From: Lachnospiraceae bacterium
GTDB lineage: Bacteria; Bacillota; Clostridia; Lachnospirales; Lachnospiraceae
DNA: 64,000 nt
Assembly (NCBI GenBank): GCA_022776445.1
Contig: JALFHZ010000122.1
Span: 18,334-82,333, forward strand
Direction: 5' to 3'
In this document: positions 1 to 64,000 of the stretch, in pieces
Position numbering within the stretch: position 1 is the first letter of the stretch
How the letters are laid out: the number at the start of each line of letters is the position of its first letter
Translations under genes and position numbers: made by a program
The notes under the pieces: model-generated
Told to the model about the DNA's origin: nothing
The model's database searches: none
The model's input: only the letters and a program-made list of their open reading frames with translations

Positions 1-431
1 ATCCGATCTCCCTCCACCCGAATCTCAGCACCGAGCTTTCGCAGCGCTGACAGATGCAGATCGATGGGACGCCGCCCGATGGAACAGCCGCCCGGGTGAT
101 GGCTCACAGCTTCCCCAAGACGCCCGAGCAGCGGTCCGAGCAGCATGACAGAGGAACGCATCCGCCCGGCTTCCGCTTCCGGAATCACTGCAGTATTCAG
201 CCCCTCTGTAGAAATGCGCAGGGTATGTGCATTCCATTCGCATACGCATCCCAGATATTCCAAAATCCCCTTCATACAGTTCACATCCTGTATTCCGGGG
301 ACATTTTTCAGCACAACGGTTCCTCTGTGAAGCAGAGATGCTGCCATGAGAGGCAGCACCGCATTCTTGGAACCCTGTATTCGTATCTCACCTTCCAGAC
401 AATGTAAGCCGCGGATTCGAATCACAGACAA
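1..431 (-). CDS. murA: UDP-N-acetylglucosamine 1-carboxyvinyltransferase, N-terminal part (truncated by window edge)
   Basis: Minus-strand translation from TTG at 431 (RBS GGAGG upstream): LSVIRIRGLHCLEGEIRIQGSKNAVLPLMAASLLHRGTVVLKNVP..., with the MurA-type GSKNAxLP motif. Not in the ORF track because it is open at the window edge and starts with TTG. Confidence 0.85.
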   Translation of the reverse strand, partial: MSVIRIRGLHCLEGEIRIQGSKNAVLPLMAASLLHRGTVVLKNVPGIQDVNCMKGILEYLGCVCEWNAHTLRISTEGLNTAVIPEAEAGRMRSSVMLLGPLLGRLGEAVSHHPGGCSIGRRPIDLHLSALRKLGAEIRVEGDR

Positions 432-492
432 TCGGATACCTCCTGTAATATGCGTCTATATTCCATCCTATGTACTTTGCCCCGAAAAGGTT

Positions 493-1626
493 TTATTTTT
501 CCAGTTTTATCTGGTTCGAAACACTTAAAACCATACCAATCTCCAGCATCAGAAACAATACGGAAGTACCTCCGTAACTGATAAACGGCAGCGTAATACC
601 GGTATTGGGTATCGTATTGGTCACAACTGCAATATTCAGTATCACCTGAATCGCAATATGAGCCATCACACCAACCACCAGAAGCGCTCCGAACAGATCC
701 GGCGCGTTGTTGGCAATCAGCATGAAACGATAGATCATGAACAGAAAAATCAGGATCACGGATACCGCACCAAACAGTCCCAGTTCCTCGCAGATAATCG
801 AGAAAATCATATCATTCTGCGCTTCCGGCACAAATCCCATCTTCTGGATACTTTCCCCAAGTCCTTTGCCTACCAGGCCGCCGGAGCCGATCGCATAAAG
901 TCCCTGAAGCACCTGATAGCCTCCGTCCATAGGGTATGCCTCCGGATCCAGCCACACGTGAATCCGGTTCAGCTGATAGGCTTTCAGAAGCCCGATTCTC
1001 TCCAGCGCAATCGCCAAAGGACCTGCGGTCGCCACGACGCCGAGTCCCAGCACGCCGCACAGATAAAACGGCCATTTCCTCCTGCACGCCACAAACAGCA
1101 TCACAAACGCAATCCCCATAATGATGATGCCGGAACTTAAGTTGTTTGCCGCCACGATTCCCGCAATCGGTGTTGCGAGAACCATCACCGCAATCATGTT
1201 CCTCCAGCTGTTGATCCTGCTTCCCATCTGCACAATCACGGCAGCCAGCATGACAATCAGTGCAATCTTAACAAACTCCGTGGGCTGGAAGCTGAGCGGG
1301 CCGACACCCAGCCACCGCTTCTTGCCGTTCACTTCCTTGCCGATCAGGGATACCGCTATCATCAGCACATACGACAGCAGATAGGCAAATAACGCAAACT
1401 TCGCGTACCAGTGATAGTCCAGCTTCGAAATCACAATCGCCATCGCCAGTCCCGCGGACGAGATCATCAGCTGACGCATCATAAAATAGGAAGCGTTCTG
1501 GTACTTCAGCTGTGCCATGTAGGAACTGGAGCTGTATATCATGACCAGTCCGAACGCCGTCAGGAAAATCACGGAGAACAGCAGGCTGTAATCATAGAAA
1601 CGCCTGGGTTTGTTTTTCTTCGCCAT
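493..1626 (-). CDS. ftsW: Peptidoglycan glycosyltransferase FtsW/SpoVE (SEDS family)
   Basis: 377 aa multi-pass protein with SEDS motifs (KRWLGVGPLSFQPTEFVKIA, GITLPFISYGGTS) in dcw context. Confidence 0.93.
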   Translation of the reverse strand: MAKKNKPRRFYDYSLLFSVIFLTAFGLVMIYSSSSYMAQLKYQNASYFMMRQLMISSAGLAMAIVISKLDYHWYAKFALFAYLLSYVLMIAVSLIGKEVNGKKRWLGVGPLSFQPTEFVKIALIVMLAAVIVQMGSRINSWRNMIAVMVLATPIAGIVAANNLSSGIIIMGIAFVMLFVACRRKWPFYLCGVLGLGVVATAGPLAIALERIGLLKAYQLNRIHVWLDPEAYPMDGGYQVLQGLYAIGSGGLVGKGLGESIQKMGFVPEAQNDMIFSIICEELGLFGAVSVILIFLFMIYRFMLIANNAPDLFGALLVVGVMAHIAIQVILNIAVVTNTIPNTGITLPFISYGGTSVLFLMLEIGMVLSVSNQIKLEK

Positions 1627-1636
1627 ACACCCGCTC

Positions 1637-2992
1637 CTACAGATTTCTTACACATTCCTTGAAAATCTCACCGCGCTGCTCATAGTTGTCAAACATGCCC
1701 CAGCTTGCGCACGCCGGAGACAGCAGTACATTGTCACCCGGATTGGCATACGCGGCACACACCCGCACCGCTTCCGGCATATCTTCCGCATACATGATCT
1801 CCGTGAAGCCGTGTCTGCGCGCACATTCCGCAATCTTATCCCGCGTCTGTCCGATCAGAACCAGGTGCTTCACCTTGTCACCGAATTCCTCGATCCACTC
1901 GTCATACTCGCTGTGCTTGTCGTAGCCGCCCGCAATCAGTACCGTCGGTCCCGGCATCGCGCGGATCGCCTGAATCGCCGCATCCGGATTGGTTCCCTTG
2001 GAATCGTTATAATAACGGACACCGGAACGCTCCAGCACGAACTCGATCCGGTGCTCCACAGCCTTGAATGCCTTAACCGTTCTGCGGATACAGTCCATCG
2101 GCACATCCATGCGGATCGCAATCGCAATCGCCGCCATCACATTCTCATAATTGTGCTTGCCCAGAAGCTGCAGCTCGTGAACATTCACAACGGTTTCCTT
2201 TTTGCCGTCGTGCGCATAGATGATGTCGTCCCCGTCCAGATACATGCCGTCCTTCAGCTCCTGCGTACTGCTGAAGAAGAATACCTTTACCTTCAGATCT
2301 TCTTTTTCACCGAATTCCCGCAGCACCGGATCATCGTAATTGAGCACCACACAGTCTTCTTCTGTCTGATTGGCTGTAATGCGCTCCTTAATCTCAATAT
2401 AATTCTCCATGGTACCATGACGGTTCAAATGGTCCGGTGTAATATTGAGAATCGCGCTGACATTCGGATGGAAGTCCATGATCGTCTCCAGCTGGAAACT
2501 GGAAACCTCTGCAACGGTAACAGACGCGTCCGTCGTATCCAGCGCCGTCTCCGTATAAGGAATGCCGATATTGCCGACTACAAATACTTCCTCATAATGA
2601 GACTTCATGATCTCACCGGTCAGAGCTGTGGTCGTCGTCTTTCCATTCGTTCCGGTAATCGCCGCCAGTTTTCCCTTCGCCACATGGTAAGCCAGCTGAA
2701 TCTCACCCCAGATCGGAATCTGTGCCTCATCCAGCACAGCAACAAACGGTGCGTTCAGCGGAATACCCGGACTGATGATGGAAAGCTCCACCCCCAACAG
2801 ATCGGTGCGGGACAGCTCTCCCAGCACAACCGTGAGCTTCGCATCCTCGTCAAATTTCTCCTTTATCTTCTCCGGATCCAGGTCTGCATTGCTGTCATAG
2901 AGGACAATCTCTCCTCCCATCTTCAAGAGAAGCTTTGCCGCAGCAATACCGCTCTTTCCGGAACCTGCCACTAAAACCTTCTGACTGCTCAT
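1637..2992 (-). CDS. murD: UDP-N-acetylmuramoyl-L-alanine--D-glutamate ligase
   Basis: 451 aa; Mur ligase ATP motif ITGTNGKTTTTAL; C-terminal LLSPACASWGMFDNYEQRGEIF. Confidence 0.96.
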   Translation of the reverse strand: MSSQKVLVAGSGKSGIAAAKLLLKMGGEIVLYDSNADLDPEKIKEKFDEDAKLTVVLGELSRTDLLGVELSIISPGIPLNAPFVAVLDEAQIPIWGEIQLAYHVAKGKLAAITGTNGKTTTTALTGEIMKSHYEEVFVVGNIGIPYTETALDTTDASVTVAEVSSFQLETIMDFHPNVSAILNITPDHLNRHGTMENYIEIKERITANQTEEDCVVLNYDDPVLREFGEKEDLKVKVFFFSSTQELKDGMYLDGDDIIYAHDGKKETVVNVHELQLLGKHNYENVMAAIAIAIRMDVPMDCIRRTVKAFKAVEHRIEFVLERSGVRYYNDSKGTNPDAAIQAIRAMPGPTVLIAGGYDKHSEYDEWIEEFGDKVKHLVLIGQTRDKIAECARRHGFTEIMYAEDMPEAVRVCAAYANPGDNVLLSPACASWGMFDNYEQRGEIFKECVRNL

Positions 2993-3008
2993 GTCTTCTT
3001 CCTCCTAA

Positions 3009-3977
3009 CTATAATCCCAGGTAAGCCAGCAGGCAGAGAATCGCGGTTGTAATCGAAAATACGGCCACAACCCTGGTCTCAGACCAGCCGCACAGCTCGA
3101 AATGATGATGAATCGGTGCCATTTTGAAAATCCGTTTTCCGCCGGTTGCCTTGAAATAGGACACCTGCATGATCACGGACAGAACCTCCACAAGATAAAT
3201 CAGGCCGATAATCGGAATAAAGAACGGCATCTGCATCATAAACGCACTGGATGCCACGAATCCGCCCAGAGCCAGCGAACCGGTATCTCCCATGAAAACC
3301 TTCGCCGGATATACATTGAACAGCAGAAAGCCCAGAAGGCTTCCCACCACCGCTCCGGTGATCGGGCTGATGCCGCTGTTCTCACCGATCGCCACGATCG
3401 TCATAAACGTAGCCACCAGAATCGTCACACTGGTGCACAGACCGTCAAGTCCGTCGGTAAAGTTCACACCGTTATCTGTGCCCAGAATTACAAAAAATAC
3501 AAACGGAACAAACAAAATCCCCAGATTCAGATAATATCCGTTCTCAAAACCGCCGGTATACGGGATCAGTGCCGTGCACCCCACCTCGCCGGACCGGATC
3601 AGATAAAATGCAAAGATACCTGTAATCACAATCTGTCCCAGCAGCTTCTGCTTCGGATTCAGTCCTTCAGAACGCTTCATCACAATCTTGATATAATCAT
3701 CCAGGAACCCGATAATGCCAAATCCCACTGTCACAAACAACACCGGGATGATCCTGGGATAATCGCGGATATAAAATAAAGAAGTGATGATGATGCTGGT
3801 CAGTATCATCAGACCGCCCATCGTCGGGGTTCCCTGTTTCTTCAAATGCGCCTGCGGACCATCATCCCGCACCTGCTGTCCGAATTTCAGCTTATGCAGA
3901 AACGGAATCACGATCGGGCAGAGGATCGCGCTGATGGCAAAGGCAATGATAATCGCCAGTATAGTCTCATTAATCAT
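3009..3977 (-). CDS. mraY: Phospho-N-acetylmuramoyl-pentapeptide-transferase
   Basis: 322 aa; GTPTMGGLMI, NFTDGLDGL, MAPIHHHFELCGWSE motifs. Confidence 0.96.
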   Translation of the reverse strand: MINETILAIIIAFAISAILCPIVIPFLHKLKFGQQVRDDGPQAHLKKQGTPTMGGLMILTSIIITSLFYIRDYPRIIPVLFVTVGFGIIGFLDDYIKIVMKRSEGLNPKQKLLGQIVITGIFAFYLIRSGEVGCTALIPYTGGFENGYYLNLGILFVPFVFFVILGTDNGVNFTDGLDGLCTSVTILVATFMTIVAIGENSGISPITGAVVGSLLGFLLFNVYPAKVFMGDTGSLALGGFVASSAFMMQMPFFIPIIGLIYLVEVLSVIMQVSYFKATGGKRIFKMAPIHHHFELCGWSETRVVAVFSITTAILCLLAYLGL

Positions 3978-4057
3978 GACAAACTCCTATATGTTATGTA
4001 TTGCCGCATACTCCGGCATTCAATAGTATACGTCTTTTTAAGGGAATAATCAAGCCT

Positions 4058-5803
4058 TCACTCCGCGCTTTGTTCAATCCCGAGGTATGGCAGAATGTTT
4101 TTAAAAATATCCGCAATCACCGGAGCGGCAATGGTTCCTCCATAATAAACGCCCTGCGGCTCATCGATCGTAATCAGCGCGATCACCTGCGGATCGTCCG
4201 CCGGAGCAAAACCCAAAAAGGACGAAATATATCGTTTCAGACTGCGAGGCAGTTTCTCCGAAGTCGCCGTTTTTCCGCCGATCCGGTATCCGGGCAGCGC
4301 CGCTTTCTTCCCGCCGCCCTCAGCCACCACCTGTTCCAGAATGTAGCGCATGGTGGCACTCGTTTCCTCCGACACGATCCGCTTTTTCACCGGATACGAA
4401 AACCGGTGCACCGCGGTTTTGTCCGCGTTCATCACCTTCACGCCAAAATGAGGAATAATCCGATATCCGCCATTGACGATGGACGCTGCCGTTGTGATCA
4501 GCTGAATCGGCGTGATCTGAAAAGACTGGCCAAAGGAAACCGTAGCCAGTTCCACCAGCCCCATGTTTTCTTTTTTATGCATGATCGTTCCCGCCTCTCC
4601 CGGCAGATCAATCCCGGTTTTCTCCTTCAGTCCGAACTGTTCAAAATACCGGTAATACGCATCAATCCCCAGACGCTGCCCCACATCAATAAAGACCGGG
4701 TTGCAGGAATTCATCGTTCCCTGCAGGAATGTTTCCGCACCGTGTCCTCCCACCTTATGGCACCGGATTTTGCGGTCCTCCACAATGCGGAAACCGGGAC
4801 AGGAAAACCGGTCCTCCAGCCCGACCACACCGGCCTCCAGCCCTGCTGCTGCTGTAATAATCTTAAACGTGGATCCCGGTTCATAGGTGTCGTTGATGCT
4901 GGGATTGCGCCACATCTGATTCAAAAGTTCCTGCCGCTGCGAAGCCGTGGTACCTGCAGGTTCCTCCACATTCAGCGTAAACGGATCGTTCAGGTTGAAC
5001 TCCGGAACATTGGCCATTGCCATGATTTCCCCGTTTTTCGGATTCATGACAATCACCGACACACGTTTTGCTCCTTTCCGCTCCATGGTCTCCAGTGCCG
5101 CCTGCTCCACATACTGCTGAATGTTCACATCCAGACTGATCTGCAGGTCATTGCCCGGAACCGGTTCAATCCGGTCCTCAAAGGTATTGCCGATCTCCAC
5201 ACCTGCCGCGTCGGTCATGGTCAGAATCTTTCCGTTCATCCCTTTCAGATAAGATTCATACTTCACCTCAAGGCCAACGATCCCCTGATTGTCTCCTCCG
5301 GTGAAGCCCAGCACCCGGGACGCCAGTGAATCATACGGGTAATATCGTTTATAATCATCATCCACCTTCACACCGGCCAGATGATATCCGCGGATCCTGT
5401 CCCCGATTTCTTTGTCCACATTCGTACGGATAATCTCACGGGAACTGCGCTTTTCCACCTTTTTCCGGACTGCCGCCTCCTCCATCGAAAGTTCCCTGCA
5501 CAGAGTCTCAATTACCTCTTCCCGGTCCCGGACCTGATTGTAGATCACAGACACCGTACATACCGTCCGGTTGGTGGCAATCACGGTACCTCTGGCATCC
5601 AGGATCCGGCCTCTGGCTGCTTTGATCGTACGTTCCCTCTCATGCAGATCCTCCGCCATCTGGCTGTAATGCTCTGACCGGTACAGCATCAAATAAACAA
5701 GCCGCCCCATTAATCCTGCCACGCAGATGCAAAGCAGAAAAAACAGGACGGCTATCCTCTCTCTGTGATGGGTCTGATTGGAACTCATAACCGGCTCCTG
5801 CAA
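4058..5803 (-). CDS. Class B penicillin-binding protein (FtsI/SpoVD-like transpeptidase)
   Basis: 581 aa; N-terminal TM; SxxK in YEPGSTFKI; SCN; KTA instead of KTG (GGKTATSEKLP). Confidence 0.9.
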   Translation of the reverse strand: MQEPVMSSNQTHHRERIAVLFFLLCICVAGLMGRLVYLMLYRSEHYSQMAEDLHERERTIKAARGRILDARGTVIATNRTVCTVSVIYNQVRDREEVIETLCRELSMEEAAVRKKVEKRSSREIIRTNVDKEIGDRIRGYHLAGVKVDDDYKRYYPYDSLASRVLGFTGGDNQGIVGLEVKYESYLKGMNGKILTMTDAAGVEIGNTFEDRIEPVPGNDLQISLDVNIQQYVEQAALETMERKGAKRVSVIVMNPKNGEIMAMANVPEFNLNDPFTLNVEEPAGTTASQRQELLNQMWRNPSINDTYEPGSTFKIITAAAGLEAGVVGLEDRFSCPGFRIVEDRKIRCHKVGGHGAETFLQGTMNSCNPVFIDVGQRLGIDAYYRYFEQFGLKEKTGIDLPGEAGTIMHKKENMGLVELATVSFGQSFQITPIQLITTAASIVNGGYRIIPHFGVKVMNADKTAVHRFSYPVKKRIVSEETSATMRYILEQVVAEGGGKKAALPGYRIGGKTATSEKLPRSLKRYISSFLGFAPADDPQVIALITIDEPQGVYYGGTIAAPVIADIFKNILPYLGIEQSAE

Positions 5804-5839
5804 CGCTCATTGTTATACTTATATGAGCTGGCCCATATT

Positions 5840-8056
5840 TTAGAACCCGGGCTCCGACTCGCCGCTTTCCAGAATATCCGCAGCCGGATAATCCGGATCA
5901 ACGCTCACGGTTTCCCCGGACAGTTCATCATCCACTCCGCTGTCATCTCCCGGATCCTCAATATACTCATCGGTCTCATAGACCTTCGGCTCCTCAGCCG
6001 CGGCAGTCTCTCCGGATGTCGTTCCGGTCAGATCGGTGATTCCCTCCTGCTCCGGAAGCTGTCCGGAAAGCTCTTCCTGCGGATCCGCATAATCCACCGT
6101 CGGGAACACATTCAGGTACGGCAGGATATCCCCCATGATCTGAGCAAACACTCTGCTGGCATAGGAGCTGTGCGGCTGATCCTCCACATGCGGTGTATCA
6201 ATCGTCACATACACCAGCACCTGCGGATCATTGGCCGGCGCGAATCCGCAGAAGGATACCAGATAATTCTTGGCAGAACGCGGAAGCTTCTCCGCCGTTC
6301 CGGTCTTTCCCGCGATTTCATACCCTTCTACTGCTGCCGCCTTACCGGTTCCCTCTTCCACCGTCCGAAACAGCGCCGTCTTAATCAGACTGCTGGTTGA
6401 CTCCGACACAGTCTCCCGCACAAGTCTTGGCGACACTTTCTTCACCACAGCTCCCTGCTCATTCAGGATCTGCTTCACCACATGCGGCTCATAATAGGAA
6501 CCTCCATTGATTACCGAACAGTAAGCCGCCGCCATCTGCACCATCGTACAGTTGAAGTTCTGGCCGAAGGAGTTGGTCGCAAGACTGGCCGAACGCATGT
6601 TGTCCGCTTCATATATCAGTCCTTTGGCATCTGCCTCTCCCGGAAGATCAATGCCGGTCTTCGCGCCGAAGCCAAACAGCTTCTGATACCGGGAAAACCG
6701 TTCCGCACCGGTTTTGGCAGCAATCTGCATCATGGCATCATTGCAGGACACCATCAATGATTCCTGCACATCGATCAGCCCATGACCGCCCTTTACATAT
6801 CCGGTACATTTGATCTTGTGACCGCCAACCTCCTGATATCCGTCGCAGTAAAACGTATCATTGGGACCGATCACGCCTTCCTCCAGCGCTGCTGCTACCG
6901 TAAAGATCTTGGAAGGAGAACCAGGCTCATAGGTATCGCTGATGCAGTAGTTTCTCCAGATCTGATTCCAGGCCACCTGCTGTCCATAGGAACGGATCTC
7001 GTCCTCCGTAAACCGCTCCGGTACCTGTTCTATCGTGATCACCGACTGATCCGTCTTTTTATGCTGGCGGTTATAAGCGTTCATCGCTTCCTTCAGACCA
7101 AACTGATAAATCTCTTCATCCGTAAAATATCCGCCGATCTGTTTGGGATTGTTCAGATCAAACATGTGGTTATTGGCCATGGCAAGGATTTCCCCATTGT
7201 TCGGATTCATGACGACCACGCCCACGCGGTCGGAACCGGTTTCCTGCATCCACTGATTGATCCGCTTCTCCACTACATTCTGAATGTTCACATCGATCGT
7301 GGAAACAATGGTATTTCCGTTCAGCGGAGACTTGATGACACGCTCCAGATTGGAATCGTCATTCAGATAGCCGTATTCTCTTCCGTTGGTGCCGATCAGC
7401 TCCTCATTGTAGGATTGCTCGATACCGCCGTTGCCGCTTCCGCCGTCACTGGTCGCAAATCCGATCACATTGCAGGCGAGCGAATCATAGGGATAAATCC
7501 GCTTATACTCTTCTTCAAACCATACGCCCCTCACCCGGGCCTTGGAGTCATTCTTCTGATTGGCCTTATTGGTTTCCTTCTGCAGGGTTTCGAACGCATT
7601 TTTCTCATCCAGGCTCAGCTGCCGCTTATAACGGACATACGCCGACTCCGGATTGCCTGTGATCAGCGTGCGAAGTTCACCGGCATCATATCCGAAGGTG
7701 CTGACCAGCGCCGAAACGGTCGCTTCCAGAAAATTATTTTCGTCCGACATAATCTGCTTCGGGTCAATAATCAGATTATAAACTTTTTCCGTAATCGCCA
7801 GATAGGTTCCGTTCCGGTCCACAATATCGCCACGCCGGTACGGAATCACACGGCTGTCATATTCCTGCTGGGACAGCACGATCTGATTGTAGCTGTCCTT
7901 GTTCTCCTTCACAATACTGTACAATACATAGATTAATGCAAATAAAGCCAGCGTAATCACGATAACCGTAATCGCCAGCTTTTCCTGCATATATACTAAA
8001 AACGTACGTTTTCTGTCGGAGTTTGCATTTGGATTAGTGTTTTGGGATGTCCTCAT
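5840..8056 (-). CDS. Class B penicillin-binding protein (FtsI/SpoVD-like transpeptidase)
   Basis: 738 aa; YEPGSPSKI (SxxK), SCND, AGKTGTAEKLP (KTG). Confidence 0.9.
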   Translation of the reverse strand: MRTSQNTNPNANSDRKRTFLVYMQEKLAITVIVITLALFALIYVLYSIVKENKDSYNQIVLSQQEYDSRVIPYRRGDIVDRNGTYLAITEKVYNLIIDPKQIMSDENNFLEATVSALVSTFGYDAGELRTLITGNPESAYVRYKRQLSLDEKNAFETLQKETNKANQKNDSKARVRGVWFEEEYKRIYPYDSLACNVIGFATSDGGSGNGGIEQSYNEELIGTNGREYGYLNDDSNLERVIKSPLNGNTIVSTIDVNIQNVVEKRINQWMQETGSDRVGVVVMNPNNGEILAMANNHMFDLNNPKQIGGYFTDEEIYQFGLKEAMNAYNRQHKKTDQSVITIEQVPERFTEDEIRSYGQQVAWNQIWRNYCISDTYEPGSPSKIFTVAAALEEGVIGPNDTFYCDGYQEVGGHKIKCTGYVKGGHGLIDVQESLMVSCNDAMMQIAAKTGAERFSRYQKLFGFGAKTGIDLPGEADAKGLIYEADNMRSASLATNSFGQNFNCTMVQMAAAYCSVINGGSYYEPHVVKQILNEQGAVVKKVSPRLVRETVSESTSSLIKTALFRTVEEGTGKAAAVEGYEIAGKTGTAEKLPRSAKNYLVSFCGFAPANDPQVLVYVTIDTPHVEDQPHSSYASRVFAQIMGDILPYLNVFPTVDYADPQEELSGQLPEQEGITDLTGTTSGETAAAEEPKVYETDEYIEDPGDDSGVDDELSGETVSVDPDYPAADILESGESEPGF

Positions 8057-8513
8057 ACTGTCTCACATACTCGCTTTCTGTTTTGTCATACAGAAGTACC
8101 TGATTTCGGTTTGCGTAAACCATGCCCAATTCCTCAGTTGCAACCTTATACACGTGATCCAGATCAATATCCGTATGAATCGCAGTCTGCAGTGCGTCAT
8201 TCTCAGACTTCAGCTGCTCCAGTTCTTTCTCCAGAAGCTCAATATGATGAATCCTGGATGCCATCGTCGACTGCACATGCAGATAGCTCACACAAATACT
8301 CAGGGCACAGATGGCCGCCAGTGTAAGCATAATCACATAAGGCAGATCCATATAGAGTGCCTTTTCCTGGTTCCGTCTCACGGCCCGGTTCACAGCCATA
8401 CGGCGTGCCGCGTCGCGCTGCGGTTCCTGCATCTCCCGTCTCAGTTCTTCTGCCCGTACGGTACTGCCTGATACATAAGTTCCATATACCGGTCTTCTAT
8501 TCCTTGCAGCCAT
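8034..8513 (-). CDS. FtsL-like cell division protein (single TM plus coiled coil)
   Basis: 159 aa; TM segment followed by heptad-like region; position between rsmH and pbp, where ftsL is normally found. Confidence 0.75.
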   Translation of the reverse strand: MAARNRRPVYGTYVSGSTVRAEELRREMQEPQRDAARRMAVNRAVRRNQEKALYMDLPYVIMLTLAAICALSICVSYLHVQSTMASRIHHIELLEKELEQLKSENDALQTAIHTDIDLDHVYKVATEELGMVYANRNQVLLYDKTESEYVRQYEDIPKH

Positions 8514-8563
8514 ACCCTATCCTCCCATTCCTTCGGTCCGCCTTCCAAACTTCCGGCATACCT

Positions 8564-9499
8564 TTATTTTCTCTCAAAGACCCGAAGCTTGGAACTCTTC
8601 GAGCGCTTGTTATTCTCAATCTCTTCCTCTGTCGGTACAATCGGCTTGCGGGTCACCACAATTCCCTTGCTCTTTTTCCCGCACATGCACACCGGAAATC
8701 CCGGCGGACAGATGCACGGGTTCTCATTGTCCCGGAAACGTGTCTTGACGATCCGGTCTTCCAGCGAATGGAACGTAATGATGCTCAGCCTTCCTCCCGG
8801 ATTCAGAAGATCAATCATCGTATCAATGGAGCGGTTCAGCACATCCAGCTCATGATTCAGCTCAATCCGAAGTGCCTGAAACGTGCGCTTCGCCGGATGC
8901 CCTCCCGTAGCCCGTACTTTCATCGGAATCGCCGCCTTGATCACTTCGATCAGCTCTCCGGTCGTCTCAAACGGCTTCTCCGCTCTGGCCCGTACAATAT
9001 GCTTGGCAATATTCTTCGCAAATCGGTCTTCCCCATAATCCCGAATGATGCGGTAGAGCTCAGACTCACTGTACGTATTGACAATATCGGCTGCCGTCTG
9101 CGTATTTCTCTGATCCATCCGCATGTCCAGCGGCGCGTCCTCCCGATAGGTAAATCCGCGCTCCACAGTATCCAGCTGATAGGAAGATACTCCCAGATCC
9201 AGATAGATGCCGTCCACCTTGCGGATCCCAAGATCCGAAAGCACGGCTGCGATATTCTCATAGTTGCTTCGCACAATCGTAACTTTATTCCGAAATACCT
9301 TCAGCCGTTCCGATGCGGCCTGTATCGCATCCGCATCCTGATCGATCCCGATCAGACGGCCTTCGTCACTCAGGCGGCTGCACACCTCATAGGCATGTCC
9401 ACCTCCGCCCAGTGTTCCGTCCACGTAGATTCCGTCCGGCCGAATCGCCAGGGAATCCACAGTTTCTTCCAATAAAACAGATTTGTGTTCAAATGTCAT
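8564..9499 (-). CDS. rsmH: 16S rRNA (cytosine(1402)-N(4))-methyltransferase
   Basis: 311 aa; [37 protein letters not shown]. Confidence 0.96.
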
Positions 9500-9930
9500 A
9501 TTCCAAGACCTTCCATGTTCTCTGCAATTTCTTCCATGTCATCGTAGGTATTGGACTGGTTCCAGATCTCACGGCTCCAGATCTCAATCCGGCTCCCGAC
9601 TCCCACCAGCACCGCGTCCTTGTCAATCCTGGCAAAGTCACGCAGAACTGCAGGCAGAAGGATCCTCCCCTGCTTGTCTACTTCACAGGTGGTAGCACCC
9701 GCCAGAAAAAAACGGGCAAATTTACGAGCGTTGGCATTGGTCAGTGGTAAGGCATGCAGCTTTTCTTCCAGGGCTTTCCATTCGGTGTTGTCATAGACGA
9801 ACAGGCATCCATCCAGTCCCTTGGTCACAACGAACTCTTCCCCAAGCTGTTCCCTGAACCTGGAAGGAACGATGAGCCTGCCCTTCGCATCTACTGTATG
9901 ATTATATTCACCCATGAACATAAAAATCAC
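9496..9930 (-). CDS. mraZ: Transcriptional regulator MraZ
   Basis: 144 aa; [21 protein letters not shown] and [16 protein letters not shown] (two SpoVT/AbrB-like repeats). Confidence 0.96.
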
Positions 9931-9946
9931 CTGTTACCCTATTAAG

Positions 9947-9991
9947 CCACTTACTTACCATTTTCCGCCACTTTCATCCACTTTTCACCAC
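9947..9991 (-). promoter_or_regulatory. MraZ-binding box (direct repeats) upstream of mraZ
   Basis: Minus-strand AAGTGGTGAAAAGTGGATGAAAGTGGCGGAAAATGG: GTGG/ATGG cores at + coordinates 9988, 9978, 9968 and 9958 (exact 10-bp period), plus a fifth GTGG at 9947. This fits the AAAGTGG-N3 repeat described for Mollicute MraZ. Confidence 0.8.
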
Positions 9992-10141
9992 TTGTAGATT
10001 TATTTTAGTACATCTGTAAGAAAATAGCAAGGAATTTTCAATAAAAAATCCTGTTAAATCATACCAGATTTTCCGGTTTTCTCTGCATACAAAAAGACAG
10101 CTACCGCGTACAGTAGCTGCCTGAAATAAATATGTATGATT

Positions 10142-10297
10142 CTAACATTCTGAAACAATATATTGCTCAATCAGCCGGTCCAACTCCACACTGTCCCGAT
10201 AAATTGTCTCATAGGACTGGCGAGACTCGATACTGCCATTCAGTTTCTTTCTGGCGCACTCAATCCTTCTCACCAGCTCTTCTTTGGATACTCCCAT
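10142..10297 (-). CDS. Spo0E-like aspartyl-phosphate phosphatase family small protein
   Basis: 51 aa: MGVSKEELVRRIECARKKLNGSIESRQSYETIYRDSVELDRLIEQYIVSEC. Spo0E-like SxxLDxLIxxY motif; RBS GGAGAAAG lies within the lgt 3' end. Below the ORF-track length cutoff. Confidence 0.75.
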   Translation of the reverse strand: MGVSKEELVRRIECARKKLNGSIESRQSYETIYRDSVELDRLIEQYIVSEC

Positions 10298-10298
10298 G

Positions 10299-11174
10299 TC
10301 AACTTTCTCCTTTAGTGCCCCGCCTCAGCTTTCCGTGTTGGCTCACAAGAACCGCTGATGCGACCAATATTAACACCATCGACAAGGCCTGAGAAACCGG
10401 AATTCCGGTGCCGAACAGGATCAGCTGATCGGTACGAAGCCCTTCAATCCAGGCTCTCCCCATACCATAACCCATCAGATAGATCCAGAGCATCTCGCCG
10501 TCGAACTTCTTCCGCTTCCGGTACCATAGCATAAAAATAAGCAGACCCAGATTCCATACTGACTCATAGAGAAAGGTCGGATGAACCTGAATATATTCCA
10601 CACCACCCTCTGTAATCAGGTGACTGAGCACATCTGCATTCAGCATGTTGGGATTGATCAGAGAGCGTTTGATCCGCATCGCAAGCAGGCTGTCCGTATA
10701 CCCGCCAAATGCCTCACAGTTAAAGAAATTCCCCCATCTGCCGATGATCTGTCCGGTTACGAGACCCAGCACACAGCTGTCTGCCATAGAGAAAAAAGAA
10801 ATCTTTCTTATACGGCAAAAAATCGTCAAAGACAGTACCGCCGCAATCACACCTCCATAGATCGCCAGCCCTCCTGCCCGCAGATTAAAAATCTGAAGAA
10901 GATTTTCCTTATAATAATCCCACTCAAAAATCACATAATAGATTCTTGCCCCCATGATGGCAAAAATGATTCCATACAATGCAAAATCCAGAATAATCTC
11001 CGGGTCTTTGCCTCTCCTTCTGGCATCTGACTGCGCAACCCAGATTCCTGCCAGCATTCCGAGGCCTATGATAATCCCATAAAAAGCAATTCGAAATCCA
11101 AATACCGAGATATGGTTCCGCAGGTGCTGGATCGCGATTCCAAGGTGTACGAAACTGATATCGGCTCCTTCCAT
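10299..11174 (-). CDS. lgt: Prolipoprotein diacylglyceryl transferase
   Basis: Protein starting MEGADISFVHLGIAIQ (RBS AAAGGAGA); GRWGNFFNCEAFGG, HPTFLYESVWNL motifs. Track ORF extends to 11231 without RBS support. Confidence 0.94.
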   Translation of the reverse strand: MEGADISFVHLGIAIQHLRNHISVFGFRIAFYGIIIGLGMLAGIWVAQSDARRRGKDPEIILDFALYGIIFAIMGARIYYVIFEWDYYKENLLQIFNLRAGGLAIYGGVIAAVLSLTIFCRIRKISFFSMADSCVLGLVTGQIIGRWGNFFNCEAFGGYTDSLLAMRIKRSLINPNMLNADVLSHLITEGGVEYIQVHPTFLYESVWNLGLLIFMLWYRKRKKFDGEMLWIYLMGYGMGRAWIEGLRTDQLILFGTGIPVSQALSMVLILVASAVLVSQHGKLRRGTKGES

Positions 11175-11396
11175 TCTGATGTCTCCTTTCGATGTCTTCT
11201 TTATTTTATCGCCAAAATACCCGAAAATCAAACAGATTCGACCGACGAATGTCGACAGCCGTCGACAGCTTTCCGCATTTTCCTTTCGGTCTGTTGAATA
11301 ATTACGGTCTTTTCATAACGCAAATTCTATGCTACAATTAATCAGCAAGAAAATCAAGCTTTTCGAAGCATTTTTCATACAAGGAAGGTAATCATT

Positions 11397-12494
11397 ATGA
11401 AATTAGGTATCGTGGGTCTGCCAAACGTCGGCAAAAGCACTCTCTTCAACTCCCTCACCAAAGCAGGCGCTGAGTCTGCCAACTATCCGTTCTGTACCAT
11501 TGACCCGAACGTCGGTGTCGTAGCGGTACCGGACCATCGTCTGAAACTTCTGGGAGATTTATATCACTCGAAAAAGGTAACTCCGGCTGTCATCGAATTC
11601 GTAGACATTGCCGGTCTGGTAAAAGGCGCTTCCAAAGGCGAGGGCCTTGGCAACCAGTTCCTTGCCAATATCCGTGAAGTGGACGCCATTGTTCATGTCG
11701 TACGCTGCTTTGACGATCCGAATGTCATTCATGTTGACGGAAGTGTTAATCCGCTGCGTGACATCGAGACCATCAACCTGGAGCTGATCTTCTCGGACAT
11801 CGAGATTCTGGAGCGCCGGATCGCCAAGACTTCCCGTTCCGCGATCAATGACAAATCTCTGGCAAAAGAAGTTGAAGTTCTGAAAGCATTGAAAGAGATT
11901 CTGGAGAATGGAGAGCTGGCATGCACCTACCAGAATGACGATGAGGATATCATGGCATTCGTAAATTCCCTGAATCTTCTGACCTGTAAGCCGGTGATTT
12001 TTGCAGCCAACGTGGCAGAAGACGATCTGGCGGATGACGGTGCATCCAATCCTTATGTAAAAGATGTCCGTGAATTCGCCGCTGCCAACAACTCCGAAGT
12101 ATTCGTTATCAGCGCACAGATCGAGCAGGAGATCGCAGAGCTGGATGACGACGAGAAACAGGAATATCTGGAAGCGCTGGGACTGACCGAGTCCGGTCTG
12201 GACAAGCTGATCGCAGCAAGCTACCGACTGCTGGGCCTGATCAGCTATCTGACCTCCGGGGAAGACGAGACCCGTGCATGGACCATCAAAGTAGGCACCA
12301 AGGCACCACAGGCAGCCGGCAAGATTCACTCCGATTTCGAGCGTGGATTTATCCGCGCGGAGGTTGTCAACTATCAGGATCTCCTGGATTGCGGCACCTA
12401 TGCAAAAGCAAAAGAAAAAGGACTGGTAGGACTGGAAGGCAAGGATTATGTCGTGAAAGACGGCGATGTGATTCTGTTCCGGTTTAATGTGTAA
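11397..12494 (+). CDS. ychF: Redox-regulated ATPase YchF (Obg family)
   Basis: 365 aa; [33 protein letters not shown]-terminal TGS-like domain. Confidence 0.96.
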
Positions 12495-12581
12495 AGATTA
12501 TTTTTAAGCTCTTAATTTTTCGCACATATTTCAGGATGCCCTGCTTACTGAAGTTCAGCACAAACAGCACAAACAAAACAT

Positions 12582-12628
12582 GCGCCTTACAACAGCCGAA
12601 TTTTCTCATTCTCGCTGCTGTAAGGCGC
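12582..12628. terminator. Bidirectional terminator between convergent ychF and lysA
   Basis: Inverted repeat GCGCCTTACAaCAGC ... GCTGcTGTAAGGCGC. Confidence 0.7.
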
Positions 12629-12704
12629 GTATTCTTCTATCCGACAATATATTTTTTGTAATAAGCGACCGCCTGCTCCCCGCAGGTGCGCCCATTGAGT
12701 TTTC

Positions 12705-13988
12705 TTACAGATATTTCTTCATCATATCACAGCAATCCAGCGTAGCGAAATAGTCCTTCGGTGTCTCCGCTCTCCGAATCATCTGCACGGACCCATCTTC
12801 CTTCAGAAGCAGCTCCGCGGATTTCAGCTTGCCGTTATAATTGTATCCCATGGAAAAACCATGTGCTCCGGTATCATGGATGATCAGATAATCTCCGTTT
12901 TCAATCTCCGGCAGCATCCGGTCGATCGCAAACTTATCATTGTTCTCGCACAGGGAACCCACTACATCATACTTGTGAGCACAGGCCGCATGTTCCTTAC
13001 CTGCCACGGTAATGTGATGGTATGCTCCGTACATGGCAGGACGCATCAGGTTTACCGCGCACGCGTCCACACCGATATATTCCTTGTGGGTATGCTTCTC
13101 ATGAATGGCCTTTGTCACCAGACAGCCATACGGCGCCAGCATGAAACGTCCCAGCTCCGTGTAGATCGCCACATCGTCCATACCTGCCGGTACCAGAACC
13201 TCCTCGTAAACTCTGCGTACGCCTTCGCCGATCACCATGATGTCATTCGGCTCCTGGTCCGGACGATACGGAATACCGATACCGCCGGACAGATTGATAA
13301 ATTTGATATGGGCACCGGTCTCGTTGCGGAGGCGGACCGCCAGTTCAAACAGGATCTTTGCCAGCAGCGGATAATACTCATTCGTCACGGTATTACTTGC
13401 AAGGAATGCGTGAATACCGAACTCCTCCGCCCCCTTGGCTTTCAGAATCTTATAGGCTTCAAAAATCTGCTCGGTTGTCATGCCGTATTTTGCATCGCCC
13501 GGATTGTCCATGATGTCGTTGCTGATTTTGAATACACCGCCCGGATTGTAGCGGCAGCTGATGGTCTTCGGAATACCTCCCAGCATCTGCTCCACACATG
13601 CAATGTGGGTGATATCATCCAGATTAATGATCGCTCCGAGCTCGTTGGCCAGCCTGAATTCCTCCGGCGGCGTATCGTTGGATGAAAACATGATATCATG
13701 TCCGGAAAATCCAACGGCATCAGACATCATAAGCTCCGTTGCAGAAGAGCAGTCTGTACCGCATCCGTAATCCTTCAGGATCTGCAGGATATATGGGTTC
13801 GGAGTTGCCTTAACAGCAAAAAATTCCTTATAACCTTTATTCCATGCAAAGGCTTCCTTCAAACGCTTTGCATTTTCACGGATTCCTTTTTCATCATAAA
13901 GATGAAACGGAGTCGGATACGTTTTTACAATTTCATCCAGCTGTGCTTTCGTAACAAATGTTTTTTTCTCCACAATCTTTTCCTCCAC
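12705..13988 (-). CDS. lysA: Diaminopimelate decarboxylase family protein
   Basis: 427 aa; PLP lysine in FFAVKATPNPYIL; INLSGGIGIPY; GVDACAVNLMRPAMYGAYHHI. Confidence 0.88.
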   Translation of the reverse strand: MEEKIVEKKTFVTKAQLDEIVKTYPTPFHLYDEKGIRENAKRLKEAFAWNKGYKEFFAVKATPNPYILQILKDYGCGTDCSSATELMMSDAVGFSGHDIMFSSNDTPPEEFRLANELGAIINLDDITHIACVEQMLGGIPKTISCRYNPGGVFKISNDIMDNPGDAKYGMTTEQIFEAYKILKAKGAEEFGIHAFLASNTVTNEYYPLLAKILFELAVRLRNETGAHIKFINLSGGIGIPYRPDQEPNDIMVIGEGVRRVYEEVLVPAGMDDVAIYTELGRFMLAPYGCLVTKAIHEKHTHKEYIGVDACAVNLMRPAMYGAYHHITVAGKEHAACAHKYDVVGSLCENNDKFAIDRMLPEIENGDYLIIHDTGAHGFSMGYNYNGKLKSAELLLKEDGSVQMIRRAETPKDYFATLDCCDMMKKYL

Positions 13989-14016
13989 TTTATCGTTCTG
14001 TCTCTATAACAGAAAA

Positions 14017-14060
14017 GCCTGACAGGGCTGCAGTCACTGCGGCTGCAACCCATGTCAGAC
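14017..14060 (-). terminator. Intrinsic terminator downstream of pyk
   Basis: Minus strand: GTCTGACATGGGTTGCAG-CCGCAGTGA-CTGCAGCCCTGTCAGGC followed by TTTTCTGTT. Confidence 0.75.
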
Positions 14061-14085
14061 TTCTTTGTCCGGTAATTCTTAAATT

Positions 14086-15522
14086 TTAATCCACAACTAC
14101 CACTCGCATAATATTCGTGTTGGTCGCCGGCTCATGACGGTTTGCTCTGGTCACAACACCTGCCGTTACCACCGCAATATCTCCGTCCGCAATCACGCCC
14201 TTGCTCTTGAGAAGATCCAGGGAGGATTCAATCAGAACATCGGTAGAATCCGCGCGCTTCGCCTGGAACGGTCTTACGCCCCAGTAAATCTGCATCTGGC
14301 GAACCGCGGAAGCACTCGGAGAGAGACCGATAATCTGCGCACCCGGTCTCCATTTGGAAAGCAGGCGTGTGGTAAATCCGCTGATACTCGGTGCAATAAT
14401 CACCTTTGCGTTCAGATCATGTGCGGTTGCCACGGAAGAATAACATACTGCATTGGAAATATTCTTCTCATTCTCAGCAGAGACTCTTCTCTGACGATAC
14501 GCGTTGTAATCCAGATACTGTTCGGAATTCTCACAAATCTGCGCCATCATCTTCAGCGCCTCCACCGGATACTTGCCCATCGCGGTCTCGCCGGACAGCA
14601 TCACCGCATCCGTTCCGTCGTATACGGCATTCGCCACGTCGGTAACCTCCGCCCTGGTCGGTCTCGGATTACGGATCATGGAGTCGAGCATCTGGGTTGC
14701 CGTGATTACCGGCTTGCATGCCAGGTTGCACTTGCGGATGATCATCTTCTGAATATGCGGAACCTGCTCAGCAGGAATCTCCACACCCATGTCGCCGCGC
14801 GCTACCATGATGCCGTCACTGGCCGCAATAATTGCATCCAGATTCTCAATGCCTTCTGCATTCTCAATTTTTGCGATAATCTGAATCGTGGAACCTGCCT
14901 CGTCCAGAATCTCACGGATCTCACGGATCGCATCTGCAGTCCGCACGAAGGAAGCGGCGATAAAATCAAATCCCTGTTCAATACCGAACCGGATATCTGC
15001 CTTGTCCTTCTCTGTCAGCGCCGGAAGCTTGATCTTGACATTCGGGACATTGACACCCTTGCGCATGCCCAGCTCGCCGCCATTCAGAACCTTGCATACG
15101 ATATCGGTTCCCTGGACTTCCTGCACCTCCAGCTCAATCAGGCCGTCATCAATCAGGATCCGGTTGCCTGCGGCAACATCCTCGTTCAGGCCGTCATAAT
15201 TGATATGACCAATCTTGTCATCGCCGATAATATCACGGGTTGTCAGCGTATAGGTCTGCCCCGCGGTCAGCGTTACTTTCTTTTCATCTTTCAGGAGGCC
15301 GGTACGGATCTCCGGTCCCTTGGTATCCAGCAGTGCCGCGATCGGCAGCCCCACTTCTTCGCGCACGCTCTTAAGCATCTCCAGACGTGCCTTCTGCTCC
15401 TCATAATCCCCATGTGAGAAATTGAATCTGGCAATATCCATGCCATTCTCAGCCAGAGCTTTCATCAGGTTTCTGTCGTTGGTATTCGGACCCATGGTAC
15501 AAATAATTTTTGTCTTTTTCAT
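14086..15522 (-). CDS. pyk: Pyruvate kinase
   Basis: 478 aa; KTKIICTMGPNT, MVARGDMGVEIPAEQVP, TRAEVTDVANAVYDGTDAVMLSGETA. Confidence 0.97.
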   Translation of the reverse strand: MKKTKIICTMGPNTNDRNLMKALAENGMDIARFNFSHGDYEEQKARLEMLKSVREEVGLPIAALLDTKGPEIRTGLLKDEKKVTLTAGQTYTLTTRDIIGDDKIGHINYDGLNEDVAAGNRILIDDGLIELEVQEVQGTDIVCKVLNGGELGMRKGVNVPNVKIKLPALTEKDKADIRFGIEQGFDFIAASFVRTADAIREIREILDEAGSTIQIIAKIENAEGIENLDAIIAASDGIMVARGDMGVEIPAEQVPHIQKMIIRKCNLACKPVITATQMLDSMIRNPRPTRAEVTDVANAVYDGTDAVMLSGETAMGKYPVEALKMMAQICENSEQYLDYNAYRQRRVSAENEKNISNAVCYSSVATAHDLNAKVIIAPSISGFTTRLLSKWRPGAQIIGLSPSASAVRQMQIYWGVRPFQAKRADSTDVLIESSLDLLKSKGVIADGDIAVVTAGVVTRANRHEPATNTNIMRVVVVD

Positions 15523-15538
15523 ATTCTCCTCCAGAATC

Positions 15539-16399
15539 TTATTGCTTTCCCTCTGCCGGATTCTCTGCAGTCACATGCTGATGTGTATACAGATGATCCT
15601 GACAATACTCGTAATTCCCCTGACATTTGGAACAATAGCGGAACTCCAGTTCCGGTCCATCCAGCTCTGTACGGCCGCACACCGCACATTTGTGCCGTGT
15701 CTGCCCCTTTGGTGTGATCTTTGTCATCTCCCGCCTGAAATCCTGTCTGCGCCTGATCTCTTTGGGCGCATACCTCCTGTAATTGCGGGTCATCAGCAGG
15801 AAGAGGATCATGTTGGCCAGCGAAATCAGAATCTCTACCCGGGTACTTGCAGAACCGAAAATAAAGCTGTAGAGATACACGGCGCACTCCGCCACCGCCA
15901 GCCATCTGGCCTTGATCGGAAGCACGAAAAACAGCAGAAACTGTGCATCCGGAAAATAAATTGCAAATGCAAGAAAAATGGAAAAATTCAGGAAACCGGT
16001 CGTCATGTAGATATTCTCATGAAATACCAGATAGGCAACCAGTGCCGCCAGCACCTGTCCGATCACGCCCATGAAGAAGAAGACGTTGAACCGGAAGGAA
16101 CCCCAGATATTTTCCAGTGTCTGCCCCAGATTATAATACATAAACAGGGCAAGAATTCCGATAAACAGCTGCGTCAGAACAATGCTGCCAAAAGCCGGCG
16201 GATAGACCAGGAACGTTACGATCCTCCAGATCTGTCCATGCAGAATCGCTGCTGCATCCAGGCTGAGATACCTCCAGTAAAACATCGGCATCTGCATCTG
16301 GATCACCAGACCGATCCCATACAGAATGATGATGTAATACATCAGATTCGGTATCGCAAACCTTCGGTACTTTCGCTCTAATTCATTAAAAAACTTCAT
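15539..16399 (-). CDS. Rhomboid-like multi-pass membrane protein with C-terminal zinc-ribbon-like motif
   Basis: 286 aa; about 6 TM segments; soluble tail CAVCGRTELDGPELEFRYCSKCQGNYEYCQDHLYTHQH (CxxC...CxxC...CxxH). No clear GxSx serine motif. Confidence 0.65.
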   Translation of the reverse strand: MKFFNELERKYRRFAIPNLMYYIIILYGIGLVIQMQMPMFYWRYLSLDAAAILHGQIWRIVTFLVYPPAFGSIVLTQLFIGILALFMYYNLGQTLENIWGSFRFNVFFFMGVIGQVLAALVAYLVFHENIYMTTGFLNFSIFLAFAIYFPDAQFLLFFVLPIKARWLAVAECAVYLYSFIFGSASTRVEILISLANMILFLLMTRNYRRYAPKEIRRRQDFRREMTKITPKGQTRHKCAVCGRTELDGPELEFRYCSKCQGNYEYCQDHLYTHQHVTAENPAEGKQ

Positions 16400-16417
16400 G
16401 CATGTTCCTTTCTGAGA

Positions 16418-17368
16418 CTAAAACAGGTTCTTCTTGGCAAAAATCCATGCAATCACTCCCGTCAGCAGCGCCGCAAATCCCAGTACAATCCAGAAACCGT
16501 TGGGATCCGTCGCAAACGGCATACCGACCAGATTTACATTCATGCCATAGATACTCGCTACCATCGTCGGAATCGAAAGCACGATCGTAACAGTAGTCAG
16601 AAACTTCATCACAATATTCAGATTGTTGGAAATGATAGACGCAAACGCCTCCATCGTACTGTTCAGAATGCCGCTGTAAATGTTCGCCATCTCCAGCGCC
16701 TGCTTGTTCTCGATGATGACATCCTCCAGAAGATCCGTATCCTCCGGATATTTCTTGATTTTCTCACTCTTCAGAAGCTTCTCCAGCACCACCTCATTGG
16801 CCCGCAGAGAAGTTGAAAAATACACAAGGCTCTTCTCCAGTTCCAGAAGCTCAATCAGTTCCTGATTGCGCTGGGACTTGTGAAGATTCTGCCCGATCAG
16901 ATCACTCTTCTTGTCAATGATACGAAGATACTGCAGATACTGCGTCGCATTCCGGTACAGGATCTGCAGAATAAAGCGGGTCTTCCAGTACGTATAAAAG
17001 CCCTTCACTCGCCCATCCATAAATGCATTCAGAATCGGCGTCTCCTCCAGACATACTGTGATCATGATATCGCTGTGCATGATAATACCAAGCGGAATCG
17101 TCACGTACCAGTCCTTCTCATTTCGTTCCTCAATCACCGGGATATCTACCAGAATCAGGCTGTAGTCATCCTCCGATTCAATACGGGAACGCTCCTCTTC
17201 ATCCGTCGGTGCTTTCAGATGGTCGGGATCAATATCGTACCTTTCCGCAATCTCAAGAATCTCCGTCGCAGTCGGATCTGTCAGCGCAATCCAGCACCCG
17301 CTTTCCGCCTCATCAATCTGATGGATCGTTCCATCTTCCGTTTTAAAAATCTGAACCATGTCTGCCAT
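16418..17368 (-). CDS. corA: CorA-family divalent cation transporter
   Basis: 316 aa; two C-terminal TMs with signature YGMNV. Confidence 0.92.
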   Translation of the reverse strand: MADMVQIFKTEDGTIHQIDEAESGCWIALTDPTATEILEIAERYDIDPDHLKAPTDEEERSRIESEDDYSLILVDIPVIEERNEKDWYVTIPLGIIMHSDIMITVCLEETPILNAFMDGRVKGFYTYWKTRFILQILYRNATQYLQYLRIIDKKSDLIGQNLHKSQRNQELIELLELEKSLVYFSTSLRANEVVLEKLLKSEKIKKYPEDTDLLEDVIIENKQALEMANIYSGILNSTMEAFASIISNNLNIVMKFLTTVTIVLSIPTMVASIYGMNVNLVGMPFATDPNGFWIVLGFAALLTGVIAWIFAKKNLF

Positions 17369-17722
17369 TCCTTCCTTTTTGTTTTCACAATACGATTCTC
17401 CTGCACTGTGCCTGCAATAAAAAAGAAGAAATCCTGGAGCCGCCGTCCATAACTGCTTCCATCCTTTCCCTGTTATCGTCCATTTGTGTCATTCTGCAAT
17501 TGATTCCTGCAAAATACGACTTTTTCATTATAGTTTCTGCATGCCGGTTTGTCAAACCATTGCATACGTTTTTTTCTATTCTACCATACTTTTCACTTTT
17601 TCTTAACTTTTTTTTTACGGCTTCATAAATTGTATTATTTCCTATTTTATGTTAAACTAAGCAACGTATGCTGACTATGGCATGTTTTTAAATTTAAGGA
17701 GGCAGGGGAATACCCCGCAGTT

Positions 17723-20700
17723 ATGAATTTACATAATACGCTCGGAATCGATATCGGTTCCACAACTGTAAAGATTGCTGTTCTTGACAGCAAAAAGAAT
17801 ATTCTGTTTGCTGATTATGAGCGACATTTTGCCAATATTCAGGAAACTCTTGCCCACCTGCTTATAAAAGCCAAAGATAAGCTGGGCGAACTGCTCGTGC
17901 ATCCGAGTATCACCGGCTCCGGAGGGCTGACACTCTCCAACCACTTACAGGTTCCGTTTACACAGGAGGTGGTGGCTGTGGCCACTTCCCTTCAGGATTA
18001 TGCGCCGCAGACCGATGTGGCGATTGAGCTGGGCGGTGAGGATGCAAAGATTATTTATTTTACCGGCGGCATTGACCAGCGCATGAACGGCATCTGCGCA
18101 GGCGGCACCGGTTCCTTTATTGACCAGATGGCATCCCTTCTTCAGACAGATGCAGCCGGTCTGAATGAATATGCGAAGAATTATCAGATGATCTATCCGA
18201 TTGCTGCACGCTGCGGTGTGTTTGCCAAGACAGACATTCAGCCGCTGATCAATGAGGGCGCAACCAGAGAGGATCTGGCTGCTTCTATTTTTCAGGCGGT
18301 TGTCAATCAGACCATCAGCGGACTCGCCTGCGGTAAACCGATTCGCGGTACTGTGGCATTTCTGGGCGGACCGCTTCATTTCCTTTCAGAGCTGCGCCGT
18401 GCATTTATCCGCACACTGAATCTGGATCAGGACCACATCGTTGCACCGGAACATTCGCATCTGTTTGCCGCTGTCGGGGCCGCCATGAATGCCCGTGAGG
18501 ATGTCTGTGTATCCCTTCAGGATATGATTGACCGTCTGACAACCGGAATCAAGATGGATATTGAAGTCAAGCGTATGGAACCGTTGTTCCGTTCACAGGA
18601 AGATTACGATGCGTTCTGCGCCCGCCACAGCAGTCATTGTGTCAGAAAGGCGGAGCTTTCCTCCTATACCGGCGACTGTTATCTGGGCATCGATGCCGGA
18701 TCCACCACCACCAAGGTGGCGCTGGTCGGAGAGGACGGCAGTCTGCTGTACCATTTTTATTCCAATAACAACGGAAGCCCGCTCGCTACCGCAATCCGGG
18801 CCATGCGCGAGATCAAAGAACAGCTTCCCGACGGTGCCCGGATCGCATGGTCCTGCTCCACCGGTTACGGAGAAGCACTTTTGAAATCCGCCCTGATGCT
18901 GGATGAGGGCGAGGTAGAAACCATTTCCCATTATTATGCAGCAGCATTTTTCGAGCCGGATGTGGATTGTATTCTGGACATCGGCGGACAGGATATGAAA
19001 TGCATCAAGATCCGTGACAACACCGTGGACAGCGTTCAGCTGAATGAAGCATGCTCCTCCGGCTGCGGCTCGTTTATTGAAACCTTTGCAAAGTCTCTGA
19101 ACTACAGCGTAGAGGATTTTGCCCGCGAAGCTCTGTTTGCGGCAAATCCCACAGACCTGGGCACCCGCTGCACCGTTTTCATGAACTCCAACGTCAAACA
19201 GGCACAGAAGGAAGGCGCCACGGTTGCCGATATTTCCGCGGGTCTTGCCTACTCGGTCATCAAAAATGCCTTATTTAAGGTCATCAAGATCACCAGTGCT
19301 TCCGACCTGGGCAGTCATGTGGTCGTTCAGGGCGGAACGTTTTACAACGATGCCGTGCTCCGCAGTTTCGAAAAAATCGCAGGATGCGAGGCAGTACGTC
19401 CGGATATCGCCGGCATCATGGGCGCATTCGGCGCGGCTCTGATCGCAAGAGAACGCTGCAATCACGCCAGAGGCACTTCCATGCTTCCGCTTGACAAGAT
19501 TCTTTCGCTGAAGTATGAAACCTCCATGACCCGCTGCAAGGGCTGTACCAACCACTGCGTGCTGACTATCAACCGTTTCGGCGGCGGACGGCAGTTCATC
19601 AGCGGCAACCGCTGTGAGCGCGGGCTCGGCAAGGAAAAGGCGAAGAAAGAGATTCCGAACCTGTTTGATTACAAATTTCACCGTATGTTCGATTATGAAC
19701 CGCTGACCCCGGATCAGGCACCGCGTGGTACCATCGGGATCCCGAGAGTTCTGAACATGTATGAGAACTATCCGTTCTGGGCTGTATTTTTCAGGGAACT
19801 GGGGTTCCGCACAGTTCTGTCCCCTCAGTCCACCCGAAACATTTACGAGCTTGGTATCGAATCCATCCCAAGTGAATCCGAATGTTATCCGGCCAAGCTG
19901 GTGCACGGTCATATCAACTGGCTGATCAAACAGGGAATCCGCCATATCTTCTATCCGTGCATCCCATATGAACGCAATGAGACCCCGGACGCAGGCAATC
20001 ACTACAACTGCCCGATGGTCACCTCCTATGCGGAGAATATCAAGAATAATGTGGAAGAACTGGCTGAACATGATATTCATTTCATGAACCCGTTTATGGC
20101 GTTTACCAGCGAGGAGATTCTGACCCGACAGCTGATTGTTGAAATCGGAAAAGAATTTGAGATTTCTTCTGTAGAAATCCAGAAAGCCGCCCATGCCGGC
20201 TGGCAGGAGCTTCTGGCATCCCGTGCTGACATGGAGCGAAAAGGAGAAGAGACGATCCGGTGGCTGAAGGAACATAACCGTCACGGCATCGTGCTGGCCG
20301 GAAGACCTTACCACGTTGACCCGGAGATCCACCACGGTATTCCGGAGCTGATTACCTCCTACGGTTTCGCGGTTCTGACGGAAGATTCCATCTCACACCT
20401 GAGCGAAGTAGAGCGTCCTCTGGTTGTCACAGACCAGTGGATGTACCACTCCAGACTTTACAAGGCAGCTTCCTATGTGAAGACCTGTGACTGTCTGGAT
20501 CTGATTCAGTTAAATTCCTTCGGCTGCGGTCTGGATGCCGTAACCACCGACCAGGTGCACGATATCCTGTCCAGTGCCGGCAAGATTTACACCGTACTGA
20601 AAATCGACGAAGTCAACAATCTGGGCGCTGCCCGGATCCGGATCCGTTCCCTGATCGCTGCACTTCGTGTACGGGAACAGAAGCATTACGAACGGAAGGT

Positions 20701-21961
20701 CGTATCCAGCGCCTACAACCGCGTGATATTCACCAAAGATATGAAAAAGGATTACACGCTGCTCTGTCCGCAGCTGTCCCCGATTCATTTTGAGCTTCTG
20801 GAACCTGCAATCCGCTCTTTCGGTTATAAAATCGAGATCCTGCAGAACGACGACCGGGAAGCCATCGACACAGGACTCCAGTACGTCAACAACGATGCCT
20901 GCTATCCATCGCTGATCGTCATCGGTCAGATTATGAAGGCGCTTCTCTCCGGCAAATACGATCTGAACAAGACGGCCGTTCTGATGAGCCAGACCGGCGG
21001 CGGCTGCCGTGCTTCCAATTACATCGGCTTCATCCGACGTGCTCTGGAGAAGGCCGGCATGCCTCAGATTCCGGTGATTTCCATCAATGCCAACGGCATG
21101 GAGACCAACCCGGGCTTCACCTTTACGCCTGCTCTGATCACAAAAGCCATGCAGGCGATCGTATACGGCGATGTGTTTATGCGGGTTCTGTATGCGACCA
21201 GGCCTTATGAGAAGGACCCCGGCTCCGCCAACGCACTCCATGAAACATGGAAGAAGCGCTGCATTCAGAGTCTTTCCGGAAAATCACCGAATATGATTGA
21301 ATTCGGACGCAACGTCCGCGGGATTGTCCGTGCGTTCGATCAGCTGCCGCGCCTGAATGTCAGGAAGCCAAAGGTCGGCATCGTCGGAGAGATCCTCGTG
21401 AAATTCTCTCCGCTCGCCAACAATCACATCGTGGACCTGCTGGAAGCCGAAGGCGCAGAAGCCGTGATGCCGGATCTGATGGATTTCCTGCTGTACTGCT
21501 TCTACAACAACAATTTCAAGGCAGACCATCTGGGCGGCAAACGTTCGACCGCACGGCTCTGCAACCTGGGTATCTCCCTGCTGGAGTACCTGCGTAAGAC
21601 CGCACGAAAAGAGCTGGAAAAGAGCGAACACTTCACCCCGCCATCCCGCATCTGGGAACTGGCCGATATGGCAAAGGAATACGTGTCTCTCGGCAATCAG
21701 ACCGGAGAAGGCTGGTTCCTGACCGGCGAAATGCTGGAGCTGATCCATTCCGGCGTGAAGAATATCGTCTGCACACAGCCGTTCGGATGCCTCCCGAATC
21801 ACATTGTCGGCAAGGGCGTCATCAAGGAACTGCGCCGGACCCATCCGGAATCCAACATCATTGCGGTGGATTACGATCCGGGTGCAAGCGAAGTGAACCA
21901 GCTGAACCGAATCAAACTGATGCTGGCGACAGCACAGAAAAATATGAAAATGGATGCATAA
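17723..21961 (+). CDS. 2-hydroxyacyl-CoA dehydratase activase-like protein, large multi-domain (two ASKHA ATPase domains plus DUF2229/HgdB-like region)
   Basis: 1412 aa; two repeats [16 protein letters not shown] and [16 protein letters not shown]; Cys motifs [10 protein letters not shown] and [14 protein letters not shown]2229-like [19 protein letters not shown]. Confidence 0.9.
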
Positions 21962-21964
21962 AAT

Positions 21965-22546
21965 ATGCCCTCAGGCTTTTCGCCTGAAGATTCAAATCCA
22001 GATCCCCGCCATCCGGGGTATCGTATTGGATATCATGAATTTTGCACCCATAACACAACGATGACGGATATCAATGAGTTTTCTCTCTTCCTGAGTTCTT
22101 CTCTCTTTGATATCCGCCCTTAATTAGACTCGTCCATTGGACTTTACCTCTCTTATTCAGTTTTTCTTTGTTCTATATGTAATTGTTTCCCTCTGCTTCT
22201 GCTAATCGATCATCCCGATATGGATTCCATGTTCAACTGATATTCTTACATCTTGTTATCCGATTCTAAAATCTATCTTTCTAATTATACTTTCTCGTCA
22301 TATAACTAAACCGATTCTTTTCAGTTATTGATAACGTTCTGATCTGGTTTTCTTCGAATTTTCTGATCTTTCACACTGCAGATTCGTTTTTCCTATGTTC
22401 CCAACTATCTCACGGAATAGCAGAAACGAAACTAACTATCTCGGTGGACCGTACCTCCTTCTTTCAGATTTTTTGAAATTCCCTTCACGATGGGGAACTT
22501 CTTTGAGGATTTTTCTTATCCTCTTTTGTTTCTCTCTTTCTTTGTT
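21965..22546 (-). ncRNA. Candidate large structured non-coding RNA (about 580 nt, class unassigned)
   Basis: No ORF of 60 aa or more in the listed track across about 21990-22675. Minus-strand promoter TTGACA-N17-TATTAT, AT-rich upstream tract, and multiple helices (CGGAUAUCAA/UUGAUAUCCG, UUCGUUU/AAACGAA, GAAGUUCCC/GGGAAUUUC, GAGGAU/AUCCUC, CCCCG/CGGGG), ending at a hairpin CUUCAGGC-GAAAA-GCCUGAGG. Confidence 0.7.
21970..21991. terminator. Terminator hairpin shared by convergent activase gene (+) and candidate ncRNA (-)
   Basis: CCTCAGGCTTTTCGCCTGAAG; on the minus strand CTTCAGGCGAAAAGCCTGAGGGCATATTTTAT. Confidence 0.6.
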
Positions 22547-22552
22547 GTCTTT

Positions 22553-22581
22553 ATAATACTAGATAGATCTTATTTTGTCAA
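22553..22581 (-). promoter_or_regulatory. Sigma-A-type promoter for the candidate ncRNA
   Basis: -35 TTGACA (22576-22581), 17-bp spacer, -10 TATTAT (22553-22558); A/T-tract region upstream of -35 (AATAATAATAAAAAATTTAAATAAAAG). Confidence 0.85.
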
Positions 22582-22712
22582 CACTTTTATTTAAATTTTT
22601 TATTATTATTTGTAAATTGTCAAATTGTATAATAATTTTCAAACAATACATTCTTTTATGACACCAGGATTAAAAGATCATGCATGAAATGCAAAACAAT
22701 CCGTGCATCATA

Positions 22713-22736
22713 GGGGGCAAACCGTGTTTTGCCCCC
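22713..22736. terminator. Hairpin downstream of ABC exporter operon
   Basis: GGGGGCAAA-CCGTGT-TTTGCCCCC perfect 9-bp stem. Confidence 0.55.
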
Positions 22737-22760
22737 GTTTTCTTTCACGCGCACGTTTCA

Positions 22761-24674
22761 TTACTCCAGTTCACTCACGCCTGTATACAGTTCATAATAC
22801 CTGCCCTTCATCGCCAGCAGCTCATCATGATCTCCCCGTTCGATAATCTCGCCCTTTTCCAGTACCATAATCGCATTGGCATTTCTTACGGTAGACAGTC
22901 GGTGAGCGATCACAAACGTTGTCCGGTCCGCCATCAGTCGGTCCATACCGTGTTCAATATGTTTCTCGGTTCTGGTATCGACAGAGCTGGTCGCCTCATC
23001 CAGGATCAGGATCGGAGCCCTGGACAGTGCCGCGCGTGCGATGTTCAGGAGCTGCCTCTGACCCTGACTTAAATTCGCCCCATCACCCTCCAGCATCGTG
23101 TCATATCCTTTTGGCAGACGCATGATAAAGGAATGCGCGGAAGCCGTCTTCGCCGCCTGGATCACCTCTTCATCGGTGGCATCCAGACGTCCGTAACGGA
23201 TATTTTCCCGCACCGTTCCGGTAAACAGATGCGTATCCTGCAGAACCACAGCAATATTCTCTCTCAGATTTTTCCGCTTGATATGACGGATATCCACACC
23301 ATCAATGGTAATGGTTCCGCTCTGAATGTCGTAGAAACGGTTAATCAGATTTGTGATTGTGGTCTTGCCCGCCCCGGTGGAGCCGACGAACGCAATCTTC
23401 TGACCGGGCTTTGCATACAGGCTGATATCTTTCAGGATCACTTTGTCCGGATTATACCCAAATGTCACATGATCCAGAATCACATGTCCCTGCATCGGCT
23501 CCAGTTCCACAGCATCCGCATCGTCTGCCGCCTCCGGTTCTTCATCCATCACGGCAAATACCCGTTCTGCACCGGCCAGTGCCGAAAAAACGCTGCTGAC
23601 CTGCATGGAAATCTCATTGATCGGACGGCTGAACTGTCTGGAAAAGTTCAGAAATACCGTCAAGCCACCCACATCAAAGTTCCGGAAAATGCAGAGCAGA
23701 CCGCCGATACACGCGGTCAGGGAGTAGTTTACCTGGCTTAAATTCCCCATAACCGGCCCCATAATTCCGCCGAAGAACTGGGCGCGGATCTGATTTTCAC
23801 GCAAATCCCGGTTAAGCAGTTCAAATTCTTCCTGTGCAGTTTCCTCATGGCAGAATACCTTCACCACCTTCTGCCCGGTGATGGTCTCCTCAATATAGCC
23901 GTTCAGGGCACCCAGAGATGCCTGCTGCGCCGAGAAATACTTCTGGCTTCGTCTCGCCACAGCCCCGCCGGCCTTCATCATCAAAGGAATCATTACCACG
24001 GTAACAATTGTCAGCCAGATATTGGTATACAGCATCAGAATCAGTGTACCGATGATGCTCAGAGCACCGGAAAACAGCTGCACCAGCGTATTGCTCAGCA
24101 TCTGCCCGATCGTATCCACATCATTCGTAAAACGGCTCATCAGATCACCGTTGCTGTTCGTATCGTAAAAGCGCACCGGCAGGCTCTGCATCTTTCCGAA
24201 CAGCTCATTGCGGATTTTCTTCAGTGCATTCTGGGCAATGGTCAGCATAAGCTTTGCCTGCAGATAATTGGCACCGACACCGACCAGGTAGACTGCCGCC
24301 ATCACCATCAAAGCCCCCGCCAGTCCTGCTGCACTTCCACGGCTCCCGTCAGTGGGGGCAATGTAGGTATTGATAATCGGGCGCAGCATATAAGCGCCTG
24401 CCAGTGTGCCAAATGTATTTAAAATCACACAGCCAAACGCCAGACACATCCGGAGCGTATCCTCATGCAGATATGCCATCAACCGCCGAACCGTATCTCC
24501 TGTATGCTTCGGCTTTCCTCCGCCCATCGGTCTGCGCCCCGGACCGCCGGGGCCCATGCCCGGTCCTCCCGGTCCATGTACCGGGCCACCGGGACCTGCC
24601 GTCGGCGTCGATGCCGTCTTTCGTCCGTAACGCCGCTTCAGGCTCATCATTCTGTTTTTCTGCTCCGGTGTCAT
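22761..24674 (-). CDS. ABC transporter ATP-binding/permease protein (exporter half-transporter)
   Basis: 637 aa; Walker A GSTGAGKTT, signature LSQGQRQ, Walker B ILILDEATSSVDTRTE. Confidence 0.95.
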   Translation of the reverse strand: MTPEQKNRMMSLKRRYGRKTASTPTAGPGGPVHGPGGPGMGPGGPGRRPMGGGKPKHTGDTVRRLMAYLHEDTLRMCLAFGCVILNTFGTLAGAYMLRPIINTYIAPTDGSRGSAAGLAGALMVMAAVYLVGVGANYLQAKLMLTIAQNALKKIRNELFGKMQSLPVRFYDTNSNGDLMSRFTNDVDTIGQMLSNTLVQLFSGALSIIGTLILMLYTNIWLTIVTVVMIPLMMKAGGAVARRSQKYFSAQQASLGALNGYIEETITGQKVVKVFCHEETAQEEFELLNRDLRENQIRAQFFGGIMGPVMGNLSQVNYSLTACIGGLLCIFRNFDVGGLTVFLNFSRQFSRPINEISMQVSSVFSALAGAERVFAVMDEEPEAADDADAVELEPMQGHVILDHVTFGYNPDKVILKDISLYAKPGQKIAFVGSTGAGKTTITNLINRFYDIQSGTITIDGVDIRHIKRKNLRENIAVVLQDTHLFTGTVRENIRYGRLDATDEEVIQAAKTASAHSFIMRLPKGYDTMLEGDGANLSQGQRQLLNIARAALSRAPILILDEATSSVDTRTEKHIEHGMDRLMADRTTFVIAHRLSTVRNANAIMVLEKGEIIERGDHDELLAMKGRYYELYTGVSELE

Positions 24675-26404
24675 GCACTCACCTCCCTGTCTCTCTGCGA
24701 GTAATAAATTTCCTGATATGCTTCACAGGAAGCCAGCAGCTCTTCATGTGTACCGGTTCCGATGATATGACCGTCATCCAGCACCAGAATCAGATCCGCC
24801 TCTTCCACGGAACCAATCCGCTGTGCAATGATAAATTTCGTGGTATCTTTCAAGGACGTCCGGAAGCATTCCCGAATCTTTGCTTCCGTTGCCGTATCCA
24901 CCGCACTGGTAGAATCATCCAGAATCAGAATCTTCGGATGCTTCAGCAGGGCACGGGCAATACAAAGACGCTGTTTCTGACCGCCGGACACATTGACACC
25001 GCCCTGTCCCATATCGGTATCATATCCTTTCACAAAGGATGTGACAAAATCATCCGCCTGGGCAGCATCGGCAATCGCCCGGATTTCCTCCTTGGACGCA
25101 TCCTCTTTGCCCCAGCGCAGATTCTCCTCAATCGTTCCGGAAAACAGAACATTTTTCTGAAGAACCATACCGACTCCTTCTCTCAGGTTATGCAGGGAAT
25201 AATCCCGGACATCCACGCCATCCACCAGCACTTCTCCCTCCGTCACATCATACAGCCGCGGAATCAACTGCACCAGCGAAGTCTTGCCGCTTCCCGTGGA
25301 ACCGATGATGCCGATCACCTGTCCCGGCTCAGCCATAAAGCTGATATGCTCCAGAACCTTCTCCGCGCCTTCCTTCTGATAGCTGAATGCCACATCACGG
25401 AACTCGACACGCCCTTCCGTCACCTGCTTATCCTTCTGCGCCGCATGTTCATCGGTCAGGTCAATATCCGTCTTCATGACCTCGTCAATTCGCCGGATGG
25501 AAGCCATGGCCCGGGAACTCTGCAGAAAGACCATGGACAGCATCATCAGCGACATCAGAATCTGCACAATATAGGTGGTGAACGCCGTCAGGTCTCCCAC
25601 CTGCATCTTGCCGCCGATGATCAGATTACCGCCGTACCAGACCACCGCAATCGTTGTGATGTTCATGGCAAGCATCATCACCGGCATGGTCATAATGACA
25701 ATATTCAGGGCTCTCAGGCTGTTCGCCTGCAAATCCTCGTTATTACGACGAAATTTTTCCTTTTCGAAATCTTCCCGCACAAAGGACTTGACTACCCGTA
25801 CATTGGTCAGTGCTTCCTGTATTCCGGAGTTCATCTTGTCCAGCTTCGTCTGCATAATGCCGAACCGCGGATATGCTGTCATCATAATCGCGGCAATCGC
25901 AGCCGCCAGAATCGGAATGACAATCAGAATGATCAGCGCCAGCTTCGGATTCATGGCAAACGCCATGATCAGCGCTCCGATCAGCATCCCCGGCGAACGC
26001 ATCGCAAGCCGCAGCGCCATCATCAGAAGCTGCTGCACCTGCTGGATATCATTGGTCAGTCTGGTCACCAGAGATCCCGTACTGAATTCATCAAGGTTGC
26101 GGAACGAAAACTGCTGCACCTTCGCAAACAGATCCTGCCGCAAATCACTGGTGAAACAAATGGATGCTTTAGAAGAAAAGTAAGCGCCTCCGATACCGCT
26201 GACCGCCATCACCAGCGCAACCAGCACCATACACAGTCCGATCCGGATCATGTAACCGCTGTCATGATTTGCCACTCCATGATTGATAATCAGAGACATC
26301 ATCTTCGGAAGCATAATCTCACCAAACACTTCCGTCAGCATCAGGCACGGCCCGATGATAAAAGCACTCAGATATGGTTTTACATATTTTGCGTATCGCT
26401 TCAT
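24671..26404 (-). CDS. ABC transporter ATP-binding/permease protein (exporter half-transporter)
   Basis: 577 aa; GSTGSGKTS, VSGGQKQRL, ILILDDSTSAVDTATE; overlaps the next gene by 4 nt. Confidence 0.95.
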   Translation of the reverse strand: MKRYAKYVKPYLSAFIIGPCLMLTEVFGEIMLPKMMSLIINHGVANHDSGYMIRIGLCMVLVALVMAVSGIGGAYFSSKASICFTSDLRQDLFAKVQQFSFRNLDEFSTGSLVTRLTNDIQQVQQLLMMALRLAMRSPGMLIGALIMAFAMNPKLALIILIVIPILAAAIAAIMMTAYPRFGIMQTKLDKMNSGIQEALTNVRVVKSFVREDFEKEKFRRNNEDLQANSLRALNIVIMTMPVMMLAMNITTIAVVWYGGNLIIGGKMQVGDLTAFTTYIVQILMSLMMLSMVFLQSSRAMASIRRIDEVMKTDIDLTDEHAAQKDKQVTEGRVEFRDVAFSYQKEGAEKVLEHISFMAEPGQVIGIIGSTGSGKTSLVQLIPRLYDVTEGEVLVDGVDVRDYSLHNLREGVGMVLQKNVLFSGTIEENLRWGKEDASKEEIRAIADAAQADDFVTSFVKGYDTDMGQGGVNVSGGQKQRLCIARALLKHPKILILDDSTSAVDTATEAKIRECFRTSLKDTTKFIIAQRIGSVEEADLILVLDDGHIIGTGTHEELLASCEAYQEIYYSQRDREVSA

Positions 26405-26892
26405 TCCTGCTCCTCTCTTTCCGCTTCAGGCAGAAGTCCATTCAGGTTCTTCCGGATCCGGCCCAGATACCCATAAAGCATTTCCATTTCCTCCAGGGAA
26501 AATCCGTCAAACATATTTTTTTCCACAGTCTGAAAATACCGGACGCTTTTTTCCACAATCTTTTCCCCTTTTTCTGTGATACAGATCTGGTTGTACCGGT
26601 TATCCTCCTGATCCACCACACGCCGGATGTATCCTCCGCTCTCCAACTTTTTCAGCGATACCGCCACGGTCGCCGCTGACACATGATGCAGTCTGGCCAC
26701 CTCTTTCTGTGATGCGTTGGGGTGCTCTGCAATAAACATCAGAAGCTGGTGCTGACTGCGGTATACCCCGGTCCGGTTCAGTTCCCGCTCCAGCACATTC
26801 CTGTGCAGCCGCGCAACACTGATATACAGATCCACCAGCCTGTGGAACGGTGTATCCAGCCATCTTCGATGACTTTCACATTCTTTCAGCAT
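26401..26892 (-). CDS. MarR-family transcriptional regulator
   Basis: 163 aa wHTH: LLMFIAEHPNASQKEVARLHHVSAATVAVSLKKLESGGYIRRVVDQEDNRYNQICITEKG. Confidence 0.93.
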   Translation of the reverse strand: MLKECESHRRWLDTPFHRLVDLYISVARLHRNVLERELNRTGVYRSQHQLLMFIAEHPNASQKEVARLHHVSAATVAVSLKKLESGGYIRRVVDQEDNRYNQICITEKGEKIVEKSVRYFQTVEKNMFDGFSLEEMEMLYGYLGRIRKNLNGLLPEAEREEQE

Positions 26893-26918
26893 ACTGTCTT
26901 TTTCCTTTCACCTGAATA

Positions 26919-26932
26919 ATTAGCCTGCTAAT
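26919..26932. promoter_or_regulatory. Probable MarR operator in promoter of marR-ABC-ABC operon
   Basis: Perfect palindrome ATTAGC-CT-GCTAAT 27 bp upstream of the marR start; adjacent partial repeat AATTAGCTAG. Confidence 0.6.
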
Positions 26933-26960
26933 AATTAGCTAGTTTACTATATGGCATTAT

Positions 26961-26992
26961 AAAAGCACTTGTCCCAAAAAACAAGTGCTTTT
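26961..26992. terminator. Intrinsic terminator downstream of metallophosphoesterase gene
   Basis: Perfect 12-bp stem AAAAGCACTTGT / ACAAGTGCTTTT. Confidence 0.8.
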
Positions 26993-27018
26993 ACAAAAAC
27001 AATTTTCATGCAGTCCGT

Positions 27019-27624
27019 TCAATCCGGATAATCAACCACATAATGATCATATGCATTGACGACCATAGTATCTTTATACCGATCCACACGCTTGAAATCG
27101 CCATAATTGGCATGTACATGCCCGTGGACGAACAGCTTCGGATGATAGGTTTCCATCAGTGACCGGAAGCACGCAAAGCCCTGATGCGGCAGGTCCTCCA
27201 GATCATTGACGTCTTTTGCCGGCGCGTGAGTTACCAGAATGTCAAACCCTTTCTTCCATTTCAGCTTCAGCCAGAGCCGGCGGATCCTCCTTCTCATCTG
27301 CTTTTCCGTATACTGATTTTCCGCCTCCGGATGGTATCGCATACTGCCTCCCAGCCCCAGAATGCGGACTCCCTTATATTCAAAAATGTCATTTTCAATG
27401 CAGACGCAGCCTCCGCAGCCCTTATCATTCTGATACCAGTAGTCATGATTTCCGAGCACATACAGTACCTGCGCATGTGACACAGTCGCAAAAAACTCCA
27501 GATATCTCCGATCCAGATCCCCGCAGGCAATAATCAGTTCCACACCCTCCAGTTTTTCCGGAGCATAATGCTCATACAGGGACTTTGACTCATGATCTGC
27601 TAATACCAGTATTTTCACCTGCAT
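27019..27624 (-). CDS. Metallophosphoesterase family protein
   Basis: 201 aa; LVLADHES, IACGDLD, LGNHDYW, HAPAKD, VHGHVHANYG (metallophosphatase motifs). Confidence 0.88.
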   Translation of the reverse strand: MQVKILVLADHESKSLYEHYAPEKLEGVELIIACGDLDRRYLEFFATVSHAQVLYVLGNHDYWYQNDKGCGGCVCIENDIFEYKGVRILGLGGSMRYHPEAENQYTEKQMRRRIRRLWLKLKWKKGFDILVTHAPAKDVNDLEDLPHQGFACFRSLMETYHPKLFVHGHVHANYGDFKRVDRYKDTMVVNAYDHYVVDYPD

Positions 27625-29572
27625 GTACCTCCGCTGTACTGTCTTTTGCTTTCTCTGTCTGCATCCGGATCACCGGCTGCATCTCCTGTTTAAATGCTGA
27701 AATATCCGGAATCTCTCCGATTACGTTCTCCACCAGCCAGTCCATATTGATGATTTCCTGCGGACTCAGCCCGTTTTCATTTCTGTCAGCTGCAATCACC
27801 CTGCCGTTCTGAGCATAGATGGGCCCCACAAAAATGGGGAATCCTCCTTTTTTGATGGAAGACTTCAGGAAATGGATCAGACGCTTGGTTCCGATCGGGA
27901 TATTCTCAGAATACACCACATCAATGATATCCGACGACATCCCCCACCAGTAGTTGAGCGCCCGCCGCCCCTTCTGTCCTTTCAGGTCAATCGCTCCATG
28001 GCAGATCATCTGAACCAGCCGTTCGTAGAATTTGCCCCAGTCACAAAGTGACGTTGCCAGATTTTCTACCGTCCCGTCCGGCAGCTTGTGATACAGGCCA
28101 TATTCTCTCGTCCCGCGGTCCGGCGTAATCATATCATCTCCGGAAATAAAGGTAATGCCTTCCTGTTCCAGCTCCCTGCGGCAGTTATGCGTCTTCAGTC
28201 CGGACCATTTCAGATGAATCTTCGCCCGCGGGTTGACCATTTTGGCACCAAGTGCAAATGCATTGATATTTGCGACCATGCCATAAATCGGATAATCCGC
28301 AATGTATCCCAGATCGTTCGATTCGTTCATCGCTGCCGCCAGCGCTCCCAGAAGGAATTTGGACTCATACATACGCGCGTAATACGTGCAGATCGAAGAA
28401 TAGGACTCGTTGACCGAACAGTTGAAAATCCGGATCTCCGGATGGTGAATTGCCACCTTGACACTGTAGGCAGTCATCAGCGGCGCCGTCGTGAAAATCA
28501 CATTGCAGCCGGCAGCCACCGCCAGGCTCATTGCATTTTCAATCTCCGCCTCGGTTCCGGCATTTTCAAATGCCAGGGTCTGAAGCTTGTGGTTGAAGCA
28601 CTCTTCCAGATAGATCCGCCCCAGCTCATGACCATAAGCCCAGCTGGAGTTCTCCCTGTTTTTCGTATAAATAAATGCTGCCTTCAGCATCTCCGGTTCC
28701 ACATTTGCAGACGGCTTCAGCCAGTTCAGCAGGCTTGGTGCGGTTTCCTCCGCCTCTTCCGGCTGTTCTACCAGAGAAATCTGGCCTCCGTGAGATTTTA
28801 ACAAAAGCTCGTTCCAGATACTGTCCAGACCCCGCTTCATCTGGCTCTCTGTCTGCTTTTTCACCACTGAATATCCGAAGAACTGCAGATAGATCAAAAA
28901 TGCATCGGAAGCGGTCATCTCAATCTCTTCCGTCCGCTTTGCCTGAAACACCCTGTCAAACATCTCATAGGTCGCCTTAAAATAGCTCCGTTCGTCCGGA
29001 TCCCAGACTTCTCCGGGCTTCTTTCCCAGAACCTCCAGCAGCTGACTGTAGCAGCCTTCCTTGCTGAACCAGATATCCGAATTAAACGAAACCTGATAAA
29101 AGTCCAGGAACTCGTAGTACAGACGGCTGTCCAGATCATCCGAACGTCTTGGAATCAGCCGGGTCACCGTAGCCGTAATGCTGTACGCATGCACGTATTT
29201 CAGAACGCTGACGCGCTTATTGCCTTCCATCACGTAGTAGCGGTTCATAAATTCGTAAGCAACGATCGGATCATGAATACCTTCTTCAATCTGATGATCA
29301 TAAAGATACGCCCATTTTGCACCGAATTCCGTCTTTTCCCCCAGAAGCGGCATGAAATTGCTGGCAAATGCCTGCGTCCGTCCCTGTGTCTTGGTACCTA
29401 CCACGCGCTCCAGCGGAATATCCTGAAGCCCCAGATTGACCTCGGAAACAATATCCGTATTGGAAAGAATTTCATCCAGAACCGGCAGGTAAGGATACTC
29501 TCCTTTCGACACTGCCGCCTGATACTGCCTGCGTCCCAGACGCAAAGCCCCTATATAATCATATAATGCCAT
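27590..29572 (-). CDS. ParB-like N-terminal region fused to BMP/PnrA-type substrate-binding domain, no signal peptide
   Basis: 660 aa; N-terminal YYVMEGNKRVSVLKY (ParB/Srx-like GNxR); C-terminal BMP-like segments AGCNVIFTTAPLM, NDLGYIADYPIYG. N-terminus MALYDYIGALRLGRRQ lacks a signal sequence. Confidence 0.7.
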   Translation of the reverse strand: MALYDYIGALRLGRRQYQAAVSKGEYPYLPVLDEILSNTDIVSEVNLGLQDIPLERVVGTKTQGRTQAFASNFMPLLGEKTEFGAKWAYLYDHQIEEGIHDPIVAYEFMNRYYVMEGNKRVSVLKYVHAYSITATVTRLIPRRSDDLDSRLYYEFLDFYQVSFNSDIWFSKEGCYSQLLEVLGKKPGEVWDPDERSYFKATYEMFDRVFQAKRTEEIEMTASDAFLIYLQFFGYSVVKKQTESQMKRGLDSIWNELLLKSHGGQISLVEQPEEAEETAPSLLNWLKPSANVEPEMLKAAFIYTKNRENSSWAYGHELGRIYLEECFNHKLQTLAFENAGTEAEIENAMSLAVAAGCNVIFTTAPLMTAYSVKVAIHHPEIRIFNCSVNESYSSICTYYARMYESKFLLGALAAAMNESNDLGYIADYPIYGMVANINAFALGAKMVNPRAKIHLKWSGLKTHNCRRELEQEGITFISGDDMITPDRGTREYGLYHKLPDGTVENLATSLCDWGKFYERLVQMICHGAIDLKGQKGRRALNYWWGMSSDIIDVVYSENIPIGTKRLIHFLKSSIKKGGFPIFVGPIYAQNGRVIAADRNENGLSPQEIINMDWLVENVIGEIPDISAFKQEMQPVIRMQTEKAKDSTAEVHAGENTGISRS

Positions 29573-29590
29573 CGCACAAACACTCCCTTC

Positions 29591-32500
29591 TCAAGCATCA
29601 CTGCTGCAGTCCAGAATCTCCAGAAGATCCTCCCTTGTCAGGCTGCTCAGAGAAACCGTTCCCTCCGTGATGATCTGCTCCGCCAGACTTTTTTTACGAT
29701 CCTGCAGCTTCAGGATGTTTTCTTCAATTGTATCTTTCATAATCAGCTTCCAGACCGTCACCTGTTTTTCCTGGCCGATCCGGTGCGTACGGTCTGTCGC
29801 CTGATTCTGAGCCGCCACATTCCACCACGGATCATAATGGATCACGATATCGGCAGCCGTCAGATTGAGTCCCGTCCCTCCTGCTTTTAAAGAAATCAGA
29901 AATACCGGAACCTCATCATTCTGAAATGCACCTGCCATGCGGATCCGCTCTTCCTTGGGTGTGGAACCGGTCAGCATGTGACAGGCAATCGCCTCTTTTT
30001 TCAGTCTCGCTTCAATCCGTTCCAGCATGGAAGTGAACTGTGAAAACAGCAGAATCTTGTGACCTCCGTCAATTCCCTGTCGGATAAGGTCCATGCAGGT
30101 ATCCAGCTTTGCGGAACCGCCCTTGTAATTGCTGTAGCAAAGGGAGGGATCGCAGCAAAGCTGACGCAGCCTTGTGAGCTGTGCCAGAATCTGCAGCTTG
30201 TCGGAATCGACAGAAGCACCATCCAGTTCTTCCAGCATGGTCTTCAGTTCCAGCGCATGCGCCGTATAAAGCTTCTTCTGCGCTTCTTCCGCTTTGGAGT
30301 AGATCACACTCTCCAGCTTCTCAGGCAGTTCCTTCAGGACATCTCCCTTCAAGCGCCGCAGAACAAACGGTCCGATCATCCGGCGCAGCACCTGTAGGGC
30401 TCCGCTGTCTTCTCCCTTCGCAATCGGAGTCTCGATCTCCCGACGGAATCTGGAATATGAAAACAGAAATCCGGGCATCAGGAAATCGAAAATACTCCAG
30501 AGCTCGCTCAGCCGGTTCTCCACCGGAGTACCCGTCAGAGCGAAACGGGTCCGGGACTGAACCTGTTTGACTGCCCGTGCGCTCTGTGTTGCCGGATTCT
30601 TGATAACCTGTGCCTCGTCAATAATCTGATAACGGAACCGGAACGACAGATACTGTTCCATGTCACGTTTCAGCAGGTCGTAGGAGGTAATCAGCACATC
30701 CGGTTCGTCAGGACTCGCAGTCTCCCCGGATCTGCGTGCCTGATCAAGCAGCTGCTCCCGCTCCGGCGCAGTTCCGGTCACCGTCAGGACTCGCAGCTCC
30801 GGTGTAAACCGACGGATCTCATTCTCCCAGTTATAAACCAGCGAAGCCGGACAGACAATCAGCGATATCTGTTCCGGATGCTGCTGTCTCTCATCCAGCA
30901 GCAGCGCAATCACCTGCAGGGTCTTTCCCAGACCCATATCATCTGCCAGAATACCGCCGAAACCGTAAGCGTCCAGTGTCTTCAGCCATCGAAAGCCCGT
31001 CCGCTGGTAGCCGCGCAAAATTGTCTTCAGGGATTCCGGCACCTCATAATCGCTGTCCTCGACCGACTTCATGCCGCGCACCACCGACTTGAACAACTGG
31101 TCACGGTAAAACGTAATGCTGCTGCCCTCTTTCAGGACACTGTCCAGATACAGGGCACGATAAGCAGGAATCCGGAAATGCCCCTCCTCCAGCTGATTTC
31201 TGCTGATTGCCAGCTCATCCACCAGATGCGCAACCGTCACCAGACCATGTTCGTCCAGCTGCAGAAATTCACCATTTTTCAAACGATAATACGGCTTCTT
31301 CGGATCATATTCCGCCAGTATCTGCTGAAGCTGAGCCGCAGTCATTCCCTCTGCGTCCACAGAAAAGTCCAGCCAGCTGCCATTCATCCGGACACCTACC
31401 GATATCTTCGGCGGCGGAAGAACACGAATGTTTCTCGCCGCATCGGAAATACGCACTTCACCAAGCTGCATGAATTCGCCGATGCCCTCGCTGAGCAGGC
31501 GATACAGCGCATCGTCGTCATTCCGGATAATCAGATTTTCCGCCGCTTCATCCCGATACTGAAAATAACGGGTGATCAGCTGACTGATCCGGAATTCCCC
31601 GGGCACATCCCGACAGATCGTCCGCGGCACCTTGTCATCCTCAATCGGAAGAAACGTAAAATCACCGTAAGACAGCTCCGGACGCATGATCAGTTCCCCC
31701 GGACGCTGACTGTCAAACCGGAACACCGCCTTCAGTTCCTGCGGCTGATAATGCTCCAGATCTACATCCTTCACATCCAGATGGGCGTACGGCATAATTT
31801 TCTTCAGCACACGCTCGTAAAATAACGGGATATCCCGTTCCTGTACCTCCGTTTCGTGTCTGCTGCGGCTTTTCAGCATCTGCTCCAGAAAAACCGTCAG
31901 AGCTTCCGTCTCCGCACAATCCAGGCGCAGCAGCTTCATGCCATCGCCCACATACAGATGGTGTTCTCCGGAAAACGCATACAATTCCGGCTTCAGAGCC
32001 ACGCGGATTCCGTCACGGCCTGCCTTGCATATCTTCACATCCAGCTGAACCGGTTCGGATTTTACCGGAACCTTCATACGTGCACCGTTCTGCATCTCCA
32101 CCTCCAGCTCCCGTCCCTCCATCAGAGCAAAAAACCGGTCCCGGTTTGCACGGCTTACATTCAGTTCACGCAGTCCCTGAACCGTCACATATGCACTCCT
32201 GCGGAACTGTTCAAAATGCTCCTGATATACGTTCACCAGCTGCGTCAGAAGCGACACCAGCGGCCGGTCAGCCTCCGCAAATGCATGGATATTGTGGTGA
32301 AAGGACAGCTGCTTGCCATAAGTCACAAGAGAGCCCGTCTTCACCGCCTCGGAAAATGCCACGAGATCCTTCAGCACATACAGGCGGTCGCGCCCTACCC
32401 GAAATTCCAGAAGCGTCCTGTCATCTCTCAGAAGCAGACATGGCACCAGACGCACCTGGCGCACCTCACTTTCCTGAATAATCTGTGCAACTTCCCGGTT

Positions 32501-32800
32501 GGTATACTCCCGGATCATGGTCCGAACCTCCTGTGAAGTGGATACCGGGCGGCCGCTGTTCGCCGCCGCCTGCTTCTGATAAGCATCCCAGATCAGCTGT
32601 GCATGTCCGCACATTCCCCGGCAGGAGTTCCCATTTACACAAGAACAAGAGTAGTCATGTATCTGACTACCCTTGACATAAAGACTTACTTTATAGTGTT
32701 GACTGCCATCCTCAACAATCCCCCTGACGCCCAGTTCTCCTTTCCAGAAGGTACTGGTCGTCATCTCTGCAATCTTCATCAAGTCCTCCATTCCAAACAA
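29591..32800 (-). CDS. SNF2-family DEAD/DEAH helicase with N-terminal SWIM zinc finger
   Basis: 1069 aa; SWIM CSCVNGNSCRGMCGHAQ; GGILADDMGLGKTLQVIAL, IIDEAQVIKNP, RTHRIGQEKQVTVWKLI. Confidence 0.93.
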   Translation of the reverse strand: MFGMEDLMKIAEMTTSTFWKGELGVRGIVEDGSQHYKVSLYVKGSQIHDYSCSCVNGNSCRGMCGHAQLIWDAYQKQAAANSGRPVSTSQEVRTMIREYTNREVAQIIQESEVRQVRLVPCLLLRDDRTLLEFRVGRDRLYVLKDLVAFSEAVKTGSLVTYGKQLSFHHNIHAFAEADRPLVSLLTQLVNVYQEHFEQFRRSAYVTVQGLRELNVSRANRDRFFALMEGRELEVEMQNGARMKVPVKSEPVQLDVKICKAGRDGIRVALKPELYAFSGEHHLYVGDGMKLLRLDCAETEALTVFLEQMLKSRSRHETEVQERDIPLFYERVLKKIMPYAHLDVKDVDLEHYQPQELKAVFRFDSQRPGELIMRPELSYGDFTFLPIEDDKVPRTICRDVPGEFRISQLITRYFQYRDEAAENLIIRNDDDALYRLLSEGIGEFMQLGEVRISDAARNIRVLPPPKISVGVRMNGSWLDFSVDAEGMTAAQLQQILAEYDPKKPYYRLKNGEFLQLDEHGLVTVAHLVDELAISRNQLEEGHFRIPAYRALYLDSVLKEGSSITFYRDQLFKSVVRGMKSVEDSDYEVPESLKTILRGYQRTGFRWLKTLDAYGFGGILADDMGLGKTLQVIALLLDERQQHPEQISLIVCPASLVYNWENEIRRFTPELRVLTVTGTAPEREQLLDQARRSGETASPDEPDVLITSYDLLKRDMEQYLSFRFRYQIIDEAQVIKNPATQSARAVKQVQSRTRFALTGTPVENRLSELWSIFDFLMPGFLFSYSRFRREIETPIAKGEDSGALQVLRRMIGPFVLRRLKGDVLKELPEKLESVIYSKAEEAQKKLYTAHALELKTMLEELDGASVDSDKLQILAQLTRLRQLCCDPSLCYSNYKGGSAKLDTCMDLIRQGIDGGHKILLFSQFTSMLERIEARLKKEAIACHMLTGSTPKEERIRMAGAFQNDEVPVFLISLKAGGTGLNLTAADIVIHYDPWWNVAAQNQATDRTHRIGQEKQVTVWKLIMKDTIEENILKLQDRKKSLAEQIITEGTVSLSSLTREDLLEILDCSSDA

Positions 32801-32830
32801 ATTGAACGGGTACTTTGTGAAACGATATCC

Positions 32831-34600
32831 TTACATGCGTTCCGGTGCATCAAACCCCAGCACATGAATGCAGTTGGTCAGCACATCCTTCACCAGCGTA
32901 ATCAACTGAATCCAGCTCGCCTGCTGTGCCTTGTCCTCCTGTGCCAGAATCCGTGTGTCATGATAAAAGCTGTTAAACGCATTGGACAGGTCATAAATGT
33001 ACTGACAGATCCGGTGCGGTGCCGTCTCCGCAAAGCTGGTCTCCATCACGTCATTATACTTGGACAGCTCCAGCATCAGTGCCTTCTCTGCATCACTTGC
33101 CGCCGGAAGGATCACCGGCGTGCCGTCGTAACGGTCATTCGCGTCCTCATATTTGCCCAGAATGGACTTGATGCGGACGATCGTGTACAGGATATAAGGA
33201 CCGGTATTGCCCTCAAAGGAAACAAAGCGGTCGATATCAAATACATAATCCTTGGATGCCTGATTGGAGAGGTCCCCATATTTCAGAGCTGCCAGACCCA
33301 CGATCTTCGCAGTCTCCTTCGCCTCCTCCTCGGAAACGGTACGGTTCTCCATGATTCGCTCATAAACAGCCGCATCGATATCGGCAATCAGGTGTTCCAG
33401 CCGCATCACACCGCCGTCTCTGGTCTTGAATGGCTTGCCGTCCTTGCCGTTCATGGTACCGAAGCCGATGTGAATCATCGGGACATCCGGTCTTACATAA
33501 CCGGCTTTCTTCGCCACGCGGAATACCTGTGTAAAATGCAGTTCCTGACGTTTATCAGTGATATAGATGTACTTCGCCGGGCGGAAATCCTTCTCACGCT
33601 CGATGATTGTTCCCAGATCTGAGGTCGCATACAATGCCGCACCATCCGACTTGCGCACGATACACGGCGGAAGCTCCTTGGTATCCGCAGGCTCCGCAAT
33701 ATCCACAACCAGAGCACCCTGGCTCTCATAAGCCAGCCCCTTGTCCTGCAGATCCTGAATCAGCCACGGAATATACGGCTGCGCGTCGCTTTCGCCCTTC
33801 CACAATTCAAAATGTACATTCAGGTTGTCGTAATTCTTCTTCAGATCAGCCAGAGAAACAGCCATAATGTGTTTCCAGATTGCCATAAATGGCTTATATC
33901 CATTCTGCAGCCGGAACGTTGCATTCTGTGCCCGTTCCTTAAACGCCTCATCCACCTTGGACTTGCCGCTTGCAGTCGGGTAAATATCCTCCAGCTCGCT
34001 GATGGTAAACGGCGCCTCCTCCGGATATTCCCCGGTATAAGACTCGTCAAAATAAACGAGATCCGGTTTCCGGTCACGCAGCTCCTCAATAATCAGTCCC
34101 ATCTGCAGACCCCAGTCTCCCAGATGCACATCACCGATCATGATATATCCCAGGAAATCTCCCATGCGTTTGATACTCTCACCAATAACCGCAGAACGCA
34201 GATGGCCGACATGCAGAGGCTTCGCCACATTGGCTCCGCCGTAATCCACGATAATCGTCTCGCCGCGTCCGATCTCCTCCACACCAAGCTTATCCGCTTT
34301 CTGCATGCTGTTCATATAATCAGCCAGATACTGCGGATCCAGGCGAAGGTTGATAAATCCCGGCATCACTGCATGGATCTCAGAAAACATCTCCGCTCCC
34401 TCAAGCTTTGCCACCACATCATTCGCAATATCAATCGGTTTCTTTTTATATGCTTTCGCAGCTGCCATAGCACCGTTGCACTGATATTCGCACAGATCCG
34501 GGCGATTGGAAAGCACTACCTTTGCGTATGCCTCATCATAACCGCATGCGGCAAAAGCAGACTTCATCTCAGCTGCTATCAAATCAAGAATCTTCTTCAC
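32831..34600 (-). CDS. argS: Arginyl-tRNA synthetase
   Basis: Start GTG 34600 with RBS AAGGAGA; VKKILDLIAAEMKSAF...; VDYGGANVAKPLHVGHLRSAVIGES. Track start 34690 is probably too long. Confidence 0.95.
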   Translation of the reverse strand: MKKILDLIAAEMKSAFAACGYDEAYAKVVLSNRPDLCEYQCNGAMAAAKAYKKKPIDIANDVVAKLEGAEMFSEIHAVMPGFINLRLDPQYLADYMNSMQKADKLGVEEIGRGETIIVDYGGANVAKPLHVGHLRSAVIGESIKRMGDFLGYIMIGDVHLGDWGLQMGLIIEELRDRKPDLVYFDESYTGEYPEEAPFTISELEDIYPTASGKSKVDEAFKERAQNATFRLQNGYKPFMAIWKHIMAVSLADLKKNYDNLNVHFELWKGESDAQPYIPWLIQDLQDKGLAYESQGALVVDIAEPADTKELPPCIVRKSDGAALYATSDLGTIIEREKDFRPAKYIYITDKRQELHFTQVFRVAKKAGYVRPDVPMIHIGFGTMNGKDGKPFKTRDGGVMRLEHLIADIDAAVYERIMENRTVSEEEAKETAKIVGLAALKYGDLSNQASKDYVFDIDRFVSFEGNTGPYILYTIVRIKSILGKYEDANDRYDGTPVILPAASDAEKALMLELSKYNDVMETSFAETAPHRICQYIYDLSNAFNSFYHDTRILAQEDKAQQASWIQLITLVKDVLTNCIHVLGFDAPERM

Positions 34601-34696
34601 GTTGTGTTCTCCTTCTATATGTTTTGGACAATGACCGACCTTCACGGCTGTCGCTGAAATCATTATATCCAACCTGTCCCCAAAAAGCAAGGTTGT

Positions 34697-35464
34697 TTAC
34701 CCCAGACTTTTATGAATCACATTCAGGATCTGATCCAGTTCACAGACGTCCACCTGACCGGGTGCAGAAACATTGGTTGCCGAGCCGAATGTCATAGCCG
34801 AGCCAAAGATCTCGCCGGAAAGCCGGCTCACCACGCCGGTTCCCGCCATGGACATCGTGACAATCGGCCGATCCGCATACTTTTCTTCCATCTCCAGTGT
34901 TGCCTCCAGAAGCTTCAGAACATCCCATCGGGTCAGCGGCATCACCGCAATCTTCGGAATATCTGCTCCCAGCTCCTGCATGCGGCAAAGCCGCTTTATC
35001 ATCTCCTCTTTCTCCGGAGTCTTGTGGAAATCATGATTTGAACCCACCACCCGGACCTGCTTTCTGTGAGCCGCTTCAATCACCTGTTTCACCGGCTCAT
35101 CTCCGGAAAACATCTCCACATCAATCAAATCTGCAAAACCGCTCTCCGCCACAGCAATATTCAACGCCACATAATCCTCCGGCTCAATCGCACGGGCTCC
35201 TCCCTCTTTCAATGTCCGGAATGTAAAAAGAATCGGGGTATCCCCCAGCGTCTCCCGCAGTGCTTTCGCCGTCTCCAGAACCTTTTCCGTATCTGCTGCC
35301 TCTTCATACCAGTCAGCACGCCATTCCACGATATCCACCGGCAGATCCGCAAAAGATGCCGCCTCCGCCAGGATACCTTCTCTGTCTTTATTCACAATAG
35401 GGACACAGATCTTGGGTCTCCCATTTCCAATCGTCACATTTCTTACATTCACTGATTTCATCAT
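34697..35464 (-). CDS. aroD: Type I 3-dehydroquinate dehydratase
   Basis: 255 aa; VEWRADWYEE, VVGSNHDFHKTPEKEEM, IAVMPLTRWDVLKLL, SMAGTGVVSRLSGEIFGSAMTFGSA. Confidence 0.95.
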   Translation of the reverse strand: MMKSVNVRNVTIGNGRPKICVPIVNKDREGILAEAASFADLPVDIVEWRADWYEEAADTEKVLETAKALRETLGDTPILFTFRTLKEGGARAIEPEDYVALNIAVAESGFADLIDVEMFSGDEPVKQVIEAAHRKQVRVVGSNHDFHKTPEKEEMIKRLCRMQELGADIPKIAVMPLTRWDVLKLLEATLEMEEKYADRPIVTMSMAGTGVVSRLSGEIFGSAMTFGSATNVSAPGQVDVCELDQILNVIHKSLG

Positions 35465-35568
35465 CCATACCTCCCATGTCCTATGTCTTTTTCATTATAC
35501 ATGCATTTACTTTTTTCAGCAACCATTTGCCATCTTCCTTCAGATTTCCTTAGCGTTCATTGCACATA

Positions 35569-35609
35569 AGAAATAGCGCCCCTGCTCTGGAAAGTAAGGC
35601 GCTATTTCT
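35569..35609. terminator. Hairpin between efp and aroD
   Basis: AGAAATAGCGCC ... GGCGCTATTTCT, perfect 12-bp stem. Confidence 0.6.
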
Positions 35610-35622
35610 CAGCTGATTATTT

Positions 35623-35653
35623 GACCCCGGGAAACACAAGACTTCCCGGGGTC
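35623..35653. terminator. Second hairpin immediately downstream of efp
   Basis: GACCCCGGGAA-ACACAAGAC-TTCCCGGGGTC, perfect 11-bp GC-rich stem; no clear T-tract. Confidence 0.55.
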
Positions 35654-35669
35654 ACACATATCGTTCTTA

Positions 35670-36227
35670 TTAAACACGAGACAGATACTCACCAGTACGG
35701 GTATCAATCTTGATCTTGTCACCGTTATCAACAAATAACGGAACATATACGGTAGCACCAGTCTCAACGGTAGCCGGCTTGGTAGCACCCTGTGCAGTAT
35801 CGCCCTTGAAGCCCGGCTCTGTATTGGTGATCTCCAGTTCTACGAATAACGGCGGCTCAACAGAAAATACCTTGCCGTTGTAAGAACATACTTTCACAAC
35901 TTCGTTCTCTTTCACGAACTTCAGTGCATCGCCGATCACATCCTCTGCCAGTGCCATCTGCTCGTAGTTATCCATGTTCATGAAGTTAAACAGATCGCCA
36001 TCTGCATACAGATACTGCATATCTACACGGTCAATTCTCGCAGACGGGAACTTCTCAGTCGGACGGAAAGTTCTCTCAACTACGGAACCGGTCATAACGT
36101 TTTTAATCTTCGTTCTTACGAAGGCAGCCCCTTTACCTGGCTTTACATGCTGGAACTCTACGATCTGATATACTGCACCCTCGATTTCCAGGGTAATACC
36201 GTTTCTAAAATCACCTGCTGAAATCAT
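35670..36227 (-). CDS. efp: Elongation factor P
   Basis: 185 aa; [43 protein letters not shown]. Confidence 0.97.
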
Positions 36228-36330
36228 GTGATATTCCTCCTTAAATTGCGTACTCGCTCTTAATCTACTTTATTCTATAATATCTACTGAAATTATGCAA
36301 GCTAATTTTTGCGTCATTTTTGACTGATCT

Positions 36331-36834
36331 TTATCTGTTCTTCTGTCTCTTATAAAAATAAAGCACAACAGCTTCCAGATAGCGTTTCAGCACAATCTGA
36401 ATCTCCTCTTTCGGATGAATCGGTTTGACCAGGATCGCGTAGATTCCGGCGCGGTTCGCTCCGTACACATCTGTAAACAGCTGATCCCCGACGAAAATCG
36501 TCTCCTCCTTCGTCGTTCCCATAATCTCCATCGCACGATAATAATTCTTCACCGATGGTTTCCCGGCCTTATAAATATAGGGGGAATCCACCTGCGCGGC
36601 AAACGCGGCCACCCGCGGCTCTTTATTATTCGACAGAAGACAGGTTTTCATCCCCATCTCATGAAACTTCCGAAACAGCGCCATGGCACGCTCATCCGCC
36701 GGTGCATCATGGGGTACCAGTGTATTGTCGATGTCAAAAACAGCGCCCCGAATCCCCTTTCGATACCAGTCTTCCCATGGAATCTGATATGTGCTGTCCA
36801 GCCATTCTTTCGGATAAAATGATTGAAATATCAA
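36331..36834 (-). CDS. yqeG: YqeG-family HAD IIIA-type phosphatase
   Basis: 167 aa; FDIDNTLVPHDAP, LLSNNKEPRV, FVGDQLFTDVYGANRAG. Confidence 0.93.
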   Translation of the reverse strand: MIFQSFYPKEWLDSTYQIPWEDWYRKGIRGAVFDIDNTLVPHDAPADERAMALFRKFHEMGMKTCLLSNNKEPRVAAFAAQVDSPYIYKAGKPSVKNYYRAMEIMGTTKEETIFVGDQLFTDVYGANRAGIYAILVKPIHPKEEIQIVLKRYLEAVVLYFYKRQKNR

Positions 36835-37319
36835 TGCTGCATTCTCTCTTTCTGACTGTCCTGCTGCTTGTTCTTCAGCAGTTTGCCAAGTTCTTCCATA
36901 AATGTGTTGACGTCCTTAAACTCCCTGTAGACCGACGCAAAACGGACATATGCCACCTCATCCAGCAGCTTCAGCCTGCGCATCACCAGCTCGCCAATAG
37001 CAGAAGTCTCCACTTCCTTTTCTTCCATGCCAAAAATCTGATTCTCAATCTCATCAATCACAGCATTGATCTGCTGCGTGGAAACCGGACGCTTGTGACA
37101 GGAATGAATAATGCCCGCTTCAATCTTGGAACGATCATAGGCTTCCCTGGACCGGTCCTTCTTAATCACCATAAGAGGCATTGTCTCCAGTTTCTCATAG
37201 GTGGTAAACCGTTTTCCACATGTTTCACACTGGCGGCGGCGACGGATCGAGCTGTTGTCATCAGCCGGTCTGGAATCGATTACCTTGGTATCGGATGCGT
37301 TGCAATAGGGACACTTCAC
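36831..37319 (-). CDS. nrdR: Transcriptional repressor NrdR
   Basis: GTG start with RBS GGAGG; VKCPYCNASDTKVIDSRPADDNSSIRRRRQCETCGKRFTTYE (zinc ribbon plus ATP cone). Confidence 0.95.
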   Translation of the reverse strand: MKCPYCNASDTKVIDSRPADDNSSIRRRRQCETCGKRFTTYEKLETMPLMVIKKDRSREAYDRSKIEAGIIHSCHKRPVSTQQINAVIDEIENQIFGMEEKEVETSAIGELVMRRLKLLDEVAYVRFASVYREFKDVNTFMEELGKLLKNKQQDSQKERMQH

Positions 37320-37401
37320 CTGTTTTATCCTCCTGTTCCCATGGGCATGTGCCATTTCTATATGTTTATTTTACTCTACGCCCCGGATATAAGCAAGCAG
37401 T

Positions 37402-37667
37402 TTAATCATATTTACAAGGCTTTTCTACGTCCTTGATCGCCTTGATCTCCACCAGAATGATATCCGCCCCGATCTGTTTCACATCACAAAACGGAATCAC
37501 AAATTCCTTTTCCCTCCCGAAAATCCCGCACAGACACCCGGGTCCCGGTATGATCAGATGCGTAATGCATCCTGTCTTCTCATCAATTTCCACATCTCCG
37601 ACAAATCCCAGACGCTTACAGTCGCAGATATTGATCACTTCTTTTTTTTTAAATCAAAAATGCGCAT
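37402..37667 (-). CDS. ymxH: YlmC/YmxH-family PRC-barrel sporulation-associated protein, with apparent -1 frame offset at an A9 run
   Basis: Expected N-terminus MRIFDL-KKKEVINICDCKRLGFVGDVEIDEKTG. ATG at 37667 preceded by GGGGGAGG at proper spacing. A9 (42..50 of 376xx) gives MRIFDLKKKK* in frame 0; A10 would fuse to the conserved ORF at 37402-37638. Confidence 0.7.
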
Positions 37668-37705
37668 AGTCTGCACCTCCCCCTATTGGTGCATTCTATG
37701 CGCAT
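37660..37705 (-). terminator. Terminator-like hairpin whose 3' arm contains the ymxH start codon
   Basis: Minus strand ATGCGCATAG-A-ATGCACC-AATAGGGGGA-GGTGCAG-A-CTATGCGCAT followed by TTTTTGATTT; outer 10-bp and inner 6-bp perfect stems. Confidence 0.65.
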
Positions 37706-37715
37706 CCCCCACTGT

Positions 37716-38738
37716 TTAGTTCAACCAGCTGTCTTTCTGATCCAGAACCTGACAGTTTCTCTTATCATCCGCAGTCACCTTAATCACACCGTCATACAAC
37801 GTGTGGTGATACTCCGCTCCTGCTTTCTGATAATTATGATATACGTCCATGCTTCCCATCTCATCCCCCATGACCGCCGTGATACGCGGCTGCACGGTTT
37901 TTATCCATTTTTTTGAATTGGACGTATCTTTTCCGTGGTGATTGGCCTTTGCGATATCGGCCTGCAGTTTTCCCCCATACTGCTCAACATATTCACGTTC
38001 CTGTGCAAGATAAAGATCACCACCGAAAAGAGCCGTCGTTTCCCCAAAACAGAATTTCATAAGCAGAGAATGATCATTCAGAAACTGCGTACTGTTTTCC
38101 GGAAATCCATCCGGATATGTAATCTCCTGATCCGGTCCCAGAATCTCAACCTGTATCTGGTCTCCAAACGCAAACACATCCCCGGTTTTCAGTTTCACAA
38201 GCTCTGCACCACTCGCCTCTGCTGCATCCAGATAACTCTGGTAAGTCTTCGTGGTATATTCCACATAAGAAGAATAAAGCTTCTCCACCGGAAACTGCTC
38301 CATCACAGCCGGTATGCCTCCTATGTGGTCAATATGCGGATGCGACACTACCAGATAATCAATCTTCTCCACCCCCAGATCCTTCAGAACGGAAATAACC
38401 TGATCCGCTGCATCCGGATGTCCCGCATCCAGCAGCATCACACTTCCGTCCGGAGCGATCAGAATCGTAGAATCTCCGGATTTATCCTTTGCATCCGGTC
38501 CTGTCTCCAGGTCCAGAAAATAGATCGTCAGTTTTCCCTCATCCTGACTCCGATCCACAATTTCCTCATAATGATCGGAAGAAACATCCGCCGCAGTTTC
38601 CGGACTCCCGACCGCCTCTACCACCATCTGCTGTGCCGCGGTGGTATCTGCCGGTTCTGCTCCGGAACTGCACCCGGAGAGACAGACTGCCGACAGAATA
38701 CCTGCCAGCAGGTATGTCACGCACTTCCATCTTCTCAT
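37716..38738 (-). CDS. ComEC/Rec2-related MBL-fold hydrolase, lipoprotein
   Basis: 340 aa; lipobox LSGC; MLLDAGHPDAADQV, VVSHPHIDHIGGI, ANHHGKDTSN. Confidence 0.85.
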   Translation of the reverse strand: MRRWKCVTYLLAGILSAVCLSGCSSGAEPADTTAAQQMVVEAVGSPETAADVSSDHYEEIVDRSQDEGKLTIYFLDLETGPDAKDKSGDSTILIAPDGSVMLLDAGHPDAADQVISVLKDLGVEKIDYLVVSHPHIDHIGGIPAVMEQFPVEKLYSSYVEYTTKTYQSYLDAAEASGAELVKLKTGDVFAFGDQIQVEILGPDQEITYPDGFPENSTQFLNDHSLLMKFCFGETTALFGGDLYLAQEREYVEQYGGKLQADIAKANHHGKDTSNSKKWIKTVQPRITAVMGDEMGSMDVYHNYQKAGAEYHHTLYDGVIKVTADDKRNCQVLDQKDSWLN

Positions 38739-38750
38739 ATCTGTTTCTTC

Positions 38751-39632
38751 CTACTTCATTGCTGCCTTGGAATAACCGGTCAGCATATATTTCTGGAAAA
38801 TAAAGAACAGGATCACAACCGGCAGAATCGCCATAACCGCACCTGCCATAATCTCGTGGTTGTTCATCGTGGACTGTCCCGCAAAGGTGTTTTTCAGCTG
38901 TGCCAGACCGATGGTCAGGACACGCCTCGTCTCATTCTTTGCAATGATTTTCGGCCAGAAATAGTTGTTCCATCCGTTGGTAAACGTTACCAGAGTCGTG
39001 GTAATCAGCGTAGATTTACACATCGGTACCAGAATCTTGGTAATGATTCCCACGCGGCCCAGTCCATCTACCTTCGCCGCATCCACATAGCTGTCGTCAA
39101 TCGCCATAAAGGTCTGTCTCAGCATGAAAATATAATATGCAGACACACACTCCGGCAGAATCAGTCCCAGGAACGTATCAGCTAGGCCCCAGTTTGCACA
39201 CATAATGTACAGCGGGATGAATGTAACCTGAATCGGAATCATCAGCGCGCCAAGCACAAACATAAACAGTATGTTCTGGCCTTTGAATTTGCCTTTGGAA
39301 AATCCATATGCCGCAAACGCGCCGGTCACCATCTGTGAGATCAGGATTCCAGCCGTCATAACAATGGTATTGTAATAGTATTTGCCGAAATTGGCGCGTT
39401 TGAATACGTTAACATAGTTCTCCGGATGCCATTCATGCGGCCATAACGTCGGCTTCAGCAACAGAATCTCTTCCTGAGATTTGAACGACGAAACGATCAT
39501 CCAGTAAAGCGGGAAAAGAACAAACAGCGTAATGATGATTGCCAGCGTGTACTGCGCAACAGCCAGAATCTTTTTCTTACGTTTTGCAGCCAGATCCCGT
39601 TCCAGATGAGAATTTGTTTTTACTTCACTCAT
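38751..39632 (-). CDS. Carbohydrate ABC transporter permease (MalG-like)
   Basis: 293 aa; EAA-like loop AAKVDGLGRVGIITKILVPMCKS; follows a second permease and SBP. Confidence 0.92.
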   Translation of the reverse strand: MSEVKTNSHLERDLAAKRKKKILAVAQYTLAIIITLFVLFPLYWMIVSSFKSQEEILLLKPTLWPHEWHPENYVNVFKRANFGKYYYNTIVMTAGILISQMVTGAFAAYGFSKGKFKGQNILFMFVLGALMIPIQVTFIPLYIMCANWGLADTFLGLILPECVSAYYIFMLRQTFMAIDDSYVDAAKVDGLGRVGIITKILVPMCKSTLITTTLVTFTNGWNNYFWPKIIAKNETRRVLTIGLAQLKNTFAGQSTMNNHEIMAGAVMAILPVVILFFIFQKYMLTGYSKAAMK

Positions 39633-39647
39633 GCCTGCTGCCTCCTC

Positions 39648-40556
39648 TTATGAATCATAATGTACGTTCTTGTTGGAAATCTTAAAGGTAGATACCGTCA
39701 CAATCAAAAGCAGAACAAAGAACGCAATTGCAATGACGGACGCTCTGTCCATTCGGAAATCCTCCATCGCGTACAGATAAATCTTATAAACAAATACCTC
39801 CGTTGAACGGTACGGTCCACCCTGCGTCAGGATATCCACGGACTGGAATACCTTCATGGATGAAATAAAGGTCGTAACGAACAAAAACAGGGTTGTCGGA
39901 GAAAGCAGCGGAATGGTAATCTTCCAGAACTGCTGAAAACCGGTCGCACCGTCCAGAGATGCTGCTTCATAATAATCTTTGGAAATGCCGATCATCGCAG
40001 ACAGATAGATCATCATGCCGTAACCAAGCGTTCTCCAGGTGGTCAGCATCAGCACGGAGATCAATGCCGTCTCACGCTGTCCCAGCCAGTCCACCGCCGG
40101 AATACCGATCAGACCCAGCAGGTAATTCAGGACGCCGCTGTCCGTGTTCAGAATCCACAGATAAACAACTGCCGCTGATGACATTGCCACATACTTCGGC
40201 ACAAATACAATCGCTCTCATGATTGAGAAAGTTTTAGTCAGACGATTGAAAACCAGAGCCAGAATCAGACCTCCGCCCATGGTCACTGCCAGTTCACCGA
40301 GTGAATACAAAAACGTAACTCTCAGGGAATTCAGCAGATGTTTGGTACCGGAACCATTGAACAGCCAGATCCAGTTTTTCAGGCCCACATAATTCCAGGT
40401 ATCATTCAGCAGGTTCCAGTCCGTAAAGGTAATCTGAACCAGTTTACAGATCGGATAATAAGTAAAAATAACCAGCAGAACAATAGCCGGAAGCACGCAG
40501 GCGAAATCTTTCAGAGCTGAAATGGTCTTCGGTTTAAAAGATGTTTTTTTCTCCAC
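39648..40556 (-). CDS. Carbohydrate ABC transporter permease (MalF-like)
   Basis: GTG start with RBS AAAGGAGG; EAASLDGATGFQQFWKITIPLLSPT (EAA loop). Confidence 0.92.
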   Translation of the reverse strand: MEKKTSFKPKTISALKDFACVLPAIVLLVIFTYYPICKLVQITFTDWNLLNDTWNYVGLKNWIWLFNGSGTKHLLNSLRVTFLYSLGELAVTMGGGLILALVFNRLTKTFSIMRAIVFVPKYVAMSSAAVVYLWILNTDSGVLNYLLGLIGIPAVDWLGQRETALISVLMLTTWRTLGYGMMIYLSAMIGISKDYYEAASLDGATGFQQFWKITIPLLSPTTLFLFVTTFISSMKVFQSVDILTQGGPYRSTEVFVYKIYLYAMEDFRMDRASVIAIAFFVLLLIVTVSTFKISNKNVHYDS

Positions 40557-40644
40557 CTTGAATCCTCCTTCTGAAAGACAGCCCCCGGTTTCCGTATACC
40601 GGAGGCTGTCCATTCTTTCAAGCTGCAATCAAAATCATTGCGGG

Positions 40645-42024
40645 CTATGCATCACCGAGTACTTCGTCGATCTCGTCCACCATATCTTCAATCATCGTCG
40701 GAATATCAACATCCTCGATCATAATCTCAGCCATGTAGTTTTTCCAGATGGTAGCCAGCTGACTCCAGCCCGGATGCTGAATACGCGGGTTGATCAGATC
40801 CAGATTGTCGAAGATGCACTGGAATGCCGGTTTCTCCTCCAGGAACTTCTTGCCTTCGTCGGTCGTCAGAACGGAGTTACGGGTTGGCATGTAACCAGTC
40901 TCGGTTGCCCATTTCATGTTGACTTCTTTACCGCACAGATACATCATAAACTGCCATGCAGCATTCTTGGTAGCCTGATCATTCTTAGCCGGGATCAGAA
41001 TCGCGCTTCCGCCGATCTCCTGATTCTTGGTGTCGCCGCCCGGCAGCCATGCCATGCCGACTTCGAAATCACACTTGTCCACATACGTGTTGTACAGGGA
41101 GCTGGTATGGCTTACAGAAAATGCCTTGCCATCGATGAAGTTCTGTCTCATGATGGAGGATGCATCTGTACCGTTTGCCCAGTAGATGTAACCCTTATCA
41201 CACCACTCTTTGAACTTGTTTACCAGAGCCACTGCCTCATCGCTGCCCAGATCCGTGGTAACCTGGTCATCATTGATGATCTTCACGCCGTTATTCAGAT
41301 AGAAGGTCTCAAAATACCACTGATCCCATCCAGGAATCACACATCCGTAACGCTCTGTCTCACCGTTGTTTACGATGGATACCTTCTCCAGATATTCGTC
41401 CATATCAGAGAATTTCTCCGGAATCGTAACACCAAGCTCATCTGCAACATCTTTGTTGTAGTAGATCACCTGCGTGGAAATCAGGAACGGCAGTGCAACC
41501 TGCTTGTCTTCGTAGGAAGTTGCTGCGATCATACCTGCACCGAAGTCAGACAGATCATAACCGGTTGCCTCTGCATACGGTTTTAAGTCTTCACACAGGC
41601 CGCCTGCACCATACTCCGCAATATACGGGGTATTGGAAACGGTGATAGCCGGAAGTCCGGTTCCTGCCGCATGAGCTGCTACCAGTGCTTCATTCACTGC
41701 TGCATAGTTGCCAACATAAACCGGCTCAACGGTAATCAGATCCTGAGAGCTGTTGAATCCGTCCACGATCTCCTGTACGGTCTGGGAATACTGATCCTCC
41801 AGAGCATGCCACCACTGAATGGTAATCGGCTCGGTAACTTCATATTTCGATGCGTCCACTGCTTCAGCCGCTGTAGTCTCAGCCGCTGCTGCTGCCGCGG
41901 TCGTCTCTTTCGCAGCTTCTGTCTGCTTCACTGCTGCTCCTCCCGTAGAACCGCCGCCGCTGCATCCGCTCAGCAGGCTGCATCCCATTGCTGCTGTTAA
42001 AGCAACTGCCAACACTTTTTTCAT
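40645..42024 (-). CDS. Extracellular carbohydrate-binding lipoprotein (ABC solute-binding protein)
   Basis: 459 aa; lipobox LLSGCSGGG; ITIQWWHALEDQYSQTVQEIVDGFN. Confidence 0.93.
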   Translation of the reverse strand: MKKVLAVALTAAMGCSLLSGCSGGGSTGGAAVKQTEAAKETTAAAAAAETTAAEAVDASKYEVTEPITIQWWHALEDQYSQTVQEIVDGFNSSQDLITVEPVYVGNYAAVNEALVAAHAAGTGLPAITVSNTPYIAEYGAGGLCEDLKPYAEATGYDLSDFGAGMIAATSYEDKQVALPFLISTQVIYYNKDVADELGVTIPEKFSDMDEYLEKVSIVNNGETERYGCVIPGWDQWYFETFYLNNGVKIINDDQVTTDLGSDEAVALVNKFKEWCDKGYIYWANGTDASSIMRQNFIDGKAFSVSHTSSLYNTYVDKCDFEVGMAWLPGGDTKNQEIGGSAILIPAKNDQATKNAAWQFMMYLCGKEVNMKWATETGYMPTRNSVLTTDEGKKFLEEKPAFQCIFDNLDLINPRIQHPGWSQLATIWKNYMAEIMIEDVDIPTMIEDMVDEIDEVLGDA

Positions 42025-42145
42025 AAAGTAATTCCTCCATTTCTTCTTATTACTTTCCCGGAGATGCGAATCAGTTCTTTCTCACATCCGACAGAATATT
42101 GTTGAACTTTGTTGAACTTTTTACTCAAAATCCGCGCGCATCGAT

Positions 42146-42159
42146 TTTAAGCGGTTTCG
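42146..42159. promoter_or_regulatory. LacI/CcpA-like operator in the sugar ABC operon leader
   Basis: TTTAAGCGGTTTCG matches TGAAAGCGCTTTCA at 10 of 14 positions; sits between the divergent SBP and LacI genes. Confidence 0.4.
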
Positions 42160-42201
42160 CATCACCTTTTTGTTTTTTGAGAACTGTTTCCCCATGCCAC
42201 T

Positions 42202-42231
42202 AGACTACCATATTTTTGTACATTTTGTCAA
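42202..42231 (-). promoter_or_regulatory. Candidate promoter for the sugar ABC operon
   Basis: TTGACA (42226-42231), N18, TAGTCT (42202-42207). Confidence 0.45.
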
Positions 42232-42382
42232 TGATAACCACGATATTTTTCTTGTGTTTTACATTTTTTACACATATTTTTCATTTAGTTTGTTATTTTA
42301 TTGTCAGAACTATTGATTTTTTAGTTGAATAATGCTAAACTTTATGCAAAAGAGAAACATGCATTTTACAGGAGGATTTTGT

Positions 42383-43444
42383 ATGAAGAAAGCAACGATC
42401 AAAGACATCGCAGCAATCGCAGGAGTATCACCCTCCTGTGTTTCCATGATTTTAAATGAACATAACCTCTCCCGCTTTTCTGAAGAAACCATTCGGAAAG
42501 TGCATGAAGCCCGCCGGGAAACCGGATATATTCCAAAGAAACAACAACGTCATAAAAATCCCAAAGAATCGATTCTCCTGATATGCCCGTCCATGATGAA
42601 CCCCTACTACGCCACTCTGATTCAGGGTATGGAACAGGAAGCCAGACAGCGCGGTTATCTCACCCTGATTTTCACTACATACTGGGACAAAAAAGCAGAA
42701 AAAGAAATTCTGGATATGATTACGGAATCCGCTGTCTCCGGCGTCATCTTTTCCATGATTCCACAGCAGCCGGAGCTGGCAGAGGCCATCAGCCAAAAGG
42801 TACCGATGGTTGCCGTCGGAGATCTGTCAAGCAGTCTGAAGATTGATACGGTAGACGTGAATAACTATCAGGCAGGACGGACACTGGCTTCCCACCTGAT
42901 CGGGCTCGGCCACCAGCAGGTTGCCTACATTTCCACCACGTTGAATGCGGAACATACCTCACGGACCAATCGCTTTGATGGTCTCAGGGACGCGTTCAGC
43001 CAGTTCTGTCCGCACGGTGCCGTCCTCACCTATACACAGGATGTGCCGTCAGAGGAAGAGCTTTCCGTGACCGGCATTGAATTCGAGGTAGGCTATAGGC
43101 TGGCAAAACAATGCCTGGCACAGTCACCGCAGGTCACTGCCATCGTTGCCATCAACGATATGGTAGCTTACGGCGTACGCCAGGCTCTCTATGATGCCGG
43201 GAAGCGCATCCCGGAAGATATCAGTCTGTGCGGATTCGACAATATCTATCCGTCCCGGTTCCACGGCATCGATCTGACCACCATCGAACATGCCATTGTG
43301 GAACGCGGGCGCGGCAGCATCCGTCTGCTTTCCGCAAAGATGCACAAACAATCGAATCTGATCGACAGCAATGCCATCACCCGAATGGAGTATCAGAGCA
43401 ATCTGATCATCGGAACTTCCACCGGTCCGGTCCGCAAGGACTGA
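42383..43444 (+). CDS. LacI-family transcriptional regulator
   Basis: MKKATIKDIAAIAGVSPSCVSMILNEHNLSRFSEETIRKVHEA HTH; RBS ggagg; divergent from sugar ABC operon. Confidence 0.95.
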   Translation: MKKATIKDIAAIAGVSPSCVSMILNEHNLSRFSEETIRKVHEARRETGYIPKKQQRHKNPKESILLICPSMMNPYYATLIQGMEQEARQRGYLTLIFTTYWDKKAEKEILDMITESAVSGVIFSMIPQQPELAEAISQKVPMVAVGDLSSSLKIDTVDVNNYQAGRTLASHLIGLGHQQVAYISTTLNAEHTSRTNRFDGLRDAFSQFCPHGAVLTYTQDVPSEEELSVTGIEFEVGYRLAKQCLAQSPQVTAIVAINDMVAYGVRQALYDAGKRIPEDISLCGFDNIYPSRFHGIDLTTIEHAIVERGRGSIRLLSAKMHKQSNLIDSNAITRMEYQSNLIIGTSTGPVRKD

Positions 43445-43453
43445 GCACTCTGC

Positions 43454-44089
43454 CTACGGTTCCGGTTTCTCCCCGTGATCCTCCCAATATCTGCTGAACA
43501 CATGGCGCAGCAGATAGGAGTTCACAAAAGCAGCCAGTCCCATGAAAACCGGGAACAGAAGCAGTGCTCTCCAGGACAGTGCCAGGAATGCCGCGTCAAT
43601 CACAAGCATCGTGATAGATACAGGGAGATTTCCCATCGCCATGACTAAGCTGTGCGTCAGAATGGTTTTCACCGGCAGATCAAATCGGGAAAGGATCGGG
43701 AAAACATAAAGCGCAGTCAGCACATACGCCAGTGCCAGGCACAAGAGCAGCGCCAGGCTGATGATCCGGACAAGCCCTGCCGGTGCGATCGTCATACATG
43801 CCCACAGGTCTGCAGCCACAAATATGCCTGCGGCCAGAATGATCAGCCACAGAATCGTCGCCTGGATGAAGTTTCTGCGGAAAGCCTTCCAGAAGCTTCT
43901 CCACACATACCCCTCTTCATCATCGGTCTGCTTCAGCGTAAACTGGTACAGGGACGTTGTGGCCGCACCTGCCGTAATGACCGGAATACATGCGATATAC
44001 CACAGGATTCCAATAAACAGGGCATCCGATATTTTATTTAAAAAACCCCAGAAACGATTTTCCGGATTAAACATGGTATTCATATCCAT
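43454..44089 (-). CDS. YesL/DUF624 family membrane protein
   Basis: 211 aa; FNPENRFWGFLNKISDALFIGILWYIACIPVITAGAATTSLYQFTLK. Confidence 0.85.
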   Translation of the reverse strand: MDMNTMFNPENRFWGFLNKISDALFIGILWYIACIPVITAGAATTSLYQFTLKQTDDEEGYVWRSFWKAFRRNFIQATILWLIILAAGIFVAADLWACMTIAPAGLVRIISLALLLCLALAYVLTALYVFPILSRFDLPVKTILTHSLVMAMGNLPVSITMLVIDAAFLALSWRALLLFPVFMGLAAFVNSYLLRHVFSRYWEDHGEKPEP

Positions 44090-44162
44090 ACGCGCAGAAC
44101 CATCCTTTTTGTCGTACTTTTATACAGTATACCATAATCATCCGCAGTAAGGAGATACTTTT

Positions 44163-44846
44163 ATGAATTTTTTCAAAAAGCTAAAGGAAAATATGGAAAA
44201 AGACCGAAAGACCTTAAAACAGCTCTCGTTCCGGCAGAAAATACAATTTATCCGGGATTATTACAAAGGGCAGGCTTTTGTTCTTTTCTGTATCTGCCTG
44301 CTGATTTTTTATGCAGGCGACGCATGGATCACTGCCCAAAAAGAGACCGTGCTGGAAGGCTTCTTCACCAATGATGAAGAAAACCTGTTTCCGGCAGGAC
44401 AGATTGCCAAAGACTTCAGCGCATATCTCGGACTGTCTCCGGATCAGCAGGTACTCTTCGACGACAGCCTCTTTGTCCGTCCGGGCTCCGGCGGTGATTA
44501 CGAGACCTCCAGTCAGAGTAAAATCGTGGCTTACATTTCTGCAAGAGAGCTGGATTTTCTGGTAACCACCGAGGAGCTGACGGCCTATTACTGTAAAAAT
44601 TTCCCGCTGTATGATCTGGAAGAACTGCTTCCGGAGGATTTAAAAGAACAGCTGAAGGATGACTTTTATTATGCACAGGACGGTTCCAAAACACACAAGG
44701 CCTGTGCGGTCAGTCTTGCAGACTCCCGTTTCGCAAAGGGTATCGCTTCCGGGGATGCGGCCCCGCACTACCTGATGGCCTTCTCCTACACGGAACATGC
44801 AGATACGCTGCTTCAGTTTCTGGAGTATGCATTTGATACAGACTGA
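44163..44846 (+). CDS. Hypothetical protein with one N-terminal TM segment
   Basis: 227 aa; TM near residues 35-52 (AFVLFCICLLIFYAGDAW); RBS aaggag. Confidence 0.6.
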   Translation: MNFFKKLKENMEKDRKTLKQLSFRQKIQFIRDYYKGQAFVLFCICLLIFYAGDAWITAQKETVLEGFFTNDEENLFPAGQIAKDFSAYLGLSPDQQVLFDDSLFVRPGSGGDYETSSQSKIVAYISARELDFLVTTEELTAYYCKNFPLYDLEELLPEDLKEQLKDDFYYAQDGSKTHKACAVSLADSRFAKGIASGDAAPHYLMAFSYTEHADTLLQFLEYAFDTD

Positions 44847-44851
44847 CCGGT

Positions 44852-46258
44852 TCAGCAGCAAAGATCCGCAATCACCTGCGCAAAGATCTTCGCACTGGTC
44901 AGCAGTTCATCCACCACTGCAAATTCATCTGCGCCATGCATCTTATTGTCGGTTCCCGGCATGGAAGCACCGAATGCGACGCCGTTTTTCAGATTGTGCA
45001 CATAGGTACCGCCGCCGATCGCCAGGCACTTTCCTTCCTGACCCGTGTAACGCTCGTATGCTTTCAGCAGAGTCTTTACAAACTCCGAATTACCATCCAC
45101 CATATGAGGCGGGGTCATGGAATCGTTGTGAAGGGTCAGTCCCTGCTCAGCCATCTTCGCCCGGATAACCTGAAGTACATTTTCTTCATTGCCGCATACC
45201 GGAACACGGCTGTCGAACTCTCCCTTCAGGCTGTCTGCCGTCACTGTCAGCATGGAAAATGCCAGCGTCAGCCGCCCGGATATCTCATCCTGCAGATCCA
45301 CGCCAAGGGAAGTTCCGTTTACATCGCCGTGCGGCATCAAAGCAGCCGTCTTCTTCAGAGCTTCCATCTGCGGACATGCTGCGAAAGGCAGCGCCAGCAG
45401 AAGCTCCAGAAGTGCCGTGATCGCATTGTTGCCCTCCTGAGGAGTAGAGGCATGCGCCCCCTTGCCGACAGCCGTCATCTCACAAAGACTGCCGTCGCAG
45501 ACAAACCGGAATTCCACACCAGTTTTCTCTGTCACAGTCTTTGCTGCCGCTTCCAGAACAGCCAGTTCCAGACCTTCCGTCTTTGCTCTGGCTTTCCCCG
45601 GTACTACATTGATCTTGGTGCCTGCCTGAATCTCTACCAGACGCGGCAGCGCCTCAGACGCCGCAAAGGATGCGGAGAATCTGCCCGGAAGGCGTCCTTT
45701 TTCGATGTTGACCACCGGATACTGTCCGTCCGGAGAAAACGTCATCGGAGCTTCTTTCTCTACTGCATAGTAATGCCTGATATCCGAGCTTCCGCACTCC
45801 TCATCCGTTCCCATAATCAGACGCACGTTTTTCTTCAGCGGAATCCCAAGTTCCTTTACTGCACGCATCGCATAAAGAGCCGCAACTGCAGGTCCCTTGT
45901 CATCTGCCGTGCCGCGTCCGTATAATTTCCCGTCTTTCACCACAGGTTCAAACGGCTCAGTCACAGTCCAGCCCTCTCCTGCCGGAACCACATCCAGATG
46001 TGCCAGAATATCCAGATGCTTCGGCAGCTCGGAATCAAAGTCCACAGCCCCTACATAACCGTCATAATCCTGTGTCTCAAACTCATATCCTTCCGCCATG
46101 TCCAATGCGGCATCCAGACATTCTGCCGGTCCCGGACCGAACGGCATATCATCTTCCGCCGGCATCCGCTCGCTGTTGATCCGGCAGAGTTCACAGATGT
46201 CTTCGATCATTTCCTGCCGGTGAGCTTCCATATAGGCTTCAATTTTTTCCTTATACAT
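44852..46258 (-). CDS. M20-family dipeptidase (PepV-like)
   Basis: 468 aa; LDILAHLDVVPAGEGW, GRGTADDKGPAVAALYA, MGTDEECGSSDI. Confidence 0.92.
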   Translation of the reverse strand: MYKEKIEAYMEAHRQEMIEDICELCRINSERMPAEDDMPFGPGPAECLDAALDMAEGYEFETQDYDGYVGAVDFDSELPKHLDILAHLDVVPAGEGWTVTEPFEPVVKDGKLYGRGTADDKGPAVAALYAMRAVKELGIPLKKNVRLIMGTDEECGSSDIRHYYAVEKEAPMTFSPDGQYPVVNIEKGRLPGRFSASFAASEALPRLVEIQAGTKINVVPGKARAKTEGLELAVLEAAAKTVTEKTGVEFRFVCDGSLCEMTAVGKGAHASTPQEGNNAITALLELLLALPFAACPQMEALKKTAALMPHGDVNGTSLGVDLQDEISGRLTLAFSMLTVTADSLKGEFDSRVPVCGNEENVLQVIRAKMAEQGLTLHNDSMTPPHMVDGNSEFVKTLLKAYERYTGQEGKCLAIGGGTYVHNLKNGVAFGASMPGTDNKMHGADEFAVVDELLTSAKIFAQVIADLCC

Positions 46259-46277
46259 AATTATCCCCTCTCATCTG

Positions 46278-46724
46278 CTATTTCATCAGTTCTGCCAGAG
46301 TCTGGTTTACCAGCTTGCCGTCCGCCTTTCCTTTTACCTTCGGCATCAGCACCTTCATGATCCTGCCCTTGTCAGCGTTGGTTGGTTTCTCAATGCCAAG
46401 CTCTGCCAGCACGCCTTTGATCACCTCGGTAATCTGTTCTACATTCATATCTTCCGGAGCAAACTCTTTGAATACAGCAAGTCTCGCAGCAGCCTCCTCA
46501 CGGATATCCGTACGCTCAGCCGGAGCCGTATCATAAGTTTCCTGAGTCTGCCGGATCTCTTTCTTTACAACCGCATTTTCTTCATCTTCCGTCAATGGCT
46601 CTCTCTTGTCGATTTCCGCATTCTTCAATGCAGAAAGCAGCGCGGAAAGAGAATCCTTTCTTGCTTTGTTCTTTGCCTTCATTGCTTCTACCATTGCCGC
46701 TCTTACTACGTCTACTTTACTCAT
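46278..46724 (-). CDS. GatB/YqeY domain-containing protein
   Basis: 148 aa; ARKDSLSALLSALKNAEIDKREPLTEDEENAVVKKEIRQ. Confidence 0.93.
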   Translation of the reverse strand: MSKVDVVRAAMVEAMKAKNKARKDSLSALLSALKNAEIDKREPLTEDEENAVVKKEIRQTQETYDTAPAERTDIREEAAARLAVFKEFAPEDMNVEQITEVIKGVLAELGIEKPTNADKGRIMKVLMPKVKGKADGKLVNQTLAELMK

Positions 46725-46745
46725 GATTATACACTCCTTTTCCTT

Positions 46746-48338
46746 TTAGTTGCGGCCGAACTCGCTCAGCTTCAGTCCCGGGTTGCGGTCTTCGACCATT
46801 CCGATGCTCCAGCTGTTGACAAACAGAAGCAGCGGGTTGTCTTTCAGATCCTTGATTCGCTTCATGTCGGAGGTTCCCTGGATTCTGGAAACGTCGATCT
46901 CATCTTTATTCTCGATCCAGCGAATATATTCGTACGGAAGCTTCTCCAGTTTCACCTCTACATTGTACTCATTTTCCAGGCGGTACGTCAAAACCTCAAA
47001 CTGCAGCTCACCTACCACGCCGACAATGATTTCTTCCATACCGGTATTAAACTCCTGGAAAATCTGAATGGCACCTTCCTGCGCAATCTGGCTGACGCCT
47101 TTTAAAAACTGCTTGCGCTTCATGGTATCGATCTGACGCACCCTCGCAAAATGCTCCGGCGCAAAGGTCGGGATGCCTTCAAATTCAAATTTTTCATTGG
47201 ACAGACACAGCGTATCGCCAATGGAGAAGATACCCGGATCGAATACTCCGATGATATCTCCCGCATATGCCTCTTCGACAATCTTTCTGTCCTGTGCCAT
47301 CATCTGCTGCGGCTGGGACAGGCGGAGCTTCTTGCCGCCCTGTACATGATTTACTTCCATGCCTGCCTCGAACTTGCCGGAGACAATCCGCATAAATGCA
47401 ATACGATCGCGGTGTGCCTTGTTCATATTGGCCTGAATCTTAAACACAAATGCGGAAAAATCATCCTGAAACGGATCTACCATTCTGGTGATGGCTTTTC
47501 TCGGGAGCGGAGAAGTGGTCATCTTCAGAAAATGCTTCAGGAATGTCTCCACACCAAAATTCGTCAGCGCGGAACCGAAAAATACCGGGGAAAGGTTGCC
47601 TCTGCTGACACGTTCCAGATCGAACTCGTCCGCCGCACCATCCAGCAGTTCAATTTCTTCCATCAGCTGCTCATGGTATGCATATCCGATCACATGCTCG
47701 ATATCCGGGTCTTCCACATCGTAGGTCTGGGACTCAATCTCCTTCTGTCCTCCCATCGCTGCAGTGAATGTGGTGATCGTCTTCTCATGGCGGTCATATA
47801 CTCCCTTGAAATTCTTTCCGCATCCGATCGGCCAGTTGATCGGGCAGGTGCGGATCCCCAGCACGTTTTCGATCTCATCCATCAGCTCAAATGGATCTCT
47901 TGCTTCGCGGTCCATCTTGTTGATAAAGGTAAAGATCGGAATCCCGCGCATCACACAGACCTTAAACAGCTTGATCGTCTGTGCCTCAACACCCTTGGAT
48001 CCATCAATCACCATGACCGCACTGTCTGCAGCCATCAGGGTCCGGTAGGTATCTTCCGAGAAGTCCTGATGTCCCGGAGTATCCAGAATATTAATACAGT
48101 AATTGTCATATTCAAACTGCAGTACGGAAGAGGTAACGGAAATACCTCTCTCTTTCTCAATCTCCATCCAGTCGGATACCGCGTGCTTGGCTGCCTTGCG
48201 GCCCTTAACGGTACCGGCCAGATTAATCGCACCTCCGTAAAGCAGGAATTTCTCGGTCAAAGTTGTCTTGCCGGCATCCGGGTGAGAGATGATGGCAAAC
48301 GTTCTCCTTTTTTTTATCTCTTCATTATAATTTGACAA
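46746..48338 (-). CDS. prfC: Peptide chain release factor 3
   Basis: 530 aa; FAIISHPDAGKTTLTEKFLLYGGAI, DTPGHQDFSEDTYRTL, FINKMDREARDP. Confidence 0.96.
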   Translation of the reverse strand: MSNYNEEIKKRRTFAIISHPDAGKTTLTEKFLLYGGAINLAGTVKGRKAAKHAVSDWMEIEKERGISVTSSVLQFEYDNYCINILDTPGHQDFSEDTYRTLMAADSAVMVIDGSKGVEAQTIKLFKVCVMRGIPIFTFINKMDREARDPFELMDEIENVLGIRTCPINWPIGCGKNFKGVYDRHEKTITTFTAAMGGQKEIESQTYDVEDPDIEHVIGYAYHEQLMEEIELLDGAADEFDLERVSRGNLSPVFFGSALTNFGVETFLKHFLKMTTSPLPRKAITRMVDPFQDDFSAFVFKIQANMNKAHRDRIAFMRIVSGKFEAGMEVNHVQGGKKLRLSQPQQMMAQDRKIVEEAYAGDIIGVFDPGIFSIGDTLCLSNEKFEFEGIPTFAPEHFARVRQIDTMKRKQFLKGVSQIAQEGAIQIFQEFNTGMEEIIVGVVGELQFEVLTYRLENEYNVEVKLEKLPYEYIRWIENKDEIDVSRIQGTSDMKRIKDLKDNPLLLFVNSWSIGMVEDRNPGLKLSEFGRN

Positions 48339-48375
48339 GGGTTTGTCCTCCGTTTATTTACTCACAAATCGATTC

Positions 48376-49596
48376 TCAATCCAAGATTGTACCAGAGAAA
48401 TCCCGGTTTGACAACCGGAATATCCGATTCAGAAGCTGGTGCGCAACTTCGTCCTTTGTCATCATCTCCAGCTCTTCCGTACCATCTTTTGTAATCACTG
48501 TCACGACATTCGTGTCTGTACCAAATCCGGCTCCCTTCACCTTCAGATTGTTCGCCACAATCATATCGATGTTCTTCTTTTCCAGCTTCGCCCTGGAATT
48601 CTCCAGCATATTCTGCGTCTCCATGGAAAAGCCGCAGAGTACCTGTCCCGGGCGTCGATGTACTCCCAGCCATGCCAGGATATCATCGGTGCGTTCCAGT
48701 TCAATCGCCATATCGCCGTCTTTTTTCTTGGTTTTTTCCGTTCCGACCACCTTCGGCCGGTAATCGGCAACTGCAGCTGCCTTGATGACTGCATCCTGCT
48801 CCCCGCTGACTGCCGTCACTGCCTCAAACATATCACGGGCACTGACTACCGGCACCAGCTTCACACCCAGCGGAGCTTCCAGATTCACCGGGCCGCTGAC
48901 CAGAGTCACTTCAGCACCGCGTCTTGCCGCAGCACATGCAATCGCATATCCCATCTTGCCCGTGGAATGGTTGGTGATATAGCGCACCGGATCAATCGCC
49001 TCGCGGGTCGGTCCGGCTGTCACCAGAATCTTTTTCCCTTCCAGATCCTTCGGATACGCAATCTCATTCATAATATATTCAAACAGCACGGCCGGTTCCG
49101 GCATTTTCCCCGCACCGGTATCTCCGCATGCCAGATATCCGCATGCCGGATCAATCACCTTCATGCCGTATCTTCGGCAGATCTCCAGATTATCCTGCGT
49201 GATCGGATTCTCATACATCTGCGTATTCATGGCAGGAACCACATATTTGGGTTTCCTGCAGGCCAGAAACGTCGTCGTCAGCATATCATCCGCAATCCCA
49301 TGGGCAATCTTTGCAATCACATTAGCCGTCGCCGGCGCAATCATGAAAATATCCGCCCGCTTCGCCAGAGCTACATGTTCCACCTGAAACTGAAAATTCC
49401 GGTCAAAGGTATCAATCAGGCATTTATTGCCTGTCAGAGATTCAAAGGTAGTCGGTGTTATAAAATTAGTCGCATGCTCCGTCATGATCACTTCCACATC
49501 CGCATGCTGCTTCTTCAGCATACTGGCAAGACTTGCGATCTTGTATGCGGCAATTCCGCCCGTCACTCCGAGCACCACAGTTTTTCCCCGTAACAT
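48376..49596 (-). CDS. coaBC: Bifunctional phosphopantothenoylcysteine decarboxylase/phosphopantothenate--cysteine ligase
   Basis: MLRGKTVVLGVTGGIAAYKIASL (RBS GAGGAGG); PAMNTQMYENP; ILVTAGPTREAIDPVRYITNHSTGKMG. Confidence 0.95.
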   Translation of the reverse strand: MLRGKTVVLGVTGGIAAYKIASLASMLKKQHADVEVIMTEHATNFITPTTFESLTGNKCLIDTFDRNFQFQVEHVALAKRADIFMIAPATANVIAKIAHGIADDMLTTTFLACRKPKYVVPAMNTQMYENPITQDNLEICRRYGMKVIDPACGYLACGDTGAGKMPEPAVLFEYIMNEIAYPKDLEGKKILVTAGPTREAIDPVRYITNHSTGKMGYAIACAAARRGAEVTLVSGPVNLEAPLGVKLVPVVSARDMFEAVTAVSGEQDAVIKAAAVADYRPKVVGTEKTKKKDGDMAIELERTDDILAWLGVHRRPGQVLCGFSMETQNMLENSRAKLEKKNIDMIVANNLKVKGAGFGTDTNVVTVITKDGTEELEMMTKDEVAHQLLNRIFRLSNRDFSGTILD

Positions 49597-49754
49597 CTGT
49601 GTCCTCCTCATTGTATTTTTCCATAAAATATGATAGGATTCATTCATAAAAGCCGACTGCCCTGCGCTGCTGCACGCCGGCAGCCGGCCCCGGTGTCAAT
49701 CCCCGGGACTTTCCCAGTATAACATAATTCATTTCCTATTGAAAGGAGTTCCCC

Positions 49755-50528
49755 ATGATTTTAGCAATTGATATGGGTAATACCAACATCGTGATCGGCG
49801 GCATCGATCATGAGAAAACATATTTTGAAGAGCGGGTTACCACCAACCATCAGAAAACCGGGCTGGAATACGCGATTAACATCAAGAACATTCTGGAGAT
49901 TCACAATATAGGGATTTCCCAGGTGGAAGGCGCCATCGTATCTTCCGTAGTACCTCCGCTGAACGCCGCCCTCTCTTCCGCAATCAAAAAAATCTTTGGT
50001 TTTCGTCCCATGATCGTTGGAGCAGGTATGAAGACCGGCCTGAATATCATCATGGACAACCCCAAAACCGTCGGCAGCGATATGATTGTCGATGCAGTTG
50101 CCGCTATCCGGGATTACCCATGCCCGATCATCATCATCGATATGGGAACCGCAACCACCATGAGCGTCGTTGACCACTCCGGCAATTACATTGGAGGCAC
50201 CATTATGCCAGGGCTGAAGGTATCTCTGGAATCCTTGAGCAGCAAGGCCGCTCAGCTTCCTCACATCAGTCTGGATATTCCGCCTCGTGTCATCGGCAAG
50301 AATACCATCGACTGTATGCGAAGCGGCATCATGTACGGCAGCGCCGGTATGATTGACGGCATTATCGACCGCATGGAAGCAGAGCTCGGCGAGAAAGCGA
50401 CGGTTCTTGCAACCGGCGGACTTTCCCGCTTCATCGTCCCGCTGTGCAGGCACCAGATCATTTATGATGAAGCACTGCTTTTGAAAGGTCTGCTGATTCT
50501 CTATGAAAAAAATCATGCAGTGAAATAG
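49755..50528 (+). CDS. coaX: Type III pantothenate kinase
   Basis: 257 aa; MILAIDMGNTNIVIGGID; IIDMGTATTMSVVD; GGTIMPGLKVSLESLSSKAAQLP. Confidence 0.96.
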   Translation: MILAIDMGNTNIVIGGIDHEKTYFEERVTTNHQKTGLEYAINIKNILEIHNIGISQVEGAIVSSVVPPLNAALSSAIKKIFGFRPMIVGAGMKTGLNIIMDNPKTVGSDMIVDAVAAIRDYPCPIIIIDMGTATTMSVVDHSGNYIGGTIMPGLKVSLESLSSKAAQLPHISLDIPPRVIGKNTIDCMRSGIMYGSAGMIDGIIDRMEAELGEKATVLATGGLSRFIVPLCRHQIIYDEALLLKGLLILYEKNHAVK

Positions 50529-50534
50529 GCACCG

Positions 50535-50578
50535 AAACGGGAGTATGAAAAACTTCTCCGCCTTTCATACTCCCGTTT
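50535..50578. terminator. Bidirectional terminator between convergent coaX and larC
   Basis: Perfect 16-bp stem AAACGGGAGTATGAAA / TTTCATACTCCCGTTT. Confidence 0.85.
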
Positions 50579-50595
50579 TCACATGGTTGGCCGGA

Positions 50596-51774
50596 TCACT
50601 GCTCCGCTTTCATCCCCGCTGCTCTCGCAGCTCCATACACACTCTGAAAATCTGCTCCGCTTTCTTTACAGATTTTCCGCACACTCTCATATTCCGGATA
50701 ACAATAAACCTGCTCTTTATGCCGGCATACTTTGACTTTTACAGGCCCAAACTCCGTCTCTGCCATGCAGAATTCCCGCTTTAACACCGTTCTTTCCACC
50801 GGATAACGGCGAATGCCGATCGTTGTAGTCATTGTAAACAAAACGTCCTCCAGCTGCTCCCGATCAGTTTCCTCATAAAGAACAGACAACTTGTAGGCCG
50901 GACGGTTCTTCTTCATAAAAATCGGCGTGTACCAGACATCAGCCGCACCGGCTTCCAGAAGCATTTCCATCGCCATCCCCAGCATTTCTCCGGTGGAGTC
51001 ATCCAGATTTGCCTCCATCACCCACTTCTTCTCACATTCCGGCAGTTCCGCGGTCTCCAGGAGCATGGCTCTCAGAACGTTTGCCTGCTGAAACTCCTTG
51101 TTCCCCGCTCCCATACCGATTTTCAGCAGACGGCAATGTTCCGGAAGCTCTTTTCTCGTACGAAGCGCTGCTGCGATCGCGGCTCCCGTCGGTGTCACCA
51201 TCTCTCCATCATTATCCGTAAAGTGTAATTCCAGATCATAAGCCGCCGCTATATTGACCGTTGCCGGAACCGGAACCGGGATGATTCCGTGCTGACAGTG
51301 CACATGACCATGCCCCTCGGCAAGCGGCGATACCACTACAGCTTCCACGCCCAGATTTTCCATGCAGACTGCCACACTGACAATATCAATGATCGAATCG
51401 ATTGCTCCGACTTCATGAAAATGTACCTGTTCTATCGGCAGACCATGCGCTTTTGCCTCAGACTCTGCCACAATCCGGAACATCTTCTTTGCCAGCTCCT
51501 TTACGCGGACACCGGCTTCCATGCGCTCAATAATTTCATACACATCCTGAAGGTTCCGATGCTCATGACCATGAGCCTCCAGATGCACATCAAAATCAAA
51601 AGCATCCAGCCCGCAGACCGTTTTCCGTCCAAAGTGCAGATGGTAGCCATCCACCTTCATACTGTCCAGCACCTGACAGAGTACCTGCTGATCCGCTCCC
51701 AGATCCAAAAGAGCGCCAACGGTCATATCCCCGCTGATTCCCGAGTTACATTCCAGATAAAGTATTTTTCCCAT
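50596..51774 (-). CDS. larC: Nickel-pincer cofactor biosynthesis protein LarC
   Basis: 392 aa; YLECNSGISGDMTVGALLDLGAD; FHEVGAIDSIIDIVSV; VEAVVVSPLAEGHGHVHCQHGIIPVPVPATVNI. Confidence 0.92.
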   Translation of the reverse strand: MGKILYLECNSGISGDMTVGALLDLGADQQVLCQVLDSMKVDGYHLHFGRKTVCGLDAFDFDVHLEAHGHEHRNLQDVYEIIERMEAGVRVKELAKKMFRIVAESEAKAHGLPIEQVHFHEVGAIDSIIDIVSVAVCMENLGVEAVVVSPLAEGHGHVHCQHGIIPVPVPATVNIAAAYDLELHFTDNDGEMVTPTGAAIAAALRTRKELPEHCRLLKIGMGAGNKEFQQANVLRAMLLETAELPECEKKWVMEANLDDSTGEMLGMAMEMLLEAGAADVWYTPIFMKKNRPAYKLSVLYEETDREQLEDVLFTMTTTIGIRRYPVERTVLKREFCMAETEFGPVKVKVCRHKEQVYCYPEYESVRKICKESGADFQSVYGAARAAGMKAEQ

Positions 51775-51793
51775 ATTCTTCTGCCTCCGTCAT

Positions 51794-52411
51794 TTATTTC
51801 ACATTTTCTTTTCTCAGATCAATGATTCTGCTGCACAGCTTCTGAAGCAGCGCATCAGAATGACTGACCACCAAAAGCCCGATGTTCCGCCGCTTCACCT
51901 CTTCAAGCAGAAAATTCCAGATCTGGCTCTGGGTGATCAGATCCAGCATCGTGCTGATCTCATCAGCCAGCAGAAATCTGGTTCTTTCTCCCAGTGCGCG
52001 TGCGATGCAGAACCGCTGCAGTTCTCCTCCGGAAAGTTCTCCCGGATACCGGTTCAGCCAGTCCGGCTCAATCCCCAGTCCCTCCAGAAGTTCCGGCTTC
52101 AGGTGATCCCCTTCCTTCAGCACATCGCGCATCTTCCATCTGGGATTCACAGACAGTTCCGGATGCTGCCAGATCATCTGCACCGGGCAATATCCCCGAT
52201 ACGATGCAAGGGTTTTTCCGTCCAGCAGAACCTGACCGCTGTCCGGCTCTTCATAACCGGACAGAATCTTGCAGCAGGTGGTCTTGCCAAAACCACTCGG
52301 AGCGGTAAGCCCCAGCCGTTCCGAGCTCTCCAACCGCAGATTCAGATTGTTCAATATCGTTCGGCTCCCATTGTCATAGCGGAAAACCAGATGCTTTGCC
52401 TCCAGTATCAT
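51794..52411 (-). CDS. ABC transporter ATP-binding protein (nickel/oligopeptide type, NikE/DppF-like)
   Basis: 205 aa; GLTAPSGFGKTTCCKIL, LSGGELQRFCIARAL. Confidence 0.88.
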   Translation of the reverse strand: MILEAKHLVFRYDNGSRTILNNLNLRLESSERLGLTAPSGFGKTTCCKILSGYEEPDSGQVLLDGKTLASYRGYCPVQMIWQHPELSVNPRWKMRDVLKEGDHLKPELLEGLGIEPDWLNRYPGELSGGELQRFCIARALGERTRFLLADEISTMLDLITQSQIWNFLLEEVKRRNIGLLVVSHSDALLQKLCSRIIDLRKENVK

Positions 52412-53268
52412 CCCGTCACCTCCTTCCCGGTTACACGGCTCTGCTTTTCGTAGGGCAAAGTTCCGGGTACGGTCAGAAGTCCGTTCTGCGGCATCGCCCG
52501 GTATAAGGCCCGTGTATAAGGATGACGCAGAAGGTTTTCGTCTGCAAAATCAGCTGCCGCCACATTTTCCAGATCTGTTCCCGCATAAAACACCACAATC
52601 CGGTCTGCCACGGCAATCGCCTGTTCCAGATCGTGGGTAATCAGCAGCACCCCCGTTCCTTCATCCGCAATCTCGCGAAAATGCCCCATAACCCGCTTTG
52701 CCGCTTCGGCATGCAGTCCGGGAGTCGGCTCATCTGCTATCAGCAGACGCGGCTGCTTCTGCACTGCCATGGAGATCAGCACCCTCCTCGCCATACCTCC
52801 GGAAAGTTCAAACGGATACCGGTTTTCCGTGTCCTCTCCCAGCCCATAGCGTCCCAGCGCGGCACGGCAGCATGCTCTGCTTTCTCTGTCTTTTCGCCCC
52901 ATACGCACCTGTTCCCCGACCTTCATCAGCGGGTCCAGACAGGATACGCTCTGCGGGACCAGAGCAATCTCATTTCCCCGCAGTTTTTTCAGACGTTTTT
53001 CATCCAATGTCTCCCCACAGTACTCCATCTCTCCGGTCCACTGTGCGTTGTACGGAAGAAGTCCCATAACCGCATGGGCAAGCAGGCTTTTTCCCGAACC
53101 GCTGGATCCCACCACGGCCACCAGCTCCCCGGCTGCCACTTCCAGATTCAGATCGCGAATCATCTCAAATGATTTCTGCCGCCATCCCCGTTCATACTGT
53201 GTAAACTGAATTGAGAGATGCCGCACGACGAGCACCGTCTGCCCGTTCTGCCGCAGATTTTTCCCCAT
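52408..53268 (-). CDS. ABC transporter ATP-binding protein (nickel/oligopeptide type, NikD/DppD-like)
   Basis: Start MGKNLRQNG with RBS GGAGG; GSSGSGKSLLAHAVMGLLP, LLIADEPTPGLH. Confidence 0.88.
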   Translation of the reverse strand: MGKNLRQNGQTVLVVRHLSIQFTQYERGWRQKSFEMIRDLNLEVAAGELVAVVGSSGSGKSLLAHAVMGLLPYNAQWTGEMEYCGETLDEKRLKKLRGNEIALVPQSVSCLDPLMKVGEQVRMGRKDRESRACCRAALGRYGLGEDTENRYPFELSGGMARRVLISMAVQKQPRLLIADEPTPGLHAEAAKRVMGHFREIADEGTGVLLITHDLEQAIAVADRIVVFYAGTDLENVAAADFADENLLRHPYTRALYRAMPQNGLLTVPGTLPYEKQSRVTGKEVTG

Positions 53269-53294
53269 GGATATTTGCCTCCTGTCACATAGTT

Positions 53295-54119
53295 TCATCG
53301 ATGTGCCTGCCCGGGATCTGTCAGCCCGCTCATCGCTTCTCCGATGGTATAAAACAGCCGAACAACCATTACCAACAGCACGCCCGGAAACACTGCCAGC
53401 CACCACTTTCCCATTGCCAGATACTGCATGCTTTCCGAAAGAATCACACCTATCGCCGGCTGCTCCGGAGAAAGCCCAAATCCCAGAAATGTAATACTCG
53501 CTTCGTGCAGAATCGCGTGCGGAAACAAAAGCACGGCGCCGACCATAAGCTGTGGAAGCAGGTGAGGACTCATGTGTTTTACCGCGATATCAAACGGGCT
53601 TTTTCCCAGCTTTCCCGCAATTTTTACATACTGGCTTTCTTTCAGCTGCAGGGCTTCCGCCCGGAGCACACGTGCCAGGGATGTCCAATGAGTCAGCGAT
53701 ATTCCGATCACCACACCGCGGAACCCTTTCCCTGCCGCAAAGGAAATCAGCACCAGCAGAAGCATATGGGGAACCCCCATCACCAGATCAATCAGACCGC
53801 TGATCAGGCCGTCCACATATCTGCCGCATACCGCCGAAGCGACTCCCATCACCAACGCAGTCGCGGCACTGACCGACGCAGTGAGAAGGCCGATTCGGAT
53901 GCTGAAAGACAGTCCGGTCAGTGTTCGCAGAAACATATCCCGCCCCATCCAGTCTGTTCCGAACGGATAACGCCGACACGGTGCCAGATTCTTTCTCGAA
54001 AAATCCGTCACCAGAGCCTGTTCCTTTACCAGAACTCCAACCAGGGTAATTCCCAGAAGAAATACCATGGCAAACGCAGCCGCAGCCAGCATTATCTGTC
54101 TCTGATTCCAACGCTTCAT
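53295..54119 (-). CDS. ABC transporter permease (NikC/DppC-like)
   Basis: 274 aa; PFGTDWMGRDMFLRTLTGLSFSIRIGL; 4-nt overlap with the upstream permease. Confidence 0.88.
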   Translation of the reverse strand: MKRWNQRQIMLAAAAFAMVFLLGITLVGVLVKEQALVTDFSRKNLAPCRRYPFGTDWMGRDMFLRTLTGLSFSIRIGLLTASVSAATALVMGVASAVCGRYVDGLISGLIDLVMGVPHMLLLVLISFAAGKGFRGVVIGISLTHWTSLARVLRAEALQLKESQYVKIAGKLGKSPFDIAVKHMSPHLLPQLMVGAVLLFPHAILHEASITFLGFGLSPEQPAIGVILSESMQYLAMGKWWLAVFPGVLLVMVVRLFYTIGEAMSGLTDPGQAHR

Positions 54120-55093
54120 GTCTGTCTCCTCCCTCTCCGGATTCTCGGATCAACCGCTTCATACAGCAGGTCTGCGGCCAGATTTCCTGCGAATACAATG
54201 ACTGCCGTAATCACCGTGATCCCCAGAAGAAGCGGCACATCACTGCCCAGACCGGCTGTTACGGCGGCCTGCCCAAGCCCAGGATAAGAAAACACCTGTT
54301 CCACCAGTACGGACCCTCCGAATATCTCGCTGATCGAAGCAAACTGGAGCGTAATACCCGGCAAAATCAGGTTGCGGATTCCATGATGCAGCACAATCCT
54401 CCCCGGGGATTCCCCTCGGGCACGCGCAAACATAACATATTCACTCTCCATGACCTCAAGCATCTTTTCCCGGGTATGAAGAGCAATATGCGATATTCCC
54501 GTCAGCGCCAGTGTCAGTCCCGGAAGAAACGCATGACGGATCCGGTCGGCTGTGGTCACTCCCGATGCCTCGACACCGATCGGCACACTCAATCCGATCG
54601 GGAACCAGCCAAGCCCGATGGCAAACAGCATCAGAAACACCATCGCCAGCCAGAAGGAAGGTGTGCTTGCCGTCAGCAGCGCATAGGATGTTATCAGGCG
54701 GTCCGCCGCACTTTCCCTGCGAATCCCGGCCAGAATGCCAAGCAGAAATCCGAACAGCCCGGACAGAAGCCAGGCCGCGGACAGAAGCCAAAGTGAATTG
54801 GCAAGCTTTGTCCAGATCACCTTCGCCACCGGCTGCCGATACAGCAGTGAGATTCCCATATCGCCTCGCAGAAAATCACCTGCCCAGGACAGAAAACGCT
54901 TCACCGGAGGAACCCCTACCCCCCAATACGCTTGCAGCTGCTCAATCTGTTCCTGACTCATGCTTCCCAGTGCTGTCTGTCCGACATTTGTCGTCAGCGG
55001 ATCCAGCGGTGACATGGAAACCAGAAGAAATGCCGCCGCACTCACCAGAAAAACCAATACTGCCATACGTACACATTTTTTTACCCATCTCAT
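54116..55093 (-). CDS. ABC transporter permease (NikB/DppB-like)
   Basis: Start MRWVKKCVRM; DPLTTNVGQTALGSMSQEQIEQLQAYWGV, FSYPGLGQAAVTAGLGSDVPLLLG. Confidence 0.88.
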   Translation of the reverse strand: MRWVKKCVRMAVLVFLVSAAAFLLVSMSPLDPLTTNVGQTALGSMSQEQIEQLQAYWGVGVPPVKRFLSWAGDFLRGDMGISLLYRQPVAKVIWTKLANSLWLLSAAWLLSGLFGFLLGILAGIRRESAADRLITSYALLTASTPSFWLAMVFLMLFAIGLGWFPIGLSVPIGVEASGVTTADRIRHAFLPGLTLALTGISHIALHTREKMLEVMESEYVMFARARGESPGRIVLHHGIRNLILPGITLQFASISEIFGGSVLVEQVFSYPGLGQAAVTAGLGSDVPLLLGITVITAVIVFAGNLAADLLYEAVDPRIRRGRRQT

Positions 55094-55106
55094 GTTCCAC
55101 GCCCTC

Positions 55107-56702
55107 TTATTTCCAGCCCCACTGATCCACGTTATTGACAATCGACCAGCCGTGTCCATGCGGATGCAGTTTCTGTTCTGCCACCTGAAGTCCTTCCTTT
55201 GCCCAGTACAGGTGATCGATATTCACCAGCCAGATCCACGGAATATCTCCCTGCTGAAGGATTCCGCTCTCACCATCCCACTGTGCTTTCTTCCAGAGTT
55301 CACAGGCTTCCTCCAGATCACCGCAGGCAAGCGCCTCATCCATGCAGCGGTCGGTACGCTCATTGCTGTACGGAGAATACTGTGCATAGTTTCCGCCCGG
55401 AACTGTATGGTAAATATTATAAAGTTCCATCGGCGTATGAGCTCCCCACCCCCACATCAGCGGGTCACTCTGTGCCTGGTCATACGCTGTGTCCCAGCCG
55501 ACACCTTCCGTCGTCACCTCCAGGCCGATTTCCTTCAGCTGATTTGCCGTATCCGCCGCCAACGCCTGACGAACCGAATCATTTGCCGGGTACATCAGCG
55601 TAAACGCCGCACGCACACCGTCCTTCTGCCGGATTCCGTCGTTTCCGGTCAGCCATCCGGCATCCTCCAGCAGCTGCATGGCGGCATCCGGATCGCACGA
55701 AATCTCTGACGCCCCATGGTACCAGGGCATTTTGTCGCAGACGCTGAAAGCAGGGCTTCCATATCCGTTCAGTACATTTCGAATCATTTTCTCCCGGTCG
55801 ATCGCCAGGTTCACCGCACGGCGCACCGCGATATCCGCAGTCACATCATTGCCCACTGCCGCTCCCCCATTTCCAGCCGTTCCTGCCGGAACCGAAGGCA
55901 GATTAAATCCCCGGTTATCCACCGTCTCAAATGCCAGCAGCTGAAATCCGTTTACCATCTGATCCGAATAGGCTGCCGCCGTATAGGCCAGATCCACCTG
56001 TCCGGACCGGACTGCCGCAAATGCTGCATCCTCATCCATAAACAGAATCGTCACCTTTTTCATTTTCGGAGCTTCTCCATAATAATCCGGATTTGCCTCC
56101 AGTATCACCTGCTGCCCCCTGTCCCATTGCTTCAGCATATACCGGCCGGAACCGATCGGATGCATGCCATAATCCGAATCATAGGCATGTTCCGGCACAA
56201 TGCCCACAACCGCCATCGTATACGGCCAGATGGAATAGGGGCGTTCCATGTGGAATATCACGGTATCGTCATCCTTCGCCTCGGCACCGGCAAGCATGGT
56301 AAAATCATTCACAGAGCTGGTATCCCGCAGCGTATTGTAGGTAAACGCCACATCCTCCGCCGTCAGCTTCTCCCCGTCCGTAAAATACACATCGCCGCGA
56401 ATATCCACCGTCCATGTGAGTCCGTCCCCGCTCACCTCCATACCGGTTGCCAGATCATAATCGATATTCAGATCCGGAGTTGTTACGGTCAGCGTACTCT
56501 GGATCAGCGGTTCATGTACATGTTCCCCTGCTCCCCATCCATAAGCCGGATCAAAACCGGCCTCCGGCTCCGAAGTCGGTCCCATGACCACAATCACATC
56601 GTCACGTTCATTCTGCGGCACGGCTGTCTGTTCCCCCGCATTCCCGCATCCGGCAAGCACCAGCACAAGAATCGCTGCCGTATATCCGTACTTTCTCTTC
56701 AT
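55107..56702 (-). CDS. ABC transporter substrate-binding lipoprotein (NikA/DppA family)
   Basis: Start MKRKYGYTAAILVLVLAGCGNAG (lipobox LAGC) with RBS GGAGG; FTDGEKLTAEDVAFTYNTL. Confidence 0.9.
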   Translation of the reverse strand: MKRKYGYTAAILVLVLAGCGNAGEQTAVPQNERDDVIVVMGPTSEPEAGFDPAYGWGAGEHVHEPLIQSTLTVTTPDLNIDYDLATGMEVSGDGLTWTVDIRGDVYFTDGEKLTAEDVAFTYNTLRDTSSVNDFTMLAGAEAKDDDTVIFHMERPYSIWPYTMAVVGIVPEHAYDSDYGMHPIGSGRYMLKQWDRGQQVILEANPDYYGEAPKMKKVTILFMDEDAAFAAVRSGQVDLAYTAAAYSDQMVNGFQLLAFETVDNRGFNLPSVPAGTAGNGGAAVGNDVTADIAVRRAVNLAIDREKMIRNVLNGYGSPAFSVCDKMPWYHGASEISCDPDAAMQLLEDAGWLTGNDGIRQKDGVRAAFTLMYPANDSVRQALAADTANQLKEIGLEVTTEGVGWDTAYDQAQSDPLMWGWGAHTPMELYNIYHTVPGGNYAQYSPYSNERTDRCMDEALACGDLEEACELWKKAQWDGESGILQQGDIPWIWLVNIDHLYWAKEGLQVAEQKLHPHGHGWSIVNNVDQWGWK

Positions 56703-56715
56703 CGACGTTTCCTCC

Positions 56716-56773
56716 AAAAAAATACCAGGAACCGTATCTGCACTCCTTGGGAATGCATCTACCTTCCTGGTAT
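56716..56773 (-). terminator. Intrinsic terminator/attenuator in the leader of the Ni/peptide ABC-larC operon
   Basis: Minus strand ATACCAGGAA-GGTAGA-TGCATTCC-CAA-GGAGTGCA-GATACGG-TTCCTGGTAT followed by T-run and directly by the GGAGG RBS. Confidence 0.75.
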
Positions 56774-56874
56774 GATCCTTCTTCATTTATTCTGTTTTAT
56801 ATTGAACCAATAACGTTCCGTTTTAATCCGGGCACTTCAGTGCCGCAAACGACTTGTGCCGTCCACTGGCATCA

Positions 56875-56903
56875 ACTATAATGAAAAAAACGGGTTTCGT
56901 CAA
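56875..56903 (-). promoter_or_regulatory. Promoter of the Ni/peptide ABC-larC operon
   Basis: TTGACG (56898-56903), N17, TATAGT (56875-56880). Confidence 0.75.
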
Positions 56904-56914
56904 GCCGCAAAAGC

Positions 56915-57562
56915 TCAAACGTTTGCGTGGCTTTTGAAATACTCCTGAATCACTTCATAAAGTTTCTCAGCCAGTGCGCGATGGCTCTCCTCATCCATAT
57001 GCAGCTGGTCCTGCTGACCGGGCACTGCCACCTGAGAAGCATCCACAAACAGGCAGTTACGCTGTCCGGCAACCTTTTCCACATGTGAAGAAAGTTCATG
57101 GGATTTCACTGCTGAGGAACGGTCAAATGTAATATAAATACTGTCCTTTACCGCATCCCCTATATGAATCGGAGATACAATCAGGATCTTCGGAATCGGA
57201 TATCCCTCACGATATGGGAAATGCAGAACCTCATCACACAGTGCACCGATTCCCGCAGCAATCACCCGCGGCTCCGCCTGAAAAATCGTCTTGCAGTCAT
57301 TCGTTCCAAGTGACAGGATAACCATATCCAGCGGCTGATGACTCTGCAGCGCGACCGGCAGAAACCGAAGACCATTCCGATTCGGTTCCAGCGGATCGTC
57401 CCATACGGTAGTACGTCCTCCCATCCCTTCCTCAATCACATAGTAATCCTCGCCCAGCAGTTTCTGCAGACGTCCGGTCCATCTTACATGCCTCGGATGA
57501 CGGCCGCCCGCCGGATTCGTTCCAAATGTATTCGAATCGCCAAAACACAAAATCGTTTTCAC
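56915..57562 (-). CDS. SGNH/GDSL hydrolase family protein
   Basis: 215 aa; ILCFGDSNTFG (block I), LGTNDCK, DQLHMDEESH. Confidence 0.88.
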   Translation of the reverse strand: MKTILCFGDSNTFGTNPAGGRHPRHVRWTGRLQKLLGEDYYVIEEGMGGRTTVWDDPLEPNRNGLRFLPVALQSHQPLDMVILSLGTNDCKTIFQAEPRVIAAGIGALCDEVLHFPYREGYPIPKILIVSPIHIGDAVKDSIYITFDRSSAVKSHELSSHVEKVAGQRNCLFVDASQVAVPGQQDQLHMDEESHRALAEKLYEVIQEYFKSHANV

Positions 57563-57575
57563 TGTTTTTCCCTCC

Positions 57576-58571
57576 TTATAACCCCCGGATAATCTTAACG
57601 TGGCTGCGAATCACCGCATACACTGCGCCGCCCTTCTCCTGTCCGAATTTCTTCACCAGTGCCACATGGATCGCATTCAGATTCTTTCTCGGCAATGCAT
57701 TAATAATCCGCAGAATCAGATCCGTATCCGCAGGATTCATGCCGTTGCGGCCTAAAACCAGCTGCAGATACTCTCTCTCCCGCTGTTTTTTACTGTTGCT
57801 GTACCCGGCAGAAAGATAGCTGCGGCATTCCGGATTCTCCTTTAAAAAGCGATAGATTCCATTGCCTGCACGCTGTCCGAACTGATACTCCAGAATGTTG
57901 TGCATCATCGACATATTCGACATGCGAATCGTCTTGCAGAGAGACGTAAGGAATACCATATCCGTCTCCGGATCCCTGCTCCCGCACTCATGAAAGACCT
58001 GCATGATCTGCTCGCCCCAGCTGCCCATCTCCGGCTGCGGTGGCTCCTGCGGCTGCTGAATCTCTTCTTTCTCACAGATCGGCAAGACCACCTGATACGG
58101 CTCTTCCTCCATCACTTTCTCTTCTGCAAATTCCGCCTCTTTTTCCAGAAGCCCCGCATCCACATGACAGACTTCTGCTTCCGTCTCCTTCTGCTGTCTC
58201 CGCACAATCTTTTCGCATTCCGTTCCGCGGATCCGGCGCACATTACACGCACGCTGTTTCCAGTAGCGAACAGCCGCATCATATCCCATATCATTGGATA
58301 CAATGATATACTCCTTGTCCGGTTCCTGCTTGATGCAGTAGCCAAGCTCTGTTACCAGCTGGAAATCCAGAGCATTCTGTCCGCCGAAGCATTTAATCCA
58401 CCGGATCGTTCCGATCTTCTGTTCAATCAGACGGATAATCCGGTCATAACTCATATGAGCACTTTTATCCGTATAAAACACCAGGATCTCATCTTCCGCA
58501 CAAAGGACATCCACAAGCTCCACCCAAATTTCATTTACATTTTCACTGTCTATCAAATAAGTTTTTTTCAT
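57576..58571 (-). CDS. PIN/NYN-like nuclease-domain protein
   Basis: Start MKKTYLIDSENVNEIWVELVD (RBS GGAGAG); LIDSENV, YIIVSNDMGYD acidic motifs typical of NYN/PIN-like folds; function of C-terminal half unknown. Confidence 0.65.
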   Translation of the reverse strand: MKKTYLIDSENVNEIWVELVDVLCAEDEILVFYTDKSAHMSYDRIIRLIEQKIGTIRWIKCFGGQNALDFQLVTELGYCIKQEPDKEYIIVSNDMGYDAAVRYWKQRACNVRRIRGTECEKIVRRQQKETEAEVCHVDAGLLEKEAEFAEEKVMEEEPYQVVLPICEKEEIQQPQEPPQPEMGSWGEQIMQVFHECGSRDPETDMVFLTSLCKTIRMSNMSMMHNILEYQFGQRAGNGIYRFLKENPECRSYLSAGYSNSKKQREREYLQLVLGRNGMNPADTDLILRIINALPRKNLNAIHVALVKKFGQEKGGAVYAVIRSHVKIIRGL

Positions 58572-58746
58572 CGTAATCTCTCCACAGTCTTGAATTATCA
58601 CTTTCTATTATACACACTGTCCAAAATATTTTCCACAAGTGTTTGATTTTCTCTCTGGACAACTTGAAAACTCTATTGTAACATTAGACTTATCATCTGC
58701 TGCAAAAGCCACCGTCCATCTGCTTTTCTTCCGGAAAGGAGCCTTA

Positions 58747-59592
58747 ATGAAAGGAAATTATTTAAGTATCGGTGAAATGGCGCGTATTAATAACACTACC
58801 GTTCCCACACTCAGACTCTACGATTCACTCGGACTTTTAAAACCATACTACACCGATCAGGAAACGCGCTACCGCTATTACGACATCAAGCAGAATGCCC
58901 GATTCGACATGATCCAGTATATGAAAGAACTCGGTATGGAACTGAAAGAAATCCAGGCCGTTCTGGATTCCGAAGATCTGCGCCAGATCGAATCCGTCCT
59001 GATCCGCAAGCGGGAGCAGACCATTCACGACATCGAGCATCTGAAGATTCAGCGTGATGCCATTGACCGTGCCATCAACAGCATTGAACGCTACAGCAAA
59101 TCCCCTTCCCGCGGCACCATAACGCTGGAATACATCCCATCCCGGCGGATCTTTTCCATGGAAACGAATCTCAATTTTTATGAACACGATATCGATACCT
59201 ATGAGCTGATCCTGAAACAGCTGAAAAATGACCTTCTGGACCACGAAGTGCCCCCGGTCTATTACTGCAACGCAGGTACACTTCTGAAAAAAGAGGACTT
59301 TCTGCAGGAACATTTTGTTTCACACAAAATCTTTGTCTTTGTGGATGAACATTTTCCGCTGATCCACAATACGGAAATCATCGAGAACAACATGTATGCC
59401 TGCATCTATCTGGATGATTTTGACGCAGAACAGGAATACGGCAGGCAGCTGCTCTCGCACTGTCATCAGCAGCACTATGAAATTGTCGGAGACTACATCT
59501 GCGAAGTGCTCACAGAATTCAATGTATTTGACTGTGACAAACGTTCCATGTTCCTGCGCCTGCAGGTTCCTGTAAGCTTTCAGAAACAGTAA
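58747..59592 (+). CDS. MerR-family transcriptional regulator
   Basis: MKGNYLSIGEMARINNTTVPTLRLYDSLGLLKPYYTDQETRYRYY; RBS GGAAAGGAG. Confidence 0.92.
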   Translation: MKGNYLSIGEMARINNTTVPTLRLYDSLGLLKPYYTDQETRYRYYDIKQNARFDMIQYMKELGMELKEIQAVLDSEDLRQIESVLIRKREQTIHDIEHLKIQRDAIDRAINSIERYSKSPSRGTITLEYIPSRRIFSMETNLNFYEHDIDTYELILKQLKNDLLDHEVPPVYYCNAGTLLKKEDFLQEHFVSHKIFVFVDEHFPLIHNTEIIENNMYACIYLDDFDAEQEYGRQLLSHCHQQHYEIVGDYICEVLTEFNVFDCDKRSMFLRLQVPVSFQKQ

Positions 59593-59633
59593 AACCGACT
59601 GTCGGACAGCGATATATTTTTTTCAAAAACCGC

Positions 59634-59664
59634 TTGACTCTCTCCTTACATGAGACAGTACAAT
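59634..59664 (+). promoter_or_regulatory. MerR-type promoter (19-bp spacer) with dyad operator
   Basis: TTGACT-N19-TACAAT; dyad ACTcTCTC-CTTACAT-GAGAcAGT lies between -35 and -10. Confidence 0.8.
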
Positions 59665-59714
59665 ATAGTTAGTTGATAATTAATTAACAAACAAATCAAA
59701 GGAGGTTTCATTTT

Positions 59715-60746
59715 ATGGAGAAGATTAAAGTTGTTCAGTATGGCTGTGGCAAGATGAGTAAGTATACACTTCGTTATCTTTATGAGACCGGCTGCCAGAT
59801 CGTGGGTGCCATCGACAACAACCCGGCTATCGTGGGCATGGATGTCGGCGACTATGCAGGTCTTGGCATCAAAACCGGCGTACTGATCAGTGACAAGGCG
59901 GACGAAGTTCTCGACAATACCGATCCGGATATCGCAGTAGTAACCCTGTTCAGTCTGGTAAGTGACTGCTTCCCGCATTATATGAAATGCCTGGAGCGCG
60001 GCATCAGCGTGATCAGTACCTGTGAAGAAGCTACTTACTGCTGGACCACCGATCCGGTAAGAGCCAATATTCTGGACGTGACCGCAAAAGCAAACGGCTG
60101 TACCTTCGTAGGAAGCGGTATGGAGGATATCTTCTGGGTAAATATGGTCGGCATGGTTGCAGGCGGCTGCCACAAAATTGAGAAAATTGAAGGTGCTGTC
60201 AGCTACAACGTAGAAGACTACGGTCTGGCACTGGCAAAGGCACACGGTGTAGGCCTGACTCCGGAAGAATTTGAGAACCAGATCGCTCATCCGGAAGAAA
60301 TCGAACCGTCTTATGTATGGAACTCCAACGAGGCACTGGCTTCCAAGATGGGCTGGACCATCAAGAGCCAGACACAGAAATGTGTTCCGTATTTCCATGA
60401 CAGCGACCTCTACTCTTCCACCCTGGGTGCTACCATTCCAAAAGGAAACTGCATCGGCATGGCTGCAGTCGTAACCACGGAAACCTTCCAGGGACCGATC
60501 ATCGAAACACAGTGTATCGGCAAGGTTTACGGACCGGATGACGGTGATATGTGTGACTGGAAGATCACCGGCGAACCGGATACCGAGTTCCACGTAGTAA
60601 AACCGGCTACCGTTGAGCACACCTGCGCAACCATCGTAAACCGTATCCCGTCTGTGCTGCGTGCACCGGCAGGACTGGTAACCATGGATCAGCTGGAAGA
60701 GATCGCATATCCGACTTATCCGATGGAGTTCTATCTGAATAAATAA
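59715..60746 (+). CDS. Dihydrodipicolinate reductase-like / 2,4-diaminopentanoate dehydrogenase-like NAD(P)-dependent oxidoreductase
   Basis: 343 aa; Rossmann-type [41 protein letters not shown]. Confidence 0.75.
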
Positions 60747-60749
60747 GTT

Positions 60750-60786
60750 AAAGCCTGTCAAAGACATTCAATCTTTGACAGGCTTT
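60750..60786 (+). terminator. Intrinsic terminator
   Basis: Perfect 15-bp stem AAAGCCTGTCAAAGA / TCTTTGACAGGCTTT, followed by TCTGTT. Confidence 0.85.
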
Positions 60787-60837
60787 TCTGTTACCGCGAT
60801 ACGAAATCCAGGCCGCATTTCTCCCTGTTCGCCACCT

Positions 60838-62142
60838 TTATCCCCCGCACCTGGCCACAATCTTCACCATGGCGGTAAAAACAGAGTCATCATAATCCAT
60901 ATCAAATTCATCACCGGGCTGATTTAAGATCCGGTGAATGCTTAAGATTCCCAGACCGCCGTCCTTTTTGCTGGAAATAAGTTTCCCGTCCCTCTGCCGG
61001 ATCTGGCCGCAGTAAGAATTTTCCACCAGCATCATCAGATGGTCCTCTGTCCACCTGGCCTGCAGCCGGATAAATCTTCCGTCCTTCATCCTTTGACAGG
61101 CCTCCATTGCGTTCTCAAGAAGATTTCCTATTACAATGCAGAGCGTCAGATCGTCAACAGGCACATGAGCCGAGAGATCCAATTGCGCCGAAAAACGGAT
61201 CTGCGCCTTCTCTGCCCTGGCTGCATATTCATTGAGCAGTCCGTTGACCGCCTGATTCTGGCAGAATACGGTCTCCGCCGATGTATCAAGTTCCTCCTGA
61301 AGCTTCTGCAGATACCGCACCACTTCCGCCTTGTCCATATGGAGCAAAGCGTGGACATGATGCCGGAAATCGTGCCGGATGATCCGAACCTGTTCCATAT
61401 AATCGAGGCTCTGATTGTAATGCTCCCTCTGCTGCGCGATCAGCTGTCTGGCAAACCGCAGCTCCTCCTCTGTTTTCTTCCGGTTCAGAAGTTCCAGAAT
61501 GCTGTTTAAAAGCATAATGTAAAGCACCAGGATCATGGCACAGAGAAAAAGGAAGAACAGGATGTCCCCCATCCCTCTCTGAAACAATTGATCGGAAGCG
61601 AACACCGTATGGCTGCCGATAAAAAGAACCAGCAGAAAGGCACTGGGAAAAATAAAAAGCAGGACGGCATTTTTCACGGAAAGCTGATCAAAAAGGCTGT
61701 TTACGCGTTTTTTCAGCCAGAACCGCACTAAACAATAATAACCGCAGGCTGCTGCGAAAGATACGATCACGCGGATCTGACTGTCGGACAGCCCGGCTCT
61801 TCCCCGGAGCATCCAGACCGCAAGATCATTCAGAGAGGCGGCCAGGTGAACAAACAGTCCGGCGGAGGCGTAAAGAAACGCCTTTTTTATGGGATCTCCG
61901 CGAAAGAATACAAGGAGCACCAGAAAAAACAGAAAGATAAAAATACCTCTTATCACAAAAAATACATCATGACTGACATGCAGCAATGACTCCGCCGATA
62001 CCATGATGACCCAAAGATAGCAGGATACGGCGGCAATGTTTTCCCGGCTGCCGTATTGCGGTTCCAGGCAAACGAAAATAGGCATCATACATACGCTCAT
62101 ATAGATCAGATTTAAGAACAGCCCACAGGCAAAATCATTCAT
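60838..62142 (-). CDS. Sensor histidine kinase, AgrC/GHKL-type
   Basis: 434 aa; multiple TMs; RIIRHDFRHHVHALL; GNLLENAMEACQRM; GGLGILSIHRI. Confidence 0.88.
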   Translation of the reverse strand: MNDFACGLFLNLIYMSVCMMPIFVCLEPQYGSRENIAAVSCYLWVIMVSAESLLHVSHDVFFVIRGIFIFLFFLVLLVFFRGDPIKKAFLYASAGLFVHLAASLNDLAVWMLRGRAGLSDSQIRVIVSFAAACGYYCLVRFWLKKRVNSLFDQLSVKNAVLLFIFPSAFLLVLFIGSHTVFASDQLFQRGMGDILFFLFLCAMILVLYIMLLNSILELLNRKKTEEELRFARQLIAQQREHYNQSLDYMEQVRIIRHDFRHHVHALLHMDKAEVVRYLQKLQEELDTSAETVFCQNQAVNGLLNEYAARAEKAQIRFSAQLDLSAHVPVDDLTLCIVIGNLLENAMEACQRMKDGRFIRLQARWTEDHLMMLVENSYCGQIRQRDGKLISSKKDGGLGILSIHRILNQPGDEFDMDYDDSVFTAMVKIVARCGG

Positions 62143-62170
62143 GGCAACCTCTTTTTCTTTATTCCGTCTC

Positions 62171-62878
62171 CTATTTCAGGCAGTACCGGTAATAGGCATG
62201 CTTGCTCTGCTTGTAGCAATTGCGCGATACAGGCACAATGGCTCCTCCGTTCATTTTAAAACAGGAGTCCTCCAGCTCTGCCGCATACTGCAGATTCACA
62301 ATGTAGCTCTGATGACAGCGCAGGAAATCCTCATTTCCCTCCAGCTCTTTCTGGATCCAGGACAACTTCTGCCCGATGGAAATCACTCTTCCGTCCGAAA
62401 GAGTCACAAAAACACGGTGAAGCCTGTTTTCAAAATATACCACCTTGTCAAGCTGGAGCCTGACAGGGACACGGTCATGGATCACCGGCAATACTGCCTT
62501 ATGAAGTCCCAGCTTCTGCGCTGTTACACGTTCCATGGTCTCCCGGAAGGTCTCCTCCGCCACCGGCTTCAGCAGAAAACCGGAAGCATTTACCCGGTAT
62601 CCGTCCACGGCCGCCTCCAAAGATGACGTGATAAATACAATGACCGGATTCGGATTTCTTCCCCTGAGACAATCTGCTCCCTGGATCCCCGTCATGCCGG
62701 GCATGAGCACATCCAGAAGATAGAGCCCATACTCCTCCCCGGAAGCGATGAGCCCATCCATGGAAGCATAGACATCGATTCTGATATCAATCTCCTTATC
62801 CCTGAAAAACTCTTTCGTATATTCTTCTATGATCCGGCATTCCTCCGGCGTGTCATCACATAACGCTATCTTCAGCAT
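62171..62878 (-). CDS. LytTR-family response regulator (AgrA-like)
   Basis: MLKIALCDDTPEECRIIEEY; YLLDVLMPGMTGI; C-terminal LytTR VVYFENRLHRVFVTLSDGRV...FLRCHQSYIVNLQY. Confidence 0.92.
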   Translation of the reverse strand: MLKIALCDDTPEECRIIEEYTKEFFRDKEIDIRIDVYASMDGLIASGEEYGLYLLDVLMPGMTGIQGADCLRGRNPNPVIVFITSSLEAAVDGYRVNASGFLLKPVAEETFRETMERVTAQKLGLHKAVLPVIHDRVPVRLQLDKVVYFENRLHRVFVTLSDGRVISIGQKLSWIQKELEGNEDFLRCHQSYIVNLQYAAELEDSCFKMNGGAIVPVSRNCYKQSKHAYYRYCLK

Positions 62879-63053
62879 ATTGACCACCTCTGCATCTTAT
62901 TTTATTATTTTATTTGGCCCCGGGCTCTAAGTCAAGCTTTCAAAAGCTGAAGTGTCATATTCGGTATCCTTTTTGCATTTTTGGTTGTTTTTACCATATT
63001 TTCTCTGTGTTATAGTAAATATACAAACATTTTATATAAAGGAGGGCATTTGT

Positions 63054-64000
63054 ATGAGCTCTAACATCCTTGTAACCATCATCGTTATTGTCTATCTGCT
63101 TTTCATGCTGTGGATCGGCTGGTACTCGTCCACAAAGATCACCAGCAACACGGACTTCATGGTAGCAGGCCGCCGTCTCGGACCGCTGCTGATGGCAGGT
63201 ACACTGGCTGCTACAGAAATCGGCGGCGGAAGCTCCCTTGGCGTTGTCCAGAACGGTATGTCGGGCTTCGGTCTCAGCGCTTCCTGGTATATCACCACCA
63301 TGGGAATCGCATTTATCATCTTAAGCTTCGTAGCTCCAAAATTCCGCGCGGCAACGGTAAAGACCGTTCCTGAGTATTTCCGCAGACGCTACGGAAAAGC
63401 CTGCGGTCTTATTACCGCCATCATCATGCTTCTTCCTCTGGTAGGTCTGACAGCCGGACAGTTTATCGCTTCCGCTGTTATCCTTTCCACCATGCTGAAT
63501 ATTGATTATCAGATGGCCGTTATCATCGTAGCCGTAGTTGTTACCGTATACTCCATCATGGGCGGTCTCTGGAGTGTTACTCTCACCGACTTTGTCCAGG
63601 TATTCCTGATCGTGATCGGCATGATCATCGCAGTTCCCTTTGCAATGAACTACGCCGGCGGATGGAGCAATGTAGCTGCAAATATTCCCGAAGGAACCAT
63701 GAACCTGTTTGAGGGCTATGATCTTTTCGGCATCATCTCCCTTGTTATCATGTATACGGCCACCTTCTCCGTAGGCCAGGAGGCAGTATCCCGATTCTAT
63801 GCCGCAAAAGATGAAAAGGCAGCCAAAGGCGGCGCATGGCTGGCTGCTCTCGTGAACTTCATCTATGCCTTTATTCCTACCATCCTTGGAATCATTACGC
63901 TGGCTCTTATCAACATGGGCAAATTCAGTGCGGCGCAGTTCGAATCTGTCGGTGCCCGCTACGCGCTTCCGGTTCTGGCGATTAACACGATGCCGGCCCT
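63054..64000 (+). CDS. Sodium:solute symporter family protein (partial, runs off the window)
   Basis: MSSNILVTIIVIVYLLFMLWIGWYSSTKITSNTDFMVAGRRLGPLLMAGTLAATEIGGGSSLG...; RBS AAAGGAGGG. Not in the ORF track because it is open-ended. Confidence 0.9.
   Translation, partial: MSSNILVTIIVIVYLLFMLWIGWYSSTKITSNTDFMVAGRRLGPLLMAGTLAATEIGGGSSLGVVQNGMSGFGLSASWYITTMGIAFIILSFVAPKFRAATVKTVPEYFRRRYGKACGLITAIIMLLPLVGLTAGQFIASAVILSTMLNIDYQMAVIIVAVVVTVYSIMGGLWSVTLTDFVQVFLIVIGMIIAVPFAMNYAGGWSNVAANIPEGTMNLFEGYDLFGIISLVIMYTATFSVGQEAVSRFYAAKDEKAAKGGAWLAALVNFIYAFIPTILGIITLALINMGKFSAAQFESVGARYALPVLAINTMPA

Follow-up and report, generated by a model that had tools for sequence, protein, structure and literature searches.

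The window, i.e., the whole 64-kb stretch of DNA analysed here, carries an operon for a solute-binding lipoprotein (SBP), two ABC permeases, two ABC ATPases and LarC, the nickel insertion enzyme of nickel-pincer nucleotide (NPN) synthesis, in agreement with the Ni/peptide importer-larC operon of the original prediction. Promoter, leader and terminator precede it, all on the minus strand (56903-56716; Table 1). The best curated model for the SBP is NikA (NCBIfam nickel_nikA, 1.7e-39), with a score below the model cut-off, such that the label 'nickel importer' rests on the linkage to LarC, LarB and LarE and on the rest of the regulon. With the start codon at 56702 and transcription predicted to begin near 56868, the leader spans about 167 nt, where about 170 nt had been proposed. 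The ribosome-binding site and the homologues place the SBP start at 56702 and not at the upstream ATG (56786), from which the longest open reading frame (55107-56786 of the window) runs in frame through the terminator. The sigma-A promoter is found as described, and most homologous leaders are preceded by TTGAC-N17-TATAAT-like promoters.

Table 1. Features of the leader and its operon (window coordinates; '.' denotes no strand).
Feature	Coordinates	Strand	Basis
LacI-type palindrome (C)AAACGTTTG / CAAACGTTTG, just upstream of -35 box	56915..56926	.	sequence; sole copy in 64-kb window
Sigma-A promoter TTGACG (56903-56898)-N17-TATAGT (56880-56875)	56875..56903	-	10/12 matches
Hairpin H1 GUGGACGGC-ACAA-GUCGUUUGC, 9 bp, C-G-closed loop, transcript 5' end	56845..56866	-	fold
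Hairpin H2 GGCAC-UGAA-GUGCC, 5 bp, C-G-closed loop UGAA	56831..56844	-	fold and homologues
Hairpin H3 UACC-AGGAA-GGUA, predicted antiterminator	56760..56772	-	pairing across 65 leaders and folding
Hairpin H4 UGCAUUCC-CAA-GGAGUGCA, terminator apical helix	56739..56757	-	compensatory changes, 65 leaders
Intrinsic terminator AUACCAGGAA...UUCCUGGUAU plus U7, abuts GGAGG	56716..56773	-	folding and covariation
Ribosome-binding site GGAGG, abuts U tract	56711..56715	-	sequence
SBP_bac_5 solute-binding lipoprotein	55107..56702	-	Pfam 1.7e-78
ABC permease (NikB/OppB type)	54116..55159	-	profile matches
ABC permease (NikC/OppC type)	53295..54119	-	profile matches
ABC ATPase (NikD/OppD type)	52408..53406	-	profile matches
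ABC ATPase (second)	51794..52411	-	profile match
LarC, nickel insertion enzyme	50596..51774	-	LarC1 and LarC2 equivalog models over cut-off

The GC-rich repeats reported for the leader are two tandem hairpins, H1 and H2, and the terminator touches the ribosome-binding site as predicted. Its fold reaches -30.0 kcal/mol compared to -11.2 +/- 2.5 kcal/mol for dinucleotide shuffles (z -7.5), and the whole leader shows a z of -4.4 versus shuffles. A simple terminator scanner missed the element because its stem has an internal loop. This loop and the apical helix had both been described and both are present; the internal GGUA, assigned there to the internal loop, fits better as the 3' arm of the alternative hairpin H3. 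The terminator pairing is conserved in its 9-bp base and in the apical hairpin. Across 65 leaders, 93.6% of the terminator cells are paired with 167 compensatory cells, which is matched in 0/500 shuffles. For instance, stem position 7 is G-C (36), U-A (28) or C-G (1) with zero mismatches, and all 8 pairs of H4 show compensatory changes.

All hairpins of the leader are of one kind, i.e., a C-G-closed stem whose 3-5-nt loop ends in AA (C-(N)NNAA-G), and H4 has the same loop type. The loops found are ACAA, AGAA, UGAA, CGAA, CAA, AGGAA and AUGAA. H2-type stems differ in sequence across species; the C-NNAA-G loop stays. H1 starts with, or immediately beside, the first transcribed nucleotide: an H1-type hairpin of at least 5 bp starts within 25 nt of the -10 box in 16/28 homologous leaders, compared to 0.22 on average and never more than 3 in 500 shuffles.

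The 5' arm and loop of H3 (loop AGGAA, or AUGAA in other leaders) also serve as the terminator's 5' arm. Across the 65 leaders, 94% of the H3 cells are paired, with modest covariation (2 pairs; double changes in 4 cells). In silico, H3 of the window has a probability of 0.87 in a transcript truncated before the terminator's 3' arm and of 0 in the full transcript; in most leaders, too, H3 forms if the transcript ends before the 3' arm and is later displaced by the terminator. By eye, it is the 3' arm of H3 with which the terminator competes in some species (L245, L130). Of the two states of the window (H3 -13.1 vs. terminator -29.5 kcal/mol), the terminator is the more stable by about 16 kcal/mol. 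Termination is hence the default state in the folding model, and read-through would need something that holds H3. As in intrinsic-terminator attenuators, a terminator lies between promoter and first gene and is mutually exclusive with an alternative hairpin.

The comparison of leaders upstream of homologous operons had been set beforehand as the test that could refute the prediction. Orthologous SBP genes in related genomes do have the same leader, with DNA too diverged for ordinary alignment; a similarity search with the leader DNA returned mostly noise and a few matches upstream of the orthologous SBP gene. The constant parts are the sigma-A promoter, the hairpin or pair of hairpins that opens the transcript, an A-rich variable linker and CCAGGAAGG...TTCCTGG-T(n). 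Leader, promoter and terminator are conserved both before orthologous operons and before other nickel genes, which strongly supports attenuation, and we hold the leader to be almost certainly a real, regulated attenuator. The proposed check against Rfam gave no riboswitch family that matches the leader: there is no gathering match to Rfam 15 (including NiCo, cobalamin, guanidine and T-box) in the window, and relaxed searches of the leader and of 13 homologous loci returned unrelated sub-threshold matches only. Two mechanisms were rejected, i.e., leader-peptide attenuation (on inspection, an AUG after an SD-like AGGAAGGU is present in some species only and the frame is not conserved) and CsrA-type binding (the AGGA loop is constant in H3 only, not in H1/H2).

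To find relatives, we used R1, a covariance model of the terminator element, and a pattern scan of 84,980 species based on the terminator motif only, i.e., blind to genes. R1 identifies the same leader upstream of CbiM-CbiQ-CbiO-LarB-LarC-LarE (L091, L092), of SBP-ABC-LarB-LarC-LarE (L100) and of a pair made up of an ECF S-component and, after it, a kinase-like protein. The latter arrangement is also found as a second leader in the window's own genome (G000:C241, L112). Related leaders also precede CbiM/NikM, LarB/C/E and DUF4198 genes; a LarB locus (L088) was doubted at first, and the same arrangement is seen in G325. The R1 matches in G459 were rejected as leaders and left out, since they belong to an unrelated multi-copy repeat. 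This genome has five near-identical scattered hairpins CCCAGGATGGC..GTCCTGGGATTTTT, which look like a repeat family of their own that happens to resemble the terminator model.

The pattern scan returned 70 loci, among which 56 are directly upstream of nickel/NPN genes (first gene within 450 nt): the S-component in 26, the nickel SBP in 20, CbiM in 7, the kinase in 2 and LarB in 1. The other 14 comprise one contig end, one DUF4198 gene, whose product we take to be NikK-like, three Fec-type importers (Desulfosporosinus and a further Bacillota MAG), one UbiX gene and eight apparent chance matches. Matches in Bacteroidota, Roseomonas and a Ruminococcaceae MAG were dismissed as chance, i.e., they show neither a nickel gene nor DUF3842. 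Given these loci, we are highly confident that the regulon is a nickel/NPN one, which takes in nickel import and NPN synthesis and, probably, salvage. The metal or cofactor theme of the original prediction is thereby borne out. The leader family is widespread and previously undescribed, and most likely represents a conserved RNA switch common to nickel-uptake and nickel-cofactor genes of many gut bacteria.

Some loci add observations of their own. Fec-type ABC importers (SBP-FecCD-ATPase) stand under the same leader in L209, L173, L211 and L266, and in L209 a CobB-like a,c-diamide synthase comes next; the importers are candidate importers of nickel/cobalt chelates or NPN. In a Nitrospiraceae MAG (L196, 936-981), promoter, H1 and terminator precede the gene for the flavin prenyltransferase UbiX, which has no evident link to nickel, and the genome has a DUF3842 gene. 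A small membrane protein (MACF.VPAAEAV...LLWGGSALLAFEHVWHGEVVPWFPFLTAAE; L272, L221 4174-4602) is under the leader in one genome and beside LarC in the other. The LacI-type palindrome of the window also occurs upstream of 8/70 named leaders, compared to about 0.8 expected from background density, and LacI-family genes adjoin long LarA-like genes in several genomes. Site and genes suggest a second layer of control.

The S-component loci relate to the distribution of LarC. We observe LarC in 8/38 genomes with the S-component vs. 38/43 others (p=5e-10, to be read in view of shared ancestry). Among LarA-positive genomes, LarC is missing in 13/17 with the S-component vs. 1/19 without, and this single genome is 59% complete. 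In G324, G412 and G405, LarA and the S-component are encoded close to each other on one contig. That is, the pair of S-component and kinase replaces LarC in LarA-positive genomes, which predicts salvage of the nickel-pincer cofactor. In the simplest reading, the pair imports and phosphorylates NPN, its nucleoside or a precursor. Three genomes (G270, G215, G291) have the leader with the pair or the S-component and neither LarA nor LarC; this may reflect missing contigs, non-LarA NPN proteins as proposed in PMC11796402, or evidence against the salvage reading. The kinase-like partner (L093-L098, L112, L142, L144) has a conserved N-terminal domain of about 170 residues with the motif AVKLLYQSEFGGGHM, fused to a P-loop uridine/nucleoside-kinase-like domain. 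We found neither a Pfam nor a PDB match for the N-terminal domain, and no match of the kinase among PDB sequences. The open-licence literature returned no report on NPN salvage, nickel leader RNAs or DUF3842.

DUF3842 (PF12953), a Rossmann-like protein of 130 residues, was first noticed beside several S-component loci and then tested. It is present in 93/397 sampled genomes of the family and in all 21 genomes with a strong R1 leader vs. 72/376 others (p=9e-15, G459 left out), where common ancestry of the genomes makes such p-values overstate independence. The window's genome encodes it (G000:C208:35222-35608, E 1.4e-51, over cut-off) on a different contig from the leader. Among 80 chosen genomes, DUF3842 is found in 34/34 with a known leader vs. 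5/46 without, and three of these five later showed leaders (G058 and G060; G080 by eye). For the 50 named genomes of the pattern scan, it is present in 41/42 with a plausible leader and in 1/8 with chance matches, the latter being a Lachnospiraceae. The 41 include Desulfosporosinus as well as Fusobacteriaceae, Deltaproteobacteria and Nitrospiraceae MAGs (Fusobacteriota, Desulfobacterota, Nitrospirota). A MAG with an S-component leader (L154) lacks DUF3842.

We also observe adjacency. In at least 12 genomes (G481, G108, G412, G215, G370, G295, G212, G060, G080, G344, G090, G367), the DUF3842 gene immediately precedes the leader in the same orientation, and it is within the 8-kb locus in 14/70 pattern matches. 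DUF3842 is absent from 19 LarC-positive genomes without a detected leader, i.e., it tracks the RNA and not the NPN pathway. The reverse search (R2 plus inspection) revealed leaders in about 15 of 39 DUF3842-positive genomes without a prior leader and none in the rest, with R1 and R2 of incomplete sensitivity and many genomes being MAGs. G083 and G353 likewise have DUF3842 and no detected leader. An AlphaFold model from a 30-sequence alignment (pLDDT 95, pTM 0.90) is of the Rossmann type and, among PDB structures, comes closest to UbiX and NAD(P) enzymes, if only weakly (TM about 0.45). Regulation of RNA is a rare role for Rossmann folds. Given co-occurrence and adjacency, DUF3842 is probably the trans regulator of the leader and, a little less surely, would bind the leader RNA directly.

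We propose the following mechanism. By default, the terminator would form and transcription would stop. When nickel or NPN is short, a trans-acting factor, most likely DUF3842, would bind the repeated C-NNAA-G hairpins, i.e., H1/H2 at the 5' end and H3/H4 at the terminator. A factor that holds H3 would block the terminator, since both use the same 5' strand, and read-through would follow. NPN or a related nucleotide would release DUF3842 from the RNA. NPN is a pyridinium mononucleotide, and the Rossmann-like fold of DUF3842 makes it or a relative a plausible releasing signal; whether the signal is NPN rather than Ni we judge to be an even call.

The leader had been termed an 'attenuator/riboswitch'. 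The first part of this label stands, while the second is not established, given the lack of an Rfam riboswitch match, a conservation confined to short loops and the almost perfect tracking of the RNA by DUF3842. A small-molecule riboswitch of repeated mini-hairpins that senses Ni2+, NPN or a precursor, with DUF3842 merely an NPN-handling protein of the regulon, would agree with the coherent regulon, with a leader serving different downstream genes and with one loop type in tandem, as in guanidine-II RNAs. We nevertheless consider it unlikely: few nucleotides are conserved beyond the loops, DUF3842 is missing from the 19 LarC-positive genomes without a detected leader and so follows the RNA and not the NPN pathway, and with termination as the modelled default a ligand would need to switch import on. 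Loop-confined conservation of repeated hairpins rather resembles protein-bound antiterminators. As in guanidine-II (mini-ykkC), small hairpins with almost identical loops stand in tandem in the leader, joined by a variable linker, but the leader lacks the paired ACGR tetraloops and an Rfam match and precedes other genes. The NiCo riboswitch (czcD) is likewise a transport-gene leader of Bacillota with a nickel/cobalt theme; in contrast, our leader has no Rfam match, precedes import and cofactor synthesis genes and consists of tandem hairpins with an overlapping terminator.

Alternatively, ANTAR or another known RNA-binding antiterminator might act on dual hairpins, with DUF3842 co-occurring for some other reason. 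ANTAR targets consist of two hairpins, the second overlapping the terminator, with hexaloops that carry A1 and G4 (PMC3369931). The leader shows the two-hairpin arrangement (H1/H2 and H3/terminator) and resembles the antiterminators of EutV, NasR and AmiR: short hairpins with conserved loops lie in tandem, the last one has sequence in common with the 5' side of the terminator, and factor binding is predicted to give read-through. However, its loops are C-G-closed NNAA loops of 3-5 nt, i.e., the A1/G4 hexaloop rule does not hold and an ANTAR target was rejected; furthermore, it has up to four hairpins, a nickel/NPN regulon and a different candidate protein. We thus regard this alternative as very improbable. 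Least credible is a constitutive leader, with the terminator keeping expression at a fixed low level and the upstream hairpins shielding the mRNA 5' end: a 5'-terminal hairpin can stabilise mRNA, but the same loop type is repeated in H1-H4, the exclusivity of H3 and terminator covaries, and the regulon is confined to nickel/NPN genes with tight linkage to one protein family.

Our main reading is thus an attenuator of nickel import and NPN supply that is most likely controlled by DUF3842, to which we assign a probability of roughly 0.6. More tentatively, and at somewhat less than even odds, DUF3842 may found a new family of RNA-binding antiterminators that sense NPN with a Rossmann-like fold and control nickel import, NPN synthesis and a hitherto unknown salvage route (ECF S-component and kinase) in Bacillota and several other phyla. 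In terms of scope, a close parallel is the cobalamin riboswitch regulon, where one RNA class likewise governs metal import, cofactor synthesis and salvage transport; the RNAs are unrelated, the cofactor and metal are NPN and nickel instead of B12 and cobalt, and control is here probably protein-dependent.

If correct, bacteria with this leader would have a dedicated NPN-cofactor regulon, comparable to what cobalamin riboswitches provide for B12, and DUF3842 would gain its first function. PMC11796402 suggests that there are NPN proteins other than LarA, and leader-bearing genomes that lack LarA may be a lead to them. Finally, many gut bacteria with LarA-type racemases and without LarC are predicted to obtain the cofactor or a precursor from their neighbours via the ECF transporter and the kinase, which would mean an exchange of nickel cofactor within the microbiota.
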